Assembly: GCA_963969395.1 (NCBI GenBank)
Contig: OZ017797.1
Coordinates: 31,124,001-31,188,000, forward strand
From: Pseudoscleropodium purum
Taxonomy: Eukaryota; Streptophyta; Bryopsida; Hypnales; Brachytheciaceae
Length of the DNA: 64,000 nucleotides
Direction: 5' to 3'
Both the position numbers and the translations under genes were made by a program. The first letter of the stretch is position 1. Every line of letters starts with the position of its first letter. The notes beneath the pieces were generated by a model. The model was not told the DNA's origin, ran no database searches, and saw nothing but the letters and a program-made list of their open reading frames with translations. Shown here piece after piece: positions 1-64,000 of this stretch.

Positions 1-189
1 TTTTATGGCGGTGTAACGACAGTTATAATCACTATACATGATTTATGCCCTTTTTAATCTTACTGAATTTTGTATCAGCTGTTAGTAGTATTGTGTTATG
101 CGACGACGATCAAGTGATTATTGTGTGTCAAGGACTCGGGTTGCGAATATGTTTCAGTTTATCTTTTGAACTTGCGGAATTTAATACAG
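1..189 (+). other. Intron of the PNPase gene (partial)
   Basis: AT-rich sequence that ends in an acceptor just before the first visible PNPase exon at 190. It belongs to an intron whose start lies outside the window. The codons just before the acceptor happen to stay open and read like RNLIQ, so the exon could begin slightly earlier; 190 was chosen because it follows TACAG and is in phase with the next exon. Confidence 0.6.
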
Positions 190-3100
190 ACGGGAGTAAG
201 AAGTGACGGTCGGAAGGTCACTGACGTTCGACCGATTCAAAGCATGTGTAGTCTTCTTCCACGAACTCACGGAAGTGCTCTTTTTACTCGAGGGGAAACA
301 CAGGTTCCAGAAGCTCCCTTTTGCACCCAATTCTATGTTTTCATTTTACATGTTACGGCTCCTGCTATTGATCGTCTTATTGAACATTCACTTGCGAGGC
401 ACCCTCTCAAAGCTTTCAGCACTGAAACTTCGTTTCATGGTCTATGCAGGCATTGGTAGTGATAACTTTGGGTGGAGACAATATGGGGCAACGTGTTGAT
501 AATCTCACTAGTACAGAAGATCTTAAACGCTTTTATTTACAAGTGCGTTACTTATTTCTGGGCTTTGTTCATGTTTTTCTTAAGGTCATGCTCTGTTAGG
601 TCTGATTTAAGCTAGATCATAAAATCGCAGTTGGTTGTGGAATTATCAATAATCTAGTAGCCGGAAAGCAATTGGCATTGGTGACCAAGATTCATTATCT
701 GTCATTTCGTATACCTTTTTTCATGTGCGCACTCTCACTGTGTGGTTTCCAGTATTCATTCCCTCCAGCTTCTGTAGGAGAAGTGGGAAGGGTTGGTGCT
801 CCTAGTAGGCGGGAAATTGGACATGGAACACTTGCAGAGCGGGCTTTAGAACCGGTCATCCCAGACGAAGAGGGTTTCCCTTACACCATCCGGGTAGAGA
901 GTTCTATTACCGAAAGCAACGGGTCATCCAGGTAGTAGACATCTGTCTTGCATTGTTTTTATTTAGGAAACACAGATTGTGTTGCAATCCTATTTGTTTG
1001 TGAGAAGTGGAGGCTCTTTTGTGACCTTACCATGCGTTATTTTCATCGTCCTTGTAGTATGGCTTCAGTCTGTGGAGGTTGCTTGGCTATGCTGGACGCG
1101 GGTGTTCCGCTTAAATCGTCTGTGGCTGGAATTGCCATGGGGCTGATTCTGAACACAAGAGATTGTGGAGGGGATGGAGAGCCTCTCATATTGAGTGACA
1201 TTCTAGGATCAGAAGATGCCTTAGGTGACATGGACTTCAAGGTGAACATTACCATTTCAATTTAATCCCATGGTCGTGTCTACTTTTGGTACTGCACTGC
1301 CTGTAAATTGCCACTAGAACTCCAGTATTGCGTCGACTTTAGAAGCAACATTATTCATGCTATGCTTATCTGCGAATACATCATCATAAATGCCCTATTT
1401 TAATTTTGCTATTCATATGTTAATTGATATTGACAGGTTGCTGGGAATGAGACTGGAATCACTGCTTTTCAAATGGATATTAAGGTGCGTGAAACGGTCA
1501 AAATCTGCTATCTATTGGAGACCAACAGTGAATATTTTCATCGCTCATGTGCAGACTCTGACTTGTAGTGGCTGGGGATTTGGATAGGTAGAGGGCATTA
1601 CAGTTCCTGTAATGAGAATGGCATTGGAACAAGCTAAAGCTGGCCGCATTCATATTCTTGGTATTGCCTCTTTTAGCATTTTACCTCTGGAACTTTAGTG
1701 ACTTTTTTATGTACTCATTATCAACTGTGTTGGATTGAGCTTTTCGAAGTTTTATTTTACCATGAAATCGAGTTTTAATGGTTACAGCGAAGTTCCGTAA
1801 GCTCGCTAAATGTCTCAAAGTCTAGAGGATGAATTAGGTGCCTTGAATCAGAAGGATTTCAAAGTTCGCATTTTTCAGTTCCTTACCTTAATCAAAGAAA
1901 GAGTTTTTTGGGCTTCCTCTTGCCTGAGAATTTTAATAGCTCTGTTCGTCTGGGATGAATCTATCTGTTGAGCTTGGCTCTAACGTTGTTCTGGGGAATA
2001 TATCTGTTTTACAGGTGAAATGTCTAAGAGCTCACCTCCTCCAGCTCTGCAGGTGTCAACTCATGCACCACGAATTACAATGCTAAAGGTATTCAGTTTA
2101 AGTTGATTGTGTTTGATGCATAAGGAATGCGATATTTATTGTTTGTCTTATTTTGATATTTTTTGACTACCCTGAGATAATTGTTGTAGACTCACAAATT
2201 CGCTCAGATTGTTACTAGACTTCAATTAGATCCGCCGACTTCTCCAAAGTTGCAGCACTTCATGTCAGGCAAGCATGACAGTTTTTGTGTCTAATCATCG
2301 GTTCTTAACCAAAAAAAATTGGTGGACAGGTTGATACTGACAAGATAAGTATCATTGTTGGACCTGGAGGAAAGACAATCAGAGGCATTATAGAGTCCTC
2401 TGGAGTTGAGTCAGTGGATGTTAGTGATGATGGTTCTGTAAGTCTTCTTCTTTTTCTCGTGGGATTCGTGCTTAGTAAGATTGTGTTTGAAGCATATTCA
2501 TACCATCGTGGAAGGGTTCATTTCCATTGTATAAATATGCCAGTTTCGGTTTTCCGTGTTACAAGGGACAGCCGTCAAATTTAATTTTTCAATTGTGGCT
2601 TACTTCAGTATTGACCTTTGTTTTGACGATTGCAGGTTAGGATTGTAGGGCGATCTGTCCAAGGAATAGAAGTTGCTAGGTCCAGGATTTTAGGTTTGAC
2701 AATGGTTCCCACGGTGGGGACTGTGTACAGGTATGTGACCTCTAGAGTTCTTTCGAACTTAACAATTTCGGGAGATTCCGTATTGTTGATTCTCTTACAG
2801 TGCAGTCTCTGAAAATGCAGTTTTGCGCACATTCTTTGATTCAAGGTTTTTCAATTGATTAGTTGACCAATGATATGAAATCAAATGCCTGGTCGGATAT
2901 CTGATGAGGGTCGTTTCCTGGGCTTCTGAGTCATTTATTTCCTCTTACTGTCGTGGAAATGTTTGTGCAGGAATTGTAAAGTGAAGACAGTGACCACTTT
3001 TGGATGTTTTGTAGAAATAGCTCCAGGGAAAGAGGTCAGTGCTTATGTCACCCTTATTTTTAACTGTGCGCTTCCTGCTAATGTGTTCTGTGTTATCATT

Positions 3101-4261
3101 TAAGATGTATTGCTTGTGTTCTTCCGTAGTTTTCAATTTTGGTACGTTGTGACTAGTCTATCAGACTGCCAGATATAGGAATCTAGATCAAGACCTGGCC
3201 TCTGCAATTATGCCTCTACAATCTAATTTGTGGGTTGTAAACGCAGGGCTTATGTCATATTAGCGAATTGACTAGTAGCAAGAAACTGGCAAGAGTTGAA
3301 GATGTAAGGTCCTCCTGGCACAGTTGCTTAACATTTTGAAACTTATAATAATAATTTCACTGTGGAAGCTAAATGTCGATTATAGTAATTATCCAAACAT
3401 ATTTCTATTGGTCAAAAATAATGTAAGATGTCTTTCTGTTGGTACACATTGCTACCTTGGAACTTCCTGAATGATTCATTTCAACTCCTTTCTATACATT
3501 AAATTATAAATAATAAAATCCTATGTGAATTAGCTTGAGTTCTTATACACTATATTTGTTTGTCACGGTGAGATCTTCGGAACCATGTGTTCCGAGGTTG
3601 CGGTCATGGTGCCGTTAGAAAGCTCTTTACGAGGAGGGGTGCACAGACTTTGTTTCATGGCCTTTGGACATACGGTGCGAAAGTTTTGGATTTTTGAGTT
3701 ATTTTCGAATTAAAAATTGAATTAAATTATCTTTTACTTTGGGCCAACAGCGCAGGGCTACACTAGTAGATATGGAAACAGTCACTTTGGGCCATTTAAG
3801 CACGTAGGGGTTAATAAGTTGAATACTTTAGAATTTTCATGTCACGTTTCCAAATATGGGTTAAAGAGGAGGCTGCTATGGTTGTTTATTTGCTGGCAAT
3901 GATAACATGCGATGAAGCGTGAATCAGTAATCAACCACTGCATTCTTATCTGTTGTTTCTTGTGTCCAGTTTGTGAACGAGGGAGACTTCTTAGATGTCA
4001 AGCTAATTGAGGTACGTCCTGTTTCCTCCTTAGTTGAGACTTTTTCTTTGATGCTGAGTAAGATGAGGCAGTCATTTTCCAAGTATGTGGACTCTCAAAT
4101 CTTGTAGCCGAATTCATATTAATGGCTGTAATTTAATGATTTTACAGATCAATGCAAGGGGTCAGCTGCGACTGAGTCATCGTGCCTGCTCCGTGGACCA
4201 AAGTGTGCCTGGTAGTGAGAGTGCACCAGAGCTTGCGGGTGCCACCAAGGAAAATGCTTAG
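190..4261 (+). CDS. PNP: Polyribonucleotide nucleotidyltransferase (PNPase), C-terminal part, organellar type
   Basis: A phosphorolytic 3'-5' exoribonuclease and polyadenylase of plant organelles. The 5' end of the gene is outside the window. Exons: 190-303, 450-542, 753-931, 1058-1241, 1437-1484, 1588-1660, 2015-2088, 2330-2437, 2636-2730, 2971-3034, 3247-3303, 3970-4011, 4148-4261; all phases join to give 414 residues and TAG. The visible protein starts in the second RNase PH domain ([16 protein letters not shown], then the active-site stretch [16 protein letters not shown] with the metal-binding aspartates), followed by a KH domain ([13 protein letters not shown]) and an S1 domain ([20 protein letters not shown] ... 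GQLRLSHRA). The tail after S1 is only about 23 residues, shorter than I recall for the angiosperm enzymes. The S1 wording resembles the plant mitochondrial enzyme, but without the N-terminus the organelle is not settled. Family call is certain; the exact first exon boundary is less so. Confidence 0.95.
3304..3969 (+). other. Long PNPase intron
   Basis: A 666-bp intron before the penultimate coding exon. It contains a moderately GC-rich patch (about 3575-3670) followed by AT-rich sequence, and two short near-identical words (CACTTTGGGCC and TTACTTTGGGCC near 3735 and 3782). No coding signal was seen. Confidence 0.6.
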
Positions 4262-6479
4262 TAATATTCTCTTTTTCAACCATTTGTGAGGATATCTTTG
4301 TCTATCACACCCCTAGTAATTCCAATGAACGCCATCGTTCAATAATCATTTCCTGGATGTGTGAGTATGATTGACATCATGAGATACTTGCTGTCCGTGT
4401 AGCAAAAATCTGCCGACATAGAAGTTATTGGAGGAGCAATTTTTTATGCCTTGCCCTCACTCTCACCTAATAACTTTGGAATCAAAATGAGGCTGCATAT
4501 GTGCAGATTACAACATACTCGTATGCCTCTGATGTAAGGCTCTTTCGTGCAGTGGAAAATACAGATCCTTGAGTTGCAACGTAACCCCATCCACCCTCTG
4601 ATAGTCTTCTTTTTTAAACTTGCTTCTGAATATGGTTTGCATACAATATTGCACTTCCTGCGGTCAGAAAAATTACAGGATTTGGTTCACAGGATTTCAA
4701 AACATCATCTTACTTTGATATCATCTTATATTATAATTTTTTTCATGTAGTGACCTGGTGCTTATATTCGAGGTACTCCTGGACATAACCTTGCCTTGAT
4801 AATCCAATTAGTTCTATCAGGTACTTTTTTAATTAGAAATATTTCACCCAAATGATGATTTGTAAGATTTGTGGATTGAACTATCTTGAGAGACTCTATT
4901 TGAGCTATAATTCAGAGCCCACCCTATTTGTGCCACTATGTGTTAATAACTTACATTTCAAACTTTCAAATGCCTACTTTAGTAATGCTTAGTGGCCAAG
5001 AAGTGGGCACTAGTAGGGTCTCTTGCCTTATGACACAATAAATGTAAAAATGATATCTACAAGAATTTGTGGAGATGCAAGTATTTCAATTGAACTATCT
5101 ATTTTGAACTCCTACTTGATTGGACTAAACATTTTGAATTGCTACTCTATCCATTTCAATGTCCTTGACTAAATGTCCATTTCTTTAGAGAACCTCCTAT
5201 TATATGTGTCTCTAAATGTTGAAGTAACTTCAACAAGTTTTGAATAAAAATGCATTAACCCTAGAAGGTAGCATCCCTCCATAATCCAAGTAGTCACTAA
5301 GATAATTTAAGTTTTGGTCCAATAAGTGCATTTTTTTTATTCTATAGTTAATAGTGAAGGTCATCCATTGGACCTTTTAGATTGATAGCTAGTGTCTTTG
5401 CAAGGTTAATGAATCTAATGGCCTTGTAGTATTATTAAAAGTGGTAATAAAATTATCTTTGGACTTCACACAAAAAAACATTCTATCTATAGACCTTGAA
5501 AAAATATCTTGGAGAAATCAATGGTGCATGTCTCTTGTCTTTTACTATTGACAAATTACATTGTAGATTCAAGTGTCTCTTCATTGCAAAAACTTATTTT
5601 ATATAAAAAAATCCCTACTTCATGTGCATTCCCATTCACCAATTAGGTGAAAATTCAACTTCTCACAAAAGTTAAGTATTTTTTTTCCTATTTTATTATT
5701 TATAGGTGCTTGCTATTATTTTGAGTTGAATCCTATGGAGGAGTTTAGTTTCTTCCTTTGTCACCTATTGAAGATTATGTTTCCCACCTTTGTATTAACT
5801 AAATCTTAAATATTGGAAGGAATATTTATTGCCTTGAGTAAATTAAATTTTAAATTCTTTTAAATTCTTGTTGATTTCATTTAGAGGTTTAAATGTATAG
5901 TCTACCTTTTCTTCACCCTTCATATGGATACAACTTTATAGGTAGAGAAATTACAAGCATTGTTTTTTTTGTGGAAATCAAAGATCTACCATACCATATT
6001 TAATGGTTAGGGCTAACAAAAAACATTATTTATATAATGGATGCTAGAATTTTTGAAAAATTATTGTTTCAATTATAATTGTGTAGTGAAAAAGAATCTT
6101 GTAAAATATTTTATTTTGAACATCACTCAAACTATATTTTCTAGACAAAATTTAAATACTCAACAAAACATGATGATTCAAATGATCGGATATGTACATC
6201 CTTAATGAACATGCACTACCTAAAATATGACACAAAAATCTAGATATTTTATTTCAAAAGCTATAAACAATCAAAACATGAATCTAGGAAAGCCTACTAT
6301 CTAGCTTTGATTTTTTATTTTCTTAAATAGAGTACTTTGCAAATTAACAACTCATTCATATGGTTTTCCAAGAATTTATGCTATAGACTAAAGTATATTG
6401 GAATTGTTTCTCAATTTCCAATAAGATCCTAATTATACAAGCAACTATATTGCAAGAGGCTCTATAATTGTAGAAGCAA
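4262..6479. other. Intergenic, AT-rich, PNPase 3' flank
   Basis: Holds the PNPase 3' untranslated region and then low-complexity AT-rich DNA. Six-frame reading gives only short open stretches with no recognisable domain. I see no RNA gene here. Confidence 0.6.
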
Positions 6480-6895
6480 CTCATTTTTCAAATAAGGTAA
6501 TTATAATAGAAGTACCTATTTCGAATAGGCCTCTACAATGGCTTTGTAGGTTGAATTATTGTAAACAATAGTTGAATGCACTATTCATTAAAAGAGATTC
6601 ATTGTTTGTACCTTCTCGTCCACTCACCCCTCTTCTTTCTAGGCTTAGGGAGAAGTGCCAAAACTGATCATAATAGGTGAGTCTATGAGACCAGAATGGG
6701 TCTAGATGAAAAATCCATATTTAAATTGAATAAAATATTCATTTTGGGAGGAAAAAAAATATTGCACTCTTCCTCGTCTTTATTTTTGCAAACATTGGAT
6801 TCAATTTTTCCACAAGTTTCTCACAATATACAAGCTAAAATGCTTAAGTTATCCAAAATAGGTACTTCTACTTTACTCAAACTTCCTCACTTTTA
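6480..6895. repeat. Dispersed repeat, copy A (pairs with 49757-50120)
   Basis: About 400 bp that aligns by eye, in the same orientation, with 49757-50120. Shared landmarks in order: ATGCACTATTCATTAAAA, TTTGTACCTTCT, GGCTTAGG-AGAAGTG, TCTATGAGACC, GATGAAAAATCCA / GGTGAAAAATCCA, AATAAAATATTCATT, CTTCCTC, and AGGTACTTCTACTTTA. Copies have diverged by substitutions and small indels, and copy B carries a 22-T tract inside. No long open frame is conserved between them, so this looks like a non-autonomous mobile element or a degenerate retroelement fragment. Confidence 0.75.
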
Positions 6896-7197
6896 ATAGC
6901 TTCTATTTATGCAAAGCCTTCTCCCCTTGACAATATTTTATGTTTATCAATAGTATATATAGTAACTATAATTAGTGACGATATTAGGTACTACTGACGC
7001 ATGCCATATTTCATCCATTCCCAGCCAGAAAAATCATCCATGCGTCAGCCCAAACAAGGCGTGGGTTGCGCGATTCGACCTTCAAGGGTTTTAGCAGAGT
7101 GTTTGGTGATGGTGGTCGTTTTCGTGTTTGGAGAGTTTATGCTTCGTTAGGGTTTCACAATCCACCATTGCTGGGCTCACCTCGTCTTGCGTCCTCG
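6896..7197 (+). other. PRL1 upstream region and 5' UTR
   Basis: The base composition changes from AT-rich to balanced near 7010, about 190 bp before the PRL1 start codon, which suggests the start of the promoter/5' UTR. No TATA element could be assigned with confidence. Confidence 0.4.
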
Positions 7198-10100
7198 ATG
7201 CCGGCCCCTGGGAGAGGCGGCACCGAGGTGCTGGAGCCCGTGGAGCCGCAGTCGCTCAAGAAGCTCTCGCTCAAGTCCTTGAAGCGCGCCTTGGACATCT
7301 TCGCACCCACGCATGGCGAACGCTTTTCCACGCTGTCCGAGAGGTGCTCATCTTCCTCTTTCTAATCCTTAGAAAATAAATCCATCGAAGATTGACTGAT
7401 TTCCAGGCATTTCATAGATCCGGCGTGTCGTGGTGACCTTCTTGAGTGGTTAGCGCCACTCTCGATTTTATGGCACTGGTCAAATTTTTAATTTCTCTTG
7501 TTGGAAAACGAAAGGGTATTGCAACGCAACAAAGAACGCGCCATTTGGATACCGTATGCAACAGTTATGAAGGTTCAAAGGTTTAATGTAAGGTGACCTA
7601 GAATCGTAGAATCGCTTCTTCCGCTATAGAGGATTGTTCTTTTTGTTGGTGAATGAAATGTGAATTGCAGCGCACCAAAGAACGCGGCATTGGGATACCA
7701 TATGCAAGAGTTATGCAAGAGTTATGAAGGTTCTAAGTTTTATTGATAGATGACCTAGAATCGCTTCTTCGACAATAGGTACATATTTTGTAGGTTCGTG
7801 TTGTTGGTGAGTGAAAGAGGTTTCCATTGCACCAAAGAATGTGTTATTTGGAATACGAACGCAAACGTTATGAAGTGTGCACGTTTGTTTGATAGATGAC
7901 TTAAAACTTGCTTCTTTGAAAATATGTGCATTTTGATGAAGGGGATATACACTTGCTGAACATCTGATCAGGTGGCGATTAGGGTCCCTGGCAAGTTTGG
8001 GTCACTACCTTACTGTCCCTAACTCTTAGGCGAAGCCAAGTGCTTACACATTTTCCCTCTTCTGTTGTGTGCATTGGTGGTTTAATTGGATGCAGTAACA
8101 AAATTCGCGTCATCTCTAAGGTACACGGTTTCATCTATTCTCTCTCTATCGTCTTCTTCGCGGGCTAAATTATACTGTGGAAGAATCTCCAAACTGTCAA
8201 CAAGAACCCCTGGGCTTAGTCCCCATTTACAAAAAAATTCTGGTTGTTTGAACTGTATGTCTCTGCGGTTTAGGGTTGTGATGGCAGATTAAAATGCCTT
8301 CCGAGTGACTGAACTCTAGAACTGATTAATATGCACTTTGTCCTTGTGTTTAGAAATTCAGTCATTTGCTGCCCCAATTTGAGCTTTTATGGTTCTTGCT
8401 CTTGTGTTTTGATGCTCGAGGAGCAAATGATGCAGGTGAATGACGAGTATAGTGTTGTCAAGGACATGCCAGTTGCGAACCCGAGGGAGTCTGCTGGTGC
8501 TAAACCTGGAGACAATGGCCTCCAGAGCTTGCGTGTCCCTGCTCCGGAGCAGCCTACTACAAGCGCAGGTATTGTTGATGATTTGAGGTTTTCGTATTTT
8601 TTATTCTGAAGTATCTCTGCTATATACCCTAGAAGCAAAACTATGGGCTCCCTTCTCTCACCTACCTACGCTCACTTTGGACGCAAATGTGATTCCTGAG
8701 TGTGTAATGTATGCGTCGTAATCATTATGGAAGATGCGGAATTATGCTAATGAGTCCTAATTTGGTAGTCGGAGATGCTGCTACTTTTTCGACACTGAAC
8801 GAACACAATGAATGAAGTGAAAAACGAGTTCTTGAAGTTTTGTCGCTAAATTTTTACTGAAAGTTCTCTTCATGCTTGCTTTCAATGCCAATTATTCTAC
8901 ACCTATTTTCAGGATCAGCATCTGTAAAGACAGGAGGCAAACAACTTGCGTTGGTACCTGCACGAGCGCAACCTGCAGCTGCAGCACCAATTGTTGGTGC
9001 TGCTGCTCCTACAGTGGATCGCACTTCTACTGCTATTACAACAACTGATCGGTATGTCTTTTGCTACACTCAGACTTCTACAATGTATATGCATTTGATC
9101 ACGGACGAGAATGAGAATTTAGGGCATGAGGGTGATCTGCAGCTGATTTGAACTTTTGTTGAAGTTATCAAATATAATTTATAAACAAGGCATTAAGTTA
9201 TTGAATTGATGTTAGCAGGTATCAACCAAGTGCTGCAGTTATGAAGAGGCTTCCTAGCAAATGGCCGAAACCCGTTTGGCATCCACCTTGGGTGAACTAC
9301 AGGGTAAGCGCTGGACTTTGCTCGTTTCCTGTTCGTGGATGATCACCCTGTGGTCGAGAAAGACATTACAATAAGTTTCGTGTTGAAATGATAAGCTAGG
9401 CTTTATTATCAGTGTCGGGTGATTTCAATGAGTCTGGATGCCACATGCAACGATGGTTAGGCTCCCATTGGAGATCTTCTGTGGCTCAATCGTTTTGTGG
9501 GTCTCGCAGGTCATCAGCGGGCATTTAGGGTGGGTCCGATCAATAGCGTTCGATCCTGGAAACGAATGGTTTTGTACAGGCTCAGCTGATAGAACTATTA
9601 AGGTGAGTGTTAATTTTGTTTGTCCTTTTTTGTGCATGCCCATCTTTAGTTGACTTGCATGCCTTAATAGAATTCCTTCTTTTCCAACATGCGTCAAGCT
9701 CCACTTCGTATATCCATCTGGCTTCTGCCTTGCACTGTTTATTTCAATCCTGCGAAATTTTGAAGTATGCGGTTTACCTCAAATTACACTGATTTGTCCT
9801 CGTGCGTGACACTAATTTACCAAAGTTACACTATTTTAAATTTTAGATTAGTGCAGGTTCAAATATTAGTGGATTGTACCAATTTGCAGACACATAAAAT
9901 TTCGTAGTAACGCTTCTTTTTTAAGTTGACTCTAATTTTTTATTCACACTAATACAACATATTAGTGTAGTTTCGCTTTTTAGCTTAGATAAGCACGGAC
10001 AGTTATTATATTACATTAATATAAATTTACTATTCCAATGTAATGTCAATACTGTTCATTATTATTATAAATTATGAAACACGTTATACTTGCTCTCCCC

Positions 10101-12910
10101 AGAATGCTTTGAATTCTTATAGTTTATCTCGCCTTGCATCTTGTCTTAATGCCGCAATTGGTGTGAAATTTGCGTATTTTTCCGCTTCGAAGTATTTGAA
10201 TTAAACGTGTAGTCACTTCAGTTCCATCTAGTGTTCCATTTTGTTTGCAGCCAAGAGAAACTCTTATCTGAGTAAATTCAGGGTAATTCTTTTCTAGGGT
10301 GAGGCCATCGAAGGGGTTACAATGTTGCTCATTTAGGTCTTGATGCTGTTTTTTTAATTCGCTGTGACTTTGGTGTACAGATTTGGGATAGTGGAACTGG
10401 GCAGCTGAAGCTGACTTTAACTGGTCATATCGAGCAAGTTCGAGGTATGTATATTCAGTTGGTGTATGTCACCCGTGTTTTGTGTAATGAGGGAACTATA
10501 TACTTCAGTTTTCTATCTTCCGAGTCATATCATGATAGTGGGTGAATGAATGGTGTTGTACAGGTCTTGCAGTGAGCGCTCGGCATCCTTATATGTTCTC
10601 AGCTGGTGACGACAAGCAGGTCAAATGCTGGGATCTTGAGTATAATAAGGTGTGTTCTGACTCTTACAAAGCATTGATGCATTGTAGGTATGCTGGTTAG
10701 GGACTATCTTTGTTACAAAGCATATATGTGATTTGCTGAAGACATCACTGTAACATTATGCAGGTTATACGGTCATATCATGGACATCTGAGTGGAGTTT
10801 ACTGCTTAGCGCTTCATCCAACACTTGATATTCTCATGACTGGCGGACGAGACTCAGTTTGTCGGGTATGGTGTTTTTGTTCTCCTTTGGTCCTGATGTT
10901 TTATTGAACCCTAATTATTTCGTGAGCGTTTGGTTTTTGAGTTTAGAGTTCTTTGCGCATAATATTTCTCTTTGCAGGTATGGGATATGAGAACTAAGGC
11001 ACAGGTGTTTGCGTTATCTGGACACGAGAATACGGTCTGCTCTGTGATCACGCAGGCTACTGTAAGATTTCAATACTGCTTTCTTTGCTGTTGCATGGAT
11101 TACATTCTGAGCTGTGTTGCATCCAGCATTCATGGTTATTCTATGAGGGTTCTCAGTGTAGTTGATTGAAGTTCTGTTGGTCTCGGAATTCTTGTGTGAA
11201 AGCTTTTCTGCCTCACTGCTTTTGGTCCATTGCTGTGATTATTTTTCTGCTAATACATTTAAGGTTAATTTAATATCTGTGGAGAGGGAGTAAGTTTGCA
11301 CCTCATAGCTATGATGTTTATTGTTTGCAAAGTACCAAAACGCTTACACCAGACTACTGATGTTTAGCACTTTTTTCATGGACCCGAAATCTCAGGACCC
11401 TCAAGTTGTAACAGGATCGCACGACACCACAATCAAGCTTTGGGATCTTGCAGCTGGTTTGTAATTTATCCCTCCTTGTATCTAGGTGCTTTAGATTTGA
11501 ATTTACATTTCTGAAGTGCTTTTTGTAATCCTAAATTCTCACTTGGGAAAGGTTAAAAATTAGAAGTTAGATTGCTGCGTTTATTTACCTTATGGTGCTC
11601 CATGTCATCTATGCTCACTTCTCAGGTAAAACTATGTCCACGTTGACATTTCACAAGAAGTCTGTCAGAGCATTGGCGATGCATCCCTTTGAGTGAGTTT
11701 CAGCTCTCTTTTCTTGATGAGAATATATCTGAAGTGAACCAGATATTATGTAATGTTTGACTTGTTGCATTCTAGAAGTACTGGTGTTCCCCCTAATATT
11801 TTATACATTGTAATTTGACTTTGAGTTGTATTCTTCTTTTTTTTCGCAATAGTTTATGGATGCCTTGGCAAGTGCTATAATTTCGTGTATCTTTGGCTTG
11901 AATAGACATACTTTTACCTCAGCATCAGCAGATAATATTAAGAAATTCCGACTACCGAAGGGAGACTTTTTGCATAACATGCTGTAAGCATTCTTTATGC
12001 AACTTGGCCAGTTTTCGTATTGTTTGCTTTCATATATTCGGATTGAACTAATTCTTTACAATGATAACTGGTCTTCTCTTCTTGATCTTTTCGTATTTAC
12101 ATCCACCGATGTTCTGGGTAACTAATTCGTTCACATAATTAGTTGTTGGTGTCTCTTGTGATTATTGGAGGTCTATAATATGGTTGCTTAATGAATCGCG
12201 TAGCATATCCGTAGACCTGCTGATTTTTTTCTGATGCTTATGTCGTGTTGTGGCGTTGGAATTCACAGATCTCAGCAGCGCACAATTGTTAATTGCATGT
12301 CCATCAATGAAGACAATGTTATGGTGTCAGCAGGTTGTACCGCAGGACCCTTCTGGAACCTTTCCCTTTCTAAGTTGAAATGACTACTATCGTATTTCAG
12401 TGGCGTATTTTTTGTGGTCCTGAGATTAGATTTCTCATTTTTAGTATCAAATTGCGTGCAGGTGATAATGGGAGCATGTGGTTTTGGGATTATAAGAGTG
12501 GGCACAACTTTCAGCAAGCCCAAACAATCGTGCAGCCTGGTATTCTACTTTTGCCAATTTCTCATATCTTTCAGTTTGTAGGCGCTATGATCAGGACGAC
12601 TGTTTTTATGGAGGGTGACTATTGCTTACGAAACTTGCCTTTGGCATAACGACGGAAACCTGATCATTTAATTGCAATCACCATTATGTCGTTTGAGAAG
12701 CGTTTTGACTGTATGCATTACTGTGTTTGGCTTGCAGGATCGTTGGATAGTGAGGCTGGAATTTATGCCCTTTCATACGATCAGACGGGCTCTCGGTTGA
12801 TTACTTGTGAAGCGGACAAGACTATCAAATTTTGGAAAGAAGACGAAAATGCCACACCAGAGACCCATCCGATCCACTTTAGGCCGCCCAAGGACATGCG
12901 CCGGTTCTGA
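7198..12910 (+). CDS. PRL1: PRL1/PLRG1-type WD40 protein of the NineTeen (Prp19/MAC) spliceosomal complex
   Basis: A nuclear WD40 scaffold of the Prp19-associated complex, needed for pre-mRNA splicing and, in plants, for sugar, hormone and immune responses. Exons: 7198-7343, 8096-8120, 8436-8568, 8913-9051, 9219-9303, 9510-9602, 10381-10444, 10564-10649, 10764-10865, 10978-11061, 11396-11456, 11626-11692, 11906-11983, 12269-12333, 12462-12539, 12738-12910; all phases join, giving 492 residues (Arabidopsis PRL1 is about 486). The N-terminus carries the family signature [19 protein letters not shown]; exon 2 is only 25 nt (SNKIRVISK). Residues 60-160 are a low-complexity Ala/Pro/Thr linker. Seven WD repeats run from about residue 177 ([16 protein letters not shown]) to the conserved end [16 protein letters not shown]. 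The start is the ATG in the family-typical MPAP context. No damage seen. Confidence 0.97.
7519..7945. repeat. Three tandem imperfect repeats in PRL1 intron 1
   Basis: Three head-to-tail units of roughly 150-160 bp start near 7519, 7667 and 7826. Each has, in order, CAACAAAGAACGCG / CACCAAAGAACGCG / CACCAAAGAATGTG, then TTTGGATACC-like, GCAA-AGTTATGAAGGTT, GATAGATGACCTAGAATCG-like and CTTCTTC. Divergence increases in the third unit. The core of the unit recurs at 54456-54520, so the unit is related to a dispersed element. Confidence 0.8.
9797..10080. repeat. Short inverted sequence patches in PRL1 intron 6
   Basis: This long intron (9603-10380) holds an AT-rich patch with several copies of the word ACACTA / TAGTGT on both strands (for example GTGACACTAAT near 9805 and CACTAATACAACATATTAGTG near 9945). 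It may be a short fold-back element. Evidence is limited to these words. Confidence 0.35.
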
Positions 12911-14850
12911 TAGGGTTCCGCAGATATAGGGCAGACTTTTGCAAGGAAGAAACATTCCTCTGTTAATTGTGAATGTAGAGGTTCTCAGGGGGGGTGCTGT
13001 TCAGGTAGATATGATGTTAGTCATCGATCAGTTATGCGTGGAGGTTGCACACTTTTTGTTCTATCCAAACGTATGGGACATGTCGTACAACATAAAATAG
13101 TTTCGCACAATCTGGGTTGCAGAGTGCGATCAGTGCAGTTGAAAGTATTCTTTTCTTAGCATTTAAATGTTGTAATGCACACTTTTCATTGGATTTCAAT
13201 CGTGCCAGCAAATTAGATTCTAGATCTTGTCTCAGTAGTTGATTCGGATCACGGTAACGTCAGACTATTTTTCAATCTCATCAGATATTTGGAAAATAGT
13301 GAATTTGAGCTTCATTTCTAGGCCGAAAAAACTCTCCGGTTGATGGTAACTCTGGCTGTCTTGGACTGGAGATATTTTTGGCAGGATAACTTGACATTAC
13401 CGGAATGTGACCTATTGTGTTTGTGCCCAATGGTGGAAGTACCAGCCGATCTCTTGACCACAAGATAGGGGAATACATTCAGAGCGCAGGCAGCGACAGG
13501 TTTAACACGAAACGAGCTCTTCAATTTTTTATAATAGGGGGTCATAGGTCACGATTTCGTGCTTTTTGTCTCGAAAGACTAGACCCTCGTACAGCTTTCG
13601 TAGAACTTTGACACCCTCTAATACGAACACAACAAAGTAGAGCATTTAAGAATCAGGAAATTGTGTTGGAAGAAAGTTAGGTTGGCTAGTAGCACACCAG
13701 ATTCAGACGCACCCATTAGGACTGTCCCAGTTCACGATTTCAGTAACAAGACTTTGCAATTTCTTTCCAAATCCGCTTTGAACAATTTTATGCCTCAGCA
13801 TCTCATGTCAAAGTCTTGGGCCCTCGTGGAACTTGCCCAACTCGGCCAGGTCTTGGAGTCCAAGTCTTGAAATATTGACACCGTCTAGTACTTGGAAATC
13901 GGCCAAAGTGAAACTGGTGGCAGGTATTCAGTTGGCCGTTGTGGCCACCTACAATCAGCCGGCGTCATTCTCTGCTACTCAACTTCTGACTGCAAAGCAA
14001 CCAACCTGTTGCGCGCTGCTGCAGGACTTCACCCTCCTATTCAGCCGGCATCCTCGACAACCTCCCTGCTGCTGCCAATTTCCACTCACCGTTTTTCTCC
14101 CTTTGCCACTCCTGGTTTGTTGTTGCAGGAGCCCAGTGAATCTGTTTCCACACTGAGCCACATTCTGCGTTTCAGCACTTTCGGTTACAAACTTCTTGAG
14201 GCTTGATTGTTAGTCTTTTCTCAGGTTATAAACTTCTTTTAATCCCTTGGTCTTCGTATCGCTTGCCCTGCGATCAGCTTGCTTCTATTGTCAGCCTTTT
14301 CTCAGTTGAGTTCCTGATCCATTATTGAGCTTTTCAATTTTTCCTCTGAATTTAATTTCAAGCCTGTTGTACTTCAGGGTCTGACTAGCTGTGAGTCCTT
14401 TTGCTCATGGATTTCTCGTCACCGGATTCTGTGTTTGGGAGCTTCTGCAGTTCCCTCTCATTATGGTCTTTGCTGGTCCTTAGAGTTATCTTTCACCTTC
14501 TCTTCCTCTTCTCGTCAGAAAATGTTGTCAGATATTATAACATTCTTGAATAGGGTTAGGCTTGCATCCTTTTGACTATAGCAACTTAAGATCATACAAC
14601 ATTGGAATCGGGAATGATGACTCTGCACCTCCTAACTTTGCTTTCAAATGTTGGACTCAACATATTGTGGGTGGGGGTGGGGAAAAGTAAATGTTTAAGG
14701 ATCTGTGAATCGTAGATACTATGAGTCTCCCTTGAATAACAGACAGGCTTAGAGTGTGAGGAGCTGAATTCAAGGATGGTATGTTGGATATTACAGATTA
14801 GGTGATAAAATCCTAACAGTTAATGAAATGTTGCAGGAGAAGCAAGGACC
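12911..14850 (+). other. PRL1 3' flank and 5' leader region of the coiled-coil gene
   Basis: About 1.9 kb of balanced base composition, unlike the AT-rich intergenic DNA elsewhere. The first part is probably the PRL1 3' UTR. The later part (about 13900-14850) is probably promoter and spliced 5' UTR of the next gene, since an acceptor (TTGCAG at 14831-14836) lies 14 bp before its ATG. Open frames of up to 107 codons here lack any domain and overlap each other in several frames. Two short similar words (TTTGACACCCTCTAATAC near 13608 and ATTGACACCGTCTAGTAC near 13874) suggest an old duplication. Confidence 0.45.
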
Positions 14851-17800
14851 ATGGGAAGTCCAGTGGAGCTCATACCGGACTGGTCCGCAATCAATGAGCG
14901 TCTGGATAGCACTCTGGTGCAACTCAATCGTCTGATGCACTACTACGCCGACGTCACTCCTGACGAAGGACTCCGAGATCCTGACCCCTCCAGGAAGGTA
15001 AATATGATGCAGACTTTTGTTATCTCTACTAAAAATGTGAAATTTATGGTTCCCAATGAATTTGGAATCCATCTTTCCAAATAATTGTTGTCTTGCATCT
15101 AGTAGAATTACGATATGTGGTATGAATATTGGCATTCTAAGATTGTTGAATAAGGTTTTTGAATATTCAATCAAAGACGATAGTATTGAGGGTTGTCCTG
15201 AAGAGACATAGAACTTAAAAGTTAAACATTTCTTTTGGAGTAGAGACACTTGCGAATACCATAAGTTATTATCTTACAATTTCACTGCTACAAGTGCTTT
15301 GTTGTTGTGGGGTAAGAGTGTTTGTCCATTGTGTAGAATTAATGTTCAATAGCCCTTGAGAGTGGTATAGAGGCATTTCTTCTGTGATTAAGTGCCATTG
15401 TTCCCGTGGCTTGAGTTTCAGATTTATGCTACGTGGCACATCTTTTGTTCCAGTGGCAGCGAGTAATTGGCATAACTCGGCGTTGTTTTTGCAGCCGTGT
15501 GTGTCAGAAGAATGCCTTGACACCAACATGCAAGACATATTGAGAGAAGCCCACACTCGGCTACAAGAGTTCACAGAAAGTATGCAACGGTTGACGGGCG
15601 GACCTGCGTCAGCTGATCAGAGTGGGCGACAACTTCGGGAGTCCAATGAGGTACGGTAACTTTGAATTATGGATACCTTAAAGTTTGCTGTCCTAATTGT
15701 GACACATCTAAGAGCCTCATTCATTTTCATTCTAAAATTTTGGTGTCGTCAAGTCCTTTGTCACAAATAGGTCATTGTCACACAACAGGTTTGGTAATTA
15801 TGCCTATGTTAGCCTTACTACTTTACCTGTCGTCACATAGTCTTAATGCAAATCTGTAAACGGTCATGTCACAACTGCACTGATTTGGGCAAGGCTATCT
15901 TTGCTGAGATTGGGAACTCATTCCCGATGGTGTTCAGCCTTTTTTGAGTGGTTTCCATTCATAGATTGGAACTTTGTTGTGCAGTTGTTATCCCAAATTT
16001 TTTAAAGGATTTCTACGCATTCAACTGTGTATTCTTCAGATACCATAAAAATAAGTTGAGAATAGTCTGGAAGTTTCAAGCAGTAGGGTCTCTGATTTGC
16101 CTATACCGCCCTTGGACCGTGAGTCAATTGCATTTACAAGGGTCTCATGGGCTTTATTCTTTGATTTTGATACAACCAATAAATTGATATTATTTCTAAT
16201 AGTCTCATGCAGTTAGATGGCACTTCATAACATTTTGAATTACTGGGCTTGGTGCCCTATAGGAGTATTGTTGGTGAAAGTATTTCATCTTTAGTGTCAT
16301 AAGATTTATTGGAGGACTTTCAATTCTATTGAAGAATTTGATGTGAGATGAGTTGGTCCTATAAGATCTGTAGCACAGGGACCATGCCAGTGCTATTCAG
16401 GAATTGTCATGTTGCATTGTAATGCCTGGATTTCAACACGCAGGAAAAGGCCCCATGTGCATGGGTTCCTACTTTATGAAAAGCAATAACTACACAACAA
16501 TCTAGACCATTTAGAAGTGGCAATATAGAAAGCAATCCATCATTCTCTTGGTTGTTAATGTTTTCTAATTTGATACTATGTCTTCAGGATCTTTAAGGGT
16601 AGCTCAGGTTGGAAGGTTCTTTTTTATTCTCCTTCAATACATGTCTTCCTTTTTTCCTTAGTTCCTCTTGTTTGTTGGTTAGACTAAAGAGAATTGTGGG
16701 GAGGATGTCATTGTAGGCGTGCGAGAGAAGTTTGGCCGATTCCGAACACCAAGTTTTTTCACTCAAGAGAGAACTATCCCATTCCCGAAAGGAAGTGGGC
16801 AACCTTCAAAAAGTTGGTAACCTCTTTGAAGCGAACTTGAATTATATTTCTAACTGCTTTAAGCTACATGGAATTATTGTTGCAAAATATGTGATTGCAT
16901 GACTGGGAGAGGGCTCAATCCTAGTGTATCTGCTACGATTCCATCTACTGTAGCACTAAGATGTTAACGTTTTAATTTTCCCTACTTTCATGAACTTTGA
17001 TTTGTTCTTGGTTGTGGCAGAGAATGAGAGAGTATGAGTACGCCTTAGAACAAGTCTGTGACAACAATGCACCCAACGTACAGCTCACAAGGTATCCATC
17101 TTCTTGTCAATTTTCTGCAATAAATTTTCCATTTTTCAACTCTGAGAGTGATATGGATTTGATGTTGGGAACTCACTTCCATTTTACCATTTAATCACAA
17201 AATTTTGTCCTTCTTTCATGTTTTACAATGTATCATTTGGATGTGTTAGGGAACTGGAGAGAACCAGGGCGGAATTATTGGACAGGACAAAAGAGTATGA
17301 GGCCATTCTATCAATGAAAGAGAGAGTAGCAAATGTATGGTCCCTGAATGCTTGTGGTAAATAAACACAATGAAATAGTACTGCTCTGCATAACATTCTT
17401 GATAGGAGCTCCTGACACCTTGTGCCCATTTGCTGATTCAAGAGAAAATATATTAGTTGAAAGGAACGTTTCGGACACCCTAATTCTAAGTGTTGAAGCA
17501 TTTTGCAATTTTACAGTTCTTTGTGTTCAAAAGTGAAAATGTGAGTGAGCTATGCAACTTTCTGTTGATGCTTATCTTTCCAATCCATGTTTGAGTAATT
17601 CACATGTGCTTATCTTCAGTGCAACTATTTTAAATCTGAAATTAGAGTTTGTGTTCAGGAGTTGGATGAAATCAAAAGAGTACGAAAAGAGGAGGCTAGA
17701 GGACGGCAACAAGAGGTGAGATCTGACATGGTTGTTTGACTGCAGAATGAAATCTCAAATTTCTAATACAAAGCATGTTTTGATCTTTTTATTGTTTGTA

Positions 17801-20800
17801 AATGCAGTACGGTAGTTAGTTATTTCAATTGCTAATTACAAAAATAATCCATACTATCTTAACTTTTTATGCTCTTATCAACCATGGGACAAAGTTATTT
17901 CATAAGTCCTTAGACACCAGCTCAGAAATTAAACATATATATGGCTTGTGCTGGAAACTATTGCAGGCAGGAAAGGAGAAGATGCAAAAACAACGTGAAG
18001 TGCGAGATCTGAAAGAAAATTTTCAGAGGGAAGTGCTGACAGCTACTCAACATCATCTGGATAGAGAGATGGAATTACAAAAGTATTGCCAGAAAGAAAA
18101 AGATGTACATTTCAAAAGCATAGAGATAAATAAGCCATGGTGTATTTTGCAAATTAAAAAACTCTCAGAGTTTGTTTGTTCATTCATTTCTGACAATACA
18201 AAGTGGTGTTACTATTGGTAATAAGCACTAGTTGTTAGTACGTTAATAATGATATTTAGTGTTTCCTACACTAGTTCATTTAAAAGTGCTATAAGTTTTT
18301 ACTCTTCATGAATGTTCAACAAGAGAAAACATATTGCATTTTTAAATCAATAAGAGCAGATTACATTATATATCATTATTAGTGTAGTCTTTATTGGCCC
18401 TAGACCAAGAGGGAGGAGACTTTGTATAGATAGAATTTCCACTAACAGTGAATGTGAGGCAATTTTATTAATCCCTTATTTGAAAAGTGATTTGTTAGAG
18501 TGCAATACAAAGGAAAGACCCTCTCTTGTAGCATAGCTACTTGTTTTCATTGAGCAAACAAATACATTTTGGTACAATGTGTTGTGGACAAACTTGTGTT
18601 TGTGCTTACAACTAATTTGTTCTTTGAAAAGTATGTTTTATTTTTATATCTCTCAAAGATTGAAGCCACACAATGTTGTGAGAATTAATTTGGGTCAAAG
18701 GACATTTTGGGTATCATAACATTTTTTGAATAGCTACCTCATTACTCTTGTCAAATTAATCCTTGTCAAAATGAATTAGATTCTTTTTGTACACATATTG
18801 ACTTTCTTAATCAATTATAGCTCTACTAATGTCTAGAATTTTTCAATCAAATCAATGGTGTGTTTGTATAGTACAAAGTATTTGTTAAGCTTTAGCATTG
18901 TAAAGAAAGGTGTTGTGAATGTTAGAATAATGTATTGTGAACAATGTAGAACGTACAACCTTTGTATTGCTTTGGAATGATATGGAAATCATGTCTTATT
19001 CTTTCCAAAGATTTTACCCAGACAACTTCATTAGAATTGCTATTGATCCTTAAAGGACCTTTGCTAAAATGAAATACAATTTCCAAATGATATTACATTT
19101 TTATTATTTGGATATTCAAATTTAGTAAATGCCAAATATTTCATATTGTCTTTAGTCAATAAAACCAATTTGTTTTTCTATTCTTTTTGAAAATATATTT
19201 TTTATTGACTCTAAGTATCATCAAAATATAATACAAGCATGATAATAAATTTGAACCTTTTATTCATTGTACTAAAATCCTCATAATTCAATTGTTTTAT
19301 TTCATCTTGAACATAGGACATGATGGTACTTCACAAAGATAAAATCAAGAAGTTGAAGGTATTTTGGGTGTTATAATCAAAGGTGATTTTATGAATGTCA
19401 TCTTATCATGTATATGGAATTGTTATTTTTGAAGGGTAGTTGATATATAAGTTAGAAGATAGGCTTTTCCTACATTTAAGGATGTTTTTCTTGTGGAAAG
19501 GTTATGGTTCGGTTATAAGTAGAGAACTCCATTAGATTAATAAAACCTACTCAAATAGCTAAAGCCATAGAATGAATTCCTTACTATAGACCCATTTGTT
19601 GAATTACAAACCTTATGGACTAAATTTTTTCAAAGGATATTGAATTTCCATTTGTTTGATGTTGTTATCACAAATGGAATATGTAGTTATCTAGATTATT
19701 CTAAATTTTGAGCTAAAATATCAAAATATGACAGGAGGAGCATACAACAAAATTTGAAGAATGTTGTCAAAATCATGCTAGTCTTGAATCTGAATGGCAA
19801 GATAAGGTTGGTTACTCATTGGATCATTTCAGACATTTGTACTTTGGGTTAAGAATTAATTCTATTGTTGTCAATCCAAAAGGCTCAACATAAGCAATCC
19901 TGCCACTGCCAATTACAATGTATTTATAAGTGCATTTAAATTTTTTTTTTAAATTAGATGTGCTCAATTTGAATGGAATGTTTGATATAGTGTTCACTTG
20001 AATCTCATTATTAAACCAATGTTCTTATCACATTGTGATAAGTTTAGGTTCTCTTTGTATTATGGTAGATTGTGCCAAATGTATTTGTCATTAAAGAAAA
20101 AGTTGTAAGGTCAATAATCCTAACTCCAATAAGGAATCTAATCTTTATTGGTTGTATCCACCAATTACATTTTAGGACCAAGATGTATTCTTGATTACAT
20201 GCCCTCCAAAATGCAATTCCCCAATTGTTTGTTTGAATAGTAAAAATTACACTTTGGCCTTCAAATGTATTTATTAAAATGTATAAGAAAATATTTGATT
20301 CTTTGTTGAAATTACAATAAGTGACCTTAATATTCTCTAGCACACCAATTTTTCATTAATGCATGTTGAATTGATTATTAGACAACAGTTTACAAACTTG
20401 AATATTTTTTACAATTAGGAATTTGAACTTAAAAAAGAAATATCTGAAGGGATTCAAGAGAAAGAAAGTTATGTTCAACAATTGTTTGATGAACGAGTGA
20501 AAGTTCAAGCTCTTGATGACAAAATAATAGAATTAGAGTCAAGCTTAGCAAATGTAAGTAATCCTACATCTTTCTCCAACAATATAGGTAAAAGCATCCA
20601 AATACATTAAAGAGTATAATATGTTGCAATTTGTACTCTATAATTAGCAATTTTGTTGTTCTGTTAGATTTAATACTATTATTTTTTTACAAAATCCAAG
20701 AGTAATTGGAATACACCATCAAGAATCACAAAAGTTTGCAACCAATAATTTTAAACTATAAGTTGTTGTTTTTTGAAGTTTTACAATACAATTTTATATT

Positions 20801-23800
20801 TGTTTTATTCTACAACACCTCCTATTTTCTCAATTACTTCCATTAAATAAATATCAATTTCTTTGTGAAGTAAAGTAAAGGTCAAATGATGAAGAATTGC
20901 TTGAACAATTTCAAATATTTTTTTTTGAATTTTTTTGACTTTTTCGCATTGCAGGAGAAATCGAGTAAGAACCAAGTTGAAAGTGAGCTAAAGTTTGCAA
21001 AAGTAGATCTTTTTTTCATGGTAAATTGCTTTCAATGAAATAAATGCCAATAAAGAGTTCATCTACCAAGATTTTATACTATAAGGTCAAGGCTTAGAAA
21101 GTCACAACTATATATTATGTAATCTATAAGGAAAATAGTGGACCCGAGTTTATAAAATTACACCCTTTCAAAATTTTGTACATTTCAAAATTTCTAAGAT
21201 GAATGATATACTTTCAAGTAACACTATATGAATTGAAAATTACATCATTAGAAAAAATCTGAACCTTGCAGTGGGGTGTTAAGGATTCCTTTTCCAGAGC
21301 CTCATAATGCAAATACAATTTTTTTTTAAATTTAAAAATAATTTAAGAAAATATATATATTTTTTAAAGTATGAAAATCTGACATGGCACTAACGTGGCA
21401 CAAGTAGTACCACATGAGTTGCTTTCATTAAAAATAAATAAAAATAAAAAAACAATATTAATTCCTCTCTAATTGCACTCAAGGGGTTCAAAATTTACAG
21501 ACCTCCTAAGGGCGGAAATTTTTTGTAATGGTTTTCAAACTTTATGTAGCAAAAAAAATATGTTTTTTTAAAAAAAAATTTATTAGGTTGAGGTTAAACT
21601 CTTGTCCTAAAGGGACAAGGACAAGTATTGTAGTTAGTAGGCTTTCAAATGCTTCATAGTTACATTGGTATTAGATGAATTGGAATGTAATTGTATATTG
21701 AACTTGAGATAAATATGATGTAATTCCATTAGACTGAAAAATTAAAGATGGGTCACAAAGCGCAAGAACAAATTCAATTAAATTTTACAAGCCTACAAGA
21801 TGAAATGATGTAATAAAACATCTTGGATATTTTATTCATTCTTAATTTCTTTTGCATTTTCATTGTCATAACTTTAATGTCTTTATGTATAAGACTTTCA
21901 ATTTTTTTCAACTTATTAATAATAAATAATATTACTTATAATGCTAAGAATTTTATTTACTCTTTGACATTACAAAGTTTTTTTAGATAGTTTTCAATTC
22001 AATTATGCTATTTGTCAACTTAAAAAGTAGTTGAACAATAAAATTTCATCTATAAATACAATATGTTACAATCCAACATCCGTTGAAATATAAATTATAT
22101 AGACATATTAATTAGTTGCTTTCATTGCCTAGTAATTTTAATTTAAATTTTTTTTCAATATAAAATTTGCTAAAATAGAAACACTTCTAAACAACTTTTT
22201 ATAAATTCTTGAAGAAACAATCTTTTATTAAAGATGCAATTTATTACCAAAAATATGTTTCAAAACAATTCTATACTAACTCATAATAAAATACTTTTAA
22301 AGATTGGTTTTCACAAAAGATATACATTTTTATTTGAATTAATATAAAATTATTATAAAATTTATAATAAAAAATAAAATTAATTTATGAAAATTATCAA
22401 AGCATCTCAAACTTACTAGTTAAATATTATTGTTTGTATTAGGAATTTAAAATGCACACATGCTTCTAATCTTACAAAAGTGGTATGATATCACTCATAT
22501 GTTATAAACCAATTTTCTTTGCAAGTAATATGTCATAATATCACAATATCAGTAGAAAAAAAGATGTATTCTAAATTATTTCTTGTAAGAAATTTAATCA
22601 TTTTTTGGTCATCAATAAGGTTTGAATTATAGAATTCTAAACTTGATTACCCTCCTAGTAATATTGAACCCTTTTATGACATTGAATAATATGGAATAAA
22701 TCACTATAATATATTATAAAGATGAACTATCTTTTTTTTTATGAATGAACAATGTAATAATGCTATCTATAGGAAGAAAGGGCACTTGGTTTACAAAAAG
22801 ATTTATCTTCCATAACAAGTACATGTGTACATAGTGAGCATGAACTTCAAAGTCTAAAAATTAAGGTATTTTATGCATATATCTCTTTACATGTAAAAAT
22901 AAATATTCAACTTTGAGTTTCATATACAAAATTCAACATTATAAAATACCTTAATATAAATTCAACATTTAAAATAAATTTGTTTTAAATAATATTAATT
23001 CAAACATTTATAACATTTTTCTATTGTGAAAAAGTATCTAGAGTAGTTCTAATAGACACCACATTCAATTGAAATTCTTTACAATTTTAAATTCTACTTG
23101 TTAATAAATACTATCATTTTATATCCAAATTTCATATAGAGCTTTTCAATTCTACAATAAGAAAATAAAATTGATTGACTATTGCAATTATATATTACAC
23201 TATATGTTAAGACAAAATATTTCAAATGAAATTCAAGTTGATGTTTATTAAAAAGCAAGGTTGTCTTGTCTAATATAAGTTTTGATATAGGCCTTGTATT
23301 GTCATGTAATGTGATGTGTCAAATTAGATCTTTGTCTAGTATTCTAGATGAGAGTGTAAAAAAAACTATTGTCATTTTCAGTTTTATCTCACAATAACTA
23401 TTATTGTCTTTGGAGTCATATTGTAATTAGTAAAGGGAAAGGTTTAGGACATGTCATTTGGGGCCTTTGCTAAAGAGTGATTTCTAGTTAGGTTGAAAGG
23501 GCAACTATATATTGATATGTGCAACAACAAGGGATGTTTAACATCAATAAGACAAATGAAGGCTTTATAGTAAATTGTAGATGTCGTGTTAGATGCTATA
23601 TTGCCAAGTCAAAGGAAACAATACTAGTAGAAGTCCCTCACTAGATAAATTAAAAGTTTGAATTGCATCACACCTACCTAAGTGATGATACATACTTGTG
23701 TTGTCTTTTGTAGGTGGTTGAGTGATGATGTAGTAGTTTGCTTGTAGATCATTATTGGCAATTTGGATTCCACTAGTGTATATACAATATTTGGTAGTGA

Positions 23801-23932
23801 TGGTTGGTCTTTCCTATTGAATTAAAAAATGAATATGGAAAATGTGTCAAAGAACTAATTGAAATGCTTCACTAGATAACTTAAATTTAAGTTTAAATTG
23901 CATCACATTTTTCTATGTGATTATATGATTTG

Positions 23933-23978
<46 letters not shown>

Positions 23979-26900
23979 CTTTATGTAGGTGGTTGAATGG
24001 TGTAGTTGTATGCTTGTAGATCATTATTGACAATTTGGGTTACACTAGTCACTAGTATTAGTATTGTACTTGGTGATTAGGGTAGGCCTTCTTTGTCACA
24101 CAAATAATGAAAGATTGAAAATGTGTCAAACAACTAATTAATTGAAATCAAGGTTGTTTTGTCAAAAATTATTTTTTACTTAGACATCCTATTGTCATGT
24201 CGTGTAGTATATTGAAAAAAATTTTAGATAGGCTTCTATAACTTCAAATTTTGATATGATTTTGAAATTTTTCTTAAGAAAAGAAAACACATTAGTTTTC
24301 TAGAAATATAATTATTATTTCAATTGGTGTTTGCGAGCTATATACCATTAATTTTTTAGTCATCTTTTTTTACTAGTGGCTTGCCAATACGTTATTAATT
24401 CTAGACTACTTAAAATTTTGTAATTAGTTAAATAGATAGTAAAATTTATAGTTTTTTGGGTTTTTTTGTGGACAATCACAAAAACTTCTTGAAAAAACAA
24501 GTTATTGGATTTGTTTGTGAACTTAATTTCCACAATTTTCCAAGAAAAATGTTCCACAAGGTTAGGTTTGTTTATAGAGTACTCTTACTATTGGAGATAA
24601 TGTATTTCAATTCATTCTTAAAGCTATTAACAATTTAATTCTTCTTTCAATCTTGTATCAACTTCTACCTAACAATTTCTTCAAGAATGAAATTTGAGTA
24701 TTTTTTGGAGTTTTTTCTCTAGATTTTCAACTAAAAATTTCAAGATAAAAAACATTAAAATTCAAATTTTTAGTTCAAATTATTTAGGTTAATAAGATAT
24801 AAAATCAAATAATATAGTCAAGGAACATACTAAAAAACTATTTTCTTCAATTTGAACGTAAATATTTTACAATCTACCTATATGGTGAAAGTTTTTGAAA
24901 TATCTTCAATACATTTTTATCCTAGTCTAGTGTAAGATCTTATAATTAAATATGCAAAAAAAATTAATTTATAAATTTTTTTGCTCTTTGTGTTAGAATT
25001 GGCAATTAAGAGTCTGTGTTTTTTTATGGAAAAAAGACTTTCGGACTTTAGGGGTTAAAAGCAAATATTATATATATATATATATATAAATTTTTAGTTT
25101 TCCCAAGGCATGTTGTGATTATTTAGTGAAGGAGATGGGTTAGAATACATCATTTGAATCCACTTTGGGTTAGGGCTAGAGGGCAATGCAACCACGTATT
25201 GATATAGGCAACCTCAATTGATTTTTTTTCATTATTAACCCCTAAAGGACTAGACTGTATTTTTGGTTGTATAGAAATTTTGGGCAAGTCATTATGACCA
25301 GAAAATTGCATATTTAAGGCTGAAATTGTAGTGGAAGGTGTAGAAGAGGAATATCTTTTATATGCAACAAATTTCATGACATTTGGAAATAGGAGTCAAA
25401 AGTTATAGCCTAATATGTAGTTTGATTCTCAACTTGGGCAGTCCGGGCAGATCTGAAAAAATCATTTTTTTTCAACAATCAAAATTTGAAATTTATTGTC
25501 TAGACTTATATATACAAGGAAAGCTTTGAATCATTCCATTTTGATCAACAAGTCAAAAGTTATGAGTATTTTTTGTTTGCGGGCAATTATGGATTCTCTA
25601 CTCTAAAATAAACTTTGAAATCCTTTATCTTATCCAATTTTCAATTTTTTTGAAAAAAAATAAAATCCTAGGATGTAAATTGTTTATTACAACATTTCAA
25701 CCATTGGGATTGACATTTTTAAATTCCATATTTAAATTCTTACTAATTTAGTATTTTGAATCATTCTCTACTACTACCTACTTACTATTTTTTTTCCTAT
25801 ATGTTGTACAATTCCAAATGATCTGACATTTTTCAAGCATGTATCCAACATGCCTTGAAGAATGAATCCAAAGATTTGAAATCATTTCGAACATTTTTTC
25901 ATACGAATTTGACCTTGTGAAGTTCAATAGCTTGGTTATTTGCAGGGACAAAAAAATGATTTTTGTTACTTCAAATGCTAATATCTTGCAATCTATATGG
26001 TGGAAATTTCTCAATTTTTTTTCACATCCTCTTGAACTAGCTTACTACAAGATCCTATGTTTATATGTGTCCAAAAATGTTTTTTTTTTCTAAATTTTAA
26101 AAATTTGTCCAAAAATTGGCAATTTTGAAGCGTTTTTGGCGAAAACATAGTCAAGGAACTTTAGGGGTTAAATGGAGAGGGGCTCTATTACTAGTAGTGA
26201 ATGTCTTGGTAGATGCCATAGGAGATCAATTATATAGTCAAGAGTGTTTTAGGTAATTAAGAATGCTTTCAATGTTACCTCCTTCTAATGTCTAATTTTT
26301 AAGTTAAATTGGCATTTTCTGATTCTTGAATTTCCAATTTTTGTAAAGATTATACAAAAGTAGGAAAAAATCAAAAAAATAATAACTTAACTCGAAAAAC
26401 ATTAAAGCCAAATTGCATTTATAAAATTTATTTGGGAGATTGTACTAAGGTGGATACACCCAAAGTTGCACTCTACCTATACTATAGTCATCATCATTTT
26501 GTGTATATCTCCAAAATCAATGTATATTTATGTTGAAGAAACAAATTTAGAACATCTACCAAAAAACTTTGACTATTCTTCACTTTTGCATATACTATTC
26601 AAATGTTGGATTCTTTAGTATGTTGCAATCTCCTTTTGTTTTCTAACAAGAAAATATGAAAATTCAACCAGTCTTATAATAATCAATAGGCATAGTGGTA
26701 GTTTGGAGGGATACCCAACTTACTTGAATATTGAGTTGACAACCTATTTGACTATTTAACCCCAAAACAACATAGCTGCCATTCTTTGCTTGATGAATGA
26801 TAGAAAATCTTGTTGTATGGGACAAAAGTACAACTATTCATCTTCAAAATTTTGTGGAGAACTAAAGGAAGGTCTTCTATAGTAGCTTGACTTCCAATGA

Positions 26901-29900
26901 GTATTTTTGCATTATCTGAAGTCAATGATTCATACAATAATGAGAAAGGATGATTTCCAAGATCACCCCTTTGTTGTTTATTAAGGGTTAACATTGCAAT
27001 TTGTTGTTGATAACCTTGTCCTAGTTAGAAAGGCTTCAAAAAAATATTGAAATTAAACAGAAGGACTTGGTTGTTGCATCATGTGATATTCAAAATTTAC
27101 AACAAGAGGTCCATTTTTCACATAAAATTCTTAACTTAAAATATACAATCTATAAAGGCTCAGAATTACTATGAAATAAAATTATGAAGAATTAAAATAC
27201 TCAAAATACATAATATTTCTTCTAATAATTTCCTTATCCCTCATATTATTTAATGGAATTCACTTTTCAAGGGAGTAACTCCTTTTGTCTCAAAATAAAT
27301 TTACAGTTTCTAGTGGAAATTGTGGATTTCTACAAATTTATTTTGAGATGGAGGGAGTATATTATTGATTTCTTGACAATTATTGTGATTAGAATGATTT
27401 CACAAATTTTGTACATAATTAATTAGGAGAATTAGGTAAAGAAGAAAATTTTAATAGAATTGTCAATAATAATTTATAATGCAACTTACAAATTGTATGT
27501 AGTGAATTAATGATATTGTTAATAAAAGTGGCCATGTCATTCAGGTCAAATTTTTGCAAAGTGAAATAAAGTCTAAAAATGAGGAAATAAAGACAATTCA
27601 AAGGACAAATGAGATTCAATGCCAACAACTGCAAACTACAATCTTCAAGCTCAAAATGGAAGAAAAGCAAAAGGTTAAAAATTTAGTTGTTTTTATGAAG
27701 CAATTACTTTTCAAATTTCAATTCGTATTATTCAATTTAAATTTTGATACAATTACATTTCAAAATAAAAACTCCTTAAAATCCAAAAAATGATTGGACG
27801 TACTTGTTGAGTGCAATTTATTCCTATGTCCTTCCAAACATTATTTTTTTTCCTTGTGTAATGAGACTACATGTTAAAACAAACTATGCCTTTTGTTCAT
27901 GCATGGGATTGTGTGAAGAGATTTAAGGTGAAACTTAGCATTTCTTCTCCCTTCATTCTAATAACACTTGTAGAGAAATGCCTTATTTGACCAGTTGCTA
28001 TATTTTTTGTGCAAAAAATCTATGAGATGATTTTAAAGATTTTCATACTATTTAAGATAAGTTTCAAAATTCACCTTTTTTATAATAATTTATTATTACA
28101 TTTGTATATATCTTTGCTATTAAATATTGAAAAAAAAATTTACAAATCAATTTGGTTTTATTTTACATACAAAAAACAATAGTTATAAAAGATTAACCCA
28201 TTAAGGTTTTTGACTATGTTTTAACCAGAAATGCTCCAAATCTACCATTTCTAGTACAAGTATCAAAAAAAATTTAATTTTAACACATGTACTTGTAGGA
28301 TTTTGTTGTACATTAGTATAAAAAGATGTGGGAATTTTCAGAATTTTCCATTGTGTAGATGGCAAGATATTAGCATTTGAATTGACAAAATTCATTTTTT
28401 TGCCTTGCAAAAAACCACACAGTTGCACTTTACAAAGTCACATTTGTATGGAAAAATTTCTAAAGTGGTATTAATCTTTGAATTTTTTGTTCAAAGAAAG
28501 TTGGCTACATGCTTGAAAATTTTTAGATAATTTGGAATTGTACAACATATAGAAAAAAAATAGTGAGTAGAAAGAAGTAGAGAATGATTCAAAACACTAA
28601 ATTGATAAGAATTTAATTATGGAATAGAAAAACACCAACCTCAATGGTTGTAATGGTGTCATAAACAATCAACAACCAATATTTTTATTTCTTTTCAAAA
28701 ATATTGAGAATTGAGTTAAATAAACGACTCCAAAATTTAATTTCAAGTAGAGATTTCATAACTATCTGCAAACCAAATTCCTCATAACTTTCATCTCATT
28801 AATCAAAATGGAATGATTCAATGCTTTCAACATACATATAAATCTAGAAAATTAATTTCAAATTTTTATTTCTTAAAAAAATGATTTTTTAAGAAATTTT
28901 TGGGCTACCAACCAAGCAATGAAATGACATATCATTTAATAACTTTTTAACCATGTAGTCAAAAGTTATGAAAATTGTTGTACCTTCAAGCTACTCCTTA
29001 GAAAAGTGTTGTGTGAAAATTTTAGCAAAAAATAAAGAAAAGATTCCATTTGTAGTGAGTTGCCCAAAATTGCTATGATGCCAAAAAATTGCTAGTTTAG
29101 TGGTTAAAGTATTCATTTAAGATAAATATCTTGATATACAAAGAACTCTTTACAACTAAATAAATCAAATGAATTAAAAAAAATTGATTGTAATGAAAAT
29201 TTACAATCCTATCCAATTACTTTATACATCAAAATTATTTTCTTTTTATTGAAGTGCAACAAATTCAACTTTTTGTTTTCCAAAATTAATTTTTACATCT
29301 CTTCTACATAATTTTGGGTCAATTAAGAGAATCCATGTGGCATTTCTTAGGAAAATTAAAATTGTGTATCAAATTTTACACGCTAATGTAGTATAAAGTG
29401 CAATATCTAAATTTATAATTAAATTAATTTCTTCAACATAATCTTTTCATAGAAGTTTCTAATCATTTGGGGGTTGTAGTTTTTAAGTCATAAATTTTTC
29501 TTCTAGACAACTGAGTTTTTAATAGCCAATTCTATGCCTTGTTGACTAGAATACTAGACAAAGTCCAAAATTTGATGTTCTAAAATATGCTTTCTATTAT
29601 TATTTAATGCCTAATATTTATTTATTTTCATGACATGTATTCTATTTTAGAAGTTTCATCTAATGAGAATATTATACTTGGCTATTAGGATTGGCTATTA
29701 ATAATTCTAAGAATATATGTTAAATTTTTTGGAAATTTTTTGGCATAGACAAAAAAATTGTAGAATAATGATGAAAGATCCTTAGTTAAATTTGGAAAAT
29801 TGATTAATTATTTGGTAGATAGTGCCAATACTCACAGTTGGATACAATCTTCAAAATATAATTACTTTATACTAAAACTTGTATCAAAGTTGCATGCTAG

Positions 29901-30768
29901 TAAAATATGGCTATTAATGCATGATTGCGAATTGCATATTAAAATGTTGTATAGTGTGAAGATATTGTTTTCAAAACTAAAGAGACTATGGAGACAGAAT
30001 TGCAAAGGCAAGTGCAACAATACAAAGAAAATGTGCACAAACTTCAAAAGCAAATCCAGATGCAAGTAAGAAGTAACAACTTATAAATAATTAAATTATA
30101 ATTGAATCTAATTCTTTAATCAAAGGACTCAAATAGGGCAAAACAACTACAATATTATAGTATTATATTCTTTTCTAAATAGAGAATGACAATTACCTTA
30201 ACCTCAAACTTGACATTATAGAATCCATCCCCAAAGAAATCACTACAATAAACCTTCTATGCAATAGAAACTTTTTATACAATCTCTTATATCACATGCA
30301 AAAACACTATTTTCTAATTGTCTATTTAGAAAGAAAAATTCCATTCTTATTGACTTTTGATTAAACCATTAATATAATATTATACCATATTATATTAGAA
30401 ATAATTTAAAAAACTCAATTTAAAATTCAAGATTGTACAAAAATTTGTCATATAAATGAAAACAGCTAGAAATATTGAAATAGTGCACAAATTTTTGCAA
30501 TGAACTTTTTAGTGTCTTTAATTTTGCAAATGACATTTCTTTTATGCCATCTATAATATTACATATAAATAGTATAGAAACAATTAAACATATCAAGCAA
30601 CTTTACCTCAAAGCACTGAATGATTTGTTGAATGGACAATTTGATGTAACAATCTTGTAATTTAAACCTAATATTTGGTTGTTGTATGTGATTGTGTAGA
30701 GTGAAGAGCTAAATAAGCACTATGGCTCTAACTTCCATTGGGGAGTAGAAAGAATGTGTAGATCATGA
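14851..30768 (+). CDS. Unidentified long coiled-coil protein, very large gene with AT-rich 3' half
   Basis: I do not recognise the family. Proposed exons: 14851-14997, 15495-15650, 17021-17091, 17250-17334, 17659-17715, 17967-18104, 19317-19358, 19735-19806, 20419-20553, 20955-21020, 21733-21809, 22443-22482, 22773-22865, 27025-27108, 27545-27673, 29985-30065, 30700-30768. They join in phase into about 513 residues. The first about 49 residues (IPDWSAINERLDSTLVQL ... MHYYADVTPDEGL) are probably globular; from about residue 60 the protein is nearly all heptad-rich coiled coil full of E, K, Q and L. No motor, ATPase or membrane segment is seen. The ATG follows a 5' UTR intron acceptor. Most introns are phase 0. 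Codon use shifts to A/T-ending after about 18.1 kb. The last exon ends in TGA directly before a good donor (ATGAAG/GTACAC), so the true 3' end is uncertain. It could be a centrosome/flagellum-type or golgin-like tether; this is a guess. Confidence 0.65.
18105..19316 (+). other. Long AT-rich intron of the coiled-coil gene
   Basis: A 1.2-kb intron between the exons ending QKEKD and beginning DMMVLHKD. It is AT-rich with no supported feature. It marks the point where the gene passes from balanced to strongly AT-rich sequence. Confidence 0.5.
23263..24230. repeat. Imperfect direct duplication inside the 4.2-kb intron
   Basis: Two successive blocks share ordered landmarks: CACTAGATAA at 23639 and 23869, AATTGCATCACA, GTAGGTGGTTGA-TG, GCTTGTAGATCATTATTG, CAATTTGG, ACACTAG/CCACTAG, AAAATGTGTCAAA-AACTAATT, and an outer pair AAGGTTGT-TTGTC at about 23263 and 24148. 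Second copies are diverged and interrupted by the TA microsatellite. Consistent with a segmental duplication of about 0.23-0.28 kb nested in a larger unit. Confidence 0.7.
23935..23975. repeat. (TA)n microsatellite
   Basis: About 20 uninterrupted TA dinucleotides, located within the second block of the intronic duplication. Confidence 0.95.
24640..25060 (+). mobile_element. Partial copy of the TTAACCCC-ended element
   Basis: Only the right end is recognisable. The terminal GGACTTTAGGGGTTAA at 25045-25060 and upstream words (CAATCTACCTATATGGTGAAA, then TTGGCAATTAAGAGTCTGTG) parallel the right end of the complete copy at 25235-26171. The left boundary is not visible and 24640 is approximate; the copy may be truncated. 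Confidence 0.55.
25069..25088. repeat. Short (TA)n tract
   Basis: About ten TA dinucleotides lying just outside the end of the partial TTAACCCC element. Confidence 0.85.
25235..26171 (+). mobile_element. Inverted-repeat element of about 0.94 kb, TTAACCCC termini, copy 1
   Basis: Starts TTAACCCCTAAAGGACTAG and ends with the near complement CTTTAGGGGTTAA. Similarity between the ends continues inward (GACTGTATTTTT against AACATAGTCAAGG). It has no open frame longer than 80 codons, so it is non-autonomous. A diverged copy in the opposite orientation is at 28193-29107, and the shared internal words (for example ATGATTCAAAACACTAAATT on the other strand) show that both belong to one family. The element lies inside the coiled-coil gene's largest intron. 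Confidence 0.8.
26757..26992. mobile_element. Inverted-repeat element of 236 bp, copy A
   Basis: Bounded by TTTAACCCC and AAGGGTTAA. A diverged copy with the same word order (GATGAATGA, ACAAAAGTACAACTATTCATC, AGGTCTTCTATAGTA, TTTTTGCATT, AAGGTTAA) lies at about 48268-48500. Non-coding; ends resemble the larger TTAACCCC family. Confidence 0.7.
27278..27359. mobile_element. Stowaway-like miniature element
   Basis: An 82-bp hairpin: the left arm ACTCCTTTTGTCTCAAAATA pairs with the right arm TATTTTGAGATGGAGGGAGT, flanked by TA. The CTCCCTCC end followed by TCTCAAAATA is the consensus of plant Stowaway (Tc1/mariner) elements. It sits in an intron of the coiled-coil gene. Confidence 0.8.
27674..29984 (+). 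other. 2.3-kb AT-rich intron of the coiled-coil gene
   Basis: Between the exons ending KMEEKQK and starting TMETELQRQ. It contains the second 0.9-kb TTAACCCC element in reverse orientation. The acceptor before 29985 (AAAGAG) is weak, so the exon start may differ by a few bases. Confidence 0.5.
28193..29107 (-). mobile_element. Inverted-repeat element of about 0.92 kb, TTAACCC termini, copy 2
   Basis: Runs from TTAACCCATTAAGG to TTTAGTGGTTAA. Its interior is the reverse complement of copy 1 over hundreds of bases by eye, for example AATAGTGAGTAGAAAG-AGTAGAGAATGATTC against the matching stretch near 25750-25790. Both copies are in introns of the same gene, in opposite orientation, so they could pair in the nascent transcript. 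Confidence 0.8.
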
Positions 30769-33719
30769 AGGTACACACCATCAAAATTGAAGTTTAGCCA
30801 TTATAGACATTAACCACAATTGATATGATGAAATGTATACACTTTGGCATTGAAATAAAATCATCGACATTTGTAATAATGTTTTTTTGTAAATTTGAAT
30901 GAATTTTATCCAAACTAAGATTAAATTAGCAAGAAAATACTAGTTAAAAAGGGTCTTTTTATTCTTGTATTAATTAATTTTATAGTAACATTCTTATAAT
31001 GATTGCAAGGAAAGGCGTCTCTATTTTTTTAAATGTTTATAATGTATCTTTATAGTTAAATATCACTTTGAGAAACAAAACAACAAGTAACTAATCTCTC
31101 AAAGTTTCTAGGTACAAAATAAGTTGGATGATAGGAGAAAGAAAACATGATTAAAAAAAAAAAAGTCAATTTTCTAGTAGATCAATTAATTCCTTATATT
31201 CCTATTGTTGTTTAAGAATTATTGAATGCTATATCATAACAGAAGAATTTTTGGAAACTTTACAAGTTCAACAATTATAAGATAAAATTCTAAAATTTTA
31301 TTTCTAGTTATTTCCATCAATTTAAAAAAAACTATTTCACCTAAATTAAAAGAAGCATGTATAAAACTTTTGTCCAATCATCACAAGAATTAAAAAATAT
31401 TTGATCTTCAAATTAAAAAAAATTAATAGCCTTCATTATAGACTGTTTTATATTTTACCCAACTACTTATAATATTAATAATATCTTAAATATTTGGTTG
31501 GCTTGTCAAATTGAATTTTACAAAGATAATCATTTTTGATGAGTTTAACAATAATTGGAATCAATGATATGTGTGAATCATCAATAAATGTATTTTGAAC
31601 TAATGAAGATAGAAATAAAAATCAACAAAAATTTGGAGCGCAATAAAACCAATTGCATTTTAAGATATTCTTTTTAGAATTTTTTTATACTATTGATAAA
31701 TTCCAAAAATGCAAGTCTAATAATTTCACGATTTTTTAACTTTGACACTTTCTTGTAAATTATTTGCTTTACGAAACATTCATTCCATTTGGATTTTGGA
31801 TTTATGTTTTGATTTTATGTGTTTTCAAAATTTGATAATGTTTGTATTTAATGAACCTACCTTTATGATATGGCAAACTTACTTAAATACATAAATTTAG
31901 TAAAAAAACATACTTGCATTTATAATTCAATGCTAAAACCTCACTCATTTGTAGTTGAAAAAAAATAAAACATTATTTTAAAATCAAAATAATGTTCTTG
32001 ACACTTTCAATCTATTTTTCAAAATTTTCAAAACAATTTAAGAACAATCTAATAATGTGAGACTAAATTTAAGAAATTTCACCTTATATCATATACATGC
32101 TAATGATTGGTCACACATGACTTAGCACTCTAGTTTCTAAATTTGACAATGTGGATACTATTAAAATCTCACAATTTTGGAAATGGTAAATACTACTATA
32201 GAATTTGTTCCCAGGGACAACAAAATTTTTGAGATTTTTGAATTTGAATTCACATATATTTGTAGCTACCAATATTATATAAAAGACACAATTGCTCTTT
32301 ACATAATCAATAGTTCAAATTCCATTATACATTTCAAAATTCAACTTTTCCTTCATCAAATAGTTCAAAGTGGTATTCTTGGTGATCAAGATGTCATATT
32401 ATTAGAAGTGAATGGTTATAGGTATCTAAATAATACAAATTTTTTCTATTTCTTTTTTCATTTAATTTACTTTCAACTTATAGTTAGAAGTTATTTTGAA
32501 ACAATTGTCAAAGAGAGATTAAAAATGCATAATCTTTGCAATAGAAAGTTTGTTTTTAATTTTTTTCAAAAAATGTACAACTTGTCTATACATTAGGATT
32601 TTAATAAACCCATACTTATGTTCTTAGTTTTGTAACAATCTAGTACAATATGTGTTTGAAAATAATCATTATAGTAATTATTTCACTATGTTCATAATGT
32701 ACACTAAAACTATAGTCTTAGTAAAAAGGCCATTAAAGTGCACACAATGTGGAAATTCTCCTAAAACTTGTATAATTAAAGATATTAGTCAAAGCATATA
32801 TGTAAAAGAAACTAAATATGAAAAATATAACAAAAATAATGGCCAAGCTCAATAAAATTCCATTTATAATTAATGTGCACGGTAGTCTATTTAGTTGCCA
32901 TACTTTTCAATTTGCATCCAGTCTCCTATCTTTTCTATCTTTTCTTTTACCTTTATCTTTAATTTCTTCATCGCATCAAACCTATCTATCATTTTTATCT
33001 ATTTATTTTGAAGATAAGTATTCTAAAGTAGTCATACTACTCTAAACATGAAAATCTTTAAGAATTTTAAAGACATATATTGAACAAGTAGTTTAATTAT
33101 TACCCTATAAATGCCTAAGACCTTAAAGTGGACTAAGACCAAACTTTATCATGTATGTGTCTTGGACATTTTTGATATATTGACAAAGTCGCCATACTTT
33201 TTGAACATGATAGACTGTTCTTTTCATTATCTGTAATATTTTGTATCATTTATTTAAATTTTGGCCTACGAAAGTCATCTTGAAGACAAAGGATCCTCAT
33301 CCTTCATCTTCAAAGAGGATCACATGTGCAAATGTACTAGGCATAAGCCAAACATCATACCTTCTATATATCAAATATATTTATTTTGAAAATGCTAAAT
33401 TCTTACTAAGCAATTACTGGCTTCTTTTTTATTTAATTTTATTGTTGCACCATATAGAAGATGATGATGTATATGTCCAAATTTTTAAATGATACATTCA
33501 TAATGAAACCCAACATTCAATGTACAGGATGAAAAAAATTAAAACATCCATTTCATTGATATAGGAATCCATATGAGCAACCACATGTTGAATACCATGG
33601 GCAAGATTTAAGCCTACTGTACATTGACTTTTTTCCACCTAGTTCACATAAAATCAACTCCATGTTGACTAAAGCACACAAGTGGCACCTCTTCTAGACA
33701 AATGAATTGAACACACAAG
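30769..33719. other. AT-rich intergenic DNA with exon-like scraps
   Basis: Downstream of the coiled-coil gene. The longest open stretch (32177-32596, 139 codons) has a random-looking Ile/Phe/Asn-rich composition. Within it, 32364-32421 looks like an isolated exon (acceptor AAATAG, 58 nt reading QSGILGDQDVILLEVNGY, donor AG/GTATCT). Nothing joins it into a gene. No other feature was supported. Confidence 0.4.
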
Positions 33720-34034
33720 TAAGGTAACAAGTTCAGAAATCGCCCACCTAAGAGCTGAAACTAAATTCTGGACAGGTGAAACGTCTTGAAATATTTTTCA
33801 GAAAATTTTCCTGGAAAGATAAGAAGAATTGGCATCTAACCCAAGTTGTTTCATATTTTTTGGAGCTTTTTGAAATTAGTTATGAAAATTTGAAGTTGAA
33901 GTGGTGAAGGGCTCTGAAATTGCCCACCCCCTAAAATGTACACTATTTGTACATCGCTGAAGGATATGAAATAGTTACATGTAAAAGCTATGTACATTTG
34001 AATAGGGTAGGCGATTTCAGAGCTTGTTACCTTA
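33720..34034 (-). mobile_element. TAAGGTA-ended inverted-repeat element, copy A (about 315 bp)
   Basis: Left end TAAGGTAACAAGTTCAGAA and right end TTTCAGAGCTTGTTACCTTA form near-perfect terminal inverted repeats of about 29 bp. The interior matches the other two copies in reverse orientation (CATCTAACCCAAGTTGTTTCATATTTTT-like, AGGTGAAACGTCTTGAAATA). Non-coding miniature element. Confidence 0.85.
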
Positions 34035-35298
34035 GGTCAGAAGTCTGAACAACTTAACAACTCTACTTCTAGTTTTACATACATCCACTGTCTTTGTCTT
34101 TCCTTTCTTTCTATATGGCAATGAAGATGGAGTTCAATCATGTCATTAAGAAGACATATTATTTCATTGATGCTAACAATTATTACTATAGACAAACAAC
34201 AAAGACCTTCAGCAAGATAACAATTTTCATTGTTCATGCAATTTAGAGAAGCCCCACTAACATTCAAGATATTTTTTGAGTTTTATCAACTATTATCCAT
34301 CAATTTTCATGTTGAACAAATTTTTTAAGGTACCCGAGACCATCTTTTGCTCTCTTTTTTCACTCTAAATAAAAACTTTATAGTTTTTTTCACTGAGTTT
34401 TTTCCAAATGTTTTCAAATTGCAACCAATCTTTTTCCCAATTCCACTAGCTAAACATTGGTTTCCCCAACAACATTGAGCCCGGTATCAAACTAAAGTAA
34501 AACTACCCATTACCATACAAATTTGTAATCTAGGTACTTTCGAGAAGCTATTTATGAGCTCTCATATTTTTCAAAGATTGAATTGTTTAAGAGAAATCAA
34601 TTGCAAAAAGAATGAAGACATTCTGACAAGAATCGAATTTTTTTGTGATTTTTCAAAGCTGAAATGTAAAACTGTGAGTAGACCCTTGTTGAAGTGTGGA
34701 CTGATGTGTCCGCTCTCCAATGCATTGCCATCATGATAATGGATTAGTAAGATCGTGGTAATAGATGGGGCCAGTGACGGAAATGGGAGGAACCTGTAGG
34801 TGGAAGAATTGGGTAAATGGTGGTTTTCGATAGTTCTACCCTTAAGTTACTTCGTCGCTGCTCACGCCTGTACCAAGCCAAAAGCCTGTCAAGCCACACA
34901 AGTCATTGGATCCATCAAGGTCATGGGAATTGAAGTTAGATTTGAACTCCCAACTTGCCGATTGTGTCAGAAGCTGTGGCTTGAACTATGTACCAAGTCA
35001 TTTAGATATAGGAATTATCTTTAAGGCTTTCCAAATCATTTTTGTTTTTTTGAAGACACTGTCCGAGATTGGATTCATTTGCGAGCTCTTGTGCGTACAA
35101 AGTAATGCATATCATGCCATGATCATGCTCTCAAGTTGATAAAAGTGGCACTGGAATAATAAGCAATGCAAGCCAAACACATTGGGATTGAAACTCGGAG
35201 GAGTCTTGGATTACATAGATGATTTCCGAACTGTCTGTCTCGGCTTTAAAAAAAGATACCATCCAACAAGATTTCAGTTCCGTCTCACAATCTGCACT
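34035..35298. other. Intergenic between two miniature elements
   Basis: About 34740-35280 has a more balanced composition than the surroundings but only short open frames (up to 77 codons) with no recognisable domain. No feature supported. Confidence 0.4.
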
Positions 35299-35626
35299 CA
35301 GGTAGGAGGCTCAAACTTTGACAGGGCATCAAAAGTGATCATGACTCAGAGGTACATTTTGCTTTCTTCAATGTACCAACTATGCACATTTCTGGACACA
35401 TTTCTGGAGGTGGTCGCTTTTGATGACCACAAATGACTACTTTTTTCAAACTTCAAAAATTTGTAACTAATTCCACAAAAGTTCAAAAAATATGAAACGA
35501 CTTGGGTTAGGTATCAACTCCACTTGTCTTTCAAGGAAAATTTACTGAAATTTTTTAAAGATGTTTAGCCTCCCCAAAATTCAGTTCCAACCCTTAAGTG
35601 GTCCATATATGGACCTCCTATCTTAA
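35299..35626 (+). mobile_element. GGTAGGAGG-ended inverted-repeat element, copy B (about 328 bp)
   Basis: Left end CAGGTAGGAGGCTC, right end GACCTCCTATCTTA. Interior shares, in the same order as 42152-42480, ATGAAACGACTTGGGTTAGGT (AAAACAACTTGGATTAGAT in the other), CCACTTGTCTTTCAAGGAAA, CCTCCCC and GGTC. Same family as copies A and C. Confidence 0.8.
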
Positions 35627-36653
35627 CTTATCATTTTTCCAAGTTTCACAACTTATATAGGTTCCAAACTTTGTCTTCTAACTACCTAGAAACAATCAAT
35701 CCATCCAATGTGTGGGGAGAACTAGGAGTTAGTTCATTGTTAGCTTGTGGAATTGGGGAAACAATTGGTTTTCATTTTGAAAACATCGTTAAAAAAACTC
35801 GCAAAAAATCTGTAAAATTTCTAATTTTTGGAGTAAAAAATAGAGAAGGAAATGCACTAGGTACTTGAAAAAACGGTATATTATGAGAATTAGAGGAAAA
35901 TAACTAGTAAAATAAAAAAACTATCTTGAATGTTGCTCTTCAAGATTAACGTTCTATTCCAAACTTCATTGTGCACCGCTCATCATTCAAGGAGTTAAGT
36001 GGATATATTTGTAATCTAAATGTTAGGCAATAGATTTTACTTTCTTAGATCAACATTTGGTTTACATCCAAAAAGTTTTATTTGTTGCTTTCATTGCTCT
36101 AGCTTAACCCTTCAATGACCAATTCCATTATTATATGGGCAAATATCAATTCAGAGTTCAATGAAGTCTATTAACCTTGAAGGGAAGGACAAGGCTTACC
36201 AATAAAGTAGTAGGTGCATTCCTCATTTCTATTGGTTGCTCCGGGGTTAATTGGGGTCAACATCATCCATTGCGTACCATTTTTGAATTGCTTACCATTA
36301 GTCTCTTCCCTCGGGGTCAAGACAACAAAATTTCACGACATTATCATAAGTTCAGAAATTGAGAACAGAAGCTCTGACACATGTACAATGCTTCCAATTC
36401 ATGGCAAGATTCTCTAAAAATCCAAGAAACCCTGCTTGCCCAAATCCTTCAAAAGGAGATCGAAGCCAGTTCTATGGAATCCTGAGGATAGATCAACTGG
36501 CCATGGGAATCATGTAAAAAAGTGAGCGCCCCTTGCAATATCCCAACTGCGGTAATTAATCTCTAGATGGGGAAACTGTACAAAGGGATGCCCTACCGGA
36601 ATGATTTTCCATTTTCAGTCAGAAAATGGGAAGAAAAAAACAAAATAATCCTA

Positions 36654-38822
36654 CTAAACTCGTGACAGGTTCAGTTTTCTTTCGAAAAGCCGCTGCAGCA
36701 AATAAACCTGGAGTACACTGCATCCTATTAGAGCAACGGCCTCCAACACCGCCTTGTAGATAAACCGCCTGCTCATGGTTTTATTGACTGCGTCACAGAA
36801 TTCCCACCCAAATCCAACTATTAATTCATTGCTGATCTTGCATTAATGCCAAAATTAAGAACCAACCTAACACTCTTGAAGACCTGCCTCAACACTCTTG
36901 GAATAGGAATTCAGATTCTTTTAGGGGTACCGAAAGCTATACCACAAAGAAGACAGGCACAAGCCAAGAATGTTACGACGCTCATAGATAGAATACTATC
37001 CACCTATTACGAATTTCTTGAAGTTTTCATTGTCAGCACAGGAATCCATCTCAAGAATTGTCAATAGGATTAAACCAGAGACAATAATCGCATCTACACC
37101 AAAAAATTCACTTATGAAGATCTTTAGATCTACGGTATTCTAGGAGTACAAAGATGATCCTAAAAGCCCAGATTGAATGGGTACTTAAAGCCAGATGTTG
37201 TCAATGGAAAAGTCACCAAGGAGAGTAAAAGCCATGCATACCAACAAGTTGGCGGTCAGTCTGTGCTAGAAGCCAATGTTGCTCAAACTGAATGGAGTAC
37301 ATGGATTCCTCCAGCCTCTCGATTTGCATCATCAACGGCTCGATATGCTCTGCGCATCAACCACCAAGTTTTAACAACTCTGGAGTGACCAAAATGTGCT
37401 AATATTATGGGGAGTCACAGTAGTAGATTTCCAACTGAACTCATTAAATTCTTAACTTCATCCTCCTATTCTCTTGTACTTCATGACTATATACTCTAGG
37501 AGAAGAATACAGAAAGTTAGTCAACAAGCTCTAATTCTAGTTCATCCTCATGCACACTACTTTGTCTTCCATTCTTCATCTCCAATACTCAATACTGAAT
37601 TAGGTATCAACTAATTTGACAAAGCGCTACCTAGAGGTTCACATCCCATTTTATTGAGATGGAGAAATGGAAGAAGGTAAGAGCAAACAAACATTACTTA
37701 CCCCAATAAAATGCTAGAGTGCTCTAATTCAAACAGTGAATCTAATCCCGCCAAACATACCTAAGAAACAAACCTTAAACCCAAAATTTATTCCCTCATT
37801 ACATGCACGTAATATTAAGTCGGCAAGAGTAAGAGCATGTCCAACAGACTCATACTTTAGTCCTGCGATGTATTCATTGACTACACCTCACAGAATTATG
37901 ACAGATATCAGGTCCAGTGTTGGAATCAGAGCACTCTAGCACCCATGACTCATTCTAGTACAAAAAATGGTCGTGCAGGTGTATACTGCAAAGGTTTGAA
38001 ATTCAACTTTCTAGAATGAAAGCACGCCACATCCTACAAGTTCATGCAGGCCCTAAAATAATGAAGAATGCTTCCTCACCATCCTTGATGTGCTCCGCCA
38101 AAGGGTCATAAATGTGGTACCCCACATGAACATCGAAGTCCACGGTCTCATGGATGGTGTTCCGGTTGAAGAAGCAGAACTTGTACACCCCTTTCCGCAC
38201 GGCAACGAAGGTGAACTTATCTTCCACTTTGCCTTTGGAGAAGTGCACCTGGTGACCTGCTGGCGCTTCCACCTACAAACAAACAAAATCCAAGACGCTT
38301 GAATTCTAGGGCAACACAAAACCTAAACCTGAACGACACCAATCCCTGTAAAAGTGCTTCGGAATCTATTCCCAAGTTCTGCTTCTTCAACCGGAACACC
38401 ATCCACGAGACCTCCGTAGAATTTAGGGCACCCTAAAAAGCAAACTAAACAGCAAATCCAGCATCTAATTCCAACTCAAAAGAAAAGACCCAACAACAAG
38501 ATCGCAGCGAAATTTTGCAGCACCTGGTTGACAAAAATTCGGATCCCACACAAGCAATCTAATCCACTAGAAATACCCCCAAAAGAAAAGCAAGATTTCC
38601 AAAGCTTACCACGAGGTCGACTCCTTTGGGATTATCATCAAACGACCACATGCTCTCCGACTTGATGACAACATACGAGACGAGCACTTCATCTCCGTCG
38701 TAGGGCACCTCGTGAGACCAACACTCCTTCTTGTCGATGACAAACCGAATCCCCTGCACACCGGAGGAAGTGAGCACAGCTGAAATTGCAAGGAACCACC
38801 ATAGCCACTGATTCCTCTCCAT
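36654..38822 (-). CDS. p24/EMP24 family cargo receptor, beta-type (GOLD domain)
   Basis: A type I membrane protein that cycles between ER and Golgi in COPII/COPI vesicles and helps sort cargo such as GPI-anchored proteins. Exons in coding order: 38822-38610, 38272-38080, 37349-37242, 36787-36654; phases join to give 215 residues, the usual family length. Residues 1-24 are a signal peptide (WLWWFLAISAVLTSSGVQG). The GOLD domain has the two conserved cysteines (C34 in KKECWSHE, C104 in VYKFCFFN). A coiled-coil segment follows (MMQIERLEESMYSIQFEQHW), then TDRQLVVNKTMSRR, one transmembrane helix (AVALIGCSVLQVYLLQ) and the cytosolic tail RLFERKLNLSRV with basic COPI-type signals. An in-frame ATG 30 bp upstream would add 10 residues before the signal peptide and is less likely. 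It is the plant p24-beta subclass by its tail. Confidence 0.95.
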
Positions 38823-39150
38823 CGTCTCTCTCGACGATTCTTCAAACCACACAATTGTGCATCACCGGGACACACACAGAAGGTCTGAATTCTGGAAACT
38901 CGCAACCAAGTTCGATATGAATTCCTTAAATTCTCGCTTGAAATCGGCGTAATCGTAAAGCTTGTGATGCTTTGAATTCTGCGTGCAGAATCGATCGGGC
39001 GAGTGATGAAGAATTGAAGGCAGGCTTGGCGATGGCGATGGTAATGGCGGTGACGAAGAAGTCGCAATTGTCAGCGGGGCTCGTGCATTGTGAGACATAG
39101 CCACTCCGTCGCATGTTCAGCGAAGGGGAAACTAGGTCCTTTTGCCTTTT
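38823..39150 (-). promoter_or_regulatory. p24 5' UTR and promoter region
   Basis: Balanced-composition DNA upstream of the p24 start codon, turning AT-rich beyond about 39130, as expected for a 5' UTR plus proximal promoter. No specific element is assigned. Confidence 0.4.
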
Positions 39151-39179
39151 TAAAAAAAATTAATTATTCTTGGTTGGGG

Positions 39180-39460
39180 GATGGCACCTTTTTTTTTAAT
39201 TACTTTTTGAGAAAGTGCCGAGATGGGATCACTTCAAAATTTGGTGAAGTACTGATAATTTTGGATTTTCTAACACTTGGAAAATGGACTTGAATAAATA
39301 CTTCCATGATTCAAAACTATTGTAACTTTTTTGAATCCTATTTTTCAATTTTGGATTGGCACATTTACATATATCATGCCTTTTTTCTTTTTTCCTCTTT
39401 TAACTCTTTGAGAAAGTGACAAGATGGGAATCCTTTAAAATTTGGTGAAGTATCTCCATT
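39180..39460. repeat. Tandem duplication upstream of p24
   Basis: Two blocks about 197 bp apart share TTTGAGAAAGTGCCGAGATGGGA / TTTGAGAAAGTGACAAGATGGGA-type wording followed by TTTAAAATTTGGTGAAGTA (39207-39250 and 39408-39452). Non-coding. Confidence 0.65.
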
Positions 39461-39997
39461 CATCATCTTTGGAAGGAAAAAAAAGTTTTCAATTATATGC
39501 ATACACTACTTCAATTAAAATTAGTGACTTCATCTATATTTTAAAGAAGATATAGAATTTTCCTAGTGAAATAAATAGAGATTTACTTTTCTTATCTTTG
39601 GGTGAAACTAATCAATTAAGGTTGTTTCATTTGATGTAATTTTTGTCATGTTGGAAGCTTGTAGTTGCTAGCGATGTTTGAAGTTATAATAAGTGTTGTG
39701 TTAGACATGTATTTGGTATTCTTGAAGACTAATAACCATTCTTTAAAAGTTCTATTACTTCACTTCTATATTGAATCATGTATAAAGTTGATGACATTCT
39801 ACGAGGAAGATTTAAGGTTATGTTGACAATTCTTTGAAAGATCCTTTGATGAAAAATATGTATGCATATGCATACATGTATATAAAGAAGGGGATGCATG
39901 GTCAATGTAACTCTTTATTTTCCACAAAGTGTTTAAGAAGCTATTGCTTCCTTGGTAGTCTAAAGTGAAATGTACATTTACATCATGTAAGTATATA
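39461..39997. other. AT-rich intergenic DNA
   Basis: Between the tandem duplication and the Stowaway-like element. No coding or RNA feature seen. Confidence 0.5.
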
Positions 39998-40551
39998 TAC
40001 TCCCTCCATCCCAAAATGATCTTCAAGTTGGACAAAATGTTTTAGATTAAGGTTGAAAATAACATATTAAAAAATTATTTTACACTATAAGTAGAGTTTG
40101 TTGTACTCCTATTGTCCTAAAATTTTGAGTTTTGGAGCCTTTAATTTTCAAAGTGCAGTTTTAGAGTACTAAAAAATAGAATTTTGAAGGCATTTTCAAG
40201 AAGCATTGGTGGGCACTTAATTGTTGAGTGTGAGCTAGTCATTTTTTGGGTAATCAATATGGGCTAAGTCCATATGTTCACTTGTGTTCCGCCTACCTAA
40301 GCTCCATCTCCTTCAATTAGTCAATACTGAAAGAGATACAAAAAATAAGAATGAACAATATTGATTGATTCCTTCAGTCATCTCATTTGTCTTCCTATTG
40401 ATAATTGCATGGATGGAGGGGGAACTACTACTCGGAGTTGTTTTGCTAGTCCCAAGTAGCAATCAAAAGTCAAGTCTAACTTAATCACAATGTCACAAAG
40501 TGCAATAGGAAGATCATTTTGGGACAGAAATTTAAGGCCAAAAAGGGAGTA
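39998..40551. mobile_element. Stowaway-like (Tc1/mariner) non-autonomous element, about 554 bp
   Basis: Left end TACTCCCTCCATCCCAAAAT and right end ATTTTGGGACAGA...AAAAAGGGAGTA; the arms share CCCAAAATGATCTTC. Flanking TA matches the target preference of this superfamily. No transposase open frame. Confidence 0.8.
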
Positions 40552-42151
40552 TTATTTTTATATGCTTATTTTGAAAGTTGTTTGGAATAAGTATCCATAA
40601 TGATTTTTTTATAATGCCTTCTTCAATGCTTGAATATTCTCTAATAACAATCTTCTACTATAAAATATTATTCCATTCAAAATAAGGATATTATCCCCTA
40701 GTGTGAATGTATTAAGGGGGCTATTAGCATCGAGATGTGCAAATCAACCCTATAAAGATCAAAATGCCAAAATAAATCTAGTTTACCTCTCTCTAATCTC
40801 AACCTTCTGTCACAGTAAGAATAATATATCTTCTAATTAAAGTTTAAAATATTCTTCCTTGGACAAAATGCACTATAAAAAGAAAGATTTACAATACTTT
40901 ATTTGCATAACTTTTTAGATGAACACAGGACATGCTATGTTGTGGGATCTACATTGATGAGGCAAAAGCTTCATTTTTAAGTTTTCCAATTTTTGAGGCC
41001 TTATGTATTTTTGGTTAAAATTTTTTGAATTCAAATTAGGTTTTGTAGTATTTTTAAATATTATTTAACATATAAAATTTTAATGGATAAGATTTGACCA
41101 ATAAGCATGCCACCTAGTCTTGGCTAAAAGAAATATATGTAGACCTCATTACTATCACAACATTTAAAATTCTATAATTACAATCTCAAGCATTTGAATG
41201 CCTAAATTTTACATATACTCTTAAATTTTCAAACAACCACATTTTTATTTCTTTTTAAGCAACACTAATTTATTCTATGAATGAAAATACAAAATTAGTG
41301 CCATTAAGTTTAATTTAATTTGTAGAAATTAATATAAGAAAGGTATGATTTAGCTTCCACTAGATTAAATATATTACAAATAGTGTGACTTTGATAAATA
41401 AGTATAAGATGTACTAAAAGAATAAATCATCATAGTAAAGTAGATTTTATGAAAAATTAATGATTAAAGACTTTAGATGTGAATCTAGAATCAACAATCA
41501 ATCAAAAATCCACACTATGTATCATCATTGGTAGAAACATGGTTCCCATATTCCAAAAAAATAACTATGAGAAGTTAAATGTATTGGTAGTCAAATTTGT
41601 AGTATGGGTTTTTTGTACTCTATGCAAATCATGTTTCTATTAGTATTGCATTATCACACATTTTAGGAATGAAATGTATGATATTAATTTGATTTTAGCA
41701 TAGCTTTTGAATATGCCTAATTTATAACAGCTTAATACAAAATAGCCATATGTATAAAACAGATTTGATAATGATAATACATAGTATGGATTTTAGATTG
41801 ATTGTTCACTTTTGTGCATATAAATGCCAAAAGCCCGAAATAGAATGTGATAGTTGATTTTTGAAGAATAAAGTTACTTTGGGGATAGAATACTAGCTTT
41901 CTTGAATAAACTAAGGACTAAATTATTTACATTAAAAACACAAAGATTGTAATAATGCAATTGATCTCTTAGTCAAATTTACTTGGCTTTTGTTTTTGTT
42001 TTTTTTAATATATTATCATCCATCATGAGACTAAATTCTTTGGCTTAATTGAAATGAAAGGCATTGGATGGACAAAGCTGAATCTTAGAAAGTTTGAACA
42101 TGTTTTTATAAGAGATTTTTTGTGTTTACCCATCATGAAATAAGCTACATG
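40552..42151. other. AT-rich intergenic DNA with an inverted repeat
   Basis: No gene seen. Within it, CAATCAATCAAAAATCCAC-ACTATGTATCATCATT near 41495-41530 is inverted relative to AATGATAATACATAGTATGG near 41774-41810, making a fold-back of about 320 bp. Confidence 0.5.
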
Positions 42152-42480
42152 TAAGGTAGGAGGTTCTAAAAGCGCACAAGCTTTGAAACCACCCATCTCC
42201 TCAAATGTACTTTATTTATACATGTTGCTTTTGTAGCCTTTAGCAATGTACAAATAATGTACATTGTGGGAGGTGGACAACTTTAGAGCTGTATGCCATT
42301 TCAACTTCAAAATTTCATAATTGATTTCACAATGCTCTTAAAAATATAAAACAACTTGGATTAGATGCCAATTCTACTTGTCTTTCAAGGAAATTTTATT
42401 GAAAAATATTTCAAGAAGTTTCACCTCCCCAAAAATGAGTTCCAACTCTTAAATGGTCAATCTATATACCTCCTACCTTA
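42152..42480 (+). mobile_element. TAAGGTAGGAGGT-ended inverted-repeat element, copy C (329 bp)
   Basis: Begins TAAGGTAGGAGGT and ends ACCTCCTACCTTA, a perfect 13-bp terminal inverted repeat. The interior matches copies A and B. The near-perfect ends suggest that this is the youngest copy in the window. Confidence 0.88.
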
Positions 42481-43640
42481 GAATGCAATTTTCTTTTTAA
42501 AAACCATGAAATCTCTCACATATATGTAATCTCTCCTCGCGTAGATCCTACTTATGAAGGCTTATATCCAACATGTAGATAACCACAATTTCTAAAATCT
42601 CTAAAATTCTAGTTGTTGGCTATTGAAGCCAAGCTAAAGCTCATTTCGAATTTTTTAAAATTTTAATATACATTTTTGGAAAGTGAATATAATATATATC
42701 TTATAAGACACCCAAAGTCATTTATTGTCTTCCAAATTTGTAAAGTATCTAAAATAGAGATGCACAATATTTGTCTCATTATACTTGACAAATATCTCAA
42801 ATGATCAAATTTATAATTTATGTATATATCAAAGGAGGTTGCACTTACTATTGCATAATCCTTTCTTCTATGTGACAAAATCATACCATTCTATTTAGAT
42901 GAAAATAGTGAAAAATAGTGTGTCAATTAATTGTTTTATATAAATTGATTTTATCAATCCAAGAGAATTGGAAGGTGGTTTTGCTTTTTAATTAGAAATG
43001 AATTCTTGAAGGATGCAACCCCCCATGACCAAAGTAGTCACCAAAATACTCTAATTATTAGACCATTCTTTGGACCATTCTTTGTGTATTCTTTATTTTT
43101 AAAGTGAACAATAAAGTCATCCATCCATCCATTTGGTCTTCATTGTCCATTAGGTTAATTAAATAGTCAAACTTCTCAATTTGAAATGCAACTTCTAAAC
43201 CAAGAAGAAATATATTTGATGCAAGACACAAAAAATGATTCAAGACAATTTTTTATGATGATTCACAACAAATTTTCATTGAAGTCTAATAAAAAATCAA
43301 ACTCGCTTTACAAGCAAAAGACAAATGAAGCAAAAAGATCAATGTCAATAATTATTTAAAGTTTTCCTTATGAAGTTGGCATCTTTAATGCATAGACTAA
43401 TGATTAATGAAACCATGATTAATGAAAAGATCTTTCAATTGTCCCCAAATTCAACAAATACACTTCATATGTATTGCATTTGCTTTCACTAGTTGATAAC
43501 TATACTACTTTGAATGTTACATGTGCTACACTTCCAAGAAATTGGTTGTGAATCACCAGAAATTATATGTTACCATAACAAAATTTAAAAAATATTCGAC
43601 AAAGTTTGCCAGAATCTATATCCATAGCCAAATTCTTGGA
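42481..43640. other. AT-rich intergenic DNA
   Basis: No supported gene; open frames are short and lack domains. Confidence 0.5.
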
Positions 43641-44405
43641 ACCGACCTGGAGAAAAGTATGACCGCCTGAATCTCTTACATTTCTTCTAGACTACCAAGT
43701 AAAACGAAAAATTTAACACATACGATTCTTCAAATTCAAGGACCGTGCCGGTACAGTACCGGTACAATCCTTTGGACATTAAAAGGGAATGTCAGTGACT
43801 CGGTGAGAGACGCCCGAAAGCCCGGTAACTCCAACGTAGTCTCCCACAATGAGAATTAGAGAACAGAAAATGTCTGAACAAAGGAAATTCGCTTACACAA
43901 ATTCATAACAACCTCTCCCCAGCTGCCAGTTGACTAGGCTTCCCATTCCGTCCACGTAATCCGACACTCCATCTTGTTGTCAAGGCGGTCAGGAGTCAGG
44001 ACACTCGGTTCTCCTTGTTCTGGGTGTTGGTATGTTGTTTGTGTCTTTTAGCGCTTCTCCTTTCAGCCCTGAGCGGACCCGGCTCGAATGCCGGCAACGG
44101 AAGCTCTCGACTAACGAAAACTACATTCTTTAACTTATGCAGGGATTTATATTCAGCTGATTCATAGGCATAGAACCAACATTGAAATCATACGACACCC
44201 GAGATATAGACCATCAACTGGAACTATAAATGCGAATTAGAAAATCTCTCCAGCAGTTCATCTGCTCATTGCACTGCCACATGCTCTCACTTTCATCGAA
44301 TGCCAAATTCATCACCGTTCCAATATAGATAGTCTACAAGCGCATGATTTACCACCAACTCATATTAGCGAAGCGGGCATTTCAAGATTTCATAAAACTC
44401 TCTCA
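43641..44405 (-). other. Probable 3' flank/UTR of RFC3
   Basis: Balanced composition next to the RFC3 stop codon, in contrast to the AT-rich DNA beyond 43640. It contains a perfect palindrome GTACCGGTAC, preceded by CCGGTACA (43748-43770). Open frames are short. It may also include an unrecognised non-coding RNA. Confidence 0.4.
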
Positions 44406-47400
44406 TCATCCAAAGGTGTTGATGAGGAACTTCTTGTAAATACTCATGAATTTAGCAACGAAGGCTGCACACAAGCAAACATAGGAAAATCGTTAACAGA
44501 CCAAAAGAGGGGCAAAGACTAAACCTGATTAGTGAATACACGACTGAACAGAAGGTAAACAAAGTCTCGTTAAGGTCAAGGAAGGTCACCTTCCAAATGG
44601 AAAATTGCCTTTTGACCCTGCTGCATCCGATGCTCCTGCACGTACAAAACATTCGTAATGCCAAGGATAAGGAATCTAAACAGTTGCACTCATAACAACA
44701 CTTAATTCTGTAAAGATGGAGATCGCCGGGGGGCTATTGGGAGAGTTCCAATGACGCAGTTGAGAGAAACTTGGAAAGGAGAGGAATACTAGCTTACGTA
44801 AAAGGCAGCCCAGTGGCAGACTTCATGTTTCAGCTCTGAATCCAACTTCTTCATCAATTCATCCAACAATCTCTGCAAGTAGCAATGAGGCAAAAAGTGT
44901 CAAATCCATGATAAAAGTATAAACGCTAGCTGTTCAATTGCAAAGAAAATTACATAAGATGGAGTTATAAAAGGTACAACAACTAACCTTGAGAATGACT
45001 TCAGGAGGAATGCAGTTCACAAGTAGCTCGTAAAGTTTCTCCCTCACCTGAAACAGCCTTCACGATCAAGTTCTCTTAATTGCAGATTACAAAACAAAGC
45101 ACATAATGTAATGGTCAGACAGATACCGTATTCCAAACAGCCCCTTGAATGTTCCATCAAAAAGAATCATGAACCGAACACTTTGCTAAAGTGGACAGGA
45201 CAGCGACAGAAATATAGAACTGAAGTTCGGTGCAAACAATACAAACAAAAGTAATAAGCACCAATTTGTTACATACTTTTTGGGGCTTTGTTCAGAGATA
45301 ATATCATTTGCAACTCCTACAATGAACTGTTCCCAGTCAGTTGTTTGCACCTCTTGATCTGCTGTGAATGGATACCTACAGACCAATCCAACAGACGACC
45401 ATGAGACATAAACTTTGCAGATTTGATCACTGAGTTCCATTCAGTTCCCCAATAGTTGGCCATCCATGTGTCACAAAGTCCCAAATAGTTGGTCAAAAAT
45501 TCGATGTATTCCATGTATCAAGTTTCAAATTTTGTGCCAACAAGGTACTTTTGCCACGAAGTACATGGTACTCCATATTTATTATCGTGCAATTCCAAAG
45601 TTCTCCAGGTGTAGTGAAATAGGAAACTACGAGTCTTGGGGGCCAAATGACCATAGAACTTCTTCAGACCACATGGAATTGCTACCCAACATTAAAATAT
45701 CCATCCAATGCACTGCCTCACGAAACATGCTTTAAATCACATAGATCAATACACATCATAGACAACAACAAAGTGGACTATAAATGACTTGTTGAAACAG
45801 ACTTTGATAAGATGCTTACTGCTTGGCTTTGCAGGCTTCTAAGCACAAAATAGATCGCCTTAGATTTCGATTGGAGTGGTGAGCTATGCGACCCCCCAGT
45901 TCAGGTGGAAGTACCAAATTCTCCTTTTTCGCTACAAACATGAGCACATCAACAATCTGCCAAATTGCCTCAAAACAGTTAGTCCCACATATCAACTAGG
46001 ATTTCTAAACTGTAAGAGGATAAAGAAACAACATGCAGGTCGTGCTCACATCATCTCTTGAGGGAGCGTTTATCCGCACGTTGAGACACCGGGATCGCAC
46101 AGCCTCAATGACCTTCGAGGCGCTATTGCAACACAAAATCAGTCGGCATGCAGCACTGTACTTCTCCATCGTCCGACGCAGTGAATGTTGCGCCTCCTTT
46201 GAGAGTTTGTCCACCTCGTTCAGAACCAACACTGACACACAAAAGCTCCAATTATATTAATCCGAAGTGACCGCGAATACCCTTTACTTGCGGTGAAATG
46301 CATGAAAAAATGAACCGGTATGTATCTTTAAAAACAAGGAGAGACATGAGAAATTGATCATTTTCGCGAAATCCAAGTTGTTGTCGTCACTGATACATTG
46401 ATCTATTTGCAGAGCACTAATATAAAATAGGATGGATAACAATAATCCCTGATCTAAAAGTGACCCCTAAGCGTTAACCGGTGGACGGGAGATATCGGAT
46501 TTTTCAATATAGTGTTGTTGTGCATTTTAAATTTGGAATGCATAGGTGCTCTAAAAGTGTCCTCCTTAATATTTGCAGAGTTCTACAACCAGGCAAAAAT
46601 TCTTGAAAATGTCCCTTCCCTAAAAGCAACCCCTACGCAAATCAACCACAACTATACATGCGGTATCTAGCACTAGACATGCAAGAAACAGATCCAACAA
46701 AAGTCATGAATAGCGAAGCACGGGCGGATAGAATAGTACCTTTGAAGCCTTTGTTGCCTGCTACATCGAGAGGGCGGTTCTTAGCCATCTCTTTAATGAT
46801 CTCTTGAACCACATAACGGTCCTGAAACCCTGCATCACTTGGATTGAGCTCCACATGATGGTTACTTGAAACAGTCGTCAGCTCTACCTCGATCTTCCGC
46901 GCTCCAGCCTGCAGTCGGATACGGAAAACGCTTAAGCACTCATCGGCATTAAATAAAAATATTGATGATCATGCTGTGTTAAATATAATCCATACAGGGC
47001 CAAATTTTTTATCCACAGAATCAGTGAAAAACTTAGAATGTGTTGATCAGAAAACCAAAAAAATCGGACTGAAATAATCCCCCATCAGAACTACTCAGGA
47101 GTACTAAGAAAACACGAGGCTACTCGATCCTTTAGGAAATCCGACAATGACTGGAGCTGCATTTCCAAAACCACACAGGCATCGTCAATTACGTACCTCA
47201 ACTTTCCAGGGCTTGTTCTCCACTTTCACCTGCGATTACAATCACAGTCTTAGAAAAATCCACCTCCTACAAAGAGAGCTACATTTCTACAAACCATCGC
47301 AAAACCCTAAACCCTGATCAATCCCAAATATTACTCCAGCGCAATGTGAAAAAAAATCGTTTCCCAAATTCGCACCTTCTCAGCGCTCGGTCCAAACATT

Positions 47401-47673
47401 TCCCGGAGCAATGCCATGATGAGCGTCTTCTTGCCAGCACCCGACGGTCCATAGAATAGAAGATGCGGACAATCGCCCTGCGCTATCTGAACCCCCAAAC
47501 ACATCACCAGAATAACCATTAGCAAATTGCACGAACTCACATTGTCAATCGAATCTCTTCCGAAACAAACTCGCAAAGCGAACACTCACCAAATTCTTGA
47601 GGCGCGTCGCTTCCTCCTTGTGCACCATGACCTTGTCCAAGGTCCGAGGCCGGTACTTGTCCACCCACAACAT
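44406..47673 (-). CDS. RFC3: Replication factor C subunit 3 type clamp-loader ATPase
   Basis: A small subunit of the RFC clamp loader, which opens and loads PCNA at primer-template junctions in the nucleus. Exons in coding order: 47673-47590, 47486-47376, 47229-47197, 46908-46740, 46231-46050, 45956-45820, 45375-45273, 45047-44988, 44872-44798, 44635-44590, 44464-44406; phases join to 352 residues, near the usual about 354. MLWVDKYRPRTLDKV opens the AAA+ domain; Walker A is GPSGAGKKT (residues 41-49), the Walker B region reads LVLNEVDKL (residues 134-142; family members have NE-D rather than DE-D), and the arginine-finger motif SRC is at 179-181. The C-terminal collar domain contains LYELLVNCIPPEVILK and HWAAFYEHRMQQGQKAIFHL and ends KFLINTFG. 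Exon 7 was taken to 45273 (SPKKY) to keep phase. No damage seen. Confidence 0.96.
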
Positions 47674-48267
47674 CTTTGCCAATTGAGTGAGTCTCGCAAG
47701 TTTCAAGATAAAATAATTGCAACAAAAAATTTCTCCGGAATTGAAAAAATGGTGATGGAGCTTTCAATTCTACTCGTAACATTGACGCAAAACGATCGAG
47801 GTGGAAGGCGGGAAGTTTGGAGCGAAACGGGAGAGGAGGACAAATTCCCAATGAAACGGGAGGATGTATTTCATCCATTTCTGTGGATGTACGTTGTTGC
47901 ACTTTCGTTCCATTGGTGGTGGTGGTCCAAGTTGAGGTTGGCCGACTTTATGGGACAAGCACCTAAACCAATCTTGAAATTATGAAGATACAAGTAATCC
48001 CAGCCTTACTGAATGCATACATGAAAAGAAAAAATGGTTTAGGGAAGAAAGAAGAAATTTCACTGAACTAATTTTAGTTTGGCATAAATTAAAGGCTTGT
48101 TCATTTGGAGGGTTATTTACCTTAGGATTTTACGGCAGATTATAAATTTTAACTGCCTAGGTTCAAGAAGAGTCTAAAATTTATATCACTAACAAATAAC
48201 TATTTTTTCATGGTTGTAGATGAACATTGGAGAGGAATCTCCTTTGTGACTAGCTCTGTGTTTTAGG
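47674..48267 (-). promoter_or_regulatory. RFC3 5' flank
   Basis: Balanced sequence from the RFC3 start codon to about 47990, then AT-rich. It holds the RFC3 5' UTR and promoter. Overlapping open frames on both strands here (up to 152 codons) lack domains and cover RFC3 exon 1 in antisense. Confidence 0.4.
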
Positions 48268-48500
48268 GTTAAGGTTCTAAATGTTAAATGACACCATGGT
48301 CATTTTTTGACTGATGAATGACAAAAACTCTCTCTATGCAAGACAAAAATACAACTACTCATCCTTAGAATTTTGAGTGAAAAGGAGAGGTCTTCTATAG
48401 TAATTTGATGTTTTTGCATTCTTTTAAGCCAACAATTCACATGATGACAAACCAAAACAAATGATTTCTATGGTGACAAGCTTGTCCTTTAAAGGTTAAA
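48268..48500. mobile_element. Inverted-repeat element of about 0.23 kb, copy B
   Basis: Aligns by eye with 26757-26992 (TGATGAATGACAAAAA, GACAAAAATACAACTACTCATC, AGAGGTCTTCTATAGTA, GATTTCTATGGTGACAAGC, TTTAAAGGTTAA). Diverged copy; non-coding. Confidence 0.6.
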
Positions 48501-48515
48501 AAAAACCTTGTTAGA

Positions 48516-49110
48516 TTTTTTTAAATAGCAAAAGTGAAGATTACATGTGCACATTACCTAAACGCTACTGGTTTGTGGAGGAAACAACATTGCATATGTG
48601 AAAATTTAAAGAATAGGGCATTTGAAAGAATCTCCCAATTTGCAGGGTTGGATGCACCACATTTGCAAGAACCACTTTCATCTTGGGTCAATTCTTCATT
48701 CCTGAGCAATCCACAACTAATTGAAAACAATTCCAGAACACATCCAAATTAACTTATTACTAGTTCCTTGCCGTTGCCACAATCAAAATAAAAGTTAAAG
48801 CAATTTTTTTTTTATTCATAAAAACTTTAAAATTCAATAACTTTCATATTATAGCCAGGTCCAAATGTTGCAAAACAAAGCTTGTGCACTTCTCTTCACT
48901 GAGTACTTTCTGAGGGTACCAAGAACATAACCAAGGTGCATAGTTAGGGAGATCTCTACGTAACAAACAAAACAATTAGCCTAACTTAAAGTATGGATGT
49001 GTTTTCGATAGTGTGAAGGAAACAATATTGACTATTCAAAAATTTAAAGAATTCAAGGAAAAAAAATGATTGTGCACAAGAACCAATTAGTTTCTTGGGA
49101 TTTCAATTAT
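48516..49110. repeat. Dispersed repeat, two diverged copies (third at 54175-54345)
   Basis: Shared words: AAGATTACATGTGCACATTACCTAA (48536) and AAGATTACAGGTGCACATCACCTAA (54190) in the first and third, GTGGAGGAAACAACATTGCAT / GTGAAGGAAACAATATTGACT (48576, 49013), AAAATTTAAAGAAT, CAAGAACCA. This looks like one element family, copied three times within 6 kb. Confidence 0.65.
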
Positions 49111-49756
49111 TCATTTACAAGTCATCTAGAATGCAATTGTCAAAAATATAACCACTTTTAGTGCAAACATCTCATTCTAGAAGGGAGTTAATGTCTATTG
49201 CCCCTATTGGACAAGGTTAGAAAAGATCTTTTTCTTCTAATTGCAAATGTTATAATCTTTCAATTTTTATAGTCAAAATTTTCAAGAAAAATTCTATACA
49301 TTTTTGAAATAGCCTGGTACAAACTTGTATGGTTGAATTTTAATAAAAAGAAAAATTTCCATTCTTTTTCACTATCCTAAAAAGTGGCTTCTTTTGACAA
49401 TCTGTGTTTGAAATGTGCTTCAATCCTTTAGAAATTAACTCTTCCTAAAGTGAGAATTCTACATTACATATCAAGGTCTAGAGTTTTATTTGACAATTGC
49501 ATCTTGTATTATGTTAGTCACATACCAGCCTATGAAATTATTTTAAGAGGTAAAAATATATATCCACATCTTATGTCAAAATTTTGGAAAGCTCCGTTCC
49601 AAATTAACTTTGGAGGAATCTATCCAAATTTTTAATTGTTTCATTTGTCAACCACTTGGCTACTCTTTGAGGGATTATTGAACACAATATATCTTCATTA
49701 TCTTATGGGGTTCATCTATGGTAGAAAAACCTATTTCGGAGACGTCCTCCATGATG
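49111..49756. other. AT-rich intergenic DNA
   Basis: No gene or clear repeat boundary seen. Confidence 0.45.
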
Positions 49757-50120
49757 GTTATATAGGCTGACCTATTGTAGACAATAATTAGATGCACTAT
49801 TCATTAAAAAAAGCTCTCTATTTGTACCTTCTTGTTTATTCATCTTTTTTTCCTATTGGCTTAGGAAGAAGTGTCAAAACTAACCAAAATCAGTGAATCT
49901 ATGAGACCGGATTGAATCTAGGTGAAAAATCCACAATAAAATTCAATAAAATATTCATTCTTGAAACAAATTTTTTTTTTTTTTTTTTTTTTCATTCTTC
50001 CTCATCCTTAATTTTACATACATTGAACTCAAGTTAAGCACAATTTTCCTACATCAATAAAGACTGAAATGCTTAGGTTAACCAAAAAAAAGGTACTTCT
50101 ACTTTATATTCAAAATTTCA
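49757..50120. repeat. Dispersed repeat, copy B (pairs with 6480-6895)
   Basis: See the entry at 6480; same order of landmarks in the same orientation, with a T tract at 49971-49992 in place of a mixed A/T stretch in copy A. Confidence 0.75.
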
Positions 50121-50209
50121 AATCATCAAAAATTGATGTGATGGCTCATCACAAAATCCTAAAACAATTACTGAAGTGCCACCTGTAATATCATAAAACT
50201 TAGTGTGGC

Positions 50210-50340
50210 CCACACTATTTCAGACATTTCCTGAATTAGAAACTGTGCGGATTTGTTCGCCCTCACAGTTGCCGCACTGGCTGCAGACACGGCATTGCAG
50301 ACACGGCATAAATACCTTAGAGTAGAGTGGTGGACAAAAA
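50210..50340. repeat. Diverged duplicate of the 54840-54920 promoter-like segment
   Basis: Shares CAGACATTTCCTGAATTAG and AACTGT, then TTCGCC, ACAGTT and CACTG in order with 54848-54915. It also holds a short internal duplication GCAGACACGGCAT (two copies 50282-50308). Composition is GC-richer than the surroundings, as if a piece of a gene's 5' region had been copied here. Confidence 0.6.
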
Positions 50341-50439
50341 AGTCCATTCTTCATTTGAACCTTTTCCAAGGAGTCAATTCTCCATTAAATTTGAAGCCAA
50401 GTTCCGTACATTCTGAAAGCTAAGATAGGGAGACAATAT

Positions 50440-50506
50440 GTATTAAAATTTGAGGTGCAGACAATTGCTCCAGTATTAAAATTTGAGATGCAGAAAATTG
50501 CTCCAC
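50440..50506. repeat. Two tandem 34-bp units
   Basis: TATTAAAATTTGAGGTGCAG... followed at once by TATTAAAATTTGAGATGCAG..., each ending AATTGCTCCA. Two copies. Confidence 0.85.
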
Positions 50507-50512
50507 TATCCC

Positions 50513-52096
50513 TTTAACCCCTAAACGTCTGGATCCATTTCCAAATTTGACAATTCGGGAAAAAGTGTTATAAAGTGTTATTTGGAAGAATATTTTGGAA
50601 TTGATGTACAAATGAAAGTTGTAGATTTTGAATTATAGATTCCATCCATATAGTTAGATTCACTAGTGCTATCACCATTATTTTTATATAAATTTTGAAA
50701 GGGGAATTTCAAAATTCCTTCTAAATTCAATGGCAAGCAAATTATTATCATTTTGTGTGTAAAACTTATTGGAACAGATTTGAAGTGAGGTTACCTTGAT
50801 ATGGTGATTTTTTGAAATTTTTGTGTTCATTACATCTAGGACCTCATTTTTGCTAATCTGATTTTGAATTAGAGTCAATGCAATTTGACCACTTGACATA
50901 CTTTCACATTTGTAATTTTAGAAAAATTAGTATTCTAGTAACACCAAATCCAACCATTAGATAAGACAAGAACTTAATAGAGTATCACCAAAAATTAGGA
51001 TGACTTTTATCCAAGCAGGAATGAGACAGAAATTAGAACTTCAATTGGTTCATCATCCCAAAAATGGACGTCGGAGCACTCTAGGGTTAGTCCCTTAAGA
51101 GAGAGGGGGTAGTACAAATTTCAAAAATTGTGGATGTATTGTAAAATGTCATTTACAAGAATAATTTGATGATGATTTTCAAACAATTTTTATAAAATAT
51201 GAATAATAGATCACATCCATATGTTTAAATCATTTAGTATATAATTAATATTTTTCTATAAATTTGAAGTCCAAAATTGAAAATTCTTTCTAAACTTGTT
51301 CTTGGATAGAACATTTCTAATTTTCACATAAGAATTTGTTTCCTTGAAGTTCAAAATGTTAACTTTTAATCACTAGTAGTGATTTTTGAAGATTTTAATC
51401 AGTGAATTTTTTTATTCAAGTCATTTTTGAAGGATCATTATTTTAATTGAAAAGATTATTTTTTGAAGCTAAACTTACTAGTATCTATTTAATAGAATAT
51501 TTGAAAGGCAAACTCTTTTGAATGTATAATATATGAATATTAACCTTTGGACACTTTGACATCCAATTTAAAGATAATGAACAAATTGAAATTCAGCTTT
51601 CTTTCTCATTACTGCTTGGATGAGAGTCATCTAATTTGTGGAGATACTTTAACAATGTTGTCCTATCCAATGGTTGGATTTGGTGTAACTAGAGTTCATA
51701 TTTTTCTAAAATTACAAATGTGGAAGTGTATCAAGCCAAAAATTGCATTGATTTTAGTTAAAAATTAGATTTGCAAAAACGAGGTCATACATTAAAAGAA
51801 TAGAAAAATTTCAAAAAATCACCATACTAAGAGAACCTCGTTTTAAATCCATTTCAACGAGTTTTACTCCAAAAAATGATAATATTTTGCTTGTAATTGA
51901 ATTTAGAAAGAATTAAGAAATTTTCCTTTCAAAATTTCAAAATTTTTTTTAGTGATAGCACTAGTGAATCTAAATGTATAAATGGAATCTAAAATTCAAA
52001 ATCTACAACTTTTATTTGTATATCAGTTCCAAAATATTCTTCCAAATAGCACTTTACAATAATTTTGGAAAAGGATTTGGATGTTTAGGGATTAAA
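50513..52096. mobile_element. 1.6-kb fold-back element with TTAACCCC-type ends
   Basis: Starts TTTAACCCCTAAACGTCTGGA and ends TTTGGATGTTTAGGGATTAAA, its inverse. The inverted similarity extends through much of both arms: CACTAGTGCTATCAC (50669) against GTGATAGCACTAGTG (51953), and TCCAACCATTAGATA-GACAA (50950) against TTGTCCTATCCAATGGTTGGA (51656). The transcript would fold into a long hairpin. Ends resemble those of the 0.9-kb elements. No transposase-sized open frame. Confidence 0.8.
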
Positions 52097-52484
52097 GAAT
52101 CAATACAAGAATCTTTTAAAAAGTTGATAAATTAAAAAACACAAGTTAGTATGCTCGGAATATGTTTGTGTTTTTTTTTTGTTCAAAATTTGAACATAGG
52201 CCTATTAGGAGCACAATTGTGCACCTAAAATTTTTAAACAATGTATCAACATACTCATCATCCACCAACATTGTTTCAATTTTAAGTTGAAAGCGCTTCA
52301 AATCAGATGAATATCTTGTAGATTGAGTGTAGATTAGTGTCAAATTGTTGGTAGATTGGTAGTGGATTTCAAACAACATTTAAAGACTTCTAACAAGCCT
52401 TCTAACTACAATTTTAATTTATTATTTCTAGATTTTTTTACTACTACTTCTCCTTGTTTGATATGCCTCAAAAATTTTGATACC

Positions 52485-52515
<31 letters not shown>

Positions 52516-54174
52516 AGAGTATGTAGTTAGTTTTAAAATTTGATGAGGAATTTACTATAGAAGAAAGGTCTCAATGTAGAATGGATCTTTTTGTCCTAAA
52601 ACCTATATAATCTATATAAAATCTATAAAATTTCTCCTATAAAGTGGTAACATTGAACAACCTCAATTTGTACACTTCACCTTTTGTTCTTCTTACTACA
52701 ATAGACCATCCTCATCGTGATTTCAATAATGCTAGCATATGAGTGTAGAGACAAGAGACAAGAGCCATGATCCTAGTTGTAGGTATGCACCTACAACCAT
52801 GTGAAGGTGTTTATAACATATGTATCTATAATATAGGTACACTATAACACAAGTATCTATAACTATAGAAAGTGTTTATTATAGACTCCTAGGCTCATAA
52901 ATCTATGCTCATGTATTAGCACTATCCTCTTGATTTGGTTTCTTTAAGATTGAGGCATCAATTGTCAACCATGCCCAATACCCAAGCTGTAGGGGGTGCT
53001 ATTTCCACCCTTAGGCTAGAACTCAAAGCTTGAAATGTCCTTTTTAAGGTTGGGACTAATAAGGTTATGATACATGTCTCAAAGTAGTGAGTGGGAAAAT
53101 AATTCTTGAATGATTGGAATTAGAAGACCCTAGACATTGGCTACTAGTAAAATGCACTTTTAGGCTCCCCAAATTCACAATAATTTCATTTTTGGGAATC
53201 AAACTCTGAAAATTTTGCTATCCCCATATTTCCTATCTTCCTACATGGGAAAAATTTCTACCACCTCATACTGCACATGATCTGCTCCAAAATTGCTTAA
53301 ATGATTGACTACTGGTGCCTCAAATTAGGGTGAGATCACTTGGGATCAATCGATGTTTTTATTTTCTAGCTGTATGTAGAGTGAAAACATGATTTGTTGA
53401 TATGGCAATAAGGTCGAACCTCATTAAATTAAGTAAATGAAGATTTTTTCAAATGGAAAATTTTCATATTAACACCATTTCTGATTTTTGAAAACACACA
53501 CATTGGTTTGGATTACTTCAATTGAAATCAATCATGGTCCGTGCATATGCTTTAGGGGTTTGGGTTCCAAACTTTAAATGGAACCATGAAGGATAAAATT
53601 AGTTAGAGTTCAGAGTGTAGGCACAAATATAAAACAAAATATGAAAATAGAAACTCAAAGCAAGTGAAGCCACTTGATTATTTTATATGTTCAATTTTTT
53701 CAATGATCTTTTTTGGGGCATAAAACGAACTAGGGATTGGTTCCAATGTCATAGGAGGCCTTGGAAATTCATTTGAATGTTCATTTGAATTTTGTAAGAT
53801 TTCAACTATTCTAATGGGTGATTGTTTCACTTTTTTTTTCATGCAACTTTCAAAGTTGTAGAACTCCTAGGTCATCAACTTCCAACCTCCATATCTCTCA
53901 TATTATACCTTCAATGTTTAAATTGATTAAAAAATTAGTCCACTGGGGGGCAATTAGTCTATAATAGTAGATGCACTCATGGATTATTTATTACACTTAC
54001 TAGGAGGAGCTCAAATGAATATTACAAAGTATGTCTTAAAGAGTTTGCATTAAATCTAGGATATCTCTATTATTTCTCCATTTTTGGATCAAATTTCTTT
54101 GCCATCTATTCAACACACCTTTCCTTGCAATTGTAAAAACACACACTTCATCCAAATTCTTATTAGTTTTTGTT
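52097..54174. other. AT-rich intergenic DNA with a CT microsatellite
   Basis: No gene seen. Contains a CT/CTTT microsatellite at 52484-52516 and a short tandem of CTATAACACAAGTATCTATAA-like wording near 52810-52870. Confidence 0.5.
52484..52516. repeat. (CT)n microsatellite
   Basis: About 15 CT units with one TTT interruption. Confidence 0.95.
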
Positions 54175-54345
54175 AAATAACAAAAAGAAAGATTACAGGT
54201 GCACATCACCTAATAGCTACTTTTTTTTGTGGAAGAGATTATAGTATTGCATGTATGAAAATTAAAATAATAAAGAAAAGACCTCCAATTTGCACGGTTA
54301 GATTCATTGCTACATGGGCAAGAACTAATTAATTAGGTGGGCACC
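54175..54345. repeat. Third copy of the 48516-49110 repeat
   Basis: See the entry at 48516. Confidence 0.6.
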
Positions 54346-54455
54346 TTCCAAAATACCACTTTTCAACTACTGTGCCTCCTTACCACTATTAGATTCTTCA
54401 AAATTTTCATATTTTCTTGTTGGCAGGTGGAAGGAGGTTTCAACATACCCTGAAA

Positions 54456-54520
54456 TGCAACATTTGGATACAAGATGCAAAAGTTATGAAGGGTCAAAGT
54501 TTCTTTTGGTAGAGGTTCCA
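54456..54520. repeat. Single unit related to the PRL1 intron 1 repeats
   Basis: CAACATTTGGATACAAGATG followed by CAAAAGTTATGAAGGGTCAA parallels the repeat units at 7535-7580. Confidence 0.65.
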
Positions 54521-54559
54521 AAACATTTCGTCCACATATTGATTTTGGAGATGTACACA

Positions 54560-55785
54560 GAGCAATGATGGCGGGTTTGCGCTGACTTTGAGGTGCTTCC
54601 CTCCTGGGATGTCAATTACCGGCCTATTCTTTCCCAAGTCATCCCCAAGCGATGGACCGATCACACCAGAGCCCCGGCAACAGCCACTATCGGAACCCAT
54701 CCGCTTATAAGTTTGACATGACTGAATCGATTGCTTACCTGCCACCTGTCCCTTACGTGTCCACCTGTCAGACTTTCATTCCGCCATTTCATGAAATTGA
54801 ATGGTTGGAAAATTTAGCGTGCCTAACACTATTCTAAAGCCCCCAGACATTTCCTGAATTAGCAACTGTACAGACTCTTAACAGACTTTTCGCCTTGACA
54901 GTTACGCGAACTGTAGAAACGGAACCCACCGACCCATCAAAAGCATATAAGTTTGAATTCAATCTCCCACCAGACAGCATTCAGCCAAACTCAGTTTGCT
55001 TTTGGTCCTCCCAATGCTGTTTGATTTCCCTTATTACATTGGGTTCATTCGGGATCATTGGTGCTCACAAATTCTCAGGTTAGTCCTTTTTTGTAAAGAG
55101 CATGATCCTGCAGCTGGAGGCATTTCACGCTTCAATGTATGTTCTTTTCGCTAGATGCAGAGGAGTCAGTATCATTTCATTGCCAGTCCATGTGTTTTCA
55201 TCAATTTCTTCCACCGATGTTGAACCGCCGGATACTGCTCTCAACATCCTGAATCTGACATTCAGTGCACTTTGATCATTTTGTAGATGTGATAAAGCCT
55301 ATGCACTGCGAGCAAAAGTAAGGCGTTGCGCTTCACGTCACTTCGTGTTGGGAGATTTGGAATACGTGACAAGCTCACCACCTTTGGAGCATTCTCCCTG
55401 CTGCTTTTGCGCGCGCCTCCATCCCACCACTTTGACGTTCTGTCACTGTTACTGTTGGGTGAGAAGCGACCCCATTCTCACCCTGATCAATTTATGATTT
55501 ATGCTACGATTTCTTCTCATGGTTTAGACGTGGATCGAGTTATCGATGATTGGGGTTGGGGTTGGGTTGAGTTGAGAAAAGCTACGTGATTGTAGGTTGA
55601 AAACATTGTTTCAATTGAGGGTTCACTTGCACTGGGAGTTTCATTTCATCAATTGAAATTGTCCTTGAATTGTGATGACGTGACATGCACAGGGGACGAG
55701 CTAGTTCACGCACTTCTCTCCTGCCACCAGGTGACTAATTCATTAGAACAGGCGGTGGTGAAGAAACGAAGGAAGTGCACAAGAG
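54560..55785 (+). promoter_or_regulatory. Promoter/leader region of a possible small gene
   Basis: Balanced composition starting at about 54560, a plant-gene-like feature here. A good donor (CTCAG/GTTAGT at 55079) and later acceptors (TTCGCTAG near 55153, GCCACCAG near 55730) suggest a spliced, non-coding leader for the downstream 55-aa frame. Transcription is an inference. Confidence 0.35.
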
Positions 55786-55953
55786 ATGGGCAGTGGAAGT
55801 GGTTATGGAAGTGGGGGTGAGTTAGACAGCACTCCCAATGGAGCGGGTGTGAAGTATGGAAAGTCCAAGAAGCAGCGTCAGCAACAACAGGCGCAGCAGC
55901 AGCAGGGTGGACAGCAGACGCAGCAAGGGGCCGTCGTTACTACCGGTACTTAA
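55786..55953 (+). CDS. Possible 55-aa Gly/Gln-rich small protein
   Basis: No family recognised. A single open frame from ATG to TAA: residues 1-24 are Gly/Ser-rich (MGSGSGYGSGGELDSTPNG), a basic patch KYGKSKKQRQ follows, then a Gln-rich run (QQQQAQQQQGG) and a short neutral tail AVVTTGT. Its codon composition is balanced and unlike the AT-rich flanks, and it lies downstream of a balanced leader-like region with splice signals. No signal peptide or membrane helix. It could instead be the 5' end of a longer spliced protein or a chance frame over a CAG-rich repeat. Confidence 0.4.
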   Translation: MGSGSGYGSGGELDSTPNGAGVKYGKSKKQRQQQQAQQQQGGQQTQQGAVVTTGT

Positions 55954-57430
55954 AACAACGGCATGGACGTGCGTAGGAAGCCATTGATTGAGTTTCATGC
56001 TATGTTTTGTTCAGTCTTCTTCTTTCATCATTGAGTCACAGATTTAATTACAAAAGGCCCCAATAGATTATGAGCAGGGCTTTTTTTCTTTTCTTCTACC
56101 AGTGTCCCCCCTGCTGCCCTCACTCCAGTGACTAGTTTTGGGAGGGATGAAGCCAGAGAGGTTAGATTTATGACAATCTGGCAAAATTTCGTCAAAAACA
56201 AAAGCACTCATTATGATGGCTTTGAGATTGACTAGGTATTGGAACTTCCAAAGGTTGCAACCACTCTCATATTTCACTTTGATTCTTCAGTGACCTTCAG
56301 AGTTGGTTGAATGTACCATCAATTTTCAATCGAGTTGTATCTCAATTTTTATACCTTCAATGTTTGATTTGATTAAAAAAAATTGGGTTTGTAGGGAGGG
56401 TAATCAAGTTAGAATGAGAGGATGTATGTGAGGATGCATTTTTGAAATAATTGCACTTCGTACTTCACCAAATAATGTGAATCTTTGAGTTGGACATACA
56501 TAATCTCTCTACAGTGTCATGTATCAAAAATCTCAAATTGAGATTTGATTGTAATTAGAAAGACTAGATTGAGTTTTAGAAATCATGTTTTGATTTTGTT
56601 GACATGGATTTGGATTAAAGAGCTTATGTTTTTTGTTTTTTTTAGTATTAGTTGATATCTAGTTATATGTTTGTCAAATATTGGAATGGTAAGTCAAATG
56701 CATAAATTTTTAAATTCAGATTTAAATGCATGAATTAAATATGCATTTTCAATTGAAAGTGGCTTATATAAATATATCCATTCCCATTCTTAACCTTCAA
56801 GCAAGGTAGTTTAATCCTTTGAATTGATAAAATTGACATGAATGAAGGATGAAAATAAATAATGGATGTGTCTAATTTTGTATTTAAACTACCTTTATTT
56901 TATCTTATGCAACATTTTGTGATAAAGTGACAATGACTTGAAAAATAAGTGCATCAGACATTTTAGTGGCAAAAATGTGACGAAAATAACCCTTGATTTT
57001 TGTAGTGTCAAGTCAATGGTACAGTTAGCCCTCCAACCTTGGGATAAACCCATTTCTAAGAAAGGGGTCTCATCTGATAAAGAACGACATGGATGTTTTT
57101 GGATGAACAGATCCAAATTCTCAAATTCATTCAAAAGATAGAAAAAGTTCCCAAACTTTAAAAAAAAAAGATAGAAAAGAGGCTCCACGGGAATCAGATC
57201 AATGCGCTTCCCCGGCCGCTTCTCTAACACTTTGACGATGCGCAATCACTTCAACAAATTGAAACCCTAATTTGCAAGTAGAGCGCGGAGAATGGAAGGC
57301 GCAAGGCGACAGTGACAAATGGTGGATATCGTCACATTTCGTTTCTTGTGCTGTCTCTCGACTTGAATTCCCATCCTCGGATGGCGTGCCTTGTGCGTCG
57401 TTCGTGACGCCAGCGCAAAAGAGAGATTTC
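55954..57430 (+). other. Intergenic and E1 gene 5' leader
   Basis: AT-rich DNA to about 57180, then balanced sequence that probably holds the promoter and 5' UTR of the E1 gene. The E1 frame stays open upstream to an ATG at 57272, which would add 53 residues without a targeting character. Confidence 0.45.
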
Positions 57431-60400
57431 ATGGTGAGTGTCGGGATATGGCGAGCAGTGGTTGCTCGCGAGAGGCCGGCGAGTTGTTGGTGGAGGATGA
57501 TCGCTTTGGGAGCTGGATCTCACACTCCGGTTCGTCATTCTCGCTTCGTTCACGCCCCCGCGGAGCCGTCCGACATCACTCTCGTCCACGAGACGCTCAA
57601 AATCGCCTCGCTCGTCACCGCATTCCGCAGTCGAGGACATTTCGTGGCCACTCTTGGTAAGGAATTTGATGAAATTGGAGTGCTGAGTGAAGATTATCTG
57701 CGGAATTGAGATTGAAATCATTTGGTGCTTGAATTTTGGAATGATTTTGAGGTAACAGAGAGCATTATCGCTTTCTTTAATCGCGAGTCACTTTTGCTGT
57801 CAAGAGAAGAAATTGCAATATCTTTTGGAATCGAGAGCCATTTCTGCTGACAATCGAGGAAATTGCGGTGTCGTTGGTAAAATGGAACCGATGAGTAATT
57901 GTCTCAGATTTCGGATGTTTTTATGAATAGTCACAGTGAGTACCGTTTGAATTTTGCAGTGGGATTTTGTGTTGGAATCAGCGAATTTTGAAATGATTTT
58001 GAAATGCTGAAGTTTGTAGTCAATTGAGGAAAGAACAATTCGGCAGTGTAATTGAATTCATGATTAACCATCAAGCTTTAGGAGAATTTGACGGTTTACC
58101 AAATTGGATAATGTTCGAATTTTCCTTCAAAATCTGGTTTGATATTGACTTTTGAATTTTGAAATGATCCTGAGATGATGGAGCTCATTGTATCATTTCT
58201 AATTCGAGATTGATTTCTGCGGTAAATCGAGGAAATTGCAATTCGGCGGAAGCGGTGATTAACCATTTCAGATTATTGAAGATATTGGTGAAGTACCAAG
58301 TGATTATGTATTGCTCATCCGGTCCATTGGCGTTTTTGATGTGGCAGATCCGCTGGGAAGGACATTGGGTCGACTGGTGGAAGGGAACGATGAGGCGGCA
58401 TACGCTGAGCCCGAGAATGCGAAAGACCTTTTTGAGCTTCTGAAGAATTATCCTTCCTTAAACCTCGATGCTGTGGGATTGAAGGGCGTGGATCCTAATA
58501 AAAGGTCCGTGCCAGCCTGTCTCTGCATTTGCCTTTCGTTGCATCTTGTATAAACAATCACAACGATTTGTAGACGGTTTCACAGATGCTTTATTGTTCA
58601 GATACTATCTGGGCGATCATCTGCGCATATCACGGGCTACGCAGCTCTTTTGGACCGTCAATGAAGTGGTGTCATTGCTACGAGGAAGCTACTGTGGCAC
58701 GACCACCGTAGAGCATGAGCATGTCGTTTCCAAGCCTGCTAAGGATTGGATCCGCCTTATGGTGGAGCGTCCGCAGGCACGGTCTCTCTTTCATCCCTCT
58801 TTTCAGCGGCGGATCTTGTATCACTTGCTCTACGCTGGTATCTCTCAACCCTCTCGTGTTTCTTTATGTGTGACTTTTCGTTTCTTGATTGTGAGCAGAA
58901 CGGATTTTGTCAAATTCTTAAACCCCCGATTGTTTTATGGGGATGAACAGATCATTTCGAACGTTTTCTTGCAACGAAATTTCAGGCCTCCAAACGTTTT
59001 GGCATTGAAGGATGCGAAAGTTTAATACCTGGTCTCTTCGCGCTCATTGAGGTTTGCACTTAATATTAGTTCAGAGTATATGCTGCTTTGTCAGTCTCCA
59101 GTTCGGTCGAACAAGAGTAAACGTTTCATGAATGGAAAAGCGCTTACCAGATGTTCATGTGCTGTGGTTTGCATGGTCTTATTACCTACACTAGGACACG
59201 ATTCTTGGTGACTTTGTGGCATGGGCTATGATGAATTGCTATTCTGAAAAGGTCGGACTGAAATGACGCAGCGTGCAGCAGAAAGCGGGATTAAAGCCAT
59301 TGAGCTGGGAATGTCACACAGGTTCTCATTCTCGGTTCTTGCTTCCCTATTTGTTTCATTGAATTCAGGACGTAATTCGCATTGAAAGTCAACCTTATGA
59401 TCTTTTGATTGCATTGAGAATATAAAGTTTGTATCTAAATGTGCCTTATTTTGTCAGGGGGCGGCTGAATGTGCTGCACACGATCCTCTCAAAGCCACTT
59501 GGAAGCATCATAACAGAGTTCAAAAATGTGGGAGACATCGACTTTTTACAGGTTGGAGATGTCAAGTACCATCTGGGCACTCGCGGTACTTTGACCTTTG
59601 ATGACAAAAAGGTAATGTCTTGTTCAATGGAGCACCTATCTTACATCTTGTAGTAACAGGCCTGTTCCTCTGTCTGTTCTTCTCATTATTTGCGAAGGTG
59701 ATAACTACTATGCTTACCGGAAAGTGTTTGGGATTCGCAGCTTCACTTCTCGCTTCTGCCAAATCCAAGCCATTTGGAAGCAGTTGATCCTGTTGTTTTG
59801 GGAAAGACTCGTGCTAAGCAATTTTTTACTGGAGACACCGCAAGACTGCAAAACATGGTAGGTAATTTTCAGCATATTAATGGCAGTACTTTTACGTCGT
59901 GTATGATATCTTGTCAGGTCTTGCTATCTGAGTAAATTTTGTGGCAGCAAGTTAGCTGATCAGGAAATTAGATGCAGTGTGTTGAATTCTCAAGTCAGTT
60001 GCATGTAGGAATTTGGAGGCTGATGTTTGATGAGAAGACTGTGATTCTCGTGGGGTGTACTGATTAAAATGGGCGTTGCCCATTATGCGTGGATGTTGTA
60101 CGCTGAAAGAGACTTATGTAATATAAGCATGGTTTTAAGTTCACTATCTTGATCGTACTTGTTATGAAAATACCTTGAATCTTCTATTTCTTTTTGGCCC
60201 TCTTTATCTTGTGGATAATGACTGGTATATTTAACACATGCCGTATTGGGTGCAGGGTCTTGTACTTCATGGTGACGCTGCATTCAGTGGCTTGGGTCTT
60301 GCCGCAGAAGTTATGCAGGTGTGTGCTCAAATATCTCCGCCTCTTGTTCTTGGTTGTTTTTATAAATTTACGATTAATCGTAAGATTCTTATATAGTTTT

Positions 60401-63400
60401 TGTGCTGATCGCGGCAATATATGTTGGGTTGGTTGGATGGATGGTTTTGTTTCTACCTCAAGCTTTCAGACCTACCCCAATATACGACAGGAGGAACTAT
60501 CCATGTCATCGTTAACAATCAAATAGGCTTTACGACGGACCCGAAACTCGCTCGCTCCTCTCCTCACCCAAGTGATGTTGCGAAGGTACTCTGCATTTTA
60601 CTGTTTCGACCACGTCGGGGTCGTAGGAGTTGCTCTCCCAGGAGTGCACAGGGCCCATGTTTGCGGAATGCCATTGAGCCACAATCTTGTGATAAAGTTT
60701 CATGGTTGCGACCACTTTTGAGAGCTAACTAAGTTATTTTATAGCATTTAAATTTGAATCCTTACCGAGACTCACGACATTTGTGCAGGGTGTAGGAGCT
60801 CCAATTTTTCACTGCAATGGAGATGATCCGGAGGGCGTGGCTCATTTCTGTCGGTTGGCTGTAGATTGGCGCCAGGTGACCACAATCAATCCAAAGATTC
60901 TCACCTCTTGAATTTCGCATGCTCTCTCTTAGTGGGTTCTGGCGTCCGATTCGTCTGGGCAATTACAGTCTTTCGTGTGGGTACGAGGTCTCGCTTTCGT
61001 CAGTATGTGACATTCAAGGTCTTCTTGCTGAAGGCCAACTCTCTTGTGCATCTTTCTTTTTGAAATCCTCGATGGAAGCATTAAGATATAGATTTGCCAA
61101 TTCTTGCAGCGGATCATTTGGAGTTGCTTTAGATGCTTGGGTGAGTGGTGGTATCTTGTAAATTGGTGCACGCTTCTAACATTTTTGTTGATGATCTTCA
61201 GAAATTTCAAACGGATGTTGTTGTGGATCTTGTTTGCTACCGGCGCCATGGTCATAACGAGCAAGTTCGTCTTCCAATATCAGCCTTCTTTCATATTTCA
61301 ATTTTTGGTGTATCAAAGTCGACACTCAAACAGATATATTGGCTTGTTGTTGGGCTATAAGATCACTGATAAGTTCTTGCAGCCTTCGGTTTTCCTGATA
61401 ATAGAATCGATGGGTGTGCCAGGATGACCCAAGAGCGACACAGCCTTTGACCTATCAGAAAATTCAGAATCATCCCACAACGCTGCAGATATACTCGCAA
61501 AAGCTTCTTCTCGAAGGCATCATCACTCAGGACGTGCGTCCTTCTACCTTATCGTGGTTGTGACCAGAAAACGACTCTCTGCTATGCGTTATTCCAACTG
61601 GCGTGAATCTTTGACCAAGAGTTGTAATGAGACTTGCGTATTGTTTACAGGTCTTGGATAAGTGGACCAATGAGGTGGATGCTAAGTTTGAGGCTGAGTA
61701 TGCTGCTGCCGACTCCTATGCTCCCACTTTGCATGAATGGCTGGCAAGCAACTGGCAAGGTAGATCAAGTGACTAATTTTCGTTTCAGTGGCATTAAGAT
61801 GTGAATAGACTAAGCATTGAAGATTGAAAGCCTTGCTGATGAATAAGCAAGTGATGAACTATTAACTCATTCTTAATTTACACAATTCAGGTGAGGCTCT
61901 TGGGTCGTCGAGTTCAAAACGATACATCCAGCCAACTGGGCTAGATTTGGAGAGCCTTCGGCATGTGGTAAGAAAATTACGACATATTTTTCCTCAAGGC
62001 AAGCTAATGCGCTTGAGTTTGACCTATTCTATTAGATCTTGTGAAGTTGGTGTCGATTGTCATGTGTTTTCAGTATGCCTCAAGCTTGAGTTGACCGCAC
62101 TTTGAGCTAAGTCTTCTGAAATTGTTTTGGCAGGGGTGTGCGATTAGTACTCCACCTGCTGGGTTCAACTTGCATCCGGATGTAAGCATTGACAGAAAAC
62201 ACTATCGTCTTTTGATTTGAAACTTGGTTCTAAAATTTCTTCGAACTGAGTAAGGACACCTCCTAATACATAGCCATAGCCAATCTGACGCAGTTATATC
62301 TGTTGTTTAATTTTATCGTCCTACAAGTTGTAGGTAGAAAATTTGCTGAAATCAAGAGCGCGCATGATGGAAACTGGAGTTGGAATCGATTGGGCGATGG
62401 CTGAAGCGTTGGCAATGGGGTGAGTGCTATACGATATTCCGCATTTCTTCTTTTTTTGTCCAGGAACAGAGTGTCGCGAAGTCTGTTCACTCGCTTGAGT
62501 TTACGATGAGCATTTTCCACCCTGATCAATCTCTGCGCGTTTCTGCAGGTCGTTACTCGTGCATGCAGATACAAAGCGAGGCCAGACACCTGAAAGGAAT
62601 CCTCACTTTCCTGTGAGACTTAGTGGCCAGGATTGTGAGCGAGGCACTTTCAATCAGCGCCACTCTGTCCTCTACGATCAATCTACAGCAAAACGGTGTG
62701 TCTTCAGTCCCTTATTTTTATTTAATGGGTAACATATTGGGAACTCAGACTTCAAAATGAGAACCACGTACAAACCAGAGCATTGATGATGGTGACTGAT
62801 GGCTGATGCTGACTGATTTCCAGATACATTCCGCTGAATAATATCTGTCCTGGGCGACAAGCTGAGTTTGTTGTGTGCAATTCAAATTTATCTGAAGCAG
62901 CCGTTTTGGGATTCGAGTATGGCTTTAGTCTAGAGAACGAGAACGCTCTCGTCCTGTGGGAGGCTCAGGTAGAATTCTCATCATTACAGATTATTGTCAT
63001 TGACTTCGACAGGTTCATAATTCAGTTTCTTGAATGACGATATCGAAATGCGGAAAGTGAGAAAGGAAGAAGCTTTTTATTTCCATCGTTCAATCATGAA
63101 TTTTGGTCATTGATATGATGATTTCTTAGCCGATTACTGTCGTAATTGCAGTTTGGAGACTTTACCAATAATGCACAATCGATGATTGATAACTTCATCG
63201 CCTGTGGTGAGGAAAAGTGGATGACTCCTACGGGTCTAGTCCTACTACTGCCCCACGGCTACGATGGCCAAGGCCCTGAGCACAGCTCTGCAAGACTAGA
63301 GCGATTTTTACAGGTACTCGCCTCGCCTCAAGTATCTTTCTTTGGCTGGTTGTAATCTTCTTTGGTTGATATCTTTACACTAACGACGTTTGTCTCGATG

Positions 63401-64000
63401 GACATCAGCTCTGCAACGATGATCCTGATCATCTTCCCGGCTTTGGACCTCAACACAAGTTGCAGATGGAGGCTGGCTTTGCTGCCGCTGATAAAGGTTT
63501 GCGTTGTTAGGATACTGTCAATCAGTGAGATTTATGGTTCCGAAGTTGTCAAGATGAATGTCTTATTTCTTAGAACAGCGCATACTGACACTGTGGATGT
63601 AATTTTCCAGATGGAAAAGGCTATTTGACTCGAGCTGATCTAGAAGCAGTGATGAAAGGGGTTAGCTCGGAGCGTGTTGAGATTCTGTTGCAGGAGCTTG
63701 ACTTTGGGCATGCAGGCCGAATTGAAAGGTGATGTCTCTTTCTCGTTGCTCAGTTCAGGCCAGCTGATCGAAAACTCCAGTTGATTGCAATCGTAATACG
63801 CTTGATCAGTGTGGAATGTACTGTACCTGACAAATTTGTGCTGGGCAGGTTTTCCAATTCCAGCATCTTAAGTCTGACTTACGCTTTAGATGCCTTGGTA
63901 CACCTACTATTCGAATCTTAGAAGTGGTTCTGAATTTGTTTCTGGTGGTAAATATTGTGCTTTCGTTCTTGCAGACGAGATTGGGATGTATTCATGGCGC
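57431..64000 (+). CDS. DHTKD1: Mitochondrial 2-oxoadipate/2-oxoglutarate dehydrogenase E1 (DHTKD1-type) with an EF-hand pair, 5' part
   Basis: A ThDP-dependent E1 that decarboxylates a 2-oxoacid for an E2/E3 complex. Exons: 57431-57656, 58348-58504, 58602-58837, 58951-59051, 59272-59321, 59458-59611, 59741-59857, 60256-60318, 60463-60585, 60789-60875, 61202-61264, 61423-61533, 61651-61759, 61891-61967, 62134-62181, 62334-62419, 62549-62695, 62824-62968, 63152-63313, 63409-63496, 63611-63728, 63975 onward; about 831 residues in the window. Residues 1-42 are rich in Arg and hydrophobics with no acids until later, a mitochondrial presequence. Key motifs: [35 protein letters not shown] (352-359) with NN at 386-387 for Th[60 protein letters not shown] and NQRHS wording favour DHTKD1 over OGDH, as does the lack of the long OGDH N-terminal module. 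Residues 782-831 then form two EF-hands. There is also an extra stretch [16 protein letters not shown] before VRLSGQD. The C-terminus lies outside. Confidence 0.92.
57657..58347 (+). other. Intron 1 of the E1 gene
   Basis: 691 bp. Contains loosely repeated phrases (CGAGGAAATTGC at about 57855 and 58228; TTTTGAAATGAT at about 57989 and 58157) that hint at an old internal duplication, about 300-370 bp apart. No coding signal. Confidence 0.5.

Follow-up and report, generated by a model that had tools for sequence, protein, structure and literature searches.

The DNA analysed here, a window of 64,000 nucleotides (G000:C41:31124001-31188000) from a 313-Mb genome of 52 contigs, ends within a gene for the E1 component of a 2-oxoacid dehydrogenase. 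It raises the question of whether a pair of EF-hands lies inside this enzyme and, if so, what the pair does there. A sequence-only reading had proposed that this lineage has a built-in calcium-binding module in a 2-oxoadipate/2-oxoglutarate dehydrogenase, and had named as checks an extension beyond position 64000, profile searches for PF13499 and OxoGdeHyase_C, and a survey of bryophyte and algal E1 proteins. The answer that we consider quite probable is that the gene encodes a 2-oxoglutarate dehydrogenase (OGDH) E1 of an old paralogous subfamily, in which an EF-hand pair placed in the delta-3 segment would have a structural or regulatory role and would be a pseudo-EF-hand in streptophytes.

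The gene runs from 57431 to 66089 (window-equivalent coordinates, + strand) and its 28 exons, spread over 8.66 kb, encode 1067 amino acids. The last 6.6 kb of the window hold exons 1-22 (Table 1), with 831 residues encoded before the window ends. Downstream DNA, overlapping the window exactly, carries the rest of exon 22 (to 64037) and six more exons that complete the enzyme, with the stop codon ending at 66089. All introns are GT-AG and the exon phases match in the spliced reading of the window DNA. Exons 20-22 continue in phase after the motif LERFLQ, and the two loops fall at residues 782-793 and 814-825, as had been proposed. The E1 C-terminal domain resumes past 64000, where the frame runs through OxoGdeHyase_C to the stop in genome DNA; E1_dh, Transket_pyr and OxoGdeHyase_C all score well above the Pfam cut-offs in the full 1067-aa protein. 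Its first 40 residues include six Arg and one acidic residue, a composition compatible with a mitochondrial presequence. The relative P0001 is 88.9% identical to this protein end to end, with 7 gap positions and the same domain order, and is probably transcript-derived, because its longest contig has 3855 bases compared with 8.66 kb for the gene here. The nearest named relative is P0004, from Sphagnum compactum, which makes a moss the very likely source of the DNA.

Table 1. Features of the E1 gene, in window coordinates.
Feature	Position	Strand	Remark
E1 gene, exons 1-22 of 28	57431..64000	+	gene end outside window (G000:C41)
E1 exons 1-5	57431-57656, 58348-58504, 58602-58837, 58951-59051, 59272-59321	+	
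E1 exons 6-10	59458-59611, 59741-59857, 60256-60318, 60463-60585, 60789-60875	+	
E1 exons 11-15	61202-61264, 61423-61533, 61651-61759, 61891-61967, 62134-62181	+	
E1 exons 16-18	62334-62419, 62549-62695, 62824-62968	+	
Exon 19, Transket_pyr, last before the insert	63152..63313	+	splicing and Pfam
Exon 20, E1 linker, then first EF-hand helix and loop 1 residues D782 and K783	63409..63496	+	
EF loop 1 codons, residues 782-793	63490..63639	+	split by intron 63497-63610
Exon 21, remaining loop 1, its second helix, first helix of EF 2 and most of loop 2	63611..63728	+	
EF loop 2 codons, residues 814-825, degenerate	63700..63981	+	split by intron 63729-63974
Exon 22, final helix of the EF pair, then return to E1	63975..64037	+	window edge at 64000

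A reading of exons 20-22 as a gene of their own, as the result of mis-splicing or as a chance run of helices is scarcely credible and was rejected: introns do split both loops and the window does end inside exon 22, but the reading frame runs on through the E1 C-terminal domain to a stop codon, the probable transcript P0001 shows the same order, and other species have conserved the module.

The sequence of the insert and two predicted structures of relatives confirm that it is an EF-hand pair. The 77-residue piece that follows LERFLQ matches EF-hand_7 (PF13499) with 32.6 bits (E 1e-7) and passes the Pfam gathering cut-off of 30, which the same segment does not reach within longer proteins (23.5 bits in the 831-aa model, 23.2 in the 1067-aa protein). 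Calmodulins in the PDB match the 77-aa piece at about 1e-7, a whole-chain value that is the sum of two lobes, and the single lobes shown match at E 0.02 to 0.2. With a profile of 20 family segments, calmodulins were found at about 1e-19 (whole chains; two stretches each pass alone). The value of 6e-28 for EFCAB6 adds up weak stretches, none of which passes alone. The insert resembles calmodulin-type pairs in its two helix-loop-helix units 32 residues apart and its calmodulin-like loop 1; it differs from them in its degenerate loop 2 and in being inserted in an enzyme domain.

Tested singly, 19 of 28 subfamily linkers matched an EF-hand model with an E-value of at most 0.1, and 16 with one of at most 1e-3; the three matches at 0.01-0.02 are unsafe, since unrelated models match weakly at E 0.008-0.08 in the same scans. 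A Pfam cut-off was passed by five of the 28 (the window piece, P0005, P0017, P0028 and P0087). No EF-hand match was obtained in nine (P0008, P0011, P0016, P0018, P0034, P0041, P0067, P0126 and P0128), nor in any of the three control linkers. Whole-protein scans gave EF-hand_7 at E 0.01 in 10/22 subfamily members. AlphaFold2 models of P0001 (mean pLDDT 81.8, pTM 0.85) and of the distant P0028 (79.9 and 0.83) both predict a helix, a strand-bearing loop, two helices, a second strand-bearing loop and a final helix in the insert segment, which is the fold of an EF-hand pair. Local pLDDT in the insert is 63-83 for P0001, where the helices lie at 763-776, 786-792, 798-807 and 818-831, and 62-87 for P0028. 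No EF-hand chains were among the best 50 matches of a whole-model fold comparison; E1 chains fill these lists, which are uninformative on the insert.

The junction had been read as lying just before the C-terminal domain, but the Pfam boundaries in ordinary OGDH put the insertion inside Transket_pyr. Because the Transket_pyr match spans this point in ordinary OGDH (640-851 in P0104), the EF pair interrupts a loop of the PYR domain. The site corresponds to delta-3, residues 720-733 of DHTKD1, by a hand count with the register taken from Tyr190, Tyr370 and Asp707. By the measure that gives 111 residues in P0001, the delta-3 segment of ordinary eukaryotic OGDH has about 46. According to PMC7340257, delta-3 and the active-site loop of DHTKD1 pack against the interdomain linker, and this linker follows a path that overlaps the sites where bacterial E1s bind the effectors acetyl-CoA and AMP. 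For mammalian OGDH, the same paper places a predicted calcium motif at the delta-3 equivalent (citing Rigden and Galperin 2004). By analogy, such surroundings make a regulatory role of the EF pair plausible: it may pack near the interdomain linker and the active-site loop, where bacterial E1s bind allosteric effectors.

Regarding the substrate, four pocket positions separate OGDH (Phe/Tyr/Phe/Glu) from DHTKD1 (Tyr/Ser/Tyr/Asp) according to PMC7340257, and the window gene has the OGDH set. As an 88.9% identical proxy, P0001 scores above the cut-offs of two NCBIfam equivalogs for 2-oxoglutarate E1, PRK09404.1 and TIGR00239, and also above that of PRK12270.1 (multifunctional oxoglutarate decarboxylase), which the ordinary OGDH P0104 passes too. 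A 2-oxoadipate enzyme is disfavoured by the pocket letters, and of the two substrates first named only 2-oxoglutarate was retained. Among 36 subfamily rows, some with unreadable positions, the fourth letter is the Asp of DHTKD1 in 10 and none has Tyr, Ser and Tyr at the first three. The enzyme, a thiamine-diphosphate decarboxylase, would thus decarboxylate 2-oxoglutarate and succinylate an E2. It shares catalytic domains, motifs and the FYFE pocket with ordinary eukaryotic OGDH (PDB 8i0k, 7wgr), its best PDB sequence match (E 5e-186), whereas ordinary OGDH has PF16078, the OGDH N-terminal domain, together with a linker of 43-47 residues and no EF-hand pair. DHTKD1, the 2-oxoadipate dehydrogenase E1 (PDB 6sy1, 6u3j), shares the catalytic fold; it lacks the N-terminal OGDH calcium motifs according to PMC7340257, as the window gene lacks the PF16078 region. 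It differs in its Y/S/Y/D pocket, in a delta-3 of 14 residues and in its long branch outside the subfamily on the tree.

Linkers could be measured in 117 of 125 proteins (six had no end point and two no start) and fall into classes: most bacterial SucA have 28 residues, ordinary eukaryotic OGDH has 43-47, and a long-linker group has 88-213. Three insert-less subfamily members have 49-51 residues, and P0127 has 81 by another end point. With the linker cut out, both of our trees, quick ones built without bootstraps, separate the subfamily from all other rows by a branch with SH-aLRT 100. The LG+G4 tree had 62 rows (34 subfamily relatives plus the window gene, with the odd N-terminus of P0010 trimmed) and counted the insert-less P0079, P0097 and P0116 as subfamily; the LG+C20 tree had 56 rows (30 plus the window gene, with DHTKD1, P0007 and P0010 not included) and counted P0079 and P0097. 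Ordinary OGDH rows do not form a supported clade (support 10 in LG+G4, two changes in LG+C20), so the trees are compatible both with a subfamily that is their sister and with one that arose among them. The source genome has two further OGDH loci with short linkers (on C48 and at C41:16.89 Mb), which makes the window E1 an extra paralog and not the sole OGDH. Guillardia theta has the subfamily gene P0079, in a gene model without the module, and the ordinary OGDH P0104. A locus on C1 (L012, G000:C1:3382201-3392100, - strand) has a C-terminal OGDH match like that of the C41:16.89 Mb copy, with few other exons in 9.9 kb, and is maybe a partial copy or pseudogene.

The homolog lists comprised the best 120 of 7998 scored sequences. 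The named organisms with the module are Sphagnum compactum, Klebsormidium nitens, Chara braunii, Closterium and the dinoflagellate Prorocentrum cordatum, and further subfamily sequences group with Guillardia and chrysophyte proteins. The survey of bryophytes and algae therefore recovered the same insertion in Sphagnum, Klebsormidium, Chara, Closterium and others, and a novelty of mosses alone was rejected, as the module occurs in charophyte algae, Prorocentrum and other sequences. The pair is built in, as first read, but marks a wider E1 subfamily and is not peculiar to one lineage. A search with the insert in one database (E 1e-3) gave 11 matches among 510 candidates, none of them from a named vascular plant. 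Automated annotation had already noticed the domain in Chara and Prorocentrum, whose proteins UniRef calls 'EF-hand domain-containing protein'. Among the papers listed for EF-hand together with the enzyme, largely from outside subscription journals, no title or abstract opening gave an account of an EF-hand within E1.

The insert diverges faster than the core, with identities of 70% vs 85% in Sphagnum and 45% vs 73% in Chara; together with the nine of 28 linkers without an EF-hand match, this indicates that it can decay or be replaced. Several members depart from the common arrangement. The chrysophyte P0097 and P0116 and the Guillardia P0079 have no module, which is present in their close kin P0027 and P0015; P0097 shows a clean cut (AEIDA|AEQKHN), which could stem from exon skipping, from an error in the gene model or from a true loss. 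A subclade of P0041, P0067, P0126 and P0127 (Effrenium voratum) has a different sequence of 81-90 residues at the insert site, and the three of these that were scanned gave no EF-hand match. At the same loop, the linkers of P0031, P0032, P0039 and P0049 reach 187-213 residues, and that of P0031 contains a long acidic tract. P0012 (Closterium sp. NIES-64) is a 1499-aa E1 with an extra PF14438 domain, either a fusion or a gene-model error.

Whether the module binds calcium depends on the loops. In the window gene, loop 1 has D1, D3, G6, L8, T9 and Asp at 12, with Lys at position 5 instead of a ligand; loop 2 is without ligands at 3 and 5 and is degenerate throughout the family alignment. The canonical set of oxygen ligands (positions 1, 3, 5 and 12) is thus incomplete in this gene. 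Asp at position 12 of an EF loop weakens calcium binding and favours magnesium. The departures noticed at the outset (K at 5, D rather than E at 12) were borne out and proved common to the streptophyte rows: position 5 of loop 1 is basic in 10/10 (nine Lys, one Arg) and position 12 is Asp, the window gene included. Several of these rows are close kin, so they do not represent 10 independent events; P0002, P0003 and P0012, absent from the trees, were counted as streptophyte. Of the 18 other placed rows, two (P0018 and P0030) have a basic residue at this position 5. Full loop 1 ligands with Gly6 were identified by eye in seven of 28 (P0017, P0021, P0023, P0028, P0029, P0044 and P0087), all outside the streptophyte group, and the strict pattern with Glu at 12 was found in 3/39 long linkers (P0017, P0028 and P0087).

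The loop table behind these counts has 33 rows, of which 28 were placed at offset 34 or 35 and P0128 elsewhere, with P0020, P0025, P0034 and P0129 not placed. The script allowed few offsets and required a hydrophobic residue 8, which in part imposes the shared register; a pattern scan without the offset limit placed the loop at 34-37 in 20/39 long linkers. The table leaves out P0011, P0024 (a near-copy of P0013), P0031, P0032, P0039, P0041, P0049, P0067, P0126 and P0127, as well as the insert-less P0079, P0097 and P0116.

A working calcium sensor, in which calcium at loop 1 would activate or restrain the enzyme, fits the near-calmodulin residues of that loop and the complete loops of relatives such as P0087 (DTNSDGFVDRDE) and P0028 (DQDGTGKLNKSE). 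For the window gene we consider it unlikely, given the Lys or Arg at position 5 in every streptophyte row, the Asp instead of Glu at 12 and a loop 2 without most ligands. The EF-hand pair of the first reading stands, but its calcium binding is doubtful here. The loop looks unlikely to bind calcium tightly, whereas some relatives have loops that seem capable of it. The likeliest reading of the residues is therefore that the moss module is a pseudo-EF-hand and that some other members have a possible calcium site. In streptophytes, the charge of the basic residue 5 probably offsets that of the acidic loop and keeps the loop folded without calcium, so that loop 1 would be a pseudo-EF-hand or else a weak or magnesium site; an intact loop 1 in some other members could bind calcium and tune activity.

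The calcium-sensitive OGDH of animals (DADLD motif, exon 4b) offers a comparison, being also a 2-oxoglutarate E1 with a calcium-related module. Its tested site is an N-terminal DxDxD, described in PMC9177970 as lacking Gly6 or an acidic residue 12, and differs from the EF-hand pair; the further motif predicted at the delta-3 equivalent (PMC7340257) coincides with the site of the EF pair.

The module might also be mainly a docking surface for E2/E3 or another partner, offsetting the missing PF16078, with metal irrelevant. PF16078 was found in none of 22 subfamily members, some of which (P0008, P0022) are N-terminally cut short, and neither in the full moss protein (E 0.01) nor in the 831-aa model (E 1), and it is present in the ordinary OGDHs P0104 and P0131. 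PMC7340257 implies, however, that DHTKD1 has not kept the OGDH binding features, and yet DHTKD1 45-919 copurified with DLST; a substitute for the missing features is thus not required. Moreover, the short-linker P0139 and P0156, which have no PF16078, group with ordinary OGDH, so that loss of this domain need not accompany the insert. We regard docking as the main function as unlikely. The structural or regulatory module that we prefer may itself replace the missing N-terminal segment.

Going further, it is possible, as a tentative proposal that we hold with less than even confidence, that the subfamily is a third, undescribed eukaryotic class of 2-oxoglutarate dehydrogenase, in which an early algal calcium-sensing EF switch was locked in streptophytes by the basic position 5, and that vascular plants have lost the gene. 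If so, the TCA cycle would have come under calcium control twice, here and in animals, through separate sites in the same enzyme. The gene itself points to an E1 paralog that has been overlooked next to the textbook enzyme of mosses and algae, and it offers a ready test of direct calcium control over the algal TCA cycle. Its EF-hand lies at the very delta-3 loop for which a calcium motif is predicted in animal OGDH. The natural series of intact loops, basic streptophyte position 5, and loss or replacement elsewhere serves as a built-in set of mutants.

Finally, Rfam and tRNA scans of the 64-kb window were empty. Upstream of the E1 gene, a short open frame at 55786-55953 encodes a glutamine-rich run (KKQRQQQQAQQQQGGQQTQQ).
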